NCBI GenBank assembly: GCA_001769835.1
Contig: MEPR01000036.1
Span: 1 to 57,090 of the forward strand
Direction of reading: 5' to 3'
Origin: Bdellovibrionales bacterium GWB1_55_8
GTDB taxonomy: Bacteria > Bdellovibrionota > UBA1018
Length of the DNA: 57,090 bases
Shown here: piece by piece, positions 1 through 57,090 of the stretch
Position numbering within the stretch: the first letter of the stretch is position 1
Layout of the letters: each line of letters begins with the position of its first letter
Position numbers and translations under genes: made by a program
Notes under the pieces: model-generated
What the model was told of the DNA's origin: nothing
Database searches by the model: none
The model's input: only the letters and a program-made list of their open reading frames with translations

Positions 1-619
1 TACGAAGAATGATATCACCGGGAGTTGAAACCATCGCGCATACGTGATTGGCACTATTGAAGGAAACGATCTTCTCGCGAGCCGGAAAAAGCGGTTCAAG
101 AAAATCGAACGCATCACTGAGATCGTGCTCATTCGAATATCGGGAAAGCAGTTGCAGGAGAAAGTCCTTTGTTTTTCTGATGCGCTCGTCGAGCGACACC
201 GGAAGACCTTGAATGAACGGTGACTCCGCCAGAGAAACCAGACGCTCTCCGATAGAACGGGCAAAGGCATCAAGCTCACCGGACTCCAGCTTTCTTCGGC
301 GCTTCCCTTGCAACTTGATTTCTTTCACGAGGCCATCAAGCTGGTCTCGAAGATCCAGGATAACGAGGTCTTCGGGAGATCTCGGTTTTGGCGCCCCGGT
401 TTCCGGGTCCGTCTCATCAATGCTGCTGACATCGTAGGTGCGATAGTTGAAATCTTTCCGGAGTTGCTTGGCGGAATCCAGAAGACCGTTCCACAAAGCG
501 GCGGAATCGACTTCCACAGTTGCCAGTTTCCGCTCGGCCTGAAAAGGCGCGAAACTCGTCGCAAAGGGAAGGATCGGCAGAATCATTGCTATAAGGATTA
601 GATTCTGAAGTGGTTTCAA
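1..619 (-). CDS. Secreted protein of unknown function, 3' part beyond left edge
   Basis: An open frame of 206 codons runs off the left edge. The start is TTG at 619-617, preceded by AGGAG at 630-626 with a 6-base spacer; no in-frame ATG is better placed. The N-terminus (MKPLQNLILIAMILPILPFA) is a clear signal peptide, so the product is exported. The rest is charged and helical, with stretches such as DLRDQLDGLVKEIK and no motif I recognise. Shorter open frames on both strands of this region are shadows of it. The gene follows a terminator hairpin and so probably has its own promoter or is read through from upstream. The C-terminus is not visible, so length and function stay open. Confidence 0.75.
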   Translation of the reverse strand, partial: MKPLQNLILIAMILPILPFATSFAPFQAERKLATVEVDSAALWNGLLDSAKQLRKDFNYRTYDVSSIDETDPETGAPKPRSPEDLVILDLRDQLDGLVKEIKLQGKRRRKLESGELDAFARSIGERLVSLAESPFIQGLPVSLDERIRKTKDFLLQLLSRYSNEHDLSDAFDFLEPLFPAREKIVSFNSANHVCAMVSTPGDIILR

Positions 620-867
620 TTTGGGCTCCTAATTATTAAAGAAGGGCCGACCGTCCTGGTCAGCCCCTCTTCTTAACTTACGATTGGCCCTCGTAAGTAC
701 GCTTCGGGTCTTTCGTGCTTTCGCTCTGCTTCCGCATCTGCTTATTTCCGACGTGGGCTTCGTCTCAACTCTGCTTCTACTGGCCCCAGCTTAACTTCCG
801 CTTCCGCTACCGCATCAACTCAGCTCTGCGACCCGGTGGAGGAGTATCCACTTATTGAACTGTTTCC
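620..867 (-). other. Gene-free, purine-rich spacer with two tandem hairpins
   Basis: These 248 bp separate two minus-strand genes. The minus strand is strikingly purine-rich, with irregular repeats of GCGGAAGC and GAAGCAGAG between about 700 and 835. A 7-bp perfect inverted repeat (ACTTACG 676-682, CGTAAGT 692-698) sits directly before the terminator hairpin. I see no credible open frame. It may be a long structured 3' UTR or a small RNA made from the lipoprotein transcript, but nothing here proves either. Confidence 0.4.
636..675 (-). terminator. Rho-independent terminator after the small lipoprotein gene
   Basis: Read on the minus strand, GAAGAGGGGCTGACC and GGTCGGCCCTTC pair around a short loop, with small bulges, and are followed by TTTAATAATT. 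It lies about 195 bp downstream of the lipoprotein stop at 868 and only about 20 bp before the next start at 619, so it could also attenuate that gene. Confidence 0.55.
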
Positions 868-1551
868 TCAGGGGTAGATGATATATCCGTGCTGGCTGTT
901 GTTCAGGTACAGGAACACCCGGATATTGAAGAGCTGGGTTTCCTTATGTCCTGTGTCGATCGCGATGCCACTCACGCAAACCTGCTGGGTGGGCGTCGTC
1001 GGAACAGGCAGAGTTCCAGGATAAGTCGGATAAGTCGGGTACGTAGGATAGTAACCCGTCGTTCCACCGAATTTATAAATGATGTCCTGCTGAGTTTGCG
1101 GGTTGATCGCAATGAACCCGGTCACGTTCGCAGTCGTCGGCGTCATCGGCGTCGGCCAGTAACCACCCGTTGGGTAACCGGGTACCGTGGGCTGAGCAGC
1201 GTTATTCAGCATCACATTCATGCTGATCGTGCCGTCGACTCCGCTTCGCTGGAAGGGACCACCGGCTCCAACCGTCGTTACGTTCATCTGGCCCATTGTC
1301 TGAGTACCAGGAATCGCACCGCCACGAATGCTGGCGGAATCGACGTAAATGCCTGTACCAGTGAATCCGATCTGTGCGCTGATCGGCATACATTGGCCTG
1401 CGATACCTCCCCCGGGCAGCAGCTGCTGCGGCGGAATATATCCGACAGGTCCACCGGTGACCGGCGTTGAACTTTTCCCACATCCCGTAAGGGCTGTGAG
1501 ACCAACAATTGCCAGGGCCGTGGCAACTGATTTGCCTCTATTGAATTTCAT
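868..1551 (-). CDS. Small lipoprotein with Tyr-Pro-Thr repeats
   Basis: This encodes 227 residues. The ATG at 1551 is chosen because GGAGGTAG lies just upstream; an in-frame start 12 bp further up would bury that site. A signal peptide ends in LTALTGC, a lipobox, so the mature protein should be lipid-anchored in the envelope. The middle is rich in Gly, Pro and Thr, and a segment at about residues 165-185 holds tandem Tyr-Pro-Thr units. Only a few cysteines follow the lipid-attached one. No enzymatic motif is visible. The gene stands alone, with a sigma-54-like promoter and a hairpin in its leader, suggesting dedicated regulation of a surface lipoprotein. Function unknown. Confidence 0.75.
   Translation of the reverse strand: MKFNRGKSVATALAIVGLTALTGCGKSSTPVTGGPVGYIPPQQLLPGGGIAGQCMPISAQIGFTGTGIYVDSASIRGGAIPGTQTMGQMNVTTVGAGGPFQRSGVDGTISMNVMLNNAAQPTVPGYPTGGYWPTPMTPTTANVTGFIAINPQTQQDIIYKFGGTTGYYPTYPTYPTYPGTLPVPTTPTQQVCVSGIAIDTGHKETQLFNIRVFLYLNNSQHGYIIYP
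1019..1054 (-). repeat. 9-bp tandem repeat inside the lipoprotein gene
   Basis: GGATAAGTC occurs twice exactly at 1019-1036, followed by two decayed copies to 1054 (plus-strand reading). In frame these encode Tyr-Pro-Thr units, so slippage would lengthen or shorten the protein by whole repeats. Confidence 0.8.
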
Positions 1552-1579
1552 AACTACCTCCACTCTTCACATTCACAAC

Positions 1580-1616
1580 TCGTGGCGATCACTTCATCCA
1601 TCGGCAGTCGCCACGA
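1580..1616 (-). promoter_or_regulatory. 9-bp inverted repeat in the lipoprotein leader
   Basis: TCGTGGCGA (1580-1588) and TCGCCACGA (1608-1616) are perfect inverse copies separated by 19 bases. They lie 29-65 bases upstream of the lipoprotein ATG and downstream of the sigma-54-like promoter, so they would fold in the 5' UTR. No U-tract follows, which argues against an intrinsic terminator for the upstream amidase gene. Confidence 0.45.
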
Positions 1617-1640
1617 TCAGTTCTCTCGGGTTGGTACTAG

Positions 1641-1657
1641 AGCAAGGCAGGTGCCAA
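1641..1657 (-). promoter_or_regulatory. Sigma-54 (-24/-12) promoter for the lipoprotein gene
   Basis: On the minus strand the sequence is TTGGCACCTGCCTTGCT. It matches the RpoN consensus TGGCAC-N5-TTGCW, with the invariant GG and GC exactly 10 bases apart. Transcription would begin near 1630, about 80 bases before the ATG at 1551. An enhancer-binding activator is expected for such promoters; none is encoded in this window that I can identify. Confidence 0.6.
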
Positions 1658-1756
1658 ATGCGCCCACTCGGACACATGCAACACAAGTGAATGATATTGA
1701 AGGTTAATTCTGAAGACAGCCCCAAACAAGGGTGTACCTGAAGCCGACGGGCACTG

Positions 1757-2653
1757 TTAAATAACTTTACACCTGCCAAGCGAAGTAGTCGCTGCGGGGG
1801 TCCCTCGAAGCTTCAAATGCTGGGCTATCGCTCGCGCAATAGCGGCCCCCATGAGCTCCCGTCCCTCAGGAGACGTGACAATACGACGATCCCGGGTGTT
1901 GTTTAAAAAACCGGCCTCCAGGAGAGCACTGGGCATATCCGCGCCTAAAAGAACGTAAAACAGAGCCTGTTTCACACCCCGATCCCGCGGTCTGACGACA
2001 ACCCCTGCTTTTTTTGCAGTCGGAGCCAAACTCAAACGCGAGGTCGCCCTTACCAGCGTCTCCTGAATACCGCAGGCCAAGCGCTTGCTTTCCGACAGGT
2101 TAGCGTCGAGCCTCAAGTCCTTGAGAATCAGCGCCACGTCCGTATTTTCAGCCAATTCCTTAGGCATTTCACTCGAAGGCCCAAGCACCATGTTTTCAAA
2201 ATGCGCCAACCGCTTGGACGACTCATCTGTCGTGTTGTTGAGGATGAAGGTTTCGACCCCCTCCGCCTCCGGTGCATCAGGCTGGGGAGTGGAATTCATA
2301 TGGATCGAGAGAAATACGTCAGCTTGAACTCGATTTGCGAGCGCCGTGCGCTGCTGTAAAGACACCTCAACATCCTGGCTGCGAGTAAGGACAGTGGAGA
2401 TGCCCATCGATTTCAGATGCCGCGCCACCCTGATGGCAATCCGAAGAGTGATGTCCTTTTCGGCCACCCTTCCAGTGCGGTCCTGATACACAGTCCCATA
2501 ATCTGCACCGCCGTGACCGGGGTCAATCACGACCCGAAGGGGCTTCCCGGCAACTCCAGGGGCGGCCTGTGCCAGCGCGACCGGCAATAACGCCATTCCA
2601 GCTGAAAGAAAAAGCTGTTTAATTACAGTCACTAAACTTAATCTGAAAACCAA
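1757..2653 (-). CDS. N-acetylmuramoyl-L-alanine amidase (AmiC-type, Amidase_3)
   Basis: This cleaves the amide bond between MurNAc and the stem peptide in the periplasm, as in daughter-cell separation. The 298 residues begin with a signal peptide (to about residue 30), followed directly by an Amidase_3 domain. VIDPGHGG supplies the first zinc histidine, AEKDITL the zinc glutamate, SIHMNS the second histidine, and LLEAGFLNN the catalytic glutamate. There is no AMIN or LysM targeting domain. The frame opens with TTG at 2653, preceded by GAGGGA at a 7-base spacing; a GTG a few codons in is an alternative. Only 59 bp separate it from the divergent mutY start, so the two probably share a promoter region. 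Confidence 0.9.
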   Translation of the reverse strand: MVFRLSLVTVIKQLFLSAGMALLPVALAQAAPGVAGKPLRVVIDPGHGGADYGTVYQDRTGRVAEKDITLRIAIRVARHLKSMGISTVLTRSQDVEVSLQQRTALANRVQADVFLSIHMNSTPQPDAPEAEGVETFILNNTTDESSKRLAHFENMVLGPSSEMPKELAENTDVALILKDLRLDANLSESKRLACGIQETLVRATSRLSLAPTAKKAGVVVRPRDRGVKQALFYVLLGADMPSALLEAGFLNNTRDRRIVTSPEGRELMGAAIARAIAQHLKLRGTPAATTSLGRCKVI

Positions 2654-2712
2654 TCGGAAATCCCTCTTGAAACCGCATGCCGCGGCATCTAATAAGTCTA
2701 GGGGAGGGTGGG

Positions 2713-3765
2713 GTGAACAGCAAGTCCGTCAATTTTTCCAGCGGCCAGTTTCATGTCTCGGTCCGGCGTATGGCAAGCTGGTTCGATCGGCAGAAGCGCG
2801 TCTTGCCGTGGCGCGAAAACCCTACCGTTTATCGGGTCTGGGTTTCCGAAATCATGCTCCAGCAGACCCAGGTCGCGACCGTTATACCCTATTTTGAGCG
2901 TTTCATGGCGCGGTTCCCCACGCTCGAGACCCTGGCCGAGGCCCCCATCGAAGATGTTCTGAGGCTCTGGGCAGGACTAGGCTACTACTCCCGCGCGAGA
3001 AACCTGCACCGAGCAGCCAGGACTTTCGCCTCCAGTGGCTTTCCCGAAACCCGCGAGCAGTGGCTTGAGGTTCCTGGCGTAGGTCCTTATACAGCAGGCG
3101 CAATCCTCTCAATCGCGCTCGATCAGCCTGAACCCATTCTGGACGGCAACGTGGAGCGGGTCATTTCGCGCATTCGCAGAACATCGGACAAGGGCCGCCT
3201 CTGGCGCCTGGCTCGTGCGTTCGTGGAAACAGCCCATCGTCTTGAAATTCGCCCCAGCGTCGCCAATCAGTCCATGATGGAACTCGGCGCGACTATTTGC
3301 ACGCCGACAAAACCCAATTGCGGAGCCTGTCCACTTTTTGATCTCTGCCGTGCCTGTGCCGAAGGTGATACGGAAAGCTTTCCCGAGCGGAAGAAGTCCA
3401 AGGATTGGCTCTCGGTCAAGGAAGAGCTCCACTGCATCGTGGACTCGGACGGCCGGATCCTGCTTCGCGAGCGCGCTCCAGATGAATGGCGCGCAGGCCT
3501 CTGGGATTTCCTAGACAATTCCGACAAGGAAACCTTGAAGAAGACAGGTGGCAAGCTGGTTGAAGTGGGCAGCGTTCAAACACGCCACATCGTCACTCGT
3601 CACAAGATTCTTCGAACGACGCACATCTGGAAAGCCGGAAGCGAAGTTAACATTCCCGGGCTGCGACGATGGATTTCGGTCAGCGATCCCCAGGTGGCGG
3701 TGGGTTCGGCACTTCGTCGCGCGCTTCGACGGATCCGCGAGAGATTTCCTGAAGTCTTGCAATGA
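2713..3765 (+). CDS. mutY: Adenine DNA glycosylase MutY
   Basis: MutY removes adenine mispaired with 8-oxoguanine or guanine, starting base-excision repair. SEIMLQQTQV carries the catalytic glutamate, VPGVGPYTAGAI is the helix-hairpin-helix, and the aspartate of PILDGNVERV is the second catalytic residue. The 4Fe-4S cysteines follow the expected C-x6-C-x2-C-x5-C spacing in the ICTPTKPNCGACPLFDLC segment. A C-terminal NUDIX-like domain (ILLRERAPDEWRAGLWDF) would read 8-oxoG. I chose GTG at 2713 (350 aa) because AGGGGAGG sits 5-6 bases upstream; the ATG at 2677 has no ribosome site. The 3' end overlaps the convergent mutS by 86 bp. Confidence 0.93.
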   Translation: MNSKSVNFSSGQFHVSVRRMASWFDRQKRVLPWRENPTVYRVWVSEIMLQQTQVATVIPYFERFMARFPTLETLAEAPIEDVLRLWAGLGYYSRARNLHRAARTFASSGFPETREQWLEVPGVGPYTAGAILSIALDQPEPILDGNVERVISRIRRTSDKGRLWRLARAFVETAHRLEIRPSVANQSMMELGATICTPTKPNCGACPLFDLCRACAEGDTESFPERKKSKDWLSVKEELHCIVDSDGRILLRERAPDEWRAGLWDFLDNSDKETLKKTGGKLVEVGSVQTRHIVTRHKILRTTHIWKAGSEVNIPGLRRWISVSDPQVAVGSALRRALRRIRERFPEVLQ

Positions 3766-6367
3766 AGTTCAGCGCCTGAAGAGGGGTCATCTCATTCAGG
3801 TTGGCGTTCTGAATTTCCTCGAGCACCGGATCGATTTTCTGTTCAAAAACCGGCTCTGAAACAACGGATGTCTCCTCGACAGGATCGGCGCTGTCGAACA
3901 GGGAGAGCTGACCGCCTCCCGGCAATCCCGTCGAATCGGGGGAATGTTTTTCAAGTTCCTCCAGAACCTTCCAGGCACGGCTCACGACGGAGCGCGGAAG
4001 TCCCGCGATCCTCGCGACGTGAATACCGAAACTTTCGTTCGCCGCCCCTTCGCGAACTTTATAAAGGAAGCGAAGCTTACCTTCGTGTAATTCGCGCCCC
4101 CCCTCCACGGCCATATGTACATTCGCGGCCAAAGGGAGACTCGAAGTGAGCCGCGTGAGTTCGTGATAGTGAGTCGCGAACAGGGTTCTTGCCCGTATTC
4201 GGGTGCAAAGCCATTCAAGAGAAGCCCACGCCACGCTGATGCCATCGTAGGTGCTCGTGCCGCGTCCGATCTCATCGAGCACGATTAACGAACGCTCATC
4301 GGCGTAATGAAGGATGTGAGCAAGTTCGCTCATCTCAACCATGAAGGTACTTTGGCCTCGGGCGATCGCATCCTGAGCACCGATACGGGTGTAAATCGAG
4401 GACACCGCGCCCCAACTGGCACTCGACGCCGGAATCGGAGCGCCCATCTGTCCAAGAATCACGATAAGCGCCGTCTGGCGCATGACCGTGGACTTACCGC
4501 CCATATTGGGGCCCGTGATGATCAGAGTGAGCCTGCTCTGCGCCGAAAGCCGCAAATCGTTGGGCACGAACCCGCCACGCATCCCGGCATCCACGAGCGC
4601 GTGTCTTCCTTCCTGGATCTCAAGGTCCAGTGAATCGTCGATCTTCGGAAAGCTCCAGCCTAACTGGTCAGCAAGCTTGGCCAACGCATGCAAAGCGTCG
4701 AGTTCAGCGAGTGCGCGAGCGGAATCCATGATGTCAGCCGTTTGCGCCCGGACCGCCTGCAGAAGTTCGGAAAAGAGCTCCTGTTCGAGAGCCTTCTGCC
4801 GTGACGACGCATTCACGAAGTCATCTTCGAACTTCTTCAGTTCTTCCGTGAAAAAGCGCTCCGCACCCACGGTCGTCTGTTTACGCTGATAGTGATCCGG
4901 AACGCTCTTCAGATGCGCCTGAGTGACTTCGATGTAATACCCAAACACCCGGTTGTAACGGACCTTCAGGGAAGGTATCCCGGTTGCTTCGCGTTCACGG
5001 GTCTCAAGTTCGATCAGCCACCGCTGACCATCGTTCGAAAGCGAGAGCAGGCGATCAAGCTCCGGAGACACACCCCGATTGAAAATACCTCCATCGCGCG
5101 AAATCAAAGGAGCCTCTTCGCGCTGCGAGGAGGTGATCCGTTCAGCCAGGCCGCGAATCTTATCCCACACTTTATGAATCCGTTCCGAAAGCTCACGAAT
5201 CGTGGTCGAATTCGTTTCTTCGAGCGCGGACAAAAGCATCGGAGCCACGGAAAGGGATCGCCCGAGTGCGAGCGTATCCCGGGGGTTCGCAAGACCGGTG
5301 CTCACGCGCCCGAGAATTCGTTCGATATCGTAAACCTCAACCAGCGCACGGGTGAGCTTTTCAAGCCGGCTCGATGCGGATGCAAGCTCGCGGACAGCGA
5401 ACTGCCTCGCGGCGATGTCTTCCGGATGAGCGAGAGGCGCCAGCAGCCACCGTTTCAACTGTCTGGCTCCGATCGCCGAACGCGTTCCATTGATCAGATC
5501 GAAAAGGTTCGGTGCCGCATCCGCGCCCGCAACGAGGTCGAGATGCTGAGCCGCTCTCGGCCCAAGTATCAATGCGCGCGGCTTTCGCAGAGGCACGGGA
5601 GGGCGAAGATGCGGAAGAACTTCCTGTTGCTGCGTCCGGAGCGCATAGAGCACGACGGTGCCGAGTGCGCGTACAGCTGCACTGTCCGGAATAAAAGCAT
5701 CAAGGCGATCGACGGCATAATGATGCCGAAGCAGATCCTGCGCCTGCGGATCAGAAATGTAATTGGGGGGAAGATTCTCAATCAGGACATCGCTGGTGCT
5801 CGACACCCCGCTCCCTTCACCTTGCAGGAGCTGGCGAATGGGGAGCGCGGAAATTTCAGCAGCAAGCGCTTCTGAATCGAGAATCCCGCTGATCAGGGTT
5901 TCTCCGGTTGAAACGTCCAGGCAGGCCAATGCCCATTTTCCAGGACCTCCGGGCGCAATGGCCGCAAGATAGTTCGCCTCATTCCCTTCAAGATCGAATT
6001 GCACCCCAGGCGTGAACATCCGGATGATTTCACGGCGAACGATCTTCGGCCCCCCCTTGGTTCCGACTACCGCGGGGTCCTCCATCTGTTCCCCGATGGC
6101 TACTTTCTTACCGGCCTTCAGAAGGCGTTGAATATAGCCCTGCACACTGTGGTGCGGAACGCCGGCCATCGGTACCGGATTGGGCTTGTTCCGATCCCGT
6201 GTGGTGAGCGTGATCTCAAGAATTCGCGCTGCTTCAACCGCGTCATCGCCGAAGAGCTCGTAAAAATCGCCCATCCGAAACAGGAGCATCGCGCCGTCAG
6301 CCTGAGCCTTCAACGCATGGTACTGCTTCATGAGCGGCGTGGAATCATCAGATACTGCGGATGACAA
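3680..6367 (-). CDS. mutS: DNA mismatch repair ATPase MutS
   Basis: MutS recognises mismatches and recruits MutL. The 895-residue length is normal for bacterial MutS1. FRMGDFYELF near residue 30 is the mismatch-wedging Phe-x-Glu motif; GPNMGGKST (about 619-627) is Walker A; LIVLDEIGRGTSTYDG contains Walker B and the signature loop; and THYHELT is the ABC H-loop. The frame opens with TTG at 6367, while a later ATG at 6331 would still keep the wedge motif; neither has a strong ribosome site. It starts 8 bp after the pyk stop, so translation is probably coupled. mutL is not in the window. Its 3' end overlaps mutY. Confidence 0.95.
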   Translation of the reverse strand: MSSAVSDDSTPLMKQYHALKAQADGAMLLFRMGDFYELFGDDAVEAARILEITLTTRDRNKPNPVPMAGVPHHSVQGYIQRLLKAGKKVAIGEQMEDPAVVGTKGGPKIVRREIIRMFTPGVQFDLEGNEANYLAAIAPGGPGKWALACLDVSTGETLISGILDSEALAAEISALPIRQLLQGEGSGVSSTSDVLIENLPPNYISDPQAQDLLRHHYAVDRLDAFIPDSAAVRALGTVVLYALRTQQQEVLPHLRPPVPLRKPRALILGPRAAQHLDLVAGADAAPNLFDLINGTRSAIGARQLKRWLLAPLAHPEDIAARQFAVRELASASSRLEKLTRALVEVYDIERILGRVSTGLANPRDTLALGRSLSVAPMLLSALEETNSTTIRELSERIHKVWDKIRGLAERITSSQREEAPLISRDGGIFNRGVSPELDRLLSLSNDGQRWLIELETREREATGIPSLKVRYNRVFGYYIEVTQAHLKSVPDHYQRKQTTVGAERFFTEELKKFEDDFVNASSRQKALEQELFSELLQAVRAQTADIMDSARALAELDALHALAKLADQLGWSFPKIDDSLDLEIQEGRHALVDAGMRGGFVPNDLRLSAQSRLTLIITGPNMGGKSTVMRQTALIVILGQMGAPIPASSASWGAVSSIYTRIGAQDAIARGQSTFMVEMSELAHILHYADERSLIVLDEIGRGTSTYDGISVAWASLEWLCTRIRARTLFATHYHELTRLTSSLPLAANVHMAVEGGRELHEGKLRFLYKVREGAANESFGIHVARIAGLPRSVVSRAWKVLEELEKHSPDSTGLPGGGQLSLFDSADPVEETSVVSEPVFEQKIDPVLEEIQNANLNEMTPLQALNFIARLQEISRGSVEARDEVPNPPPPGDR

Positions 6368-6375
6368 CTTCCAAC

Positions 6376-7866
6376 TCAGTTCTTTGAATGATCGGTCGAA
6401 CGGTCCATCAGGCTGCCCACGCGGTGCACCTTCACCATATTCGTCGTGCCCTTGCGCAGGGTGGGGACACCCGCGGTCACGACAACAAGATCTTCGGTCT
6501 GCGCCCAGCTATTCCCGACCAGCACCTTCTCAACCATCGAGAAGAGGTCGTCAGTTCCGACGATCTTCGGAATCAACGCTCCACGAATGCCCCACACAAA
6601 AGCAAGCCTCCGCAGATTTTCCTCGTTGTCCATGATCGCAAGTACAGGCGTTTCGGGGCGATATTTCGCGAGCGTCCTGGCTGCTACCCCGGAATGAGTG
6701 ATGCAGGCGATAGCCACTGCGCCGACCTGCCCGGCAATACTGGATGCGGCACTTTCAATCGCTTCAACCACGGACCCGGGCATCGGATTGGTGCGGCGAT
6801 GGCGGGAGTAGGTCTCCATCGACCGTTCCGCCTCAAGAATCACACGTACCATCGTTTGCACGGCTTCTCGCGGATACTGCCCTGAGGCCGTCTCGCCGGA
6901 AAGCATCACCGCATCAGTACCGTCAAAGACGGCATTGGCTACGTCGCTTGCTTCGGCGCGGGTCGGGGTCGGCGAACTGATCATGGACTCAAGCATCTGG
7001 GTCGCGGTGATAACTGGAACGCCCACCTCATTGCAGGAGTGAATGAGCTGCTTCTGGACAGCTGGCACGCGCTCGGCACCGATTTCGACTGCCATGTCGC
7101 CGCGGGCGATCAAAAGCCCGTCAACGACTTCGATAATCGAATCCATGTACTCGATTGCCTCTTCGCGCTCGATCTTGGCCACAACATGAGGAAGCTTCAT
7201 TGTGTCTTTTCTCATGTACTGCTTCAGGATTTCGATATCCTGAACGTTTCGCACGAAAGAAAGCGCAACCCCGTCCACGTTCTGTGAGAGGCCGAACTTG
7301 AGATCCTCGATGTCCTTCTCAGTCAGACAGGGCATTGAAAGCGGCGTGCCGGGCAGGTTCATTCCTTTGTTGCTGGTGAGCTTGCCGCCCACTTCGACTT
7401 CAACCACCAATTCCGGAGGTTCCACCTGAATCACGCGGGTGGCGAATTTGCCGTCGTCAAAAAGAATGCGGGCACCCACCTGAGTGTCGACTGCGACGGC
7501 TTGCGCGATTTCCGCTGAAATCGGGATCGGGATCTTCCCGTGCGTGGAAAGCCTGGGAGTCGCGCCTTCCGGATAAAGCAGGACGATGTCCCCTGCTTTG
7601 ATCTCAATACCTTCCGGACCCACCTTGCCCAGGCGGAGCTTCGGGCCCTGAAGGTCCTGCATGATCGCCACCTGCTTGTTCGCGGCGCGCGCGGCGTCGC
7701 GAATGGTGGCAATCAGTCCACGATGGAAATCATGCGTGCCATGGCTGAAATTCAGCCTGGCGATATCCATCCCGTCGTCGATCAGCGCACGGATCATTTC
7801 CGGACTGCGCGAGGAAGGGCCGAGCGTACAGACGATTTTAACTTTTCTTCTGAATGAGGAGAGCAT
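6376..7866 (-). CDS. pyk: Pyruvate kinase
   Basis: Pyruvate kinase transfers phosphate from phosphoenolpyruvate to ADP in the last step of glycolysis. The 496 residues match the family: KVKIVCTLGPSSRSPEMI at the N-terminus, ARLNFSHGTHDFH, IMQDLQGPKLR for the metal site, VVAKIEREEAI with the catalytic lysine, LIARGDMAVEIGAERVP, and ITATQMLESMISSPTPTRAEASDVANA. A C-terminal regulatory domain follows. The ATG at 7866 lies inside the 3' end of the upstream coiled-coil gene (29-bp overlap), and mutS begins 8 bp after the stop, so the three appear co-transcribed. Linking glycolysis to mismatch repair is likely just operon economy. Confidence 0.96.
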   Translation of the reverse strand: MLSSFRRKVKIVCTLGPSSRSPEMIRALIDDGMDIARLNFSHGTHDFHRGLIATIRDAARAANKQVAIMQDLQGPKLRLGKVGPEGIEIKAGDIVLLYPEGATPRLSTHGKIPIPISAEIAQAVAVDTQVGARILFDDGKFATRVIQVEPPELVVEVEVGGKLTSNKGMNLPGTPLSMPCLTEKDIEDLKFGLSQNVDGVALSFVRNVQDIEILKQYMRKDTMKLPHVVAKIEREEAIEYMDSIIEVVDGLLIARGDMAVEIGAERVPAVQKQLIHSCNEVGVPVITATQMLESMISSPTPTRAEASDVANAVFDGTDAVMLSGETASGQYPREAVQTMVRVILEAERSMETYSRHRRTNPMPGSVVEAIESAASSIAGQVGAVAIACITHSGVAARTLAKYRPETPVLAIMDNEENLRRLAFVWGIRGALIPKIVGTDDLFSMVEKVLVGNSWAQTEDLVVVTAGVPTLRKGTTNMVKVHRVGSLMDRSTDHSKN

Positions 7867-9601
7867 TCGAACGCCTCAATTTCTCCAGATCTTGTTCGTA
7901 GTTCTGGGTTATGACGCGCTCACGTTCCTTATGCTGGACCTCAAGTTGAGCAAATCTTTGCTCATAGAATCGCTCCTGCTCATCGAGAGCCTGACGATTC
8001 CTGCGTTCACCATCACGTAGCTGTTGCTGGGTTTGGGACTTCAGTTCGTCCAGCGATGCCTCGTAATCCCGCATTTGGTCCGCGAGCTTTCTGTCGTACT
8101 CACGGATTAGCTCATTTTGTCTTATGGCGAAAGCCCTGTGAGCCATTTTTGAATTGAATTCTGTTTCCTGACGGAGCGCTTGAATGCGAGCAACCGCGTC
8201 ATCACGCTGAGAAACCAGCATTGCTTCGTACTCCTGCCGCTGTTTTTCCAAGGTATGCGAGTTCCGCTGCTCGGTCGTTTGCTGAAGCCGCCGCATCTCT
8301 TCATCCTTAGCGCGGAGCGTCGAATCCTTCAAATACTCAGACTCGCGCACATGACTGAGGAACTCATTGCGCTGACGATGTTTTTCCGCAGCGTGGGTTC
8401 TGGAAAGCGCGGACTTCTCGTATTCACCTGCCCTCACCGCGCGCTTGAAACGCCCGACATATTCCTCGCGAACGTCATCACTCCCTCGCTGATTTCTCTG
8501 CTGCTCAGCCCGCAAGACCTTTTCGTGGTCCTCAGCGGCACTTTTTCGGATCGCGGCCTCAGCGGCCGGAGAGATGAGGGAAGTGTCAGCCGAAGTCTTT
8601 CTTTCGTTCAACTCATTGCTCAGTTCGTCGATCCGCTCGCGACTCGACGTGGACTGATTCTTCAAAGTCTTCTGATAGGCATCCGCCTGATTTTCGAGCG
8701 CGGAGGCAAGACGCCTTCCCGACTCGTCCGCCGCACGTTCCTGACTCAGCTCGTGTCGCTCGCGCTGGTGACCCATGCGCTTTTCGAGTTCCCCGATGTT
8801 GCGGTCAAAGTTCGCTTCCCGCTGAGTTATCTGCTCCTGATGATCCTCGTTCTGTTCGGAAATCACGCCTGCAAAGTACCTGTTCTGGTCGCGCAGAGTT
8901 TCGTCTTTCAGCCGGTTAAGATATAACTCCTGCTCACGCGTCCCCTGCTTCATCTGCTGGAGCTGGTCTTCATAACCCTGTATCGCGACGCGCTCCCTGT
9001 GGCGCCAGTCATTTTCGAATTGCCGGATGGCATCGGCCGTCCCCTGGCCTTTTTCCTTTCCATACCGACGATCGGCGTCTATCAGATCACTGACCTGCGC
9101 TTGCAAACCCTTCATCTGGAACTGATGCCCCTGGCGCATGCGATGCGCCTGGTTCCGCAAAGCTACGTCGGTCTGCTCCCGATTTTTTTTCATCCGCGTT
9201 TCGACATTGCTATGCATCGCTTCTGAACGCTTTTCGAAGTCGCGCTCGGACTCCTCGATCTGACTCAGTGCGAGGTCGCGCAGGCGCGAGGTCTCCGCTT
9301 CGGCCAAGGTACGGCCATTCCGGTCATAGTTCTGTTTTTTGAGGGCATCGAGTTCGGATCGGGAGTAGGCTTTTTCCTGAAGGACGGACTCTCTTGCCTG
9401 CTCCTTCGCTCGGCGAATATTTTCCTCGGCACTGAGCTCCTGCTCCGCCAGCTCGCGCGCATGGCTTTCCTCGAGTCCGGTTTCACGGTTCTTCAACCGC
9501 TCGCTGGCACGACGAGACTGTTCGCGCATCTCGTCCTCGAGATCGCTGATCAGTTTGGTGTAGTAGCTGCTTCCGCCATCCGATGGCGATACGCCGGGCA
9601 T
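7838..9601 (-). CDS. Long coiled-coil protein of unknown function
   Basis: This encodes 587 residues, almost all charged and helical (Glu, Arg, Gln, Lys, few hydrophobics), reading as continuous coiled coil from about residue 15 to the end. I see no membrane span and no enzymatic motif. The ATG at 9601 is preferred because GGAGGCGAAGGA precedes it; an in-frame ATG at 9682 has no such site. There is no signal peptide from this start, so it is probably cytoplasmic, perhaps filament- or scaffold-forming like other long bacterial coiled coils. It overlaps the pyk start by 29 bp and follows a lipoprotein gene by 117 bp. Low-complexity composition makes homology-based naming unsafe. Confidence 0.8.
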   Translation of the reverse strand: MPGVSPSDGGSSYYTKLISDLEDEMREQSRRASERLKNRETGLEESHARELAEQELSAEENIRRAKEQARESVLQEKAYSRSELDALKKQNYDRNGRTLAEAETSRLRDLALSQIEESERDFEKRSEAMHSNVETRMKKNREQTDVALRNQAHRMRQGHQFQMKGLQAQVSDLIDADRRYGKEKGQGTADAIRQFENDWRHRERVAIQGYEDQLQQMKQGTREQELYLNRLKDETLRDQNRYFAGVISEQNEDHQEQITQREANFDRNIGELEKRMGHQRERHELSQERAADESGRRLASALENQADAYQKTLKNQSTSSRERIDELSNELNERKTSADTSLISPAAEAAIRKSAAEDHEKVLRAEQQRNQRGSDDVREEYVGRFKRAVRAGEYEKSALSRTHAAEKHRQRNEFLSHVRESEYLKDSTLRAKDEEMRRLQQTTEQRNSHTLEKQRQEYEAMLVSQRDDAVARIQALRQETEFNSKMAHRAFAIRQNELIREYDRKLADQMRDYEASLDELKSQTQQQLRDGERRNRQALDEQERFYEQRFAQLEVQHKERERVITQNYEQDLEKLRRSNALLIQKKS

Positions 9602-9718
9602 TCCTTCGCCTCCACTCGGGTATAAGGCAAGCGGCATACCAACTGAAATGCCACAAATTCCAACGGTTTTCCTGGAGGGCACCAGGCAATCTTTTCCATC
9701 CGGGGAAAATATTGCCGG

Positions 9719-10276
9719 TCAGAACTCGACGTTCTCGAGTTCTTTTTTAATGCGCTCTTCTTCGATCTTCGCCAGCTCGGTCTTCAAATGGATGGTTCGC
9801 CCTATGCGATACAAAAGCGTGTTCTCATCCACCTCATCCGACTCCACGGACCTCCAGCCCTCGAGCACATCGCGCTGGACGAGCTGATCCTTCTGCACAC
9901 TGACTTTCACGGACGGCTTGCCATTGTAAAAGCCTTTGGCGACCGTAACCCGGAAGCGATACTGGGCCTTGAGATAGGAATCCGCGCTTCCGAAGGAATC
10001 CGTAAAATTCCGCTCGGCGGTGTTGTCGGTCCATTTAGTGAGGACAACTCCGCCCTCGCGATTGGACACATCCAGCCGACTGCTTTTGAGCGCAACCAGG
10101 ACGGATTCCCACGCGATGTTGAAGTCAGTGAGGAAAATTCGCTGAAAAGTGCGTACGGAGTCGCTACCCACACTTTGCTTGTAGGCACTGACACAGCCCG
10201 GAAGAACGGCGCCAGCCACTGCCGCCGTCACGGCTGCTGCATTCCTGATGAAACGGACCCAAGCCACACGATGCAT
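9719..10276 (-). CDS. BamC-like (NlpB/DapX) lipoprotein
   Basis: This is 185 residues from the ATG at 10276, chosen because the signal peptide (MHRVAWVRFIRNAAAV...) and lipobox AVLPGC begin there. The longer open frame to 10843 runs antisense through kdsD and is rejected. The mature part has a TFQRIFLTDFNIAWESVLVA segment, then RFRVTV and VSVQKD strands and a charged C-terminal helix. This layout resembles the NlpB/DapX helix-grip domain of the Bam outer-membrane assembly complex, but that is a resemblance by eye. It heads the minus-strand run toward the coiled-coil gene, pyk and mutS, and is divergent from kdsD across 84 bp. Confidence 0.7.
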   Translation of the reverse strand: MHRVAWVRFIRNAAAVTAAVAGAVLPGCVSAYKQSVGSDSVRTFQRIFLTDFNIAWESVLVALKSSRLDVSNREGGVVLTKWTDNTAERNFTDSFGSADSYLKAQYRFRVTVAKGFYNGKPSVKVSVQKDQLVQRDVLEGWRSVESDEVDENTLLYRIGRTIHLKTELAKIEEERIKKELENVEF

Positions 10277-10360
10277 GCATTCCCATTGTGCGCGAGACGG
10301 TTTCAGCTGGCAAGAAACACATTGCACTTTGCTGGCGGTAGGTGCAGACAATGAAGACCT

Positions 10361-11362
10361 ATGGATATGCCGACAACAGACATTCTCGCGGAAATCACGA
10401 GAGTTCTCACGCTGGAAGGGAATTCCATCCTCCGTTGCGCCGAAAGAATTGTGAACGACCCGGTTGCAGGCAGGCAGCTTGAATCGGCGATCGCCCATAT
10501 GAACGCCAGCCTTTCCCGGGGAGGGAAGATAGTCGTCACCGGCGTAGGTAAATCGGGCAAGGTCGGCCAGAAAATCGCCGCCACTCTCTGCAGCACGGGG
10601 AGCCTTGCCGTGTTTCTGCACCCGACAGAGGGGCTGCATGGGGATCTCGGGATCATTCGATCTGAAGATACGGTCCTGGCGTTGAGTTACACGGGGAACA
10701 CCGACGAGCTCGTTCGCCTGCTTCCTTTGCTCAAGAAAATGAACGTACCCGTTATTGGCTTGGGTGGAAATCGCGGTTCCCAGCTGGCCGCGCAATGCGA
10801 CGCATGGATCGACGGGTTTGTTGAGCAGGAAGCATGTCCGCACAATCTTGCGCCCACCGCAAGCACCACGCTCGCACTCTCACTCGGCGATGCGCTCGCG
10901 ATAGCTCTGATGCAGCTCCGCGGATTCGACGCTCAGGCATTTGCCAGAAATCATCCGGGAGGATCGCTGGGAAATCGTCTGCACCTCCGGGTCGAGGATC
11001 TGATGCATCAAGGGGATGCGGTCCCTGTCCTTTCCGCTTCAGCTTCAATGGATGAAGTCGTGGTCGCATCCTCAAGGAAGAAATTGGGAGCCGTCCTGGT
11101 GGTGGATGGTCCTAAACTTCTCGGCATCATTACAGACGGCGACCTTAGGCGCGCTCTGCAGCACCGCGAAAAATTCTTCAGTTTCAAAGCGGAAGACGTG
11201 ATGACGCGGAACCCCGTCACGGTCACACCTGACCTTCTCGCAAAAGCGGCTCTCGACCTGATGGAAAACCGCCCAAGTCAGATTAGTGTGCTGCCAGTAG
11301 TTGATAATGATTCAAAATGGATCGGAATGGTGCGGTTGCATGATCTCGCACGACTCTTCTGA
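10361..11362 (+). CDS. kdsD: Arabinose-5-phosphate isomerase (KdsD/KpsF)
   Basis: This interconverts ribulose-5-phosphate and arabinose-5-phosphate, the first step to Kdo for lipopolysaccharide. The 333 residues contain an N-terminal SIS domain (VVTGVGKSGKVGQKIAATL, HPTEGLHGDLG with the active-site Glu and His, SYTGNTDEL). The linker NHPGGSLGNRL is characteristic of the family, and two CBS domains follow (VEDLMHQGDAVPVL, AEDVMTRNPVTVTP). The ATG at 10361 has GAAG just upstream; a second ATG two codons on is possible. Other Kdo genes are not adjacent. The 3' end overlaps the next gene by 23 bp. Confidence 0.94.
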   Translation: MDMPTTDILAEITRVLTLEGNSILRCAERIVNDPVAGRQLESAIAHMNASLSRGGKIVVTGVGKSGKVGQKIAATLCSTGSLAVFLHPTEGLHGDLGIIRSEDTVLALSYTGNTDELVRLLPLLKKMNVPVIGLGGNRGSQLAAQCDAWIDGFVEQEACPHNLAPTASTTLALSLGDALAIALMQLRGFDAQAFARNHPGGSLGNRLHLRVEDLMHQGDAVPVLSASASMDEVVVASSRKKLGAVLVVDGPKLLGIITDGDLRRALQHREKFFSFKAEDVMTRNPVTVTPDLLAKAALDLMENRPSQISVLPVVDNDSKWIGMVRLHDLARLF

Positions 11363-11627
11363 CATAACTGATCCGGCAAACTGTCCAAGCTGCGGGGGCC
11401 CTCTCGCGAAGCGCGCTCTGACCCCCTATCCGGTACGGCTCCAAATCATTTTCGCGCTCAGCTTCGTACTCTTTCTACTTATGTCGAATCACCTGACCTC
11501 TCGCCCCGCATTGATCTGGCTCTGGAGCATTTTTCAAATCACATTGGGCGTTCTTCTGATGCGGAGCCGCCTCCGCGCTAGTCGCACAATTTTACGTTGC
11601 ATACGCTGTGGGCAGGCCGTACCATAG
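11340..11627 (+). CDS. Small zinc-ribbon membrane protein
   Basis: This encodes 95 residues. It opens inside the kdsD 3' end (ATG at 11340), so it is translationally linked to it. A CPSCGG knuckle near residue 17 and a CIRCGQ knuckle at the C-terminus flank two hydrophobic segments (LQIIFALSFVLFLLMSN; ALIWLWSIFQITLGVLLM). Both knuckles would end up on the same side of the membrane and could share one zinc ion. The upstream in-frame codons to 11301 lie deep inside kdsD and add nothing. Function unknown; similar small zinc-ribbon membrane proteins are common and uncharacterised. Confidence 0.7.
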   Translation: MISHDSSDITDPANCPSCGGPLAKRALTPYPVRLQIIFALSFVLFLLMSNHLTSRPALIWLWSIFQITLGVLLMRSRLRASRTILRCIRCGQAVP

Positions 11628-11668
11628 GTCGAATTGAACAACTCACTAGATTGACAGGAGAATTCCGA

Positions 11669-12745
11669 GTGCAGAACCCAAAGAAAAAATATCTCTCATT
11701 TACATTGGTGACAGCGTCTACCGTGGCTCTTGCTTTTGCCGCCATGTCGGCCTGCACCGGAAATCAGGCGACTGCCAAGCCGAACTTCATCACCAAAGAT
11801 CCGCCGAAACCCGGCGTTGTCGCGAAAATCGGTAATGAGGAAATCACCGAAGATCAGCTGATCGGCCAGGACAAGCTCGACTTCTTCGAACTTCAGAAGC
11901 GCGAATATGAACTGAAGATGGACCGCCTGAACAAGCTTCTTGCAGACAAACTGATTGGAGCGGAAGCCCAGAAGGCCGGAATGCCGATGGAACAGTACAT
12001 CGACAAGAAGATCGTCGGCGGCGAGATCAAGATCTCGGACGCGGAGTACAAAAAATTCGTCGCGGAAAAACATATTCCTGAATCCCAGATCAATCCGCAG
12101 ATCAAGGAACGCATCAACAGCTTCCTCCAGGCTCAGAAAAAGCAGGACCTCGTTCAGGCGCATATCGCGAAGCTGACGAAGAGCAACCCGGTTGAAGTTT
12201 ATTTCAAGAAGCCGAAAATGCAGGTGGAAGTGGATGCTGGCCAAGCACCCTTCTTCGGCGGCAAGAACGCGAAAGTCACGATCGTCGAATTCTCTGACTT
12301 CCAATGCCCCTTCTGCGGTCGCGCAGCAGAGACTGTGAATCAGCTGAAGAAAAAATACGGCAACAAGATCAAGGTCGCCTTCAAGCACTTCCCGCTGCCC
12401 ATGCATCGCGAAGCGCGCCCCGCATCCGAAGCCTCCATGTGCGTGAACGAACAGAGCACGGATAAATTCTGGAAATTCCATGACCTGGTCTTCAAGAATC
12501 CCGAGAAGCTCGACACCGCCAGCCTTGAAGGCTACGCCAAGCAATCCGGAGCGGACGTGAAGAAATTCAACGAATGCGTCCAGGCCAAGAAATACGCCGA
12601 CTATGTTCAGAAAGACATGGAATACGGCGAGAAGATCGGCGTGAAATCCACTCCGACGTTCTTCATCAATGGCCAGATCGTGAGCGGCGCCGTGCCGATC
12701 GAGACCTTCGCCGAAATCATCGACGAAGAGCTCGAAGCGAAGTAA
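11669..12745 (+). CDS. SurA_N-like/DsbA fusion lipoprotein (thiol-disulfide oxidoreductase)
   Basis: The start is GTG at 11669, with AGGAGA seven bases upstream; 358 residues. A signal peptide ends in AAMSAC, a lipobox, placing the protein at the periplasmic membrane face. Residues about 45-180 begin VVAKIGNEEITEDQL and resemble the SurA/PpiC N-terminal chaperone helices. Residues about 190-358 are a DsbA/thioredoxin_4 domain with FSDFQCPFCGRAAE (CPFC at 213-216), FKHFPLPMH and a cis-proline loop KSTPTFFINGQ. It probably oxidises or isomerises disulfides in exported proteins while gripping unfolded substrate. The window encodes several cysteine-rich secreted proteins that could be clients. 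Confidence 0.88.
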   Translation: MQNPKKKYLSFTLVTASTVALAFAAMSACTGNQATAKPNFITKDPPKPGVVAKIGNEEITEDQLIGQDKLDFFELQKREYELKMDRLNKLLADKLIGAEAQKAGMPMEQYIDKKIVGGEIKISDAEYKKFVAEKHIPESQINPQIKERINSFLQAQKKQDLVQAHIAKLTKSNPVEVYFKKPKMQVEVDAGQAPFFGGKNAKVTIVEFSDFQCPFCGRAAETVNQLKKKYGNKIKVAFKHFPLPMHREARPASEASMCVNEQSTDKFWKFHDLVFKNPEKLDTASLEGYAKQSGADVKKFNECVQAKKYADYVQKDMEYGEKIGVKSTPTFFINGQIVSGAVPIETFAEIIDEELEAK

Positions 12746-12770
12746 TCGGATCCATCATCTAGTTGTTAAG

Positions 12771-12807
12771 AGGCAGGTTCACTCCGGTGAACCTGCCTTT
12801 TTTATTT
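12771..12807 (+). terminator. Strong Rho-independent terminator after the DsbA-fusion gene
   Basis: AGGCAGGTTCAC and GTGAACCTGCCT form a perfect 12-bp stem around TCCG, followed by TTTTTATTTT. It closes the kdsD plus-strand operon and sits just before the stop of the convergent fhs gene at 12813. Confidence 0.93.
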
Positions 12808-12812
12808 TGATT

Positions 12813-14561
12813 TCAGCCCAAGCCGACAATCTGTCCATTTTCATCAAGATCGATCTTGAGGAAATTCGGGCGCGAGCCCAGGCCAGGCATGGTCGTCATT
12901 TCGCCAGCAAGTGCATACAGGAATCCGGCCCCAAGACTGGCGCGCACCTCGCGGATCGGGAAGATATAGCCGGTGGGCACAAGCTTCTTCGTCGGGTCGT
13001 GCGAAATCGAGAGATGTGTTTTGGCCATACAGACCGGGATCTTGTTAAAGCCGAGTTTTTCGTAAGTAGCGATTTGCTTCTCGGCGGTCTCTGAGAACTC
13101 AACACCTGCCGCGCCGTAAATCTTCGTGGCAATTGTCTCGAGTTTCTTCTTGATCGGCATATCGAGATCATAAAGAAAGCGGAAGTCATTCGGCTTGTCG
13201 CAAGCCTTCATGACCGCTTTCGCAAGTGTCTCGGCGCCCTTGCCGCCATCCATGAAATGAGTGCTCGGAATCGCGTCTTCGGCCCCAGCCTGAAGGGCGA
13301 TCTGGCGGACAAGTTCCATTTCGGCGTCGGTATCGCCGTGGAAGCGATTGATCGCAACCACGACCGGGACGCCAAAGCTCTTCACGATCTGGATGTGTTT
13401 CGCCAGAATCGGTCCGCCGGTACGAATCAGCTCAAGGTTTTCAGTCGTGTAGCTCGGATCCAGCGGTTTACCGGGAACAACCTTCGGGCCGCCACCGTGC
13501 ATCTTCAGCGAACGCGTCGCCACGACCAGCACCGCGCAATCAGGTTTCAATCCGGAGTAACGGCACTTGATATTGCAGAACTTCTCGAAGCCGATATCCG
13601 CGGCGAAACCTGATTCGGTGACCACGTATTCGCCCAGCTTGATGGCCATCTGATCCGCGAGAATCGAAGACTGACCGTGCGCGATGTTTGCGAAAGGCCC
13701 CGCATGAACAAACGCCGGCTGGCCCTCAATTGTCTGCATCAGATTCGGCATGATCGCATCCTTCATCAGGACGGTCGCAGCGCCGGCAACACCGAGATCT
13801 TCCAATGTGATGGGCTTGCCTGAGCGGCTCAGGCCCACGATCGCGCGACCGATGCGCTTACGGAGATCCTTCAAGCTCGTTGCGAGCGCAAGAATCGCCA
13901 TCAGTTCTGAAGCCGGTGTGATTTCGAAAGCCGTCATGCGCGAGTGATTCCCGCTATGGCCGGTGGCGCCCAGCTGAATATCCCTGAGCAGGCGATCCGC
14001 AGTGTCCAAAACGCGATTCCAGGTGATGCTGCTTGGATCAATGTCCAGGCGAGGAAGGGCGACCTTCGCCCAATCGGCGTCGTTCATTCTGTTTTCGTGG
14101 TAAATACGTGCATCGAGCGCTGCGGCAACGAGATTATGCGCGGCCGTGATCGCGTGCATATCGCCAGTGAGGTGAAGGTTGAATTCTTCCATCGGAATCA
14201 CTTGGCTGTAACCGCCTCCGGCGGCTCCGCCCTTGATCCCGAACGTCGGGCCCTGGCTGGGCTGACGAATGCAGCAGATCGATTTCTTTCCAAGGCGTCC
14301 CAGCCCCTGCGTGAGCCCGATGGTGACGGTGGTTTTTCCCTCTCCGAGCGGTGTCGGCGTGATCGCGGTCACGTCGATATATTTTCCATTCGGGCGCGAC
14401 TTCAGCGTTTCCAAAAGCTCCAGCCTGACCTTGGCCTTGTACTTGCCATAAGGCTCGAGAAAGTCAGTCGAGATTCCGATGCGCGAAGCAATCTCGGTGA
14501 TCGGAGCGGGCTTTGATTTTTGTGCGATTTCCAGGCTCGAAGGGAATGCTGTAGTGGACAC
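12813..14561 (-). CDS. fhs: Formate-tetrahydrofolate ligase
   Basis: This makes 10-formyl-THF from formate, THF and ATP, feeding one-carbon metabolism. The family motifs are clear over 582 residues: ITPTPLGEGKTTVTIGL (ATP-binding loop), RQPSQGPTFGIKGGAAGGG, NLHLTGDMHAI, ALDARIYHEN, GGGPKVVPGKPL and VVAINRFHGDT. GTG at 14561 is used, with GAGGTG five bases upstream. It is slightly longer than the common form of about 555 residues, through a longer N-terminus. It follows spoVR by 80 bp on the same strand and may be read from the prkA operon or from its own promoter. Confidence 0.95.
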   Translation of the reverse strand: MSTTAFPSSLEIAQKSKPAPITEIASRIGISTDFLEPYGKYKAKVRLELLETLKSRPNGKYIDVTAITPTPLGEGKTTVTIGLTQGLGRLGKKSICCIRQPSQGPTFGIKGGAAGGGYSQVIPMEEFNLHLTGDMHAITAAHNLVAAALDARIYHENRMNDADWAKVALPRLDIDPSSITWNRVLDTADRLLRDIQLGATGHSGNHSRMTAFEITPASELMAILALATSLKDLRKRIGRAIVGLSRSGKPITLEDLGVAGAATVLMKDAIMPNLMQTIEGQPAFVHAGPFANIAHGQSSILADQMAIKLGEYVVTESGFAADIGFEKFCNIKCRYSGLKPDCAVLVVATRSLKMHGGGPKVVPGKPLDPSYTTENLELIRTGGPILAKHIQIVKSFGVPVVVAINRFHGDTDAEMELVRQIALQAGAEDAIPSTHFMDGGKGAETLAKAVMKACDKPNDFRFLYDLDMPIKKKLETIATKIYGAAGVEFSETAEKQIATYEKLGFNKIPVCMAKTHLSISHDPTKKLVPTGYIFPIREVRASLGAGFLYALAGEMTTMPGLGSRPNFLKIDLDENGQIVGLG

Positions 14562-14641
14562 GGAAACACCTCATTATAGTTTTCGAGTAAGCGATCTTAC
14601 TTGAAAACCAGGCGCCCGAAAACAGCCAAAAATGTGAAATT

Positions 14642-16132
14642 CTAGAGAAACTTCTCGCTGAACTCGCCGCCGGCGAAAGTCATCAGCTTCTTCTGCCCTT
14701 CGACTTCAGTCTCGACGTTCACTGGTCTTTTCCAGATATGAGCCAGCGCGTTCATGGTCTCGCGGGCCCATTTCATATCCAGATCCATTCCCTGATGTTT
14801 ATGCCAGAGCGCCAGCTCTCCGCGGTTCTGAAAATTACCATCCGTGACATAAATGAAGGGTTGTCCGCGATTCGTGAGCTGAAACAGCAGCTTCTCTTTG
14901 ATCTTCCTGAAATCCCTGTCCACGATTTCATGCTGATTTGTACGCCGGTTGAAGGCGTAAGTGTACATCTTCAGACGATCGACGAACTCCTCGGTCAAGT
15001 ATTCATCAATGAAGGTGATGTCATTACAGACCCGTCTCACCTCAAAGATTTTCTGCCGGCCGAGCCCGAGTTTGCGGTCCCAACGCGCCTTGGTTTGCAT
15101 GTCGTCGCACTCGTCGTACTCTTTTCCAAATTTGCCGCGGTCCCAACGCTCCTCGATATCCCGGAAAAGCTCGATCCCGATTTTGTAAGGATTGATCTGC
15201 CCAGGCTGCATCGTGAGAGTGCCGGCGTGGTGATCCGCGAAATCAATGATCTCCGAATCCTTGAGGACCTTCTGGGTCATGATCTTGGAGTGCCAGTATG
15301 ACGCCCAGCCCTCGTTCATGATCTTCGTCTGGCCTTGCGGAGCGAAGTAATAAGCCTCGTCACGCACCATCGCGAGAACATCAGCCTGCCAGTCTTCCAG
15401 CGGTGCGTTTTCTAGCAGGAATGCGAGCACGTCTTTCTGCGGATGCTCGGGATTGCGGGTGCTTTTCCTGGATTCCTCTTCGAGCTTCTTCCGCTGCTCG
15501 TCCATGAATTCGGGAGGATTGATGTAACGGTCCATGTACTGACGGTCCGTTTTCAATTTGCCAGGTTCCCGCTTGGCTCCTTCAACTTCTTTTCTCGATT
15601 TGGGTGCCGAGAAAGGCAGAAAAGGATCGATCAGATTCTCGATGCTCAGGCAATGATCGATGAAGTTCTCGACGGTGTCCTGGCCGTATTGATCCATGAA
15701 TTCACGGATCCGAACGGCATGGTTCGCCATTGTATCGAGCATCTTCCGGTTCGTTTTCGAGAACCAGTAATTGTTTTTGAAAAAATCCACATGTCCGTAA
15801 ACGTGCGCCATGACGATCTTCTGATCGACCAGGCTGTTGGCCTTCATCAGATACGCGAAAGACGGATCTGTATTGATGACCATCTCGTAAATCTTCTGAA
15901 GTCCCCAGGTATAGCCCTTGGAAAGCTGATCATACTCCATCCCAAACCGCCAATGGGGGTAACGAACGGGGAATCCGCCAAGCGCCGCAAGGGAATTGAT
16001 CTGGTCGTAGTCGACCATTTCAAAAATCACCTCGAAGAAATCCAGACCGAAACCTTCGGCGTGCCGACGGATCTGGTCACGAATCCTCGAAAGCTCCGGA
16101 GTCAGATCGCTGCTGATGAAATCGGTGGCCAT
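14642..16132 (-). CDS. SpoVR family protein (YcgB-like)
   Basis: 496 residues, matching the SpoVR/YcgB family in length and pattern: FFEVIFEMVDYDQINSLAAL and the PHWRFGMEYDQLSKGYTWGL segment near the N-terminus, then NEGWASYWHS and DFADHHAGTL with conserved histidines. SpoVR affects spore cortex in Bacillus; in non-sporulating bacteria the gene travels with prkA and yeaH, tied to stationary-phase and nitrogen-starvation responses. The ATG at 16132 abuts the yeaH stop with no gap, so translation is coupled. The biochemical activity is unknown, and I assign none. Confidence 0.92.
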   Translation of the reverse strand: MATDFISSDLTPELSRIRDQIRRHAEGFGLDFFEVIFEMVDYDQINSLAALGGFPVRYPHWRFGMEYDQLSKGYTWGLQKIYEMVINTDPSFAYLMKANSLVDQKIVMAHVYGHVDFFKNNYWFSKTNRKMLDTMANHAVRIREFMDQYGQDTVENFIDHCLSIENLIDPFLPFSAPKSRKEVEGAKREPGKLKTDRQYMDRYINPPEFMDEQRKKLEEESRKSTRNPEHPQKDVLAFLLENAPLEDWQADVLAMVRDEAYYFAPQGQTKIMNEGWASYWHSKIMTQKVLKDSEIIDFADHHAGTLTMQPGQINPYKIGIELFRDIEERWDRGKFGKEYDECDDMQTKARWDRKLGLGRQKIFEVRRVCNDITFIDEYLTEEFVDRLKMYTYAFNRRTNQHEIVDRDFRKIKEKLLFQLTNRGQPFIYVTDGNFQNRGELALWHKHQGMDLDMKWARETMNALAHIWKRPVNVETEVEGQKKLMTFAGGEFSEKFL

Positions 16133-17242
16133 TTACTTGCCCTTCCCGAGAAAGTCCTTGATCGACTGCAGAATGCCTTCTTTATTCTCGACCTTCGAGA
16201 GAATGACGGATTCGTGGTCGTCCCCGTATTTTTCTTTCAGGTCTTTGTAGAACTGCCCGGACCCATAACGCGATTCCACCTGTCCGTAACAGAACACGTT
16301 GGACATCCGAAGCAGCGATTGGTCCAGAAGTTCAAGACAGAGCTTTGTGTCCTCGCCCGACCAGTTGTCGCCGTCCGAAAAATGGAAAGGATAGATGTTC
16401 CAGTCTGAAGGCGGATAATCCGTCTGGATCATTTTCTCGCAAAGCTTGTAAGCCGAACTGATCAACGTACCGCCGGATTCGCGGGTCTTGAAGAAAGTCT
16501 CCTCATCAACTTCGCGAGCCGTGGCGTCATGAATGATGTATCGGGTCTCGATCCCTTTGTATTGTGACCTGAGCCAGGTATCGATCCAAAAGGCTTCCGT
16601 ACGAACGATCTCCTTCTGCTCATCACCCATCGATCCAGACACGTCCATCATGTATATGATGACCGCGTTGTTCTCATGCCGGGTCACGGCCTTCCACGAC
16701 CGATAGCGCATGTCACGCTTGATGGGCACAATCAGAGGCTTTTCAGGGTTGTAGGCACCCGTTGAGATCTGTCTCCTGAGGCTCTCCTTGAACGTGCGCT
16801 TGAAGTGTCGAAGAGAATCCGGGCCCTGCATCGCGATCCCGGTGTACTTGTCCGTTTTCGATTTCACGGTCTTGTGACCGCGCGGTTCAATCTTCGGAAG
16901 CTCCAGTTCCTCGCCGAGAATCTCCGCCAGCTCCTGAAGGGTCAGATCGACTTCAAGAAGGTGATCGCCAGCCTGGTTTCCGGCCTGACCCTCACCTTCC
17001 TGCGGATCCCCCTGTCCTACCGGATCGCCGGCTTTACCCTCACCCTGGCCAACCCCGCCCTGCTCCTTGTCGCCGAATCGAAATCGGGGGATTTCGATCT
17101 GGGGAATCGGAATGGTGACCAGCTCCTTGCCCTTGCGGCCGATCATCTCGCCGTGGGTGACGTACTTCTTCAGATCCTGCTTGATCTTGCCCTTTACGAT
17201 GGATCGAAAACGGGCATGATCGCGTTTAATCGAGTTGATCAC
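16133..17242 (-). CDS. yeaH: YeaH/DUF444 family protein
   Basis: 369 residues. A basic N-terminus with the [17 protein letters not shown] segment leads to a Gly-rich linker (about 60-93), and the C-terminal half holds a von Willebrand A-like fold with a DVSGS metal-site motif at 200-204. This is the standard DUF444 layout. The partner of PrkA and SpoVR in many proteobacteria, it is genetically linked to starvation responses, with no known enzymatic activity. GTG at 17242 overlaps the prkA stop in a GTGA tetranucleotide, the usual sign of coupled translation. Confidence 0.93.
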
Positions 17243-19320
17243 CGCCTTTTCACGTCTCCCCGGGCGAAGATGCTCGCAACGAAGTTCAGCACGTCGGTCG
17301 AGCAGATTTCACAATACCCGTAGTTCTGGATCAGGCGCGTCTTGACGATATCGATCTTCTCCTGCGTGGACTTGTCGACCACGTTTGAAACGAGCGACGT
17401 CAGCTTGATCGTATCCTTCTGGTCTTCGAACAGCTTCAATTCGAGCGCCTTGTGCAGGCGCTCATTGGTCTTGTAATCGAAAGTCCGGCCCTCGATCGCG
17501 AGCGCGCCGATGTAGTTCATGATCTCGCGGCGGAAATCATCTTTGCGACTTTCCGGAATATCGATCTTCTCCTCGATCGACCGCATCAGCCGCTCATCGG
17601 GTTCCTCGTCCTGCCCCGTATACTTGTTCTTCACCTTTTCGCGCTGGGTATACGCCTTGATGTTGTCGACGTAATTGGCACAAAGCTTCGAGATGGCGTC
17701 CTCGTCGGCCGAAATCGCACGTTGAACCTCGTTTTTCACGATGTCCTCATACTCCTGCTTCACAGCCGCGAGAATTTCCTTGTACTCCCGGCGCCTCTCG
17801 TCACTTCCGATCAGGGCGTGATGTTTCAGGCCACCTTCGAGTTCATTCATCACCATGAAAGGATTCACGCAGCCCACCTCACCCGCCTTGTCATTCACAA
17901 GGGCGTTCGAGATCTTGTCCTGAACATAACGAGGCGAAATACCGTCCAGTCCTTCCCGGATCGCTTCCTTCCTGAGTTCCTTCACGTTGTCTTCGGTGTA
18001 ACCGGTCAGGGTTTTGCCATCGTAAAGTTTTAATTTCTGAAGCAGTGACAGGTTCGCCTTCTTCGGTTGCTCCAGGCGGGTCATGATGGCCCACATGGCT
18101 GCCGTCTCGATCGTGTGCGGAGCGATGTGCTTGCCCTTGATCTTGTTGGCATTGAAGTCCTTCTCGTAAATCTTGACCTCCTGTTTCAGCTTCGTGATGT
18201 ATGGCACGTCGATCTTGACGGTACGGTCACGAAGAGCTTCCATGAACTCGTTGTTCTGGAGCTTCTTGAACTCAGGTTCGTTCGTGTGACCGATGATGAC
18301 CTCATCAATATCCGTCTGCGGGAATTTCTTTGGCTTGATCTTGTGCTCCTGGGACGCGCCAAGCAGGTCATACAGGAAGGCCACATCGAGCTTCAGAACC
18401 TCGATGAATTCCACGATACCGCGGTTTGCGATATTGAACTCGCCATCGAAGTTGAAGGCACGAGGATCGGAATCCGAGCCATATTCCGCTATTTTCCGGT
18501 AATTGATATCGCCAGTCAGCTCCGTGGAGTCCTGGTTTTTTTCGTCCTTCGGCTGGAATGTCCCGATACCGATGCGGTCACGCTCGGACAGGATCATCCG
18601 CTGCACCTTTACATGCTGCATGACCTTGTTGAAGTCACCTTGGTAGCGTTTCATGAATTCGCGCTGAACAAAACGGCAGGCCGGGCACAGGTCACCCGTA
18701 ATATTGACCTTGTACGGGGATTTGTTGCCTTTATTGAGCTCTTCCATCAGCCTCGGACGCATTTCCTCAGGGAAAAGCTTCAACGGGTCCTCGTGCATCG
18801 GGCACGCCATTTCAGTCGCATTTCCAAGGATGTGGTCCCCGTTATCCTTGCCATCCACCCAGCGGAACGTATAAAGAGCGCCTTCATCGGTCTTTGAGTA
18901 CCGCTCCAGGCCCTTCTTGAGAAGACGCGCGATCGTGGATTTCGCGGAACCGACGGGCCCATGAAGAAGCAGAACGCGCTTTTCAGTACCATAGCCATAA
19001 GCCGCCGATTTGAAGAAGTGAACAAGCTTCATCAGCGGTACATCAAGGCCGAAAACGGCATCTTTTCCGCCGTCGATCGGATCATCGAAAAATTTGTAAC
19101 GAACGATGTTTTTCTTGTACTCGACATACGATCCGGTGCCCCAGCCCAGGATCATGTCGTACATCCGCTGGAAAGCGTTACGGGCGATGTTGGGGTTCTT
19201 TTTCACAAGGTCCAGGTAGTCGAAGAGCGTGCCTTCCCAGTGAAAGTTTCTGAATTCTTTTTCAGCGCTGTTATCAGTTAAAATTCGGAGCCAACCGTTA
19301 TCTGAACCCGTTCCGCCCAT
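17239..19320 (-). CDS. prkA: PrkA-type AAA+ protein/serine kinase
   Basis: About 693 residues from the ATG at 19320; in-frame GTG codons 6-9 bp earlier lie within the GGAAGGTGG ribosome site and are less likely. The N-terminal AAA+ domain has [12 protein letters not shown] (Walker A, about 121-129) and [11 protein letters not shown]. Mid-protein [14 protein letters not shown] and [12 protein letters not shown] are hallmark PrkA segments, and the C-terminal domain is the weakly kinase-like part. Family members are reported as serine kinases or as AAA proteases acting in stress and stationary phase. First gene of prkA-yeaH-spoVR; a 244-bp gap to the divergent PP2C gene should hold its promoter. 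A phosphatase next door is suggestive, not proof, of a kinase/phosphatase pair. Confidence 0.94.
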
Positions 19321-19528
19321 ATCCACCACCTTCCGTTGCCGTGCTACTGCTGATGATAATAATCTGCCGTTGGGCCCGAGCTTCGTGCGTCGGCCCGTCC
19401 CTACCCGTTCATTTTAGCCGCACAAGAAAGCGCCTGTCCAGCTGAGGCTAAGGTTCTGGGCGGGGAAATCAAAAACGGACCCAAAGACTCAGAGATCAGC
19501 CCCTCGCTTCAGTCAACCGCTCAATGTA

Positions 19529-19558
19529 TTGGAACTTTAGTCGAGAATGTCGGATATT
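19529..19558 (+). promoter_or_regulatory. Candidate promoter giving a leaderless PP2C transcript
   Basis: TTGGAA (19529-19534), 18-base spacer, GATATT (19553-19558). Transcription would start at or next to the ATG at 19565, and no Shine-Dalgarno sequence is evident before that ATG. The hexamers are imperfect, so this is tentative. Confidence 0.3.
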
Positions 19559-19564
19559 AAATAG

Positions 19565-20317
19565 ATGCGCTTCAGCGTAGGCTACGCAACAGACGTCGGC
19601 AGAAAACGCGCCCAGAACCAGGACAGCTTCGCGGCTGTCCCTGAACTGGGTCTTTTCATCGTTGCAGATGGAATGGGCGGCCACCGGGGAGGCGAGACCG
19701 CAAGCGCCATGGTCGCGGATGTTGTGCCCGCCAAAATGAAAGCTGCAGCAGGTAATACAAAGCAAGATCCTCATGACGCCCTTGCGGAATCCATCAAGTC
19801 CGCAAACGCGGCGATTCACAAACGCGCTGCACAGGATCCCTCTCTGCAAGGCATGGGGACGACCACGACCGCCCTCCTGTTTCGCAACGAATCGCTGATC
19901 ATCGGACACGTCGGCGATAGCCGCTGTTATTTTTTTCGGCCCAGTTCGATCTGGCAGATCACGCGGGACCACTCACTCGTGCAAGAGAAACTGCGCGCTG
20001 GCCTGATCACCCGGGAACAAGCGAAGACGGACCGGATGAAGAACGTCATCACGCGCTCGGTCGGGTACGAACCCGGCGTCGAGGTCGATCTATACGATAT
20101 GCCGGTTCTGCCTGGCGATGTATTCCTCCTCTGCTCAGATGGACTTTCCGGAATGGTGGAAGACGGGCAGATTCTCGAAACCGTGCAAAAGTGCGTCATT
20201 GATGGAAACGACCCGAAACGCGCCGTAGACGAGCTCGTTGACATGGCAAACAGGAACGGCGGGGACGATAACGTGACGGTGGTGATCATAAAGGTGCTGG
20301 GTTCGAATGGCGGATAA
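19565..20317 (+). CDS. PP2C-family Ser/Thr protein phosphatase
   Basis: 250 residues, the normal size of a bacterial stand-alone PP2C (PrpC/Stp-like). Metal-binding motifs are all present: [10 protein letters not shown] (first Asp), [49 protein letters not shown] and [10 protein letters not shown]. It dephosphorylates Ser/Thr in the cytoplasm in a Mn/Mg-dependent way. The ATG at 19565 lacks an obvious ribosome site. Its last 11 bp overlap the M23 peptidase start, so the two are coupled. Possible partners are PrkA, encoded divergently, or an unlinked Hanks-type kinase. Confidence 0.93.
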
Positions 20318-21299
20318 GTATTTCACGATTCTGATTGTTCCTGAGAAAACCTCGAAGGTCCGGAAGATCCTGGTGCCCGGCTGGATACTGAAGGGAGCCG
20401 CGATCGGACTCTCTTTCGTTGCGCTCGTCGGCATCATCATGGTGCTCGACTACTGGTACGTCATGAACCAGATCGGCGAGAACAAGCAGCTCAAAATGGA
20501 AAACCGGCGACTGCGCCAGCAGGTGCAGGTTTTTCAGAACAAACTGACGACTATCGAAAGCACGATGGAGCGCGTGAAGACGTTTGTCACCCGCCTCAAG
20601 GTCATCACGAATATCGAGGATCGGAGCGGCCTGCTCGAGAACCTGAACAGAACGAAGCTGCCCGAAGCCGCCACGAACATCGGTACTCAGGAAAACACGA
20701 CCGCCGACTCGACCGCCGGACCGACCACCCCGCCCACGGCTTCCTGGAACTCCGCCGACCCGCGCGACCCGGAGGACGTCCAACTCAGGAAGGAATATGA
20801 ACAGCTCGATACCATGTTTTCCGAGCTGAATCAGGACTCGCTGTTCGTTGAACAGATGCTTCAAGATCAATACGAACTCCTGGCCGATCAGAAATCGTTC
20901 CTTGCAGCGCGTCCAACCGTGAAGCCCGCCATCGGATATTTTACGTCAGGTTTCGGCGTCCGCCGCTCGCCTTTCGGTGGACGGGCAAAGATGCACGAGG
21001 GTCTGGACATCGCAAACCGTCCGGGAACCCTGATTCGCGCGCCCGCCAATGGGACGGTGATTTTCTCGGATACCAAAGCTGGATATGGCCAAACGGTCAT
21101 CCTTGACCACGGATATGGCGTCGAAACCTGGTATGCGCATACGCGGAAGCTCCTGGTCAGCAAAGGCCAGAAAGTGCGGCGCGGCGAGAACATTGCGCAG
21201 CTCGGAAACAGCGGACGGTCGACCGGTCCGCACCTGCATTACGAAGTTCGGGTGAATGGAACTCCGGTCGATCCGCTCACCTATATTTTGGAGAATTAG
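20307..21299 (+). CDS. Membrane-anchored M23 peptidase (LytM-type)
   Basis: 330 residues: a cytoplasmic stub, one membrane span at about 30-52 (AAIGLSFVALVGIIMVLDYW), a coiled coil at about 57-100, an Asn/Thr-rich linker, and a C-terminal M23 domain. Zinc ligands are intact (MHEGLDIA and GPHLHYEV with HxH), so it should be an active glycyl/DD-endopeptidase acting on peptidoglycan rather than an EnvC-like activator. The layout resembles the stalked M23 proteins found in many Gram-negatives. It overlaps the PP2C gene by 11 bp and precedes secA by 46 bp. Translating it to its stop brings ribosomes next to the secA leader hairpin. Confidence 0.92.
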   Translation: MADKYFTILIVPEKTSKVRKILVPGWILKGAAIGLSFVALVGIIMVLDYWYVMNQIGENKQLKMENRRLRQQVQVFQNKLTTIESTMERVKTFVTRLKVITNIEDRSGLLENLNRTKLPEAATNIGTQENTTADSTAGPTTPPTASWNSADPRDPEDVQLRKEYEQLDTMFSELNQDSLFVEQMLQDQYELLADQKSFLAARPTVKPAIGYFTSGFGVRRSPFGGRAKMHEGLDIANRPGTLIRAPANGTVIFSDTKAGYGQTVILDHGYGVETWYAHTRKLLVSKGQKVRRGENIAQLGNSGRSTGPHLHYEVRVNGTPVDPLTYILEN

Positions 21300-21310
21300 C
21301 TCGTGACAGC

Positions 21311-21339
21311 TGAGCCTGGGACCGTTAAAGTCAGGCTCA
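21311..21339 (+). promoter_or_regulatory. 8-bp hairpin covering the secA ribosome-binding region
   Basis: TGAGCCTG (21311-21318) and CAGGCTCA (21332-21339) are perfect inverse copies with a 13-base loop. The stem ends 6 bases before the secA ATG (21346) and buries AGG, the only Shine-Dalgarno-like triplet there. It starts 12 bases after the M23 stop, so terminating ribosomes could open it. Confidence 0.5.
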
Positions 21340-21345
21340 AAAGTT

Positions 21346-24234
21346 ATGCAAGCCCTTCAAAAAATTGGCAGAAAAATCTTCGGCACGCAAAACGAGCGTG
21401 AACTAAAATCCATCCGTCCGATCGTGGACCGGATCAATCAGCTGGAGTCGAGCATCAAGCCGCTCTCCGACGAGCAGCTGCGCGGGAAGACCGCTGAGTT
21501 CAAGGAACGCCTCGCAAAGGGTGAAACACTGGATCAGATCCTGCCTGAAGCGTTTGCAGTGGTACGCGAAGCCGCGTGGCGGACGATCGGCCAGCGCCAT
21601 TATGACGTCCAGCTGATCGGCGGCATCACTCTTCACCGCGGACGAATCGCCGAGATGCGCACCGGTGAAGGAAAAACCCTGGTTGCCACTTTGCCGTGTT
21701 ACCTCAACGCGCTGACCGGAAAGGGCGTGCACGTCATCACGGTCAATGATTATCTCGCCCGCCGCGACGCCGGCTGGATGGGTCAGGTGCATAAGTTCCT
21801 GGGCCTCACTACCGGTATCATCGTTCACGGACTCAGCGATATTCAGCGCAAACAGAACTACGCCTGCGACATCACTTACGGCACCAATAATGAGTTCGGA
21901 TTTGATTACCTGCGCGACAACATGAAATTCCGCCTGGAAGACTATGTCCAGCGCGAGCTTCATTACTGCATTGTGGACGAGGTGGACTCGATTCTGATCG
22001 ACGAGGCTCGGACCCCGCTCATCATCAGCGGACCGACCGAGGATTCGACGGACCTCTATTACAAAATCAATTCCTCGCTCATCAAGTCGAACCTTATCGC
22101 AGGCAGCTCAAAGCGCGAAGGTGATGACCGCGTCGAGGAAGGCGACTACGTTGTCGACGAAAAATCGAAGACGGCGGCGCTGACCCTCGAGGGTGTCAGC
22201 AAGATAGAGCAGGTTCTCGGAGTGTCGAACCTGTACGACCCGATGAATATCGAGCTTCTCCATCACGTGAACCAGGCACTCCGGGCCCACGTGCTTTTCA
22301 AGCGGGATGTCGACTACGTCGTCAAAGACGGCGAAGTGATGATTGTCGACGAATTCACCGGACGCCTGATGCCGGGGCGCCGCTGGTCGGACGGTCTTCA
22401 TCAGGCGATCGAAGCCAAGGAAGATGTGTCGATCGAGAACGAGAACCAGACACTTGCCACGATCACCTTCCAGAATTACTTCCGCATGTACGAGAAGCTC
22501 TCTGGCATGACAGGTACCGCGGACACCGAAGCCACGGAATTCAAGCAGATCTACAAGCTCGACGTCACGGTTATTCCCACGAACAAACCCATGGTTCGCC
22601 AGGATCATGCGGACATGATCTTCAAGTCCGAACAGAGCAAGTACAAAGCCATTCTCACGGAGATCAATCAGCTTCGGGAAAAGGGCCAGCCCGTGCTCGT
22701 CGGAACCGTATCGGTTGAAAAATCCGAACGCCTCGCGGCCCTGCTGAAACGCGAAGGAATCAAACATCACGTCCTGAACGCGAAACAGCACGAACGCGAA
22801 GCCGACATCGTCGCGCAGGCCGGGCGAAAAGGCGCATTGACGATTTCCACCAACATGGCAGGCCGCGGAACCGACATCCTGCTCGGCGGAAATCCCGACG
22901 CTCTCGCCAAAGCCGAAGTAGGCTCACTCGCATCTGATGCGACCCCCGAAGAGCGGGATGCCTACGAAAAGACATTCAATGAAACCCTCGTGAAATGGCG
23001 CGAGAAGTGCGCAAAAGAGAGGGAAGAGGTCCTGGCCGCCGGCGGTCTTTTCATTCTGGGCACCGAACGCCATGAATCCCGTCGCATCGACAACCAGCTT
23101 CGTGGCCGTGCGGGACGTCAGGGCGACGCGGGCCAGAGCCGTTTCTATCTGTCCCTCGACGACGATCTCATGCGCATCTTCGGCAGCGTCAATATCGGAC
23201 GCTTCATGGAAGAAGACATGCCGATCGAGCATCGGTGGATCACGAAAGCGATCGAGAATGCGCAACGAAAAGTCGAAGGTCATAATTACGACATCCGTAA
23301 ACACCTTCTGAAATACGACGACGTCATGAACGACCAGCGAAAGGTCGTTTATGGATGGCGTAAAGAAGTCCTCAAGCGCGAAAATCTCAAGGAGATGGTC
23401 TTCTCGATGGTCGACGAAATGTCGAGCGCCATCGCCACTGATTTCTTCCCGAACGGAAAACTCCGCAAAGTCAACGGACGCCCGTTCCTCGACCGCAAAG
23501 AACTGAATGACGCCGTTCGCACCACACTTCAGATCAACGTGGAGATCAAGGAAGAGGACATTCACCCCTTCAACGACGAGGGGCTGCGCAAGCTGATCAA
23601 CACCCTTGCGGAACGCGCTTACTCGACGAAAGAACAGCAACTCGGGGACGATACCGTCCGGCAGATCGAACGCATGATCCTGCTCTCGACGATCGACCAT
23701 CTCTGGAAGGACCACCTTCTCGCGATGGACCACCTCCGCGAGGGCGTCGGCCTGCAGGGCTACGCTCAGAAAGATCCGCTGATCGAATACAAGAAACAGG
23801 GCTACAAGTTCTTCGAACTGATGATGAACCAGATCACGGGAGACGTTGTGCGCAAGCTCTTTGCCGTCCAGCTTGCGCAGGCCGAAAACGAGTTCATCGA
23901 AGCTGAAGATGAATTCAGTCCGTCGAACATGCAGTACAACGTGACGGAAACCGGAGACCTCGTTCCGCAGCCGTCCGGCGCTATTTCAGCCGCACCCAAG
24001 GCTGCGCCTGAAAAAACCGGCGGAGCCCCGTTTATGATGCCAATGCGGGCCCCTCGTCAGATGACTCTGGGCCGAGGCCAGATGGCCAGCCCGATGGCGG
24101 GCGGCGGGATGGCCGCACCAGCTCCGGCACCGACACTGGGTGCGGGGCTTCCGGCCGGCGGACCCAAAACGGGGCGGAACGACCCATGTCCCTGTGGCAG
24201 CGGCAAGAAATACAAGAAGTGCCACGGCGTTTGA
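21346..24234 (+). CDS. secA: Preprotein translocase ATPase SecA
   Basis: SecA drives preproteins through SecYEG by ATP hydrolysis. Over 962 residues the family landmarks are in order: [16 protein letters not shown] (Walker A, about 105-115), [53 protein letters not shown] (DEVD box), [16 protein letters not shown] in the crosslinking region, [13 protein letters not shown] and the GRAGRQGD helicase motif VI. A Met/Pro/Gly-rich linker then leads to a SEC-C zinc motif ([18 protein letters not shown]). It is longer than the E. coli protein. The ATG at 21346 has a weak ribosome site within a hairpin, hinting at translational control. SecM is absent. Confidence 0.97.
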
Positions 24235-24263
24235 GAGGCTAGTCATTTGGCTCGTCGACATTC

Positions 24264-24289
24264 AGGTGCTATCCTGATCAAGAGCACCT
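24264..24289 (+). promoter_or_regulatory. 7-bp inverted repeat abutting a start codon
   Basis: AGGTGCT (24264-24270) and AGCACCT (24283-24289) are perfect inverse copies, the second ending at the base before the ATG at 24290. The likely ribosome site AAGAG (24280-24284) lies at the base of the stem, so folding could limit translation of the next gene. Confidence 0.4.
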
Positions 24290-25291
24290 ATGTCGCCAAA
24301 AGACGATCTCACAGGAATTGAAGAATATTCGCGGAACTCGGAGGAGCCGGCAGCTCAGGCCTCCGACAACGACCTGTTCCCCACGACAGTGCCGGAGACA
24401 CCCGAGCAAGTGGACGATTTCGCGCCGATCAGTGCCACAGACGAAATCGACCCGAGCAGCACCTCGCAGCAAAGCTCCGCATTCAGCACAGTGACGGAAT
24501 CCGCCGCCACGGAAACCGTGGGCGAGGAAGACCTTCCTGACCTTTCCCAGAATTTCAGCAGCCACGAAGCGCCTGCCGCACCCACCTTGGAAGCCGAAGA
24601 ACCGACCATCGAGGAGTCCGGCGCCACGGAACCTCTGGAACAGGTCCGACGCTATGCCGAACAACTCAGTGAACGCCGCGAAAGCGTTCCAGCTGCATTT
24701 CCGTTCAGCGTTCTGATTGAAGGAAAGCTCCTTCCGGAAGAAAAAGAGAAACTGGTCGACGTGCTTTCACGCGAACAAATGGGAATCCGCGAAGTGGACC
24801 TCGAGCCCCAATTTGAAGGCGATCGCATTTTGATTCCGCGGATCAGCGAATTTGCGGCGGTCCTGTTGATTCAGGCACTCAGGAACGTGCGCGCGAATAT
24901 TCAAGCCGGGCCGTCAGACGAGATTTTCTCCACTGCGGACACCCGGGACGATGCCCGCTCCACTTCCAGAGTGAAGAAAGGGGCGATGCAATCAGATGCT
25001 GGCCATCCCGCAGAAGCCCTGCCAATCACCGCCGGCCCATCGATTCCCTGGATAGCGAATTACAAGATTCTTGGCGTGCTCACGGCAAGCGCCTCTTTGA
25101 AATCGACCTCCATCGAAACCGAAACCTCGACGGAGTATCTTGAACTTCTTGAATCACTTCAGCTCGAACTTCGTTATCGAGCGCACCACAAAGGCGCTTC
25201 AGCGATCCTGAACTACTCGATTCAGCTCACGCCGCTGCAGATGTCGAGTCACTACCGGGTATCCGTGTCGGGCACGGCGATTAAAACCTAG
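24290..25291 (+). CDS. Acidic protein with C-terminal YbjQ-like domain
   Basis: 333 residues. Residues 1-125 are acidic and disordered (Glu/Ser/Thr-rich). About 135-210 form a compact alpha/beta stretch (FPFSVLIEGKLLPEEKEKLVDVL). The last 90 residues (YKILGVLTASASL, LELLESLQLELRYRAHHKGA, YRVSVSGTAIKT) follow the YbjQ/DUF74 pattern in which 'GA-A' precedes a final strand and a 'GTA' end. YbjQ proteins are pentameric and of unclear function. No signal peptide, so cytoplasmic. The gene follows secA by 55 bp, and its TAG stop overlaps the stop of the convergent S8 protease gene in a shared CTAG. Overall role unknown. Confidence 0.72.
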   Translation: MSPKDDLTGIEEYSRNSEEPAAQASDNDLFPTTVPETPEQVDDFAPISATDEIDPSSTSQQSSAFSTVTESAATETVGEEDLPDLSQNFSSHEAPAAPTLEAEEPTIEESGATEPLEQVRRYAEQLSERRESVPAAFPFSVLIEGKLLPEEKEKLVDVLSREQMGIREVDLEPQFEGDRILIPRISEFAAVLLIQALRNVRANIQAGPSDEIFSTADTRDDARSTSRVKKGAMQSDAGHPAEALPITAGPSIPWIANYKILGVLTASASLKSTSIETETSTEYLELLESLQLELRYRAHHKGASAILNYSIQLTPLQMSSHYRVSVSGTAIKT

Positions 25292-27219
25292 GGACTTAAG
25301 CCCAGGTCCGTGGCATGCAGCAAACTCGCCTGTTTCCGGGCCTGCTCCATCATGGTCTGGGGATCGAAAACGCGTACCTTTCGCATCACCACCGAATCTT
25401 CGCGATTCACTCGCAACACGCGAGTTTCCGCCGCTCCTACAATGGCTTCCTTCAACTGCGCCGAAGAAAGGACCGGGAATTCAGCTGAAAGCATGGTAAC
25501 GGCGGCAGTGATCGCGGGCGTTGAACAGGAGGTGCCGCCGGGGCACATTCCGGTATACGACTCGTAAGCATACACATCGACGCGTTCACCATGATTTGAG
25601 TAATCCGCGATCCGCGCGTTTGATCCGTTCTCACCTCGGGTGAGGGCGCCTACGCATAGAATGCGGGAGTCATCCCGCCAGTCTCGAGGAAGATCACTGA
25701 AACAGGGGGCAATAGGATCTAATTCAACTTTGCTGGCGGAATTGCCTGCTGCCATCACCCATAGCCATGGCGACCGGGCAATACTCTGCTCTCCGCCGCT
25801 TTGCTCAATCACCCGCCTGAGCTGCGCGCTCAACGAAACAGACACAATCTTTGGAAGCTCTGTAGCGGAGCCGGAATTCGTGGAGTAGCTCCGCAGAGCT
25901 TCCTGCGCGCCAAAACGGCTTTCCCAGGAAACGAGACCGAAAGGTCTGTCTTCAAGAAATTGACGCAGCGTCTGAACTTTCCAGAAGCGAAGATCAACCT
26001 TTCGCGCGGAAAGGAGCGAAGGACTTTCCCTGCTGATCACGCTCAGTAAAGTGGCCGTGGTCGCACTTCCGTGAGCGAAGTCCTCGCGAATTGCCGGAAG
26101 CCACGGATTGGAATCATCATCAGCGTAATCACGCGAGCCCCCAAGATAAAGCCCGAGCTCGGGAAACCTGAGGAAATCGAGTCCGGAATCAATGAAAGCG
26201 ACGCGGACTGCATCAGCTGCCGGTTCAGAATGCTTGGGTAATTCGGGATTATCGCGGTCCCGGAATCGGGCATAGTATTCAGCGACACGTTTTCCAGCAT
26301 CACCTCCGCCGCCAAGATCAGACACCGCAGCCTGGACGACGCGCGCAGGATCCTCACGCGTTCGATGAAGAAAGGAAAACTCACGTCCTGGCGCCGGAAC
26401 CAGCGCAAGTAACGCGTAGGGATGCAGAAAGGGCGCCAGGTCGTCAGCGATGACAAGGTCACGTCCCAGTGCCGCTCCCAAATCACGTGCGGTATCCAAT
26501 CCTCCGCTGCCATAAGAATCAAGCAAGGCAAGAAGGACGCGGTACCGGTCCATCTCCTTTGCATACGTTTGAAGCAACTCACGGTATTTTCCGGCAATGG
26601 AAACGATCGTCGCCTCAGCGATGGAAAAAGCCCGCGCCCTGCGGTCCACCAGAACAAGAAGACTCGACAACTCCTCGTCGGAGAATTTGCTTCGCAGACG
26701 CTCACCAATATAAGGCGGGGTTAAGCCAAGACGGATGTCGAGCCAGCCGGGTGAGTTCGGTTTCCGTGCGGACAGGAAGCGATTCACCTCGATATCGCTG
26801 GCGTCGGAAAACGAAAACGTGGGCTCCGGTATTTCAAAAAGCCTGAGATAGGCCATGAGATCACCGAGACGCTTTCCCGGCGCGAGAAGGTCTCTGAAAC
26901 AACTCATCAGTTCTCGCAAAGCTTCGTCACCATCGGTGTGAGCGAGCATGCAAGTGTCCGGCAGCCTATCCAGAACAGGCCCGGTGCTTAAGGCTGCCTG
27001 ATCTGGGTTCAGAGCTTCGCTTTGCGCGGTTGCTGCGCTACTTTCTTCAATGGCCTCCTCGATGGCGCGGACGACAGCGCCGGACTGCAGGTTTTCGACA
27101 GCCTGTTTGATTTTTTCCTGATCAGAGCGTTCAGGCGAGCACCCACCTGCAGCGAAAGCCAGCAAAGCCATCGCAAACGCAGGGATCAGCTGAATTCGAG
27201 TGAAAACAGGCAGGCGCAA
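25288..27219 (-). CDS. S8 (subtilisin-like) serine protease lipoprotein
   Basis: About 643 residues from TTG at 27219, preceded by a full AAGGAGG at a 6-base spacing; a TTG 21 bp earlier would bury this site. A signal peptide leads to AAGGC, a plausible lipobox (Cys about 27). A helical domain of about 300 residues precedes the S8 fold. The triad is visible: VAFIDSGLDF (Asp, about 344), FAHGSATTATLL (His, about 382) and GTSCSTPAITAA (Ser, about 562), with WVMAAGNS as the oxyanion Asn. The His motif departs from the usual HGTHVAG. It is probably an envelope protease with an unusually large N-terminal domain; substrate unknown. Confidence 0.85.
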   Translation of the reverse strand: MRLPVFTRIQLIPAFAMALLAFAAGGCSPERSDQEKIKQAVENLQSGAVVRAIEEAIEESSAATAQSEALNPDQAALSTGPVLDRLPDTCMLAHTDGDEALRELMSCFRDLLAPGKRLGDLMAYLRLFEIPEPTFSFSDASDIEVNRFLSARKPNSPGWLDIRLGLTPPYIGERLRSKFSDEELSSLLVLVDRRARAFSIAEATIVSIAGKYRELLQTYAKEMDRYRVLLALLDSYGSGGLDTARDLGAALGRDLVIADDLAPFLHPYALLALVPAPGREFSFLHRTREDPARVVQAAVSDLGGGGDAGKRVAEYYARFRDRDNPELPKHSEPAADAVRVAFIDSGLDFLRFPELGLYLGGSRDYADDDSNPWLPAIREDFAHGSATTATLLSVISRESPSLLSARKVDLRFWKVQTLRQFLEDRPFGLVSWESRFGAQEALRSYSTNSGSATELPKIVSVSLSAQLRRVIEQSGGEQSIARSPWLWVMAAGNSASKVELDPIAPCFSDLPRDWRDDSRILCVGALTRGENGSNARIADYSNHGERVDVYAYESYTGMCPGGTSCSTPAITAAVTMLSAEFPVLSSAQLKEAIVGAAETRVLRVNREDSVVMRKVRVFDPQTMMEQARKQASLLHATDLGLSP

Positions 27220-27363
27220 TCCAGTCCTCCTTCGGCTCAACAGGCCGACGACCGTTGAGCAAGCGTCGTGCCCAGAGCCGGCGAAAGAAAATCTACGATT
27301 TCAGCGTCTTGTGACCGCTCAGGGCGGCCTTTTTGATCAGCGATCGAGGGACTGTATAAACTT

Positions 27364-27393
27364 TCGACAATGTGGGGCATGAATTGTGATAAG
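27364..27393 (+). promoter_or_regulatory. Candidate promoter for tmRNA
   Basis: TCGACA (27364-27369), an 18-base spacer and an extended -10 TGTGATAAG (GATAAG at 27388-27393) lie just before the tmRNA 5' end. A start near 27400 would leave a few bases for RNase P to remove. The hexamers are imperfect. Confidence 0.3.
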
Positions 27394-27404
27394 AACTACT
27401 CATT

Positions 27405-27755
27405 GGGGACGATCCGGCTTCGACGGGAGTATTGACGTCCCAGATGCATGTCGGGGTGCCGTAGGCCCCGTTAAAAAACGGCAACCTGTAATTGGCAACG
27501 ATTACGCACTTGCAGCTTAATTAAGTTTAAGCAGCACGTTTTACCGGGTCTCGCCCATGGATTCGGATAAAACGTCATTTAGTGGGCTAGCTTCCACGGT
27601 CTCGCAGATGCCGCGGTCGCGAAACCAAAGTCTGCGGAGGGTCAGTGCAGTCTGTTTGTGGACGTCACCGGCTCAATCCAAAGCACAAACTACACATGTA
27701 GATTCTGGCGATTGATTGCTTTCGGACCTGGGTTCGACTCCCAGCGTCTCCACCA
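27405..27755 (+). ncRNA. ssrA: tmRNA (ssrA)
   Basis: About 351 nt. The tRNA-like 5' half GGGGACGATCCGGCTTCGAC and 3' half end in GGTTCGACTCCCAGCGTCTCCACCA; GGGGACG pairs with CGTCTCC, and CCA is encoded. Between them lies the tag reading frame: GGC AAC GAT TAC GCA CTT GCA GCT TAA at 27494-27520, giving the tag GNDYALAA, with the LAA end recognised by ClpXP. Together with SmpB it rescues ribosomes stalled on broken mRNA and marks the product for degradation. The tag is shorter than the 10 encoded residues in E. coli (ANDENYALAA), and the resume codon appears to be Gly. A terminator follows directly. Confidence 0.97.
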
Positions 27756-27760
27756 TTTTC

Positions 27761-27814
27761 AAAACGCCCGACGCTCCGGCCCTTTCAGGGCCTCGGCTCT
27801 CGGGCGTTTCTTTT
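27761..27814 (+). terminator. Rho-independent terminator of ssrA
   Basis: AAACGCCCGA and TCGGGCGTTT pair at the base, with an inner GGCCC/GGGCC stem at the top, followed by CTTTT. It lies 6 bases after the encoded CCA. Confidence 0.88.
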
Positions 27815-27840
27815 GCTCAATGTACTCCTGGCAGCCCTAT

Positions 27841-29376
27841 TCATTTACACGAAACAAAGTATTCCAACCTCTTGATCAGCGGCAGCGCCAGACGATCCGC
27901 CTCATAATCGAAATAGGAGACATTCCGATAATCACGACCTTCTCGGTAAGCCACCGGATCCAGTCCGTCCCCCTCTTTTTGAGAGATATCCTTGATCGCG
28001 AAATAGACGTTCCTGCCGCACTGAACTCTTGCTTGATCCTCATCGGCCAACTTCGTGCGGACCCAGCGCCCCACATACCCTGTCGTCTTGTGCACGAATT
28101 TTCCGACGAGAGACTCGGCAACCGAAAGGCGCGACTCAGGTAAAATGTGAACCGGAGTTGCGAAGGCCCAATTTGCATTCGTGATGGGCTCAAAGGCATA
28201 CCGAATTTCGTAGCTGGCATAGTCGTATTGCCAATCGACATATTTCCCGTTGAACCCTATTTCGAAAACTCTGTCATTCGGGAGATACATCACGGACGGG
28301 GAGTTGATCGTCTCATTGTTCTGCGGCTCGGGATCATTCTGAAACTCGATCTCGTCGTAATAAACCGAGAACTCCGGCTTGGCGAATCCTTGGTATCGCT
28401 TCACCGTCAGGTAGAAGCGAAACAGGCTCTCCATGTACGTTGCTCCGATGTTTCGAATGCTCTTCTTCGGCAAATGGGTGAAATTACCCATTCCGTTGTT
28501 ATGCTGAGGGTGGTTGTCGACGATCAGATGCATCCATCCGCCCCCTTGCGTGTAGTAATAGTGATACCAATGCCCCCCCAACAGAGTCGTTTCGGTGTTG
28601 TCCGCGATGACGAGGTTTTTGGGTACATAGCTGTAAGGTCCTATATCCACCGTCGAATACGGATAGCTGCCGGTTCCGCTCTGCAGGTCCGCGGGGGCCC
28701 TGAAATAGAGGCTCAGGCGATTCGCCCCTTTTGCCTCCGAAAAAGGAACAGGAGAACTCGTTGATGAGGTATTCACGAAATAGACGTTCGGCGTCCCGAC
28801 CACGAGCGAGCCATCCACGGGATTACTTCCGCCCGAGACGAGACTGAGAAACTCCTCTTTCGTATGAACGGGTAAGCCATTCGCAAGACAGGTGGGACCA
28901 TTCCCGTTCGGACAAGTCGTGGAATTCTTACCACCTGTAATCACGTGCCTGAGACTGTTTCCTTTTACGGCCGTATCCGAACTCAACTCCAAATAGCCGA
29001 AATGGTTGAACCCCATGTGCGATGTGTTGTAAGCGTCGCCCGCATACATATAGAAATAATTATAGATGTCAGGCCGGGAAGCATAAGCCATCGTATCGCG
29101 AAAGCCCGCGACTCCGTTGCTCATGGGAAATCGGTTATCGCGATTCGTCACGTCTGTACTGTAGACCCAGGTCCCTCCGGGTCCAGGAATTTCAGAGGCA
29201 AGAGTCGCCGGAAAGTCATCGAAGTTTTGAAAGAATGAAACACTTCGGACCGAAGACTCCCCGTCCTCGACCGAAGACTCCCCGTCCTCTTCGATCCCGT
29301 AAATGGAACGGGCGCGCTCGCACCCGACAATCAGCAGCAAAACCAGAAGAAATGCAAACCACCTGGGTGAACCCAC
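27841..29376 (-). CDS. Lipoprotein of unknown function, concanavalin-like architecture possible
   Basis: 511 residues from GTG at 29376. A signal peptide ends in LLIVGC, a lipobox. After a short acidic repeat, the chain is rich in Tyr, Asn, Gly and aromatic residues with little helix, as in beta-sandwich or lectin-like secreted proteins (GHWYHYYYTQGGGWMHLIVDNH; FSVYYDEIEF). The DEIEF segment after a long polar beta region is what one sees in secreted glycan-binding folds, but I recognise no named family. Cysteines are few (TTCPNGNGPTC, a likely disulfide loop). It stands alone between the tmRNA and a divergent small gene. Confidence 0.7.
   Translation of the reverse strand: MGSPRWFAFLLVLLLIVGCERARSIYGIEEDGESSVEDGESSVRSVSFFQNFDDFPATLASEIPGPGGTWVYSTDVTNRDNRFPMSNGVAGFRDTMAYASRPDIYNYFYMYAGDAYNTSHMGFNHFGYLELSSDTAVKGNSLRHVITGGKNSTTCPNGNGPTCLANGLPVHTKEEFLSLVSGGSNPVDGSLVVGTPNVYFVNTSSTSSPVPFSEAKGANRLSLYFRAPADLQSGTGSYPYSTVDIGPYSYVPKNLVIADNTETTLLGGHWYHYYYTQGGGWMHLIVDNHPQHNNGMGNFTHLPKKSIRNIGATYMESLFRFYLTVKRYQGFAKPEFSVYYDEIEFQNDPEPQNNETINSPSVMYLPNDRVFEIGFNGKYVDWQYDYASYEIRYAFEPITNANWAFATPVHILPESRLSVAESLVGKFVHKTTGYVGRWVRTKLADEDQARVQCGRNVYFAIKDISQKEGDGLDPVAYREGRDYRNVSYFDYEADRLALPLIKRLEYFVSCK
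29248..29289 (-). repeat. Exact 21-bp tandem duplication in the lipoprotein gene
   Basis: GACCGAAGACTCCCCGTCCTC occurs twice back to back (29248-29268, 29269-29289). In frame it duplicates seven residues, EDGESSV, just after the lipid-attached cysteine, lengthening the tether. Exact identity suggests a recent event. Confidence 0.9.
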
Positions 29377-29414
29377 TCTCTCATTATGACATCCCTACTT
29401 TCGGAGCAAAAACT

Positions 29415-29430
29415 GTGTCTTCTAAGACAC
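29415..29430. promoter_or_regulatory. 16-bp inverted repeat, candidate operator
   Basis: GTGTCTT and AAGACAC are perfect 7-bp inverse copies around CT. It lies in the 173-bp gap between divergent genes (starts 29376 minus and 29550 plus) and is too short-looped to be a good RNA hairpin, which favours a protein-binding site. Confidence 0.35.
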
Positions 29431-29549
29431 CTCCAGTCAAGTGCCGGCGTCCGCTGTGAACGGGACGCCCCATCTCGTGGGCTGGCATCACTTCCGCAAG
29501 GGGATTTAGATCTCTATTTAAAAGATTGAACCCCGCGGATCGGAGACAG

Positions 29550-29855
29550 ATGAGAACATTATTAAAAATTTCGATGGATGTAGAGAAAGCGAGCAGGGCC
29601 ATTCAAGACGGCAGCATGCAGCGGGTGATGAATTCCGTATTGGACGAGATTCACCCGGAAGCCGCTTACTTCACTGCTGAACACGGAAGGCGAACAGCCT
29701 TTATCTTCTTTGATTTGGCAGACCCATCGCAGATTCCTGCGATCGCTGAGCCGTTCTTCTCGACGCTTGGTGCCGAGATTGAACTAAGCCCTGTCATGAA
29801 CCGAGACGATCTCAAGAAAGGGCTTCAGAACTTTAGCGTGAAAAAGGCGGCTTAG
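29550..29855 (+). CDS. Small conserved-looking protein of unknown function
   Basis: 101 residues from the ATG at 29550, with GGAG a few bases upstream; an in-frame ATG at 29526 adds 8 residues without a ribosome site. The sequence (MRTLLKISMDVEKASRAIQD, then HPEAAYFTAEHGRRTAFIFFDL and LSPVMNRDDL) has the alternation of a small ferredoxin-like alpha/beta fold of the kind seen in DUF3303 or dimeric barrel proteins. No catalytic residue can be named. It lies 38 bp upstream of an AHSA1-family gene on the same strand, so they likely share a message. Cytoplasmic. Confidence 0.7.
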   Translation: MRTLLKISMDVEKASRAIQDGSMQRVMNSVLDEIHPEAAYFTAEHGRRTAFIFFDLADPSQIPAIAEPFFSTLGAEIELSPVMNRDDLKKGLQNFSVKKAA

Positions 29856-29893
29856 TTTCCGCAGCCTCTCACAGTTCCATCAAGGACAACACC

Positions 29894-30397
29894 ATGGCCG
29901 AAAAACCAGATACTCTCAAACTCACTCGTACCTTCGATGCCCCACGCGACGTCGTGTTCGACGCCTGGACAGACCCCAAACTGATTGAACGCTGGTGGGG
30001 CCCGAAAGGTTTCACGGTACCCGTCTGCAAAATGGATCTCCGCATAGGAGGCGTTTATCTCAACTGCATGCGATCGCCCGAGAGCAAGGATTACTGGAGT
30101 ACCGGTGTCTATCGTGAAATCGTCCGACCGGAGCGGCTTGTCTGCACGGATTCATTTGCTGACGAGACAGGCAAGGTGGTCCCCGCATCCTACTATGGGA
30201 TGAGCCCGGACTTTCCACTGGAACTGGTCATCAAAATCACCTTCTCTTCTGACGAAGAAGGTAAAACGAAGCTCACCCTTGAACACGTCGGCATGCCTGC
30301 CAGCGAGCACGAGATGTGTTCATCGGGATGGAACGAATCATTCGACAAACTCGAGAACGTCACGCGCGAGCTGGCTGCTTCCCGCAAAGTCGCCTGA
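29894..30397 (+). CDS. AHSA1-like SRPBCC domain protein
   Basis: 167 residues forming a single START/SRPBCC fold. TRTFDAPRDVVFDAWTDPKLIERWWGPKGFT is the hallmark N-terminal helix-turn, and TKLTLEHVGMP followed by WNESFDKLENV is the C-terminal strand and long helix. Bacterial members bind hydrophobic ligands or act as toxin-antitoxin or stress proteins; the eukaryotic namesake activates Hsp90. The ATG at 29894 has AGG upstream. Its last 60 bp overlap the convergent secreted-protein gene, so the two messages are complementary at their 3' ends. It seems co-transcribed with the small gene upstream. Confidence 0.9.
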   Translation: MAEKPDTLKLTRTFDAPRDVVFDAWTDPKLIERWWGPKGFTVPVCKMDLRIGGVYLNCMRSPESKDYWSTGVYREIVRPERLVCTDSFADETGKVVPASYYGMSPDFPLELVIKITFSSDEEGKTKLTLEHVGMPASEHEMCSSGWNESFDKLENVTRELAASRKVA

Positions 30398-32005
30398 GTG
30401 AACCCTTTTGTCAGAGCAGAGCTTCTTCATTTGCGCCAGGGATTTGATGCGAAGAACGCCCACGTCAACGATGGACCTGCCCGGTCCGCATAGGTCCTGG
30501 CTCTGATCCGCGCCGTCTCCCAGAAGCGTGATGCCAGGCTGAATGATGAGGCGGGCCCGCCGCCCCGACCAGTAAGAGCGGTTCACCTCAATGGCAGCAC
30601 GAAGATCCTTGATGGTCGCTGCCGCGCCAACTGTAATCAAAGCATCGGAATCGAGCTTGAGACCGGACCCCTGGATCAGGACTTTACTCTCCATCTTCAT
30701 CATTCCGCCGACCAGAAGTTCAGTATCCTGAATCAGAGCGCCAGATTCCAACTCCAATGTGTCCCAGCGGTACAAGCCCTTCACTATGGAGTTTTCAATC
30801 CGGGCGCCGGCCTCCATGGAAAGATCCCTGAGACTGATCTCACTGTTCTCAAGCGCGGCACCCGTTTTCACTTCAACTGAACTTGCGATCTTCAGCTTTG
30901 AGGCTCTGATCGCGCTTCGGGCGCCAATCGTCAAAGACGCCATGTTGTCAGATGCGCTGATTTCGGATTCCGTGAGCGCCGAATCGGGCCCCACGTGCAC
31001 TGTCAGATGTGAATTTCCAGAAGCTCGAAGTTCCGCATTTTCGACCATCGCGCCATCCTCGAGATGAAGGGTGACATCACGATCGACGACCGTAGCTATG
31101 ACATGAGCATTGGATCCCAGCCGTAAACCAGTCGGAGCGGCCGTACCTTTCGGGATGAAGCTCGATCCCGATCCGATCAGGCAGCGGCCCCAGCACCGGA
31201 GACGAAGGGCGACGCTTTCCTCGCCCAGCATGGAATTCGGCCCCAGAACACTTCCCAATCCCAGAGTCGCGGAAGGGTGAATGTCAGCTTTGGCAGAGGC
31301 GACACCCGCTCCGTTCCGTACTATTTTCCAGAGGTTTCCTGAAAGATCCTTGAATACGGCGCCCAGCTCGAGCTGAACGATTCGCCTCATGAGCAAATTG
31401 AGAGTGTCGAGCTGATGATCGGAGAGGGTCACCCGTTCGTTCCCCCGCAACTGGGAGTTCATAATCTCGAGGCCGAGCTCCACGCCGTCGGTGACATCAG
31501 CAATGAAGGATCCGGGAGCCGCCACTTTAAGGGCCCTCAGTCGCTCGTGAATGATGAGCTTCGCCTGTTCGCGAATCGTCATCTTTCTGAAGTCAGGCTC
31601 AGAGATGAGTGTGAGATGGCCTTCCGTGCACGCCACAAGTTTCTGCTCTCCGCCCGCAGGCACGCCGCCCAGCTCTACCCGACGGCAATCCAGTGGGCCG
31701 GTTGCGTAGCGGTATTCGACATAGGGGTTCAGAACGTTTGCGGAAAGGAAGGTGTTCTCTGCGCCAAAAGCTTCCAGCACCTCGCCGGCTCGCAATAGTT
31801 CCTCTTTCAGTGTCGGATGAAATTCCATCGGTTTGCCCGGTCGGACAACAAAAGGATCGGCCAAAATGATTCGGTCATCGGGCAGGATCAGGATGTCGCC
31901 GCCGCCGCTACTTTCATTGCCGGCGAAACTGTTCACCGGCGCCACAAGCAGGGGCGAGATCGCCAGAAGAAAGACTGCTTTTTTGCAGACACTTGAAAAC
32001 GACAT
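30338..32005 (-). CDS. Secreted protein with hexapeptide/beta-helix-like repeats
   Basis: 555 residues with a signal peptide (cleaved after about VNSFAG). The mature protein starts with ESSGGGDILILPDDRIILADP. The second half, from about residue 245, is a run of short turns such as IHPSATLGLGSVLGPNSMLG, SNAHVIATV, NSHLTVHVGPDSALTESEISA and GALIQDTELLVG, in a pattern of roughly 18-20 residues per rung, as in beta-helix or bactofilin-like folds. No active-site motif. Cysteines are sparse. The 3' end overlaps the AHSA1 gene by 60 bp. The upstream region holds two perfect dyads. Probably periplasmic or surface-exposed; function unknown. Confidence 0.75.
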   Translation of the reverse strand: MSFSSVCKKAVFLLAISPLLVAPVNSFAGNESSGGGDILILPDDRIILADPFVVRPGKPMEFHPTLKEELLRAGEVLEAFGAENTFLSANVLNPYVEYRYATGPLDCRRVELGGVPAGGEQKLVACTEGHLTLISEPDFRKMTIREQAKLIIHERLRALKVAAPGSFIADVTDGVELGLEIMNSQLRGNERVTLSDHQLDTLNLLMRRIVQLELGAVFKDLSGNLWKIVRNGAGVASAKADIHPSATLGLGSVLGPNSMLGEESVALRLRCWGRCLIGSGSSFIPKGTAAPTGLRLGSNAHVIATVVDRDVTLHLEDGAMVENAELRASGNSHLTVHVGPDSALTESEISASDNMASLTIGARSAIRASKLKIASSVEVKTGAALENSEISLRDLSMEAGARIENSIVKGLYRWDTLELESGALIQDTELLVGGMMKMESKVLIQGSGLKLDSDALITVGAAATIKDLRAAIEVNRSYWSGRRARLIIQPGITLLGDGADQSQDLCGPGRSIVDVGVLRIKSLAQMKKLCSDKRVHSGDFAGSSQLARDVLEFVE

Positions 32006-32023
32006 TTGAACACCTCGGGCAGA

Positions 32024-32044
32024 CCTGCGCCACGATAGCGCAGG
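32024..32044 (-). promoter_or_regulatory. 7-bp hairpin in the leader of the beta-helix gene
   Basis: CCTGCGC (32024-32030) and GCGCAGG (32038-32044) are perfect inverse copies around seven bases, 19-39 bases before the start at 32005. Stable as RNA; role unknown. Confidence 0.4.
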
Positions 32045-32056
32045 GGAATATCATAC

Positions 32057-32071
32057 TGACTAAATTAGTCA
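32057..32071. promoter_or_regulatory. 15-bp perfect dyad overlapping a -35-like element
   Basis: TGACTAAATTAGTCA is a perfect palindrome around a central A. On the minus strand it overlaps TTGACT, a -35-like hexamer directed at the gene starting at 32005, so a bound repressor would block that promoter. The matching -10 is not clear. Confidence 0.45.
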
Positions 32072-32131
32072 AGTAATGGCGAACACCATGAATTCATTTA
32101 TGATTGCAACATTATGCGAACGCTAAGGCGC

Positions 32132-32572
32132 TTACAAAGCCTCTCTAAGGAGCCGAAGGACCCTCGAGGCCGTCTCCTTTACGTTGAGCATCGACTGAAG
32201 TGCAGCAGATTTCGCTGCCTCGAACTGGGTTGGTTTGTAGCCCCGGCAAAGAGCGGAAACGACGTTGTCCCGGAGGCGTTCCGATTTCATTTCAGAAATC
32301 ATTTCGTTGAGCGCCACGCGATTTTCCGTGTCTTCAGAGAAATACGGCAGGCGCTGCAGGTCCCCGTTCAGAGTGGCGATATTGAAGCAGGCTTCCGCGA
32401 GCGAAGCGCCGACCTGCTCGGAGCCCAAAGTGAGCCAGCTGAGTTCCGCCTGATTCATCAGGAGATAGACCTCTTTTCTCATCTCCTGTGCGGGAAGCGT
32501 CGTCTGCGCCCAGACGCATGGCGCGGCGGCAAAAAGGCCCACTGCTGTGAGGATCGAAATACTTCTTTTCAT
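32132..32572 (-). CDS. Small secreted protein of unknown function
   Basis: 146 residues with a signal peptide (MKRSISILTAVGLFAAAPCV, cleaved after WAQ). The mature part is all-helical and carries two cysteines (EACFNIA, ALCRGYK) that could form one disulfide. A GGAGT ribosome site precedes the ATG at 32572. No family recognised. It is followed on the same strand, after about 130 bp, by the secreted beta-helix-like gene, and lies divergent from the TIGR02147 regulator across 163 bp. Confidence 0.75.
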   Translation of the reverse strand: MKRSISILTAVGLFAAAPCVWAQTTLPAQEMRKEVYLLMNQAELSWLTLGSEQVGASLAEACFNIATLNGDLQRLPYFSEDTENRVALNEMISEMKSERLRDNVVSALCRGYKPTQFEAAKSAALQSMLNVKETASRVLRLLREAL

Positions 32573-32706
32573 GGGTGACTCCTTCGTTCTTTTGCTCGTC
32601 GCGAGAGCGGTTAGTAAGTTTGCCGCGACGCAGCAACAACTACAGGAGCCACCTCGGTTGCTCTAGAAGAAATTAATAAATAATGCCGTATAAAATTTAG
32701 TTATAG

Positions 32707-32727
32707 TGCCTTAAACTAATCAAGGCA
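32707..32727 (+). promoter_or_regulatory. Inverted repeat over the ribosome site of the TIGR02147 gene
   Basis: TGCCTT (32707-32712) and AAGGCA (32722-32727) are perfect inverse copies around nine bases. AAGG is the only Shine-Dalgarno-like element before the ATG at 32736, ten bases away. It could be an RNA hairpin or an autoregulatory operator. A 6-bp stem may also occur by chance. Confidence 0.35.
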
Positions 32728-32735
32728 TTGAAATC

Positions 32736-33557
32736 ATGAAAAAAGATATCTTTCAGTACCGTGACTATAAAGCGTATATCGAGGATTGGATTACGGCCCA
32801 GCCCGCCCGTGGGCGGGGCCTCAAAGCAAAACTCGCGGAGGTCATGGGGTGCAACACGACCTACGTTGCGCAAATCCTGAACGCGAATGCCCACCTGAGT
32901 TCCGAGCAGGCCGAGCGCGCCTCGCGATTCATCGGTCACAGCTACTCTGAAACGCTTTTCTTTCAGCTCTTGGTTCAGCACGCGCGTGCGGGCACACGTG
33001 AATTCAAGGCGCTGATACAGAAACAAATCGAGCAGGCGATCGAAAACCACCACAACCTTTCAAAGCGGCTCGAGTTCAAGAAGGTGCTCGGGCCTGAAGA
33101 TCAACTCACCTACTACAGCGCCTGGTACTATGCGGCTGTTCACGTGGTGCTCTCGATTCCGGAGTTGCAGATGAAGGAACCAATTGCTCGATATTTTGGA
33201 CTGCCGCTTCGGATCATTTCAGATGTTCTGAATTTCCTCACGGCTGCAGGCCTTGCCACTGAAAACAGTGGCCGATACACAACGGGCCCGGTCAGCATTC
33301 ACCTTCCGAAAGATTCTCCGGCAATCACGAAACTTCACGCCAATTGGCGTGTTCAGGCCATTGAATCCCTGAACCGACGCAACGAGGAAGACCTGCACTA
33401 CTCATCAGTGATCGCCATCAGCAGCGCTGATTATCCCGCGGTGCGCACGATTCTGATCGAAGCGATAGAAAGGATCAGGGCCGTGGTGCGCGAATCGAAA
33501 GAGAACGCGGCGTATTGTTATTGCCTGGATCTCTTCTCCCTCAGACGCGAAAGATAG
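32736..33557 (+). CDS. TIGR02147 family protein (putative DNA-binding regulator)
   Basis: 273 residues. The start FQYRDYKAYIEDWI and the LAEVMGCNTTYVAQILN helix-turn-helix, followed by LSSEQAERASRFIG, match the TIGR02147 family. The helical middle continues with YYSAWYYAAVHVVLSIPE, and a winged-helix-like segment RIISDVLNFLTAAGLATENSGRYTTG follows. The family is known mainly from Fibrobacter and Bdellovibrio-type genomes, in many paralogs, with an unproven role as transcription regulator. ATG at 32736. Its neighbours on both sides are secreted-protein genes, possible targets. No cofactor or receiver domain is visible. Confidence 0.88.
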   Translation: MKKDIFQYRDYKAYIEDWITAQPARGRGLKAKLAEVMGCNTTYVAQILNANAHLSSEQAERASRFIGHSYSETLFFQLLVQHARAGTREFKALIQKQIEQAIENHHNLSKRLEFKKVLGPEDQLTYYSAWYYAAVHVVLSIPELQMKEPIARYFGLPLRIISDVLNFLTAAGLATENSGRYTTGPVSIHLPKDSPAITKLHANWRVQAIESLNRRNEEDLHYSSVIAISSADYPAVRTILIEAIERIRAVVRESKENAAYCYCLDLFSLRRER

Positions 33558-33698
33558 GACCGAACCGCTCTATCACCGCACTTCCGGACCGGAGCATTCC
33601 CGCACTGTGCCACAATCGGCGCTTCCCAATTGAGTCTTGCCGTATCGCCTTTGCCATACTAAACAGCACTCAGGTTCGTTTCACCGGAGGTCGCTATC

Positions 33699-34169
33699 AT
33701 GAAAAGATCCGTTTTGTGCGCGTTTGGGCTCCTCGTTTCTTTTTCGGTCAATGCCGCGGATTGGAAACACGTTTTTCTGACGTCAGCTGACGGGACAAAG
33801 ATCTCTCTGGATTATCAGTCTAGAGAGGAAAACGTTGCATCGCCGGGACGTTCGCCCGTCATGGAGACGTCGGCACATCCGTTCTGGATTAACATTGTGA
33901 ACCCTGCATTTGATTCGCAAGACCGCGTGCAAGCGGTTTTGATTACTTTCGCCATCAAGGAGGGCGGCGCCGTTTTGCAACACGACGTTAAAACGCTCGA
34001 CCTGAGCTACGCCGGAGACCATCGCTTTACGGCGGAAACTGATCCTGTTTCCATTTTTCGGACGGACTTCAGCACCTATACGGATTTCATTCAGGAGCTC
34101 TCGATTTCAGTGAACGACAACGCAATGGGCGGCGCCTCTCGTTTCCACTTTCAACTCGAACGTTTTTGA
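33699..34169 (+). CDS. Small secreted protein of unknown function
   Basis: 156 residues with a signal peptide (MKRSVLCAFGLLVSFSVNA, then ADW). GGAGG lies eight bases before the ATG at 33699. The mature chain alternates in beta-strand fashion (ADWKHVFLTSADGTKISLDY, AVLITFAIKEGG, RFHFQLERF), and the start and end strands suggest a small Ig-like or jelly-roll fold. There is no cysteine in the mature part and no catalytic motif. It follows the TIGR02147 regulator by 141 bp on the same strand. Function unknown. Confidence 0.72.
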   Translation: MKRSVLCAFGLLVSFSVNAADWKHVFLTSADGTKISLDYQSREENVASPGRSPVMETSAHPFWINIVNPAFDSQDRVQAVLITFAIKEGGAVLQHDVKTLDLSYAGDHRFTAETDPVSIFRTDFSTYTDFIQELSISVNDNAMGGASRFHFQLERF

Positions 34170-34239
34170 TAAGGAGGTCGGCGGAAGGTAGGCTGCGGAT
34201 CGCGCATACCCCGGAGATGCACGGTTCGAGTTTTAGAAG

Positions 34240-35028
34240 TTATTCGCCAGCGGCTTTGTTCGCTGTGGTCCCGGCCTTCACCCGTGCTCCTTTGCTTCCA
34301 CCCGCTTCTGTGACGGACTTAGTGTCACTGGCAGCGCTGATCATCGGACAGTCACCCACAAGGCCCACTTGCTCCCCGGTAGCAGTTTCTTGGCCCTCGA
34401 CTCCTTCCGGAAGCACGCCTGAAGGAAGGCCTTTGATGCCGGAGGCGGTGCTCAAGACGGGGTTTTGCGGCTTACAGTCGCGATTCTCTCCGCGCGTTTT
34501 AAACTGAACGATGTAAGATGCGGTCGTCGAAAGTCCATCGCTTACCGCCGCCTCGCCCTGAACCTGATAGTACTGATGTCCGCGGACCATCAACTCCGCT
34601 CTTTCGAGGGACCTCAGGCTTTTCGAGAAAGGTAAATCCATCCGGCCCATTGCATCGAGCTTCAGAGGAGCCCGCGCGATGATCTCCTGGTTCTCATCAA
34701 CGGCGATGATTTCAACATCCGTCTGCCAAAGAGTGATTTTCCGGCCGTCCGGGGCTTTCTCCTCTCTCTTTGCGTCTGCCGCGATCGACTGCCAACGATA
34801 ACGCGATCCGTCCCGTACGCAACGCAAGTAGGACACACCCATGGACACGGAGTTCTGCCCCTCTTTTCGTTTCAACTGCAAAATCCTGTAGGCGGTATGG
34901 CCGACGTCCGCCCGGCTCTCGCAAGCACCCTTCAAATTGACCTTCGCCTCGAGCACCTGCGCGTTCACCCCTGAAGAGTATCCCGACAGAAGTACGGCGC
35001 AGGTCAGTAAAAGTGCAATCGGACTCAT
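34240..35028 (-). CDS. Secreted protein of unknown function downstream of the radical SAM operon
   Basis: 262 residues from the ATG at 35028, which follows GGGGG; the in-frame ATG at 35085 adds 19 residues with no ribosome site. A signal peptide (MSPIALLLTCAVLLSGY...) is cleaved near VNAQ. The mature part is beta-rich with a few cysteines (KGACESR, YLRCVRD, NRDCKPQ, GDCPM), likely two disulfides. The last 70 residues are Gly/Ser/Thr-rich and probably unstructured. It follows the repeat-rich secreted gene by 81 bp on the same strand and may belong to the operon that starts with the twitch radical SAM gene. Confidence 0.68.
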   Translation of the reverse strand: MSPIALLLTCAVLLSGYSSGVNAQVLEAKVNLKGACESRADVGHTAYRILQLKRKEGQNSVSMGVSYLRCVRDGSRYRWQSIAADAKREEKAPDGRKITLWQTDVEIIAVDENQEIIARAPLKLDAMGRMDLPFSKSLRSLERAELMVRGHQYYQVQGEAAVSDGLSTTASYIVQFKTRGENRDCKPQNPVLSTASGIKGLPSGVLPEGVEGQETATGEQVGLVGDCPMISAASDTKSVTEAGGSKGARVKAGTTANKAAGE

Positions 35029-35109
35029 GAGACCCCCTAAAATTTTGCGAAAGCTAAACGAACGACTCATATACAAGAATACCACAATCCGAAAATGGCT
35101 CCCAATTTG

Positions 35110-36729
35110 TTACCGTTGGTGGTTACGTCGCCCATCCCTGATTTGGATACCCCGCCTTCGAAGCTCCTCCAGAAACTCGCCGGAAGGCGGCGTTTTTCGG
35201 AATTCAAAAATCTCCACATCGTCCAAGTTCAGTGGACCCCAATATTGGAGCTCAATATAGCCACTTGTATGAGGGCCTCGCAACGAACCTATGGACGTGC
35301 CTAGCCAATCGGGTTTCGGAGCGAACGCGGAAATCTCCATGTAGAGTTTCTTTTCTTCACTTTCATCATATGCCTTCAATATTTTCTCATACGCCCTGTA
35401 CTCATCGCTACTCTCGTATTTTCGTTGCAGTTTTGCAGCTTCTTCTTTCCAGGAGTTCAATTCAGATAAATATGATTTGAACTCCTTGCTCTCTCGATAA
35501 GCGTCTTCGGCTTTCTGCCTGGCGCGCAGATACTCGTTCTTTGATTTGAGAAAAGCTTCGTATGCATCCGTTTCCTGATACCGCTGATCGACGGCTTTTA
35601 CTCGCTTCAGATACTCCTGATATCGTTTGCTGGATTGGTGTTTTTGCAGGGTCTGAGAAGTGACCTTTGCAATGTCTGTCATTTCTGCCTTGAACTTCTG
35701 GTACTCCGCGGTTTGAGCATAGCGCTTCAAATAGCTGGAAGTACTCTCCCCGGGCAAGCGAACCGGCCCTTTCGGAAGTTGAGGCTTGTCAGGAAAAATC
35801 GGCATTGGCGGCGGAAGGGGATAATCAGGCACTGGCGGTGGAACGGGGTAAGGAAGCCTGGACTTTGGAGGTGCCTTCGGTTCAAAAGACAACAGAGGCC
35901 TCGGCGGAGGCATTGGCGCGCCGGTTCCATTGACAAATTCCGCACTAAATCCCGTCTTCTGCAAGCTTACTGCATCGAGAATGTCTGGAATCATGAGCGT
36001 GCGATTTTTCCATGGCACGAAGAAGTCTCTCCAGTTTTCAGGCTGGGTCTTTCCATTTGCGTAGCGAGCGGGGCCAAAGGAATCTCCAGCGGTCCATGTG
36101 AGTCGATCCCTGACTCGCCCTTTTTTGAATATGTACGTGTCATCTCCGTAATGGCTCGCCAGTTGGCTGGGAATAAGGCCGGAATCGGGGCCAGGCTTCA
36201 GATAACCATAACTCGGTTTTAGATCAGCATCGAAAGTCTTATATTCGCGTGGCGAATAGCCCGACTTTACCGCTTCGACCAGATCGCGAAGTTCTATTTC
36301 CTCAGCGTTGGCCACTGGACCATCGGTCGCTCGCAAATTCCTGAAACCCTTGCCCGAAATTGCTGAACGAGCGCTTTCAGGTACGTTCGTGGCGAACTCA
36401 ATGTGCTTTTCATTTTGCAGCCAGTCAGCAAGCATTGCGGCTGGTTCGCTATAGACTCGGACTGCATCGTCGAAAGCCGCCTGATCAGCAAACCCGGTGT
36501 CCTCAAAATAGCGCTGAAACCGCGCCTCTTGTCTGAGCACGAGTTGCTTTGCTTGCGAGACCAGCTGCGAACTTGAGACCGGGCGCTGCCTGTAACTGCT
36601 TTGCAGCCCATCCACAATACAACCTGCGCCAGCATCCGCGTTCAGCGCGCCAAGAGCCAGGCTCACCAGGAACAAAATCACATGTTTTCTGTGATTTGAA
36701 CAAACCGGATCATGTGACAGTGCTGGCAT
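35110..36729 (-). CDS. Secreted protein with tyrosine-rich helical repeats
   Basis: 539 residues from the ATG at 36729 (GGGTGG upstream); a GTG at 36759 is an alternative. A long n-region precedes the hydrophobic core VILFLVSLALGALNA. The mature protein has a globular N-terminal half and a Pro-rich linker with PPP motifs. Five imperfect units of about 20-27 residues follow, each opening with Ser/Thr-x-x-Tyr/Phe-x-x-Tyr/Phe: TAEYQKF, SKRYQEYL, TDAYEAFL, SKEFKSYL, SDEYRAYE. It ends in a compact C-terminal domain (GYIELQYWGPLNLDDVEIFE). It begins 41 bp after the radical SAM stop, so the two form an operon. The Tyr-rich units are a conceivable substrate of that enzyme; this is a guess. Confidence 0.72.
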   Translation of the reverse strand: MPALSHDPVCSNHRKHVILFLVSLALGALNADAGAGCIVDGLQSSYRQRPVSSSQLVSQAKQLVLRQEARFQRYFEDTGFADQAAFDDAVRVYSEPAAMLADWLQNEKHIEFATNVPESARSAISGKGFRNLRATDGPVANAEEIELRDLVEAVKSGYSPREYKTFDADLKPSYGYLKPGPDSGLIPSQLASHYGDDTYIFKKGRVRDRLTWTAGDSFGPARYANGKTQPENWRDFFVPWKNRTLMIPDILDAVSLQKTGFSAEFVNGTGAPMPPPRPLLSFEPKAPPKSRLPYPVPPPVPDYPLPPPMPIFPDKPQLPKGPVRLPGESTSSYLKRYAQTAEYQKFKAEMTDIAKVTSQTLQKHQSSKRYQEYLKRVKAVDQRYQETDAYEAFLKSKNEYLRARQKAEDAYRESKEFKSYLSELNSWKEEAAKLQRKYESSDEYRAYEKILKAYDESEEKKLYMEISAFAPKPDWLGTSIGSLRGPHTSGYIELQYWGPLNLDDVEIFEFRKTPPSGEFLEELRRRGIQIRDGRRNHQR

Positions 36730-36770
36730 TCCCCACCCTGACTTAACTCTACAGGACACGCCCGGCTTTT

Positions 36771-37988
36771 TCAGCTAAGTAGTTCGGCGGAACTTTCACC
36801 ACGGATTTCATCAAGGTTCCGCATATATTCAACAAACTGTGAACGCTCCTGATGCCACGGAACAGAATCAAAGCGGGCCAGAATATACTCGTATTTCCGC
36901 CTGATCAGGGAGACTACACGCTCATCCTCCCTGCCCTCCAGAATCTTCAAATGATTTCCGTAAGCATCACTCAAAGCGGAGCGTTCGGAAAACGTGAGAA
37001 CATTCGGACTCAGAAATCTTGGCGTCTCGAGCCAGTTCACTTTCCAGATTCCTCCCGGCGAGATCATTCCGATTCTGAGCCATTCATCAACCGCCGCGAC
37101 CAGATGAAACAGATTCATTGCGCTGACGGTTGTTTCAACAAAAACACTCGCATCGGGACAAAACAGGCGGACCTTGCGGAAATTTCGCACAGTTCTGGCC
37201 CAGTTCTGTCCCTTTCTCATCAATTCGCCGGCGGCCCCGATCCCGTCCAAACTCGCCCCGACGTCAACTTCCTTAAAATGGTTCCAAAGCGGTAATATGC
37301 TCGTGCCATTCAGGGACAAAGTGGACAGATTCGTGTTGTACGCAAGCCGTATATCCCCGGCCGAGCCGCTCGAAATGAGAAACTGAAGGAGCGCATAATG
37401 CTCCGGATGAAGAAGTGGCTCGCCGCCGGCGAAGTAAATCCACTTCAGCTCAGAGGAAACCTGTTTCACTTTATCGAAGATAAGAGTTCCAAGATTTTCA
37501 GCCCGCTCAGGACCATAACGAAAATGCGCCGGCATTAACATGCGGTCGCGATACCAGGCTGTACTTGAAGCCGAATCGCAGATCCTGCAGCTGAACTGAC
37601 AAAGGTTGGAGAAACGAAGGTCCAGGCCCGCGATCCGGCCCATCGGCATATTTCCGGATCCATCTGAACCAAACGCGGCCCGAACATCATCGACATGGCG
37701 TCTGTTCATGGCCTGTCGCCAGCTTTCAACTCCCGCGCGTTCTTCGGCGTAGCAGCCGCTGCACATCGGTAAGGGATCGCCTGAAAGAAGCTGCGCCCGC
37801 AGTGAGCAGGCGATCTTGCTGTTCCAAAGCTCGGCCAAACTGTTTACTTTCAGATTTCCGTAACTGGTCGCACCCTGGGCGCGGCAGCATGGATAAATGT
37901 CCGCTGAGGTTCCAATCTGCATCTGAATCCAGGGTACAATGCAGAATGTCTGGAGTCCGCGATCAGGGGCGGATGAATTGACCATCAT
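36771..37988 (-). CDS. Twitch/SPASM-type radical SAM protein
   Basis: 405 residues. The radical SAM cluster motif is CQFSCRIC (Cys 130, 134, 137; CxxxCxxC), with FAGGEPLLHPEH as the SAM-binding glycine strand. Unusually, a second cysteine-rich region lies before it: Cys 16, 34, 35, 76 and 79 (IVPWIQMQIGTSADIYPCC, LPMCSGCYAEE). This is the pattern of a twitch or SPASM auxiliary cluster placed at the N-terminus. The family modifies peptides or proteins or unknown small molecules. It is divergent from a B12-type radical SAM gene across 56 bp and is followed by the Tyr-repeat protein in the same operon. ATG at 37988, ribosome site weak. Confidence 0.85.
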   Translation of the reverse strand: MMVNSSAPDRGLQTFCIVPWIQMQIGTSADIYPCCRAQGATSYGNLKVNSLAELWNSKIACSLRAQLLSGDPLPMCSGCYAEERAGVESWRQAMNRRHVDDVRAAFGSDGSGNMPMGRIAGLDLRFSNLCQFSCRICDSASSTAWYRDRMLMPAHFRYGPERAENLGTLIFDKVKQVSSELKWIYFAGGEPLLHPEHYALLQFLISSGSAGDIRLAYNTNLSTLSLNGTSILPLWNHFKEVDVGASLDGIGAAGELMRKGQNWARTVRNFRKVRLFCPDASVFVETTVSAMNLFHLVAAVDEWLRIGMISPGGIWKVNWLETPRFLSPNVLTFSERSALSDAYGNHLKILEGREDERVVSLIRRKYEYILARFDSVPWHQERSQFVEYMRNLDEIRGESSAELLS

Positions 37989-38044
37989 TTTGCTCTACCC
38001 CGGGCTGCATTCGTTTTCAATTTATTGAGTTACGGAGTTATGGA

Positions 38045-39994
38045 ATGATGAAGCGAAACATGACTCATAAGCCTGAAGATTGTCTGATTTTGTTCGGTTT
38101 CGCACAGGACAGTCCTGCGCCTTTTCCACCAGGATCGATGAGCCTCAGGGATCTTTCTCCGGGCTATTCCGAAACGCTTGAAAATTCGAAGTTATCTCAA
38201 GCGTCGATCAGTGCGCTCAAACTCGCCGTCGTTCAGGTCATCCGGGCCCTCGTGCAACAGAACAAACGGTCCGTCGTGATCTTTTTTGGTGAGAAAGAGG
38301 CTGCTTCGAACTTTTTCGTACTTGCCCAGATTCGCACAGCGCTTCCGGACATCCGGATTTTTATGGCCGGCACAGGCCTGAGTACATTTCACGTAACCAG
38401 GAAATTGGCCCAAGGCCTTATCGACGTTTCAATTCGTTCGGACGACCTTCCCACTATCCTGGACTGTAAGAAACGGCTGAAAACAGGCGCAAGTCTGGCC
38501 TCGGATCCCAGAATCTTCTGGAAATCGGAAGAAAACTGGATTCGATGGAACAGGCCCGAACCCGGCCCACCGAAACTCGGAACGGTCTTGCTCGTGATCA
38601 TGCCGGCTTGGAATGAAGAGTTTCCTCCGTATGGCTTGGCGCACCTGAGCGCGAGCCTGAAGGCCGCTGGATATGGAGTCAAGGTTTTGGATCTGAACCT
38701 TGAGTTTTGGAGAACCCAGAGGAAGGAAGAAGCGGATATCGTTTCGCTGCAAAACATTGTCCTCTGGTCGCTACCCGAAAGATTTGAGAGTGGTCCCAAG
38801 CCGAGGCTCGTTGGCATTCTGGAGACCCTCGAGCGCACGCTGAAGTCCGAGGAATTCTGTGCGGTTGGCTTTTCCCTGTTTCAAACCAATCTGCTGGCAA
38901 GCGATGAAGGCTTTCGAGTTGTCCGCAAAGTCAGTCCTAAAACAAGGATCATCTGTGGCGGCCCTTCCTGCACTCCAGAATGGTCAAAACAGGCCCTGGC
39001 TGATGGTAATACCGGAAACGTTGATGCCGCCGTTTTCGGCGAAGCGGATACAAGCCTGATCGAGCTCCTTCATCAATGGGATAAAGAGAATCCCGAACCT
39101 GTGAAAGGGGTCCGTTTCAGGGGTCTCCGAGGCACATTACTGGAAGGAGGCGCGCGGGAACCTGAGTGCCTTGCGCTTTGCCAGAACCCGGATTTCTCGG
39201 AACTTCCCGTTTTCAATTATTCACGCCTGGTGCTGCCTGTTCATTTCAGCAGAGGATGCGTGGGAAAATGCGCTTTCTGTTTTGAGAGCTTCTACTGGAA
39301 AAAACATCGGAGCGTTCCGTTCAATAAAGTGCTCGAGATGATCGCAAATGCCCAACGTGACTACGGCGTGAACCACTTCATGGTGGCAGACTCCTTGATG
39401 AATGGTGATCATGCAGCTCTGGGGCAACTTGCAGATGCGCTTATTGATTCCGGAATGAACGTGAGCTTTTACGGGTATTGCAGAGCGGATCAGCGGTTAA
39501 CGCCCGAGCTACTTGCAAAACTCAAAGAAGCCGGATGTTCGGAAATCTTCTTCGGGATCGAAAGCGGCAGCCAGCGGGTCCTGAACCGGATGCGTAAAGG
39601 TATCCGCCTCACGCATGCCGCCAAGGTACTCAGGAACACAAAGACGGTAGGAATAAGAAGCTGCGTTTCGATCATGGTGGGCTTTCCGGGCGAGACCTGG
39701 TGGGATTTCTGGAAATCCGCCTATTTTGTTTTGAAAAATAGCCGTTACTTCGACAATTTGGTTTTAAACATTGCCGCCCCTCCGGAAGGAACACCGATGT
39801 TCCAGGAGCGGGACTCTTTTGATATCGAGTTTCGCGATACTCACTCCCGCTTCTGGAAAAGCAAGGATGGCAGGAACACTTTGGACGTCCGACTTCTGAG
39901 GCACCGTATTATCCTGAGGCTTTGGCAGGCACTGAGAGGTCGATGGGCAAATGCGGCCATCTGGGATCTCGAATATGAGACTCTTCGCGAGTAA
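38045..39994 (+). CDS. B12-binding-domain radical SAM protein
   Basis: 649 residues. The N-terminal 160 residues are of unclear fold. About 180-360 resemble a cobalamin-binding Rossmann fold (TVLLVIMPAWNEEFPPYGLAHL, AVGFSLFQTN, RIICGGPSCTPE, AVFGEADTSLIEL). The radical SAM motif SRGCVGKCAFC gives Cys 405, 409 and 412, and FFGIESGSQRVLNRMRKG is the typical B12-radical SAM SAM-binding strand. The family performs methylations and rearrangements on unactivated carbons. The usual B12 DxHxxG motif is not evident, so cobalamin may bind base-off without it or not at all. Divergent from the twitch enzyme; ATG at 38045 after GGAG. Confidence 0.87.
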   Translation: MMKRNMTHKPEDCLILFGFAQDSPAPFPPGSMSLRDLSPGYSETLENSKLSQASISALKLAVVQVIRALVQQNKRSVVIFFGEKEAASNFFVLAQIRTALPDIRIFMAGTGLSTFHVTRKLAQGLIDVSIRSDDLPTILDCKKRLKTGASLASDPRIFWKSEENWIRWNRPEPGPPKLGTVLLVIMPAWNEEFPPYGLAHLSASLKAAGYGVKVLDLNLEFWRTQRKEEADIVSLQNIVLWSLPERFESGPKPRLVGILETLERTLKSEEFCAVGFSLFQTNLLASDEGFRVVRKVSPKTRIICGGPSCTPEWSKQALADGNTGNVDAAVFGEADTSLIELLHQWDKENPEPVKGVRFRGLRGTLLEGGAREPECLALCQNPDFSELPVFNYSRLVLPVHFSRGCVGKCAFCFESFYWKKHRSVPFNKVLEMIANAQRDYGVNHFMVADSLMNGDHAALGQLADALIDSGMNVSFYGYCRADQRLTPELLAKLKEAGCSEIFFGIESGSQRVLNRMRKGIRLTHAAKVLRNTKTVGIRSCVSIMVGFPGETWWDFWKSAYFVLKNSRYFDNLVLNIAAPPEGTPMFQERDSFDIEFRDTHSRFWKSKDGRNTLDVRLLRHRIILRLWQALRGRWANAAIWDLEYETLRE

Positions 39995-40073
39995 AGGCTG
40001 CCCGCCTGATTCCGTTCAACTTGCGATTGCAAGCGGCCATAGATAGCGGTAAACGTGCGCCACGAGGTTATTC

Positions 40074-41198
40074 ATGCGCCTTGCTTTCATCAGTCCAGCG
40101 CTTCTCGCGTTCTCGCTGTTTTTCTTCTCGGGATCGTGCCAAGCCGCGGCACTCCGATCAAACATTGTCGGCGGCGAGATTGTGACGCAACCGAACCTTC
40201 TTTCCCAAAGTACCGTGCGCCTCATCATTATGTTCGCGAACGACGAGCGAGGCCTGTGCACCGGAACCCTGGTCAGCGAGTCAGTCGTTCTGACGGCCGC
40301 GCATTGCGTTTCCGGCTATCCGAATGTCATCAGAATCGATTTTTTCGGATCCAAGGGTATTCAGGAATATCGCCTTGGCTCTCGTTATCTCGTGCATGAA
40401 GCCTATGACAGCCTGAACCTTGGAAATCGCAACGATCTGGCATTAGTCCTGTTTGAGGGCGGGGTTCCGCTGGAAAATAGACCGGCCCGCTTTCTCTCGA
40501 GCGACATTCTCGATTTTTCCGATCATGATCCGCAGCCAATCACGATGATTGCAGGTTACGGCCTGAGCTCCGCCGAAGGCGAACCTGACGACAATCTCCG
40601 CAGCGCACGCCTGGGACTGGGTGAGCGCGCGGGCGATTGCATCGAACTGAAACCAGAGGATCACATTGCCAGCGGCTGCAGCGGAGACTCCGGCGGACCT
40701 GCATTCATTGAAATGGACGGAGTGCCGTATGTCTGGGGAGTGGCGAGCTATGTCACGGCCCCTTACTGTGAGGCGAGCACCTACTACACGAACCTGGGTC
40801 TTTTCCATGACTGGCGAAAAGACGCCTCGGTTCGCCTCGTTTCAGCACCCGCGTCTCCACCAGCTCCTCTCAAGCTGTTGGGAAAACGCACGGTTTCCCG
40901 GTTCATCCACCGCTACTCAGATCTTGAAACCGATCAGGATCGAGTCAGCGCCGTTCGTGATTGGGCGGAACAGTTGAAACCAGGCACCGGAATAGACGTC
41001 CCGACCGCGATGGAAATCCTGATGGCTTTCGATCAGGATCGCCTCCGCCTGGAAGCTTATCTCGTACTCTCGGCGCACCTTCAATTTGACAGCCTGAAGC
41101 AGGGGCAAACCTTCATGTATCTCTTCAGCGATCTTACGTTGCGTAGCGAGGCTGAAAAGACCCTTATTCCGTTCGGAGTGCAGTACCTGCAGCACTGA
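40074..41198 (+). CDS. Trypsin-like (S1) secreted serine protease with C-terminal domain
   Basis: 374 residues: a signal peptide (to about residue 24), a short propeptide and IVGG at 31-34, the classical zymogen activation end. The triad is intact: His77 in LTAAHC, Asp121 in NDLALV, Ser206 in GCSGDSGGPA. The S1 pocket residue six before Ser is in the segment HIASGCSGD, so specificity is not obvious. After about residue 275 an all-helical domain (RFIHRYSDLETDQDRV, TAMEILMAFDQDRLRLEAYL) resembles DUF4476 by eye. GAGG precedes the ATG at 40074. Secreted or periplasmic; a predatory or scavenging role would fit. Its end overlaps the ACR3-like gene by 35 bp. Confidence 0.9.
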   Translation: MRLAFISPALLAFSLFFFSGSCQAAALRSNIVGGEIVTQPNLLSQSTVRLIIMFANDERGLCTGTLVSESVVLTAAHCVSGYPNVIRIDFFGSKGIQEYRLGSRYLVHEAYDSLNLGNRNDLALVLFEGGVPLENRPARFLSSDILDFSDHDPQPITMIAGYGLSSAEGEPDDNLRSARLGLGERAGDCIELKPEDHIASGCSGDSGGPAFIEMDGVPYVWGVASYVTAPYCEASTYYTNLGLFHDWRKDASVRLVSAPASPPAPLKLLGKRTVSRFIHRYSDLETDQDRVSAVRDWAEQLKPGTGIDVPTAMEILMAFDQDRLRLEAYLVLSAHLQFDSLKQGQTFMYLFSDLTLRSEAEKTLIPFGVQYLQH

Positions 41199-42162
41199 CC
41201 TCTGACTTGCCCAGAAGCAGATCAATAAAACTCACGGACCAGGCGCCTAACTGCACCTGAATCACGAACGCCACCGCTATGACGATAGAGCCTTGCGCGC
41301 CCTCAGGTCCGAATGCCATCAACGTCACAGCAAGCGCGACGGTGAGGTTTCTCATGACCGTCCCGTAGACCATCGCAATTCCATCAGCTCGATTGAGGAA
41401 CATCCTCGCGATTCCGAAGCTCAGAACAAAATTGATAAAATAGAGCAGCAAGACCGGGCCGATAATGTCCAGAAGCAAACCGGGATCGGCAGCGATATTG
41501 CGAGCTCGTAAGGCCATCGCCACAAAAACGGTCATGAGCACGCCAGCAGTTGAAACCAGCGGAAAGCGAGGACCGATTTCTTTTGAGAACTTCTCCACGC
41601 CATAACGACCGATCAGGAAATTGCGGGTCATCTGCCCGAAAACCAGAGGCAGCACCACCATGCACATGATCGGCCTGATGAGTGTCAGGCGATCGATTGG
41701 AAGACTTTGCCCAAGAAGAAGCGTGACAAATACCGGTGTGGCAAGCGCACCGAGAACCAGCCCGAAGACTGTCATTTTAACCGCAGCCTCCACGTTCCCC
41801 TTGGAAAAACCGGTCCAGGAAATCGTCATTCCGCTCGTTGGAAGAAGGCCTGCGACCAGAAGCCCGAAAGCCAGATACGGCTGTTCCGGATAAAAGATTT
41901 TTCCAATTCCCCAGGCTATCAGCGGCAGTATGAGGAAATTCACCACTTGCGCCAATACCTGTGCTCGGCGGTCCCCACCTTGAAGGGCCTTTCGGATGTT
42001 CATGTTGACCATCATCGGGTAGATCATGACGAAGCCAAAGGGCACGACCAGGTACTGCAGGGAATGTGCATCCGTGAGCAGACCGAATATGAAGCCCAGG
42101 ATCATCGCTCCGGGGATCGCGAGCACCAACCGGTTTTGAAGTGTTTTCAGAAGTGTGATCAT
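41164..42162 (-). CDS. ACR3/BASS-family membrane transporter
   Basis: 332 residues, about ten membrane spans. The sequence MILGFIFGLL, FVMIYPMMVNMNIRKALQGG, FLILPLIAWGIGKIFYPEQP and GLLPTSGMTISWTGFSKGN matches the bile acid:Na+ symporter superfamily, arsenite-efflux (ACR3-like) branch. ACR3 proteins carry a conserved Cys in the span after GL(V/A)RC; here that position reads GLLPTSG, so arsenite export is uncertain and another solute is possible. GAGGT precedes the ATG at 42162. The promoter has a palindrome in its spacer, fitting an ArsR-type repressor, but no arsR or arsC gene lies in the window. Confidence 0.82.
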   Translation of the reverse strand: MITLLKTLQNRLVLAIPGAMILGFIFGLLTDAHSLQYLVVPFGFVMIYPMMVNMNIRKALQGGDRRAQVLAQVVNFLILPLIAWGIGKIFYPEQPYLAFGLLVAGLLPTSGMTISWTGFSKGNVEAAVKMTVFGLVLGALATPVFVTLLLGQSLPIDRLTLIRPIMCMVVLPLVFGQMTRNFLIGRYGVEKFSKEIGPRFPLVSTAGVLMTVFVAMALRARNIAADPGLLLDIIGPVLLLYFINFVLSFGIARMFLNRADGIAMVYGTVMRNLTVALAVTLMAFGPEGAQGSIVIAVAFVIQVQLGAWSVSFIDLLLGKSEVSAAGTALRTE

Positions 42163-42197
42163 GGGGACCTCTTGCTCTTAGTTAAAGCATTCAATAC

Positions 42198-42226
42198 TAT
42201 ATAAATCAATTGATTTCTTGATCAAT
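42198..42226 (-). promoter_or_regulatory. Promoter with palindromic operator for the ACR3-like gene
   Basis: On the minus strand: TTGATC (42225-42220), a 16-base spacer, then TATATA (42203-42198). A perfect 12-bp palindrome AATCAATTGATT (42204-42215) nearly fills the spacer. ATTGAT-N6-ATCAAT (42209-42226) and TTGATCAA (42218-42225) overlap it. The ATCAA/TTGAT half-sites are like those of ArsR/SmtB-type repressors. The transporter ATG is about 35 bp downstream. Confidence 0.65.
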
Positions 42227-42253
42227 CACCTGAGAACCAATACTCGAAATACA

Positions 42254-42289
42254 AAAAGCCGCCCCGGACCAAAGGTCGGGGGCGGCTTA
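42254..42289 (-). terminator. Rho-independent terminator after the basic-tailed secreted gene
   Basis: On the minus strand AAGCCGCCCCCGACC and GGTCCGGGGCGGCTT form a near-perfect long stem around TTT, followed by TTTGTATTT. It closes the gene ending at 42315 and isolates it from the ACR3-like promoter just downstream. Confidence 0.92.
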
Positions 42290-42314
42290 ATATCAGATCC
42301 GATGTAACGACTGG

Positions 42315-43040
42315 TTACAGGCCGCGATTGCCCCTGCCACCCCTTCGTTGCGCAGTGGAGCTTCCGCCAGAGCCGCCCACGTCTTTGCACACGTCTTTGA
42401 CAACCCTGAAATGTTTTATGGACGTTTTGATATTCTGGCTTTTGACGTCGCCATCGTCTTCCATCGCAAGAATGTTTCCGTCCCGTTTTTCAAGCAACAG
42501 GATCTTCTTGCTGAAAGCCTTACCTGACTGGCCAAAGCATTCGACGGTCGACACGTCCGACACGTTTTGAATCTTCATGGGGAGACCGGAATTCTTCCAG
42601 GCGTGGAAAGTACCCGTACCGTCGAGAGCCCAGTTTACGTACTCGCTCTTGGTACTTGGAATCACACCATACTGATACTTGCCGCCATCCTGCTTGACGT
42701 TGCCCATCAGAGCACCCGTATCGGCCGGCGGACAGTTACCTTTGCGTGCTCCCTTTTGCGAATTTTTCACGAAATGAAGGTCGCCACTCTTGATGAAATA
42801 CGCCGTTGCGGCGTCGTTTGGATGTTGTGAGATTTTAAAGTCCGACACGTTACTCGTAACTGCACAGCTCAGATCTTTGCCGCGCGCTCCTGACAGAACA
42901 CGGGAGAAAACGCCGTTAGACTTGAGCACGTACTTTTCGACGACGTCATTTGACCTGGCCGTCTTCACATCATCAGCAAGTGCCGTGAAAGAAAACGAAA
43001 GCGATCCCAAAACCAAAACTGCAAAAAATTTATTTCTCAT
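42315..43040 (-). CDS. Secreted protein with Gly/Arg-rich tail, unknown function
   Basis: 241 residues from the ATG at 43040, which has GGAG and GGGG upstream; the in-frame start at 43082 adds 14 residues without a site. A signal peptide is cleaved after about TALAD. The mature protein is beta-rich and polar and carries cysteines (DLSCAV, KGNCPPAD, VECFGQ, KDVCKDV), probably two disulfides. The last 20 residues are a basic Gly/Arg/Ser tail (GGSGGSSTAQRRGGRGNRGL), which might bind nucleic acid or anionic surface polymers. A strong terminator follows. No family recognised. Confidence 0.75.
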   Translation of the reverse strand: MRNKFFAVLVLGSLSFSFTALADDVKTARSNDVVEKYVLKSNGVFSRVLSGARGKDLSCAVTSNVSDFKISQHPNDAATAYFIKSGDLHFVKNSQKGARKGNCPPADTGALMGNVKQDGGKYQYGVIPSTKSEYVNWALDGTGTFHAWKNSGLPMKIQNVSDVSTVECFGQSGKAFSKKILLLEKRDGNILAMEDDGDVKSQNIKTSIKHFRVVKDVCKDVGGSGGSSTAQRRGGRGNRGL

Positions 43041-43197
43041 GTCCCCAGCTCCATTTCTTTTCGTTTGTATCCTCAGACTCACTGCACCAGCCGTGCCCGG
43101 GATCAGGTTGCGCTAGGTACTGGAAATGATTAAATGGAGGTCAAAAAAGACACATGCAATGACTTTACAGCTGTAGACACAATCCTTGAGGGATTTT

Positions 43198-43770
43198 ATG
43201 CGAACCAACAAAAGAACTGGCGATGAAGGTTTGGCCCTGCTTCAAACTCTGAGCAAAGACGATCTGATCCGCATCATCGTCGACGACGCAAAAAATTGGC
43301 TGGCACATGATGGGGTGTGGTTTCAATCCATTGAACAAAAATACGGGATGGAGGTCGCTGTAGGCATCGATCGGGATGCCTGGCGATTATTCACTGTGAT
43401 TGAAGCAAAACGAATCATGGGACGACTCAAGATGGAACCGGGAGGCGGCATTCCTGCACTCGTTGAATGCCTGAAGCACCGCTTTTACGCCCGCCTGAAC
43501 CTTCAGGAATGTATCGAGGTGACGGAAACACGGGCTGTGTTCCGCATGCTCGACTGTCGAGTCCAATCGGCGCGAAAACGGAAAGGTCTTCCCGATCACC
43601 CCTGCAAGTCAGTAGGGATTGTCGAATACGCCGAATTCGCCAAAACCATTGATCCGCGCATCCGGACGTCTTGCATTGCCTGTCCGCCGGATCCGCATCC
43701 GAATGAGTTCTGGTGTGCTTGGGAATTTAACCTGGCCCCTGGCCCGGCCCTGGCCCCGGCCCTGGAATGA
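43198..43770 (+). CDS. DUF6125-like cytoplasmic protein
   Basis: 190 residues from the ATG at 43198, after GAGGG. A segment with HDGVWFQSIEQKYGMEVA and WRLFTVIEAKRIM, then CRVQSARKRKGLPDHPCKSVGIVEYAEFAKTIDPRI and CIACPPDPHPNEFWCAWEF, is the pattern of a small family found in anaerobes and proteobacteria (DUF6125, possibly related to L-2-amino-thiazoline-4-carboxylate hydrolase-like proteins). The naming is from memory. Conserved cysteines in the C-terminal half suggest a metal site. The last ten residues (PGPALAPALE) come from a CCTGGCCC-type low-complexity DNA run at 43733-43766. It converges on the NifX-like gene with only 3 bp between. Confidence 0.62.
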   Translation: MRTNKRTGDEGLALLQTLSKDDLIRIIVDDAKNWLAHDGVWFQSIEQKYGMEVAVGIDRDAWRLFTVIEAKRIMGRLKMEPGGGIPALVECLKHRFYARLNLQECIEVTETRAVFRMLDCRVQSARKRKGLPDHPCKSVGIVEYAEFAKTIDPRIRTSCIACPPDPHPNEFWCAWEFNLAPGPALAPALE

Positions 43771-43773
43771 CCG

Positions 43774-44175
43774 TCACGATCCGTGATGGTGCCCCTGACC
43801 ATGCCCACCGTGGTGATGGCCGTGTCCACTGCAAGCCATATGGGGAGTCACTTCAGACAGCGCGTTTCCCTTGAACGCATCAACCGTTTCTTTGACTGTT
43901 TTATGAGCTGTTTTAAACACTTTTATATTGGCGGCCTTCAAGCGGTTGAGCGCTCCAGCTCCGATGCCGCCAACAACGATGCCGTCGAACTCCTCGGACC
44001 CGAGAACTGCAAGCGGCTGACACATTCCATGCGCATGGTGCTGGTTTGTGTTGACGATGGTTTTGCAAAACAGTGAATCGGTATCCACGATCATGAAAAA
44101 GGGTGCAGAGCCAAAATGTCCGCTGATCGTGCTGTCGGTTCCGTTATTGGTATTGGTAGGTATACAGATTTTCAT
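43774..44175 (-). CDS. NifX/NafY-family dinitrogenase-cofactor-like protein with His-rich tail
   Basis: 133 residues. MKICIPTNTNNGTDSTISGHFGSAPFFMIVD, then GIVVGGIGAGALNRLKAANIKVF is the NifB/NifX/NafY cofactor-binding fold. A tail of alternating His and Gly (SGHGHHHGGHGQGHHHGS, from about residue 116) is a strong metal-binding segment not needed for the fold. Members outside nif clusters have unknown roles, perhaps metal handling. AGG lies close before the ATG at 44175. It follows the DUF134 gene by 11 bp on the same strand, a common pairing. No nif gene is near. Confidence 0.85.
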   Translation of the reverse strand: MKICIPTNTNNGTDSTISGHFGSAPFFMIVDTDSLFCKTIVNTNQHHAHGMCQPLAVLGSEEFDGIVVGGIGAGALNRLKAANIKVFKTAHKTVKETVDAFKGNALSEVTPHMACSGHGHHHGGHGQGHHHGS

Positions 44176-44186
44176 ATCCTAGCTCC

Positions 44187-44465
44187 TTATGTTGTTTTGT
44201 TGAGCCTGAGTGCTTTGCCATTTATCAGCGCATCGCTGATCTTTTTGTGGCTCGTGTCGATAATTCGGCCAAACGTTTGCCTCGAAATGTTCATCTTCAA
44301 AGCAGCGTCCTCCTGATAAAGGGACTCCAGATGAGCGAGCCTGAGAGCTTCAATCTCATCGGCTTCGAGAACGACCTCTTCAAGATCGCTCATGGGAATG
44401 CCACGGGGTTTGAAATAGGTGGCATTCACTTCACAGCAAGTATGTCGATGTTTTTTTGGCCTCAC
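44187..44465 (-). CDS. DUF134 family putative DNA-binding protein
   Basis: 92 residues. A start with RPKKHRHTCCEVNATYFKPRGIPMSDLEEVVLEADEIEALRLAHLESLYQEDAAL, then MNISRQTFGRIIDTSHKKISDALINGKAL, reproduces the DUF134 family almost to the residue. The C-terminal helix-turn-helix is sigma-70 region 4-like; the family often neighbours NifX-like genes, probably as their regulator. The frame begins with GTG at 44465 and has no Shine-Dalgarno sequence. A promoter ends only about six bases upstream, so the message may be leaderless. It precedes the NifX-like gene by 11 bp. Confidence 0.88.
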   Translation of the reverse strand: MRPKKHRHTCCEVNATYFKPRGIPMSDLEEVVLEADEIEALRLAHLESLYQEDAALKMNISRQTFGRIIDTSHKKISDALINGKALRLNKTT

Positions 44466-44471
44466 CGCATG

Positions 44472-44501
44472 ATTATGGGCATATGCTCATCAATTGGACA
44501 A
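44472..44501 (-). promoter_or_regulatory. Promoter for the DUF134/NifX pair, close to the start codon
   Basis: On the minus strand TTGTCC (44501-44496), an 18-base spacer and CATAAT (44477-44472). Initiation would be at about 44465, the first base of the GTG start, implying a leaderless transcript. Confidence 0.45.
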
Positions 44502-44612
44502 GCGGTTCGGCGTTAAGACATTGCCAGGCCCGACGCTTCCAGACGGCCCTCATTCAGCCGTCGGCATACTGCGGCCTGCATTAGAACTTCGCATGTTGAC
44601 TATTTCTGTCAA

Positions 44613-47600
44613 TTGGTTACGGTCCTTGCAGATGAATGCATCGTGAGCAAAAATCGCAAACAGGCGGCAAAGCCTGAAAGCTTTCCATTAGTGGGGATTG
44701 GTGCATCGGCCGGCGGCCTTGAAGCATTCTCACAGCTGCTCGCTGAACTTCCCACAGATACCGGGATGGCATTCATCCTCATCCAACACCTTGACCCAAC
44801 CCACGAAAGCTTGTCGTCGGAGATCCTGTCCAAGGTCACTAAAATGCGTCTTCAGGAAGCCAAAGACCGGATGACCATTGAGCCGAACCACGTTTATGTG
44901 ATTCCTCCCAATTACGACATGGCCGTTATGCGGGGAGAGCTGATTCTTCTGCCACGCCGCGAAATGCGCGCACCGCACATGAGTATCGATTTCTTCTTTC
45001 GGTCGCTCGCGCAGGAAAAAAAAGGCCAGGCCATCGGCGTGATCCTCTCCGGGGCGGCGTCGGACGGAACCGATGGTCTGCGCGCGATCAAATCGGCGGG
45101 CGGCACCACTTTCGCACAAGATCCTAAAACAGCACGTTACGATAGTATGCCTTCGCATGCCATCGCAGCTGGCGTCATAGACATTGTCCTTCCACCTCAG
45201 GCAATAGCGCGTGAGCTCGCCGTACTGGCTGGTCACGAGTATCTCGCGACAGCCCAGGGCGAAGGTGCCCACGAAGCTGCGGAGCGCCATGATACTTCCC
45301 CCCCTCAGGCTCAAGTTGTTCAAAGGAACGACCCGCTCCGCGACATATTCCTTCTACTGAGGAGCCATACCGGAGTCGACTTTTCCGATTATAAACGAAC
45401 GACCATCCTGAGGAGAATTCAACGACGGATGATGGTACAGAAGAGCGAAACGCTCGAGGCCTACGCCGCTTTTCTTGGTGAGCACCCGGACGAAATCAAA
45501 ACTCTCTATTCGGATATTCTTATCAGTGTCACGGAATTTTTCAGGGACCCTGATTCCTTCCAGGCCTTACAGGAAGAAGTCTTTCCAGTCCTCGTCAAAA
45601 AGAAGAATGCTGGTGCAGTGATCCGGGTCTGGGTGCCTGGCTGCGCGTCGGGAGAAGAAGCCTATTCCATTCTCATTTCGCTGCTAGAGTTTCTGGGCGA
45701 TACGGTAGGACATGCCCCTGTGCAGGTATTCGCCTCGGACATCAGCGAATCTGCACTCCAGAAGGCACGAGCCGGTGTTTACCCGGAGACGATTGCCCAG
45801 AACCTCTCGCACGAACGGTTGAACCGGTTTTTCACCCGAGTTGATGGCGGATATAAGATCAATAAGGCCATTCGCGATATGTGCCTGTTTTCAAGGCATG
45901 ACGTAACAAGTGATCCGCCCTTTGCCCGGATCGACCTCATTTCCTGCCGCAATTTGCTGATTTATTTCGCGCCCGTGCTCCAAAAGCGGCTCATTCCCAT
46001 TTTCCATTACGCCCTCAGTCCGGGAGGTTTTCTCTGGCTCGGCAACTCCGAGACGCCAAGCGGAGCATCTCAATTATTTGAGACGATCGATAAGACAAAC
46101 AAGATCTATTCAAAAACAAACATCCCCACTCCGATCGCTTTGCGATTTACCGCCAGCACCTTCATTGCCGACACGGTACAGCAGCAGACACCTAAACTCG
46201 CCGCCATGTCGGATGCAGGAGATCTGCACAAAGCAGCCGATCGCATCCTTCTTTCCAGGTTTGCTCCGCCCGGTGTTCTGGTCGATTCCAGGCTCGAGAT
46301 TCTGCAGTTCCGCGGCAGAACGGTGCCGTATCTGGAACCCGCCCAAGGAAGCCCATCCAACAGTCTCATGAAAATGGCGCGAGCAGAGCTGCAGCCGGCG
46401 CTTCGTATCGCGATGGATTCAGCCCTGAAGGGAACATCACCCATCAAGAAGGCGGGCTTATCCTTTGAGGACCAAGGAAAACGAAAAACAGTTCAGATTG
46501 AGGTCATTCCGGTCAATCCGCTTGCGCCGGATCGTGAGCGCAAGTTCCTCATCCTGTTCGAGGAAGCGACCTCCGTACCGGCTCCCTCCCGGCCCGTCTC
46601 CGATTCTGCTGTCGATCGAACCGATGACTATCGAAACGAGACCATCGCCCGCCTTGAACAGGAGATTTCATCTCAGCGCGAATATCAAACCGCGCTGAAC
46701 GACCAATTTGAGACCACCCAAGAAGAGCTCACCGCGACTAATGAAGAACTTCGAAGCGCGAACGAGGAACTTCAAAGCACCAACGAGGAGCTCCAGACAG
46801 CCAAAGAGGAAACTCAATCAACCAATGAAGAGCTAAACACGGTGAACGATGAGCTTCGGAGCCGTAACGCTGATCTGACAACGATAAGCAACGATTTGAA
46901 CAACTTTCTGGCAAGCGCGGAAATCCCCATGGTGATGGTCGATGCGAGTCACCGCATCCGGAGGTTCACACCCAAGGCGCAGGAACTGTTCAGAGTGATT
47001 TCCTCGGACCTCGGTCGCCCCATCGGGGATATCAGACCAAACTTTGATCTGAATCTCGAAGCCCTGGTATCCTGGGTATCCGCCTCCGTTGAATCCAAGG
47101 AAGTCGAGGTTCAGGATCGCAACGGGCACTGGATTCGCGTACATGTTCGACCCTACAAAACAATGGACAATCGGATCGACGGCGCCGTCATCACGGTTGT
47201 GGACATAGCCGCCCTCAAGGAGCAGGTGCAAGAGACCATGGCCTCGTTCGAGTATGTCCGCTCCATTTTGGACACAGTGAGGCTCCCTTTGGCGGTACTG
47301 GATGCCAGCCTTCGACTGAAGTCCGTCAATCGCGCGTTCGTGGAACACTTCCATCATACAACTGCGGCCATCGGTAGTGATTTCTTCGGCAGCCTCGGCA
47401 TACAGAGTGAACGCGTGTCGCAGCTACGCGTGCTTCTTCACAAAGCAGCGGGACAGGACTCCGAACTGAATGACTTTGAAATCGAATGCCAAACCCCGGG
47501 AATGGGCTTGCGCTGGATACTTCTTTCCGGAAGGAAGATTCAGCCTTTAGGCGATGACACGAAATCGCCCATTCTGCTACTCGCTCTGAATGAAATTACC

Positions 47601-48845
47601 GAGCGGAAACTGCTCGAAAAGGAACGAGCCAGCCTGTTGATCCGAGAGCAAGAAGCGCGCGCCGAAGCTGAACGTGGCAATCACGCGAAAGATATTTTTC
47701 TTGCGACTCTTTCACACGAACTTCGCACACCACTCACATCGATCCTTTCCTGGGTTCAGCTCTTGCGCATGGGAAAGCTCGATCCTGCAAAATCAAAACG
47801 CGGCGTCGAAATCATCGAGCAGAGTGCGAAGGCGCAAGGGCGGCTGATCGACGATTTACTGGACGTTTCCCGAGCACTGATGGGCAAGCTTGCCCTGGAG
47901 ATGAAGGAAATTGATCCCAGGACTATCGTCGAGGCCGCGATCGAATCGGTCAGGCCATTGGCGGATCTGAAATCAGTCCGCATTGAGCCGAGGTTTGAAT
48001 CAATTTCAGCTACTATTTCCGCTGATCCCGGCCGTCTCCAGCAGATCATCTGGAATCTCCTTACGAATGCCATCAAATTTTCGTCAAATGGCGGCAGTAT
48101 AGAGATCGTTCTCGAACGTTACACGGAGGTCACCAGGCAGTTTATGCGCATCAGGGTAACCGACCATGGCAAGGGAATTCATCCCGAGTTTCTTCCTGTC
48201 ATCTTTGATCGCTTCAGCCAGGCCGACAGCGCGAGTACGCGTGTGCATGGTGGCTTGGGATTGGGCCTGGCAATCGTGCGGAGCATGACCGAGATGCAGA
48301 ACGGCTCGGTTCAGGCCGAAAGCCGAGGCGAAGGGCAAGGTTCGACCTTCACCGTTAATTTTCCTCTGAACACCGATGCGGACCAGGCCAAAACGCCAGG
48401 GACAAAAGAACACCCAATGACAGTCCTGGCGTCGAAAACGCCTACCGCAGAGCTTACCAGGCTGGACGGGGTGCGCGTACTTCTGGTCGAAGACGACGAA
48501 CAGTCACGGGAAGCGATAGCAGTAGTATTGAAGTCTTTTGGTGCAGAAGTCCTGTCCGTCGAATCGGCAAGAGATGCCCTTACTAAACTTGAAGAGTTCA
48601 AACCGAGCCTGCTGGTGAGCGACATCGCCATGCCCGTGGAAGACGGCTATAGCTTGATTCGCAGGATTAGAGCCCTTGGCCCTGAACAGTTTGGCAGTAT
48701 TCCAGCCATGGCTTTAACCGCATACGCCGGCGAAGAAGATGAAAAACGCGTACGCGCTGCCGGCTTTCAGACCCACCTTTCCAAACCGGTGGAAGTGGAT
48801 GTTCTGATCAGAGCTATAGCCCGACTTATCCCTCGCCCGACTTAG
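44613..48845 (+). CDS. CheB-CheR-PAS-histidine kinase-receiver fusion
   Basis: 1410 residues. In order: CheB methylesterase (LVGIGASAGGLEAF, LIQHLDPTHES, LSGAASDGTDG; about 25-205) and CheR methyltransferase (DYKRTTILRRIQRRM, WVPGCASGEEAYS, LISCRNLLIYF; about 240-500). A PAS-like region comes next. A long coiled coil with repeating TNEELRSANEELQSTNEELQ (about 685-755) leads to two more PAS-like stretches. The protein ends with HisKA (LSHELRTPLTSIL), HATPase (NLLTNAIKFS, GLGLGLAIVRS) and a receiver (LLVEDDEQ, phospho-acceptor Asp in LLVSDIAMP, LTAY, SKP). The active residues look intact. Such proteins run chemosensory-like signalling without a receptor domain. Start is unsure: TTG 44613 or GTG 44643. 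Confidence 0.93.
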   Translation: MVTVLADECIVSKNRKQAAKPESFPLVGIGASAGGLEAFSQLLAELPTDTGMAFILIQHLDPTHESLSSEILSKVTKMRLQEAKDRMTIEPNHVYVIPPNYDMAVMRGELILLPRREMRAPHMSIDFFFRSLAQEKKGQAIGVILSGAASDGTDGLRAIKSAGGTTFAQDPKTARYDSMPSHAIAAGVIDIVLPPQAIARELAVLAGHEYLATAQGEGAHEAAERHDTSPPQAQVVQRNDPLRDIFLLLRSHTGVDFSDYKRTTILRRIQRRMMVQKSETLEAYAAFLGEHPDEIKTLYSDILISVTEFFRDPDSFQALQEEVFPVLVKKKNAGAVIRVWVPGCASGEEAYSILISLLEFLGDTVGHAPVQVFASDISESALQKARAGVYPETIAQNLSHERLNRFFTRVDGGYKINKAIRDMCLFSRHDVTSDPPFARIDLISCRNLLIYFAPVLQKRLIPIFHYALSPGGFLWLGNSETPSGASQLFETIDKTNKIYSKTNIPTPIALRFTASTFIADTVQQQTPKLAAMSDAGDLHKAADRILLSRFAPPGVLVDSRLEILQFRGRTVPYLEPAQGSPSNSLMKMARAELQPALRIAMDSALKGTSPIKKAGLSFEDQGKRKTVQIEVIPVNPLAPDRERKFLILFEEATSVPAPSRPVSDSAVDRTDDYRNETIARLEQEISSQREYQTALNDQFETTQEELTATNEELRSANEELQSTNEELQTAKEETQSTNEELNTVNDELRSRNADLTTISNDLNNFLASAEIPMVMVDASHRIRRFTPKAQELFRVISSDLGRPIGDIRPNFDLNLEALVSWVSASVESKEVEVQDRNGHWIRVHVRPYKTMDNRIDGAVITVVDIAALKEQVQETMASFEYVRSILDTVRLPLAVLDASLRLKSVNRAFVEHFHHTTAAIGSDFFGSLGIQSERVSQLRVLLHKAAGQDSELNDFEIECQTPGMGLRWILLSGRKIQPLGDDTKSPILLLALNEITERKLLEKERASLLIREQEARAEAERGNHAKDIFLATLSHELRTPLTSILSWVQLLRMGKLDPAKSKRGVEIIEQSAKAQGRLIDDLLDVSRALMGKLALEMKEIDPRTIVEAAIESVRPLADLKSVRIEPRFESISATISADPGRLQQIIWNLLTNAIKFSSNGGSIEIVLERYTEVTRQFMRIRVTDHGKGIHPEFLPVIFDRFSQADSASTRVHGGLGLGLAIVRSMTEMQNGSVQAESRGEGQGSTFTVNFPLNTDADQAKTPGTKEHPMTVLASKTPTAELTRLDGVRVLLVEDDEQSREAIAVVLKSFGAEVLSVESARDALTKLEEFKPSLLVSDIAMPVEDGYSLIRRIRALGPEQFGSIPAMALTAYAGEEDEKRVRAAGFQTHLSKPVEVDVLIRAIARLIPRPT

Positions 48846-48846
48846 C

Positions 48847-50142
48847 TTAATCCCCAAGCTGCAGCACGCCCGCAGCAGCGTAGCCTTCCTTATAGCCCGT
48901 CTTGTAGCCAATCTCGACGATGTCATTCGCAGCCTCTGTGGCAGCCTCTGCGGCAGCCTCTTCAGCCCACTTGCGCTCATCGTATTCCGCCTGCGCAAGG
49001 CCATCGGTAAACCCGTCATTGTAGCCTTCGTCATAGCCCTTGATGTAACCCGTTTCGTATCCGCGATCGTAGAAGTCGCTGTAAGCATCATAGTAGGCCT
49101 TGTCATAAGCAGTTTCGTAACTCTTGTCATAACCCGACCCGTATCCCGAGTCATAACCACTGGCGTAAGGGTTTGTCAGGGTGCAGTTACTCGGGATGAA
49201 GCTCGACGTACAGCTTGTCTGCGGAAGCTTCTCCTGGCCAGTTGTCATGTTCTTCATGCAGCGAGTGACACAGACTTCGGTTCCGGCATGAGAGCTGAAG
49301 TCATAGCTGCAGGAGACCGATTTAGCCCGCTCCGTTGTTCCGCATACCGCCCATACAAATCCTTCTTCGCGAAGCGAAGACCGCTCCTCAAAGGCCGCCT
49401 GGAGCTGCTCTTCCTTGTTCGCATACTCACTTCGAAGATCTTCCTCCCTCTGTTTATGATCTTTCTCGAGCTTTTCGGTTTTCCTCTGCCAATGCTTCTT
49501 GGCCGAGGAGACAGCAGCCCACCCGACAAAACCGGCGACCGCCACTGATAGAACGATGACGAGAACCACCCTCCAGGTGTCGCGTGCCTTGGTGTTCATC
49601 AGGCTCCGCGTGAGATTGAGCTCCTGAATCAGGCCTTCGCGATCCAGCAGCCCAAGCCTTTTCATCGTCACGGATTTCACCTGCGACAGATCTCCCCGGA
49701 CGAGTTCGAGCAGAATGTGCCTTTTTTCCGCGGCACTGTAAGCGAGATCGTATTGAAGCCGCAAATCCGGGTGATACTTGCCCGTTTTGAACGCCTCGCC
49801 AAACACGGTATCCATGGACTCGACCGGCATCCGCTCCAGCAGAAACTCGAGCTCGATCAGCTGAATCTCTTCCTCCGCTAGGAGTTGTCGCAGAATTTTC
49901 TCGCGCACTTGCTCGATCTGGACATCCGGGTTTTTCAGTTCCGCGATCAGCTCCTGAACGGATGCCAGGGCAATCGCCTTGTTCTCCAGTGCCTGCGCCG
50001 CAGTGAGATCCTCTTCCGCGTAGTAGAAAGCAGGATTCTGGCTCACTTCCCGCTGCATCACCTTCAGGACGCTATTTGCCTCCGCGGCAACGGGAAGAAA
50101 AACCATTTGGAATGTTAGCATCGCAACAAAAAGTCTTTTCAT
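48847..50142 (-). CDS. GX3-repeat membrane protein B (six-Cys module)
   Basis: 431 residues. A signal peptide or anchor (MKRLFVAMLTFQMVFLPVAA) is followed by a helical domain to about 185, a membrane span at about 191-211, and a coiled coil at about 215-258. A six-cysteine module spans 261-320 (Cys 267, 278, 291, 295, 311, 320). Then come 14 tetrapeptides [Tyr/Phe]-x-x-[Gly/Ser/Ala] at 326-381 and a helical end with three more GX3 units. It is a paralog of the gene upstream: both share LMNTK or AMNTK before the span and the cysteine spacing. Last gene of the C11 operon, 27 bp after the paralog, with GGAAAGGAA upstream. It converges on the CheB/CheR gene with a 1-bp gap. Function unknown. Confidence 0.82.
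   Translation of the reverse strand: MKRLFVAMLTFQMVFLPVAAEANSVLKVMQREVSQNPAFYYAEEDLTAAQALENKAIALASVQELIAELKNPDVQIEQVREKILRQLLAEEEIQLIELEFLLERMPVESMDTVFGEAFKTGKYHPDLRLQYDLAYSAAEKRHILLELVRGDLSQVKSVTMKRLGLLDREGLIQELNLTRSLMNTKARDTWRVVLVIVLSVAVAGFVGWAAVSSAKKHWQRKTEKLEKDHKQREEDLRSEYANKEEQLQAAFEERSSLREEGFVWAVCGTTERAKSVSCSYDFSSHAGTEVCVTRCMKNMTTGQEKLPQTSCTSSFIPSNCTLTNPYASGYDSGYGSGYDKSYETAYDKAYYDAYSDFYDRGYETGYIKGYDEGYNDGFTDGLAQAEYDERKWAEEAAAEAATEAANDIVEIGYKTGYKEGYAAAGVLQLGD
49000..49167 (-). repeat. GX3 tetrapeptide repeat tract, protein B
   Basis: Fourteen contiguous four-residue units (YASG, YDSG, YGSG, YDKS, YETA, YDKA ... YDEG, YNDG, FTDG), encoded in 12-bp steps that are not identical at DNA level, so the repeat is held by selection on the protein. 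GX3 series also occur in Yae1/Lto1 (deca-GX3) and as GxxxG runs in FliH. Confidence 0.9.
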
Positions 50143-50169
50143 GACAAATTCCTTTCCTTAATTCCAGCT

Positions 50170-51510
50170 TCAGAGCCGAGTTGTGCCTGACAGCAGCAGT
50201 TTTGCGTCATTTCTGCCGTCACTCAGTCCGGCCTTGTAACCCTGGTCGCGTGCAGCCGGACTGGTATTGGGCGAAGCCTGCTTGAGAGTCATCAGCATCG
50301 GAGCGCCCCAGAAGTAATCCGTATAGCCCTCGTTGAACCCGATGGCGTAACCGTCGTCATAGCCATCCATCCAGCCATCCTCCTGGCCGTCATACCAGCC
50401 GTCCTCTGATCCCTGCTCATCGCCGTCGTATCGGCCATCCGCCGACCCGTCGTTTGATCCATCCGAGTAGCCGTCATCCCAGCCCCGGTCATATTCGCTG
50501 GGATCGTAGCAATCCGCAGGAATATACGGTGAAGTACAGGTGGGCGCTGAGTGCATCGTCTCCTTTCCGGAAGCCGGATGGCGATAGCATTGAACACTGC
50601 AGAATTTGGTTCCCTGAAAGAGCGCGTAATCATACCCGTTGCACAAAATGGAATCCGGCATTTCGTAGTTGCCACAGGTCGTCCAAACGTACCCGCTCTC
50701 TTGAAGGTAGTTCTCCTGCTCCTGCGAAAGCCGCTGATTCAGTTCGTTGTATTTGGCCTCGAGCTGCGCGCGGGTCTTCTCGAACTCACGGTCCAGTTCC
50801 GTTTTTCGGGTTTGGTACCGTCCCGAATAGACACTGTTGGCAACACCCCAGCTCACAAGACCGACAGCGGCGATTCCCAAAACCGCATAGCCCAGAACCT
50901 TGAGCCAACGCTTATCGCCCTTGGTGTTCATAGCCGATTGCATACGCTCGAGATCCAGGATCCACTGCGCCTGGGTCATTCGTGCTGAACGTTTGTTCAT
51001 CATCGAAAACTGATGATCCAGATCAGAGATAAGCACCCGGGAAATCACATCTGCCTTCTCCTTCCGGGTGAACGCGGCCATGTATTCCTGTTGAGCTTCC
51101 GCATAGGACCGGTTGCCCTCCATCACGGAGGCGATCTCGTTCAGGGTTTCGATAGAAAAACCTTGAATCTGCCTGATCAGCTCATCTTTCTGTGTCTGCA
51201 AGGCCTCTTGATTAAGCTTCAATACCCTATCCCGGAACTCGGCGGTGGAAATCTGATCGTCCTTCAATCGGGCGATGCTCTCGGTCACTTCACGCGCAAG
51301 ATTCGCCTTTTTCTCAATATCCACCCGATTGACGAGTGCCTGCGGAATTTTCGCGAATATACGATCATACCGCGTCGAGATCGTGTCGAGCGTCGCGTTT
51401 AGAAGCGTCTCCTGTGAGCGGGCCTGAACCACCGGAACAAGAGCCGTCTGAAAGACCATCGCCACTGCCACAAGGGCGGCCACCGCCCTTAATCGTTTAC
51501 CTAGATACAT
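50170..51510 (-). CDS. GX3-repeat membrane protein A (six-Cys module)
   Basis: 446 residues from the ATG at 51510, with GGGAG seven bases upstream inside the end of the protease gene; only one base separates the two genes, so translation is coupled. Earlier in-frame ATGs are rejected. Signal peptide (about 1-30, ending VQA), helical domain, membrane span at about 203-223, coiled coil to about 268, and a six-cysteine module (Cys 279, 290, 304, 308, 325, 334). Fifteen tetrapeptides of x-x-[Asp/Glu]-Gly type follow at 340-396 (YDRG, WDDG, YSDG ... YDDG), then a short tail with two more. It is a paralog of the next gene with a more acidic repeat. Function unknown. Confidence 0.82.
   Translation of the reverse strand: MYLGKRLRAVAALVAVAMVFQTALVPVVQARSQETLLNATLDTISTRYDRIFAKIPQALVNRVDIEKKANLAREVTESIARLKDDQISTAEFRDRVLKLNQEALQTQKDELIRQIQGFSIETLNEIASVMEGNRSYAEAQQEYMAAFTRKEKADVISRVLISDLDHQFSMMNKRSARMTQAQWILDLERMQSAMNTKGDKRWLKVLGYAVLGIAAVGLVSWGVANSVYSGRYQTRKTELDREFEKTRAQLEAKYNELNQRLSQEQENYLQESGYVWTTCGNYEMPDSILCNGYDYALFQGTKFCSVQCYRHPASGKETMHSAPTCTSPYIPADCYDPSEYDRGWDDGYSDGSNDGSADGRYDGDEQGSEDGWYDGQEDGWMDGYDDGYAIGFNEGYTDYFWGAPMLMTLKQASPNTSPAARDQGYKAGLSDGRNDAKLLLSGTTRL
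50323..50493 (-). repeat. Acidic GX3 tetrapeptide repeat tract, protein A
   Basis: About 15 four-residue units ending mostly in Asp-Gly or Glu-Gly, with Trp or Tyr at the first position of many. The regular acidic side chains with aromatic spacing could bind cations or pack as a GX3 helix. DNA copies have diverged. Confidence 0.88.
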
Positions 51511-51511
51511 G

Positions 51512-52660
51512 TCATTCTCCCTTTTTTTCATAAGCCATCCGCTTCTTTTCAAAGTCCCAGTTTGGAAGTTCCGCCCATGCAGGCGATCGCTCCAATTCCA
51601 ATCGGACCAGATCTCCCTGATCCGCTTCGGTGTTCCACGGCAACATAAAACTCAGTGATCCCGAGCGCCCGCTTGTCAGCTTTTTCACTGTTGCCAAAAA
51701 ATGCTTATCCTCTGCGGAAAGGTTCCACGCGAACGCACGAAGATCAGCGGCAGCAGAATCGCTCAACACCGCCCCAGCAAGGCGTGGCCGAACACGGTTC
51801 GCAAATTGCCTGCTTTCTCGGCGGCTCATCTCAGAGATGCTCCAGACCCATTTCTCGAAAGCCGAATCAAAATACGTTCGCAGGTCCAAAAGCTGAGAGA
51901 GATCAAAGATCGTGAGCGGCGAGCGAATACCACCCTTGATGCGTTGATAATCAGCCGTGTCCGCCTGAATTTTCATCAGAAACTCCAGAACAGCCAAATC
52001 CTGCTTCAGTTGAACCGATCTGAACTGGATCCCTTCCAGTGGGAGCTCGAATTGCGAGGCCATCAAATAGTGCGTCTTCCCCTCAAACGCAGTCAGCACC
52101 TCCAGATAAGCCATTGCGCACGTATCAAATAGGATCGCGCTGAACTCGCCGTCTTCAATCATGCCGGCAAGATCCAGGTAACTGAACCGGCTCTCCGGGT
52201 GTGAATGGTCATACGATGAGATCGGCCGCCAGCCGTCGCCGTGTCCCCAGAATACGAGAATTTTGTTGGAGTTCGGCTGAACTGATTCAGCCCTGAGCAG
52301 CTGTCGAAACCAGCGTGGGTCCGCACTATCCGTCTCACCAAAGTTCCGATCCTCCGATATCACGCCATCGGTGAGTCTTCGGATGACCGTGCCCCTGGCT
52401 GACGCGGAGATCTCGTCGTTCGGATCATAATAGATATGGACCCGCGTTCTTTCGCCGGCATTCCGCGCTATGTTGTTCCAGAGGGCGAATACGTCATCAG
52501 CCTGGTGAACGATCTTTCCCTCGTCAGTCGCGTAGAGCAGATCATTGTCACCATTGATGTAAACGTACACTTCCAGTCCGGCGCCATCGGTGGACGCGGC
52601 CCCGCTCGCCAGAGAGGGCAATCCGAGAATGAGAAGAAATGGAAGCATGGTGCGGATCAT
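51512..52660 (-). CDS. Clostripain-family (C11) secreted cysteine peptidase
   Basis: 382 residues with a signal peptide (MIRTMLPFLLILGLPSLASG). VYVYINGDNDL opens the C11 fold; KILVFWGHGDGW gives catalytic His140 and AILFDTCAMAYLE gives catalytic Cys181, both intact. Clostripain-type enzymes cleave after basic residues and are often autoactivated. GGAG lies eight bases before the ATG at 52660. The gene is 13 bp downstream of the duplicated helical protein and 1 bp upstream of GX3 protein A, so it sits inside a tight operon. Substrates may be the neighbouring envelope proteins, which have basic sites near their membrane spans; this is inferred from position only. Confidence 0.9.
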   Translation of the reverse strand: MIRTMLPFLLILGLPSLASGAASTDGAGLEVYVYINGDNDLLYATDEGKIVHQADDVFALWNNIARNAGERTRVHIYYDPNDEISASARGTVIRRLTDGVISEDRNFGETDSADPRWFRQLLRAESVQPNSNKILVFWGHGDGWRPISSYDHSHPESRFSYLDLAGMIEDGEFSAILFDTCAMAYLEVLTAFEGKTHYLMASQFELPLEGIQFRSVQLKQDLAVLEFLMKIQADTADYQRIKGGIRSPLTIFDLSQLLDLRTYFDSAFEKWVWSISEMSRRESRQFANRVRPRLAGAVLSDSAAADLRAFAWNLSAEDKHFLATVKKLTSGRSGSLSFMLPWNTEADQGDLVRLELERSPAWAELPNWDFEKKRMAYEKKGE

Positions 52661-52673
52661 GTTTGTGCTCCTC

Positions 52674-54587
52674 TCAGATCTCTTCCCAGAATTCCGAAGG
52701 CAGTTTCTTTTCCTTCGACCCTAGAAAGAAGGCCTTGCCTTTCCGGACCTGTTCCATCGCCGCTTCGAGCCGCTTCCGGTCCTTGCACCAACGCCATTTC
52801 TGGAAGCCCTTGAACTGCAAGCACGAGCCCTCATCCTTGTAGACGCCCCCGAAGACATCCGCCCGGTTCGATCGAACCTGCACGATATTCGTCGCGAGCT
52901 TCAGGTTTGCAGCTCTCACTTCTTCTGCCTTCGGCTCGAACTCCTTGGCAGCGTCAAACTTGCGCTCTAGAATTCGTTTTTTCCATTTGTTGACCGTATT
53001 CACGACCATCTCGCGATGAAGCCGTCGTTCCGTATCCGTAAGATTTCGATTGCGCTCGATGGCTTTCTGCATCGTCTTTTGCTTGTTGAAAAAGAGTTCG
53101 AACTCCACTCCCGAGATGATGCTCTGTGAATGAAACACCTCCAGATAGATCAGCTGGATAAGCTGATAGACGGAATTGACCTCAAGGACATTCATGTAAG
53201 GGATCTGGCTGAAGATCTGAGATGCGAGGGCGAAATTGTCCACCAGAATGTTCTGCACCGATGATTCGCGGTTCTGCAGACGCTCAGCGACGCAGGCCGA
53301 GTCTTTCTTGCAATCCTCAACCAGCTTATCCATGTCCACCTGCTGCTTGGGTTGCTCAATCTTGGTGAAGCCCTCCTTATTGCGGTGATCGACCGCTTGA
53401 ATCAACTGAAGAAGCATGTTGTTGGCATGTGCGCGAAGCACCTTGATGCGGTGCTGGTAATCAGCGACCTGCTCGGTTGTCTCAAGCTTGTTGGCTTTCA
53501 TTTGAAAGAAGGCATCGCGCTCCAGCAGCAGCGTTTTTTCTGAGAGGTAGTATCCAGACAGCGCGGACCCCGTCTGAAACGGGTTGGAAGCGAAGGCGTC
53601 CACCTGCGATCCAGCCTCCTCCATATCCTCCTGGATGCGGTGCATGTGTTCATCGTAGTCCTCGTCGTAAGCGCCCTGAGCGCGGAAACCCAGGAATCCA
53701 TAACGCTTCCGGTACTCGTCGATCTCCCTTTGCAGGTCCTCATTCTCTTTCCCTAGATTCGCGAGCGGCGTCTTCATCGCGTCCGCGATCACCACCCGCC
53801 TGGTATCCGTGAGATTCACCCAGCGCAAGGCCATGTTCAAAAGGAGCTGCGCATGAAACTCCTTCTCTGCATTGGAAATGTATTTATTCTTCTCGATGAG
53901 TTCCAGGCTGTCGACCGTACGCGAGGCCAGCATGTTGTACTGCGCTTCTATCAGCTTCTGCTCGACGATGATCACATCGAGATAGAGAAGCATCAGGTAC
54001 TGATAGGTGTTTTTAACTTCATGCGTTCCGAGGAACTTGCTGACGTCAAGGGACTGCTTCGCATCCACGATCAGATTCAGGAACGAGTAATTGATCAGTG
54101 AATCGTCCAAGGCAGTGGGCACGCACCCGTTCTGAACCGAGCACTCTCCCGAAAGAACGTCCTCCACCCGCTTGATCTCTCCTTCCAAATTCGCGAACGC
54201 CTTATCGTTCTGCACGGCCTCGCGAACGGAAATCATGGCCTTATAAAGGTTTCTTTTAACGTGGAGCAGATAGACGTAGTAGAGATTGATCTCGCCGAGG
54301 TCCTGCGGCTCATACCCCTTGAAGAAATCGACCAGGCTCTTGATTCCTCTCACGCCATAGACACTGATGTACTTGGCCAGAAATCCTGCCGCAAACGCGA
54401 GCGGCACATTTCCCGTCAAAGCAGCCCCGATCGTGACACCACTCGCGATCAGATCAGTCGCTATCTGATCGCCTAGTTGGCCATCCTCACCGGCGTGGGC
54501 GGTTCGGGTCCCGCCCGGCACGAAGACCGTACCGAGGAATGTCATGAGCACTACCCAGGCGACACATTTCCGCAGCCTAATCAGCAT
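52674..54587 (-). CDS. Secreted helical protein with internal duplication, first gene of the C11 operon
   Basis: 637 residues from the ATG at 54587 (GGGGGA upstream; 19 further in-frame residues lack a site). A signal peptide is cleaved near TAHAG, and a hydrophobic segment at about 47-75 may insert in a membrane. Two gapless 82-residue copies can be aligned, 190-271 and 469-550: EVKNTYQYLMLLYLDV with EVNSVYQLIQLIYLEV, and IEKNKYISNAEKEFHAQLLLN with IERNRNLTDTERRLHREMVVN. The invariant positions include Tyr, Glu, His, Asn and Trp. Otherwise helical, with cysteines (SGECSVQNGC, EDCKKDSAC). No known family. Probably periplasmic; its link to the C11 peptidase is positional. Confidence 0.82.
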   Translation of the reverse strand: MLIRLRKCVAWVVLMTFLGTVFVPGGTRTAHAGEDGQLGDQIATDLIASGVTIGAALTGNVPLAFAAGFLAKYISVYGVRGIKSLVDFFKGYEPQDLGEINLYYVYLLHVKRNLYKAMISVREAVQNDKAFANLEGEIKRVEDVLSGECSVQNGCVPTALDDSLINYSFLNLIVDAKQSLDVSKFLGTHEVKNTYQYLMLLYLDVIIVEQKLIEAQYNMLASRTVDSLELIEKNKYISNAEKEFHAQLLLNMALRWVNLTDTRRVVIADAMKTPLANLGKENEDLQREIDEYRKRYGFLGFRAQGAYDEDYDEHMHRIQEDMEEAGSQVDAFASNPFQTGSALSGYYLSEKTLLLERDAFFQMKANKLETTEQVADYQHRIKVLRAHANNMLLQLIQAVDHRNKEGFTKIEQPKQQVDMDKLVEDCKKDSACVAERLQNRESSVQNILVDNFALASQIFSQIPYMNVLEVNSVYQLIQLIYLEVFHSQSIISGVEFELFFNKQKTMQKAIERNRNLTDTERRLHREMVVNTVNKWKKRILERKFDAAKEFEPKAEEVRAANLKLATNIVQVRSNRADVFGGVYKDEGSCLQFKGFQKWRWCKDRKRLEAAMEQVRKGKAFFLGSKEKKLPSEFWEEI

Positions 54588-54828
54588 CGAATCCCCCAAA
54601 ACCCCACTCATGTGGAGCCATTCGTTTAAAACGAAACCCCGCATGAGCAGTTTGGATGCCAGAGCTCATCAGAACAGGGGTGCCAGCGGAATTAGGGTCG
54701 TTTGGAGCCTTTTTCGGCTCTATTTGATCTAAGTCGAACCCGATATTCGACAGGCACCCGATGATGAAATAAATCCTTGGGGTCATTTGGAACCGCAAAT
54801 GCGGTCCTCAAAAGCACCGCGCGCCGCG

Positions 54829-56895
54829 TCATTTCACCGGAGTTACGGAGGCCGGGACAGGAGTTCGCTTTCCACTCAACGGCAGAAAGAATTCATAGGG
54901 CCGATAGCGCAACCTTCTAAACAGGGCGGAAAAGATTTTCCACAGCCAGGTAGGCTCGACATTTCTTGCGCGCATCGCGGTATACAGCGCGAGAAAAAAA
55001 CTTACCCCGAAGTTCAGAATGCCGATCAAGGCAATACCGAAGAGAGCGGATCCCAGTTCCAGCCCGCTGATTGCCTCCAGACCGATTCCACAGACGGCGA
55101 ATGTCAATGCACCAGCCGAGAGCGTGACATGCCTCACATCCAGGGGCAGCCCGAAAAACCTACCCATGACCGGCGTGAACGCGAGAAAGAAACCAAGCGA
55201 CACGTTTCCGGCGAAGCCAGCCACATTCCTGACCAACCAGTTCGCCACCCAGATTTGCCCCTTTTTCGGTGCCGCCGAGAAGGCCTCGGGAATTCTTCGG
55301 TAAACCACCCAGTTTTCAGCCCAACCGGCCGCAATACTGGAAAGCCAAAGCAAGACGCCGGTAAGCGCGGCATAGGGAACGGTCATGCTCGTGAAAGGAT
55401 TGAGCGACTCCAAAAGCTTTTGTCCATAAGCGGCCGCGAGCACATGCTGCCCGAAGGATAGGAAATAGATCCGATCAATCAGGATCGCTCCGGGAATCAC
55501 CATCCCGAGATTACCCAGGGCGGCGACGAATTGGGATCGACTGATCTGCAGAAGCTCGTTCACGAACTGGGAGATCTGAGATCGACGACGTAAATCACTT
55601 AACTTTCCCGCCAGAGCGGAAGCGGTCATGGAAGGCTGCTTGGTAGCGAGAGTGAAGTGAAACAGCTGCATCGTCAGGAAGCTGCCCGAATAATTGAGCC
55701 ACAATAAAATGCCTTCAAAAAAAGGCGCCGGCTTAAGCCCTCCGACCAGGAACTTGCAAAGCGTCGTCCCCACCGTCAATACGCCGCCCCCCATGGCGGA
55801 AAGAAGCATCGTGAGGTATTCCCTCCTGTTCCGGACAATGTATTGCTCGCCGGAAACTCCTACGCGCTCCACAACCTTGCGGGCCATGAGATGCAAATTA
55901 TTCTGGATCAGCTCGCTCAATTTGCGGTGGGCGAAACTGCCGCGCACCAGATCGGCGAGGAGTTTCTGCCAATGGGTGCCCGCTTCCAGAAAGAGGATCG
56001 CCAACAGCTTCTCACAACGCTCAATCGTCTGCTCCAGCAACTCCAAACGGTACACGATTGACACCGAAACGCCATATTGGTTCAGGTGATCCAATGCAGC
56101 TTTGATCTCCGATCGGCAGCCTTCCAGAATTCTTTGAAGCTTCCGCCGCTCTTCTTCGGATACGGGCTGATGTTCATCAGTACTGCAGAGCGCGTAAAGT
56201 TCGCAGCCCATCTGGAAAAACCAGGACTTCGATGCAACCCGGACTTCAGATCGCTCCCGAATCTCCGGCGAAAGCCCGACGGCAGAGATCTGGGCGGCGA
56301 GAATAATAAGCGAGCTATTGATAGACGCACGAAAGTGCTCCTGAACATGCGCTTTACTGCCCGAAACAGGAAACAGAACCTGATGCAACTGGCCGATCGT
56401 TTCATCTTCAAGATTTTCGACCCAGTCCGCATCTTCCTCACTCCTGAAGATCCGTATAAAAAGCTCGGAAAGATCGGAATCGATCCGGGGTGAGGGCAAT
56501 ATTTTCCTTAGTAACCTGTCGCTCGCCTCAACAACGAGTGAGCTATCGCGACCCAATCCGACCTGAGAAAACAGGCCGACGGGATCGGTTTCCAGCAGGA
56601 TTGACTTGAGCGTTTCCGCCACCGCGTTCCTGAGCTCCGGGCTTTGCTGCTCCAGGTGAATGAGCAGAAATTTCACTCTGCCGTCCTGGATGTGCTCGTG
56701 CCGGCTCTTCTTTTCTTTCCTCTGCTCGAGCGCAAAAGGCAGACGAATCCAGCTGATTACCTCTTCCAGCCACCGGATCCGTTCGCTCAGCGGCGCCTTG
56801 GGATCGGCCTGAGTAAGCAGGGTTTGCAAATCCGGACGAAAGAGGGGGATCTTTTCCAATCCGAAATGCCTGGAGAGAGTGCGACGAAAATTCAT
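54829..56895 (-). CDS. COG4389 (Gcr-like) polytopic membrane protein
   Basis: 688 residues. A soluble helical N-terminal half has the DPKAPLSERIRWLEEVISWI opening known from proteins labelled site-specific recombinase Gcr (COG4389). The C-terminal half has about seven to eight membrane spans (LLSAMGGGVLTVGTTLCKFLVGG, GNLGMVIPGAILIDRIYFL, AALTGVLLWLSSIAAGWAENWV and others). The recombinase name is historical; I see no Ser- or Tyr-recombinase active site, and the spans argue for a membrane function. The ATG at 56895 has only a weak ribosome site. It precedes the C11 operon by 241 bp, a gap large enough for a separate promoter. Confidence 0.8.
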   Translation of the reverse strand: MNFRRTLSRHFGLEKIPLFRPDLQTLLTQADPKAPLSERIRWLEEVISWIRLPFALEQRKEKKSRHEHIQDGRVKFLLIHLEQQSPELRNAVAETLKSILLETDPVGLFSQVGLGRDSSLVVEASDRLLRKILPSPRIDSDLSELFIRIFRSEEDADWVENLEDETIGQLHQVLFPVSGSKAHVQEHFRASINSSLIILAAQISAVGLSPEIRERSEVRVASKSWFFQMGCELYALCSTDEHQPVSEEERRKLQRILEGCRSEIKAALDHLNQYGVSVSIVYRLELLEQTIERCEKLLAILFLEAGTHWQKLLADLVRGSFAHRKLSELIQNNLHLMARKVVERVGVSGEQYIVRNRREYLTMLLSAMGGGVLTVGTTLCKFLVGGLKPAPFFEGILLWLNYSGSFLTMQLFHFTLATKQPSMTASALAGKLSDLRRRSQISQFVNELLQISRSQFVAALGNLGMVIPGAILIDRIYFLSFGQHVLAAAYGQKLLESLNPFTSMTVPYAALTGVLLWLSSIAAGWAENWVVYRRIPEAFSAAPKKGQIWVANWLVRNVAGFAGNVSLGFFLAFTPVMGRFFGLPLDVRHVTLSAGALTFAVCGIGLEAISGLELGSALFGIALIGILNFGVSFFLALYTAMRARNVEPTWLWKIFSALFRRLRYRPYEFFLPLSGKRTPVPASVTPVK

Positions 56896-56975
56896 GGGCT
56901 TTCAAGTTTACCATTTCTTAAAAATTGGGTAAGCGAAATTTCCAGACGCCAGCTTGAATCCGCCCGGTCGTTAGC

Positions 56976-57090
56976 TCAGCCCTCATCATCAATCGATTCT
57001 TTCGCCTCTCTCTCGAGCTCTTCCAGTATCTCTTTTGCCCTGCGGAGATCTCTATCGTGAACTTTGAGGTCCACGCCGAAAAGAAAAGAA
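56976..57090 (-). CDS. C-terminal end of a DUF2007-like protein, cut by right edge
   Basis: Reading the minus strand in from the edge gives 37 codons (FGVDLKVHDRDLRRAKEILE and onward) before TGA at 56978-56976. A strand of the type F-V-V followed by DLRRAKEILEELE is the usual end of DUF2007 (putative signal-transducing or protease-adaptor) proteins. The N-terminal part lies outside the window, so only the coding sense and the likely family can be stated. The COG4389 gene follows 80 bp downstream on the same strand. Confidence 0.6.
   Translation of the reverse strand, partial: SFLFGVDLKVHDRDLRRAKEILEELEREAKESIDDEG

What the first reader, a model, noticed from the sequence alone, without database searches (positions are those of the whole stretch)
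48847..54587. Four-gene envelope operon around a C11 peptidase with no recognised system
An internally duplicated secreted helical protein, a clostripain-type peptidase with intact His140/Cys181, and two paralogous GX3-repeat membrane proteins lie on one strand with gaps of 13, 1 and 27 bp. The tight coupling suggests a single complex. I know of no described system with this content. A guess: the protease processes or is regulated by the cysteine/GX3 proteins at the cell surface.
Basis: partly seen in the sequence, partly recalled or inferred. Interest (0 to 1): 0.72.

Follow-up and report, generated by a model that had tools for sequence, protein, structure and literature searches.

The report
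Conserved four-part envelope module, optional peptidase
A few uncultured relatives of predatory Bdellovibrio share a compact gene set encoding two pairs of sister proteins, apparently exported from the cytoplasm and always kept together, usually with a protein-cutting enzyme between them; it looks like an undescribed multi-part envelope complex of still unknown job.

Summary
Four minus-strand ORFs lie at 54587-48847 with gaps of 13, 1 and 27 bp: A (637 aa, two homologous helical halves A1 and A2), B (C11 peptidase, His140/Cys181 intact), and C and D (27% identical, each with a membrane-like segment, a six-cysteine domain and a GX3 tail). The cluster recurs in 11 of 369 Bdellovibrionota genomes from two families. 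A and C/D profiles each hit 10 genomes, 9 of them shared, and both exceptions are contig-end truncations. Flanks differ between genera. A1, A2, C and D are each one clade, so both duplications are ancestral and all four parts are kept.

The emphasis on C11 needs correcting. Two Bacteriovoracaceae-type genomes have intact A-C-D with no C11 in the cluster and none detected elsewhere. Where present, B is a dedicated clade. The core is A1+A2+C+D; the peptidase is a frequent, dispensable companion.

No Pfam, NCBIfam, PHROG, PADLOC or PDB match explains A or C/D. Best reading: an exported hetero-oligomeric membrane-associated complex, with an Arg/Lys-specific C11 that matures or remodels it. Surface C11s that activate multi-part toxins in Bacteroidales (PMC9308784, PMC11169675) are a functional precedent only. 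Function and the C/D topology remain unproven.

The parts
52674..54587 (-). Gene A, 637 aa, exported all-helical protein made of two homologous halves (A1, A2)
   Evidence: ORF; halves homologous; orthologues; separate tandem genes in G006, G028, G032, G023, G125, G140
53688..54587 (-). A1 half (residues 1-300): signal-like N-terminus, Gly/Ala-rich hydrophobic region, one conserved Cys pair (C149, C155)
   Evidence: alignment A1; hydropathy; Cys census
54315..54461 (-). A1 conserved Gly/Ala-rich hydrophobic stretch, residues 43-91, candidate membrane-associating helical hairpin
   Evidence: hydropathy; conservation; AlphaFold helices 37-57 and 61-91 at low confidence
52674..53687 (-). A2 half (residues 301-637): two conserved Cys pairs (426/432 and 589/601)
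   Evidence: alignment A2
51512..52660 (-). Gene B, 382 aa, exported C11 (clostripain-family) peptidase; optional member of the module
   Evidence: Pfam PF03415 58 bits; PDB C11 hits 6mzo, 6n9j; own clade
52241..52243 (-). Catalytic His140 codon
   Evidence: invariant in 7/7 cluster C11 copies
52118..52126 (-). Asp179 (S1 pocket, PmC11 Asp177 equivalent) to catalytic Cys181
   Evidence: Cys 7/7, Asp 6/7, Glu in G023; PmC11 residues from PMC4850288
50170..51510 (-). Gene C, 446 aa, exported protein: helical domain, hydrophobic segment, long helix, six-Cys domain, GX3 tail
   Evidence: ORF; alignments; model
50842..50898 (-). C hydrophobic segment, residues 205-223; Lys197 (50920-50922) just before it is the only K/R column that tracks C11 presence
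50509..50688 (-). C six-cysteine beta domain (residues 275-334; Cys 279, 290, 304, 308, 325, 334)
   Evidence: six Cys invariant in 16/16 C and D proteins; two long strands in the model
50317..50484 (-). C tail: 14 consecutive GX3 units (residues 343-398)
   Evidence: predicted partly helical 367-401
48847..50142 (-). Gene D, 431 aa, paralogue of C with the same architecture
   Evidence: E=4e-42; D clade separate from C clade at 100/100
49513..49569 (-). D hydrophobic segment, residues 192-210
   Evidence: hydropathy 2.58
49183..49344 (-). D six-cysteine domain (Cys 267-320)
48991..49062 (-). D tail: 6 uninterrupted GX3 units (residues 361-384) within a longer YxxGYxxG region

Best explanation
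The locus encodes a dedicated exported hetero-oligomeric complex built from two ancient paralogous pairs, A1/A2 (all-helical, sometimes fused, as here) and C/D (helical domain, membrane-like segment, six-Cys domain, GX3 tail). C and D probably pair through their GX3 helices, as the deca-GX3 proteins Yae1 and Lto1 do, and the Gly/Ala-rich segments of A1, C and D hold the complex in or at an envelope membrane. The C11 peptidase B, where present, is a dedicated Arg/Lys-specific protease that matures or remodels the complex; the juxtamembrane Lys197 of C is the best single candidate site. Shown: conservation, strict co-occurrence of A1, A2, C and D, ancestral duplications, intact catalytic residues, optional C11. 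Inferred: export, the complex itself, GX3 pairing, membrane anchoring, P1 specificity. Guessed: the substrate and the physiological role.
For: A and C/D profiles each hit 10/369 genomes with 9 shared (Fisher p=3e-16, not corrected for phylogeny). The two exceptions lie at contig ends (G159, G154). Genes are adjacent, with overlaps or short gaps, in all nine other loci, and flanking genes differ between genera. Gene order is rearranged in G023 (B-C-D-A1-A2) but the set is kept. A1, A2, C and D are each one clade at 100/100. Cluster C11s form one clade against solo C11s at 98/96. Cysteines occur almost only as conserved even sets (A1 one pair, A2 two, C and D three each) plus the catalytic Cys in B, which fits an oxidising compartment. 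N-termini are signal-like; GX3 stretches also occur in other proteins of the phylum, at least some with signal-like N-termini. His, Cys and the acidic S1 residue are kept, and in PmC11 that pocket gives Arg/Lys P1 preference (PMC4850288). GX3 motifs mediate Yae1-Lto1 pairing (PMC4523923).
Against: No complex was modelled; only single-chain models with low-to-moderate confidence (pLDDT 61 and 64). Two C11-less loci show the core does not need B. A signal peptide plus one inner-membrane segment would place the six-Cys domain in the cytoplasm, which sits badly with six conserved cysteines as disulfides; topology is unresolved. The K197 signal rests on two C11-less genomes and one column of 28 conserved K/R columns tested. 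All relatives found are MAGs; nothing is known of expression.
Confidence: 0.5

Rival explanations
1. The A-C-D complex does not depend on the C11 at all: B is a co-regulated envelope protease acting on other surface proteins, like fragipain shaping the B. fragilis secretome.
For: Intact A-C-D without any C11 in G109 and G140. Most genomes of the window's family checked carry extra solo C11s. No clear cleavage site pattern in A or D.
Against: B sits between A and C in six of seven C11+ loci, with overlapping or near-abutting genes. Cluster B is its own clade. In G125 it is the only C11 in the genome.
Confidence: 0.25
2. It is a secreted multi-component membrane-inserting antibacterial system activated by its own C11, functionally like BcpT or the two-component CDCL toxins of Bacteroidales.
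For: Exported paralogous subunits with Gly/Ala-rich hydrophobic segments next to a C11. C11 proteases activate BcpT after LTR and CDCLs after TR/TK (PMC9308784, PMC11169675). C has T-K at residue 197 in G000, G003 and G023. Patchy distribution.
Against: No sequence or fold similarity to any toxin; weak Foldseek hits to XaxB, PaxB and ClyA have E above 1. No immunity-like gene. C11 absent in two loci. No evidence of release from the cell.
Confidence: 0.13
3. C and D are inner-membrane proteins with a periplasmic helical sensor domain and a cytoplasmic six-Cys (metal-binding) plus GX3 adaptor end, giving a transenvelope signalling or stress relay cut by B.
For: Signal-like N-terminus plus one hydrophobic segment followed by basic residues (SGRYQTRK, SAKKHWQRK) suggests C-terminus inside. 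Yae1/Lto1 and FliH GX3 proteins are cytoplasmic adaptors.
Against: Six invariant Cys with no other Cys in most copies look like disulfides. GX3 stretches follow a signal-like N-terminus in other proteins of the phylum. No regulator or kinase is conserved beside the cluster.
Confidence: 0.12

Closest known systems
C11 (clostripain) peptidases: PmC11, clostripain, fragipain, doripains
   Same: Family, His/Cys dyad, acidic S1 Asp, export; some orthologues of B have lipoprotein-like N-termini as fragipain and the doripains do
   Different: B is a separate clade embedded in a fixed gene set; the window copy has no lipobox; activation loop and activity untested
C11-activated toxins of Bacteroidales (BcpT, CDCL pairs)
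   Same: An exported C11 together with exported multi-part proteins; basic P1 cleavage likely
   Different: There the C11 acts in trans; BcpT and CDCL are not related in sequence to A, C or D as far as profiles and folds show
Yae1-Lto1 deca-GX3 pair
   Same: A pair of proteins both carrying long GX3 runs, in which the motif drives heterodimer formation
   Different: Cytosolic Fe-S adaptors without signal peptide, membrane segment or six-Cys domain; Pfam Yae1_N scores below cut-off (18.4 and 17.1 vs 27.5 bits)
FliH GxxxG repeat segment
   Same: Long GxxxG repeat matched by NCBIfam FliH models on the tail only (E=3.8e-8)
   Different: No FliH core; 32.9 vs 192 bits needed; exported rather than cytosolic

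Membership tests
Peptidase C11 (gene B) | Pfam PF03415 above curated cut-off | tested here: met
   58 vs 25.8 bits
Peptidase C11 (gene B) | His/Cys catalytic dyad | tested here: met
   His140 and Cys181 aligned in 7/7 cluster copies
Peptidase C11 (gene B) | S1 Asp two residues before the Cys (PmC11 Asp177) | tested here: met
   Asp in 6/7, Glu in G023; role from PMC4850288
Peptidase C11 (gene B) | Autocleavage of an activation loop at a basic residue | tested here: inconclusive
   H-to-C spacing of 41 in the six copies measured; a basic residue in that loop in most but not all copies
Fragipain/doripain-type surface lipoprotein C11 | Lipobox | tested here: not met
   Window B ends its signal in SLASGAAS without Cys; G003, G028 and G032 have lipobox-like Cys
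Yae1/Lto1 deca-GX3 proteins (genes C, D) | At least ten GX3 units | tested here: inconclusive
   C has 14, D has 6 uninterrupted
Yae1/Lto1 deca-GX3 proteins (genes C, D) | Pfam Yae1_N cut-off | tested here: not met
   18.4 and 17.1 vs 27.5 bits
FliH (genes C, D) | NCBIfam FliH equivalog cut-off | tested here: not met
   32.9 bits at best vs 192; match confined to the GX3 tail
Known alpha-helical pore-forming toxins (gene A) | Fold or profile similarity | tested here: not met
   No Pfam match to A; Foldseek PDB best E=0.86 on a low-confidence model
Anti-phage defence systems | PADLOC model match | tested here: not met
   Only two partial, weak matches, E=0.0035 and 0.0061

The most novel reading that the evidence does not exclude
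A1/A2 plus C/D form a previously undescribed class of envelope machine restricted to Bdellovibrionota: a membrane-inserting complex assembled by disulfide-stabilised helical subunits and GX3-helix pairing, switched by an optional dedicated caspase-fold protease that cuts C beside its membrane segment.
Probability: 0.28. Interest if true: 0.8.

Novelty: new variant of a known kind. Interest (0 to 1): 0.52.

Why it matters
It defines two protein families without detectable relatives in the libraries searched, tied to each other by near-perfect co-occurrence, in a phylum known for predation. It also gives a natural comparison (seven loci with, two without the peptidase) for asking what a gene-linked C11 does in a Gram-negative envelope, and a rare case of long GX3 runs in proteins with export-type N-termini.

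Tried and rejected
C11 as the organising centre: rejected, because A-C-D exists without it. Cleavage of fused A into A1 and A2 as the C11's job: not supported, since split-A genomes keep C11 and fused-A G109 lacks it. Phage or plasmid origin: no match in viral contigs or plasmids, and GC equals the surroundings (0.539 vs 0.544). Common origin of A and C/D: profile comparison gives 1-2.5% probability. Solved-fold relatives of A or C: none significant. PHROGs: one E=0.0012 hit in one of 13 A members, ignored. Sigma-70-like promoter and terminator scan: nothing above chance. Literature search for clostripain with predatory bacteria: no paper.

Full report
Observation. C's frame has upstream start codons that would overlap B; the start at 51510 gives the 1 bp gap, and in relatives the B/C junction overlaps by 4-34 bp. 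Pfam and NCBIfam recognise only B (PF03415, 58 bits vs cut-off 25.8) and, below cut-off, the GX3 tails of C and D as Yae1_N- or FliH-like. Nothing in Pfam, NCBIfam, PHROGs or PADLOC identifies A, and Pfam does not identify the N-terminal and Cys parts of C/D.

Gene A is a true duplication. Its halves match each other (E=3e-11; hhalign 96% over 256 columns), and in G006, G028, G032, G023, G125 and G140 they are separate tandem genes. A1s form one clade and A2s another at 100/100, although the placement of the divergent G023_A2 is flagged as a long branch. C and D likewise split into two clades at 100/100. The ancestor therefore already had A1, A2, C and D, and every intact locus keeps all four (G032's contig ends inside C, so its D cannot be seen).

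Distribution. The A1 profile hits 10 of 369 genomes sampled in the phylum, and a C/D profile without the GX3 tail also hits 10. Nine are shared. G159 (A1 only) and G154 (C/D only) end at contig borders, so neither counts against co-occurrence. Fisher p is 3e-16, not corrected for shared ancestry. Six genomes belong to the window's family and the rest to a second, Bacteriovoracaceae-labelled family. A scan of 84,980 species found only Bdellovibrionales, Bacteriovoracaceae, Oligoflexia and one unplaced 'Proteobacteria' MAG, the last being one of the same loci. That scan uses exact degenerate peptides, and missed G109 and G125 if they are held there, so absence outside the phylum is likely but not proven. 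Plasmid and viral collections gave nothing.

Neighbourhood. Flanks differ between genera: the window has a CheB-CheR-PAS-kinase-receiver hybrid downstream (convergent, 1 bp apart) and a PF10136 membrane protein upstream. Neither is conserved, so both are outside the module. Genes overlap or nearly abut in all loci. G023 has the order B-C-D-A1-A2, a rearrangement that kept the set together.

The peptidase. B's His140 and Cys181 are invariant in seven of seven cluster copies, and the S1 acidic residue is Asp in six and Glu in one. By the PmC11 structure paper (PMC4850288) this pocket predicts Arg/Lys at P1. Cluster C11s are one side of a 98/96 branch against solo C11s of the same phylum. But G109 and G140 have A followed directly by C, 9-10 bp apart, and no C11 anywhere in the recovered genome (87% and 81% complete). 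So C11 is an accessory, gained or lost while the core persisted.

Where the proteins are. In the window, apart from one Cys in A's signal segment, every Cys of A, C and D belongs to a conserved even set, and B has only its catalytic Cys; relatives are similar, with a few extra Cys in some B copies and N-terminal segments. With signal-like N-termini, that fits export to an oxidising compartment. GX3 stretches also occur in other proteins of the phylum, some of them directly after a signal-like N-terminus. The hydrophobic segment of C/D is awkward: a plain signal peptide plus one inner-membrane helix would put the Cys domain in the cytoplasm. I leave the topology open.

Structure. AlphaFold with 12-13 sequences gave C at mean pLDDT 64 (helical N-domain, long helix 217-271, strands 275-310 in the Cys domain, helix 367-401 in the GX3 tail) and A at 61, all-helical with matching long helix pairs 188-233/239-296 and 466-512/518-574 in the two halves. 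Foldseek against the PDB found nothing significant for either. The models are too weak to exclude a known fold.

Mechanism. Deca-GX3 motifs drive Yae1-Lto1 pairing (PMC4523923), which suggests, but does not show, that C and D pair by their tails. The C11's target was probed by asking which conserved K/R columns vanish in C11-less loci: 1 of 28 did, C Lys197, just before the hydrophobic segment, and T-K in three loci. Fragipain and doripain B cut after T-R or T-K in CDCLs, and the doripains cut BcpT after L-T-R (PMC9308784, PMC11169675). With two C11-less genomes, and comparable one-off columns in other residue classes, this is a lead only.

Verdict. A real, conserved, undescribed gene module with an optional dedicated C11 peptidase. 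I rate existence of a physical A-C-D complex at about 0.75 and processing by B at about 0.35, and give 0.5 to the statement as a whole, whose firmer part is the complex. I chose 'new variant of a known kind' because C11-linked maturation of exported multi-part proteins is known in Bacteroidales, while the core proteins themselves match no known family; with no function shown, 'categorically new' would overclaim.

Noticed in passing
44613-48845 (+): 1410-aa CheB-CheR-PAS-histidine kinase-receiver hybrid converging on gene D with a 1 bp gap; not conserved beside the module in relatives
   Followed up: partly
54829-56895 (-): PF10136 SpecificRecomb family protein (688 aa, 625 bits), same strand upstream of A, about 240 bp away; not part of the module in relatives
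   Followed up: partly
L001, L002, L003 (own genome contigs C35, C81, C95): Three further C11 peptidases in the window's genome, outside any A/C/D cluster, forming a clade apart from B; the C81 copy is followed by a rubrerythrin-like ORF (named by eye, not by a search)
   Followed up: partly
L045-L053: Other proteins of the phylum carry GX3 runs of 10-17 units, often with long coiled-coil-like stretches or signal-like N-termini; they look like an unannotated, widespread motif of Bdellovibrionota
   Followed up: partly
L085:9934-10935 (G125): Short 333-aa C11 that is the only C11 detected in its genome and lacks the C-terminal W/NW motif of the other cluster copies
   Followed up: no
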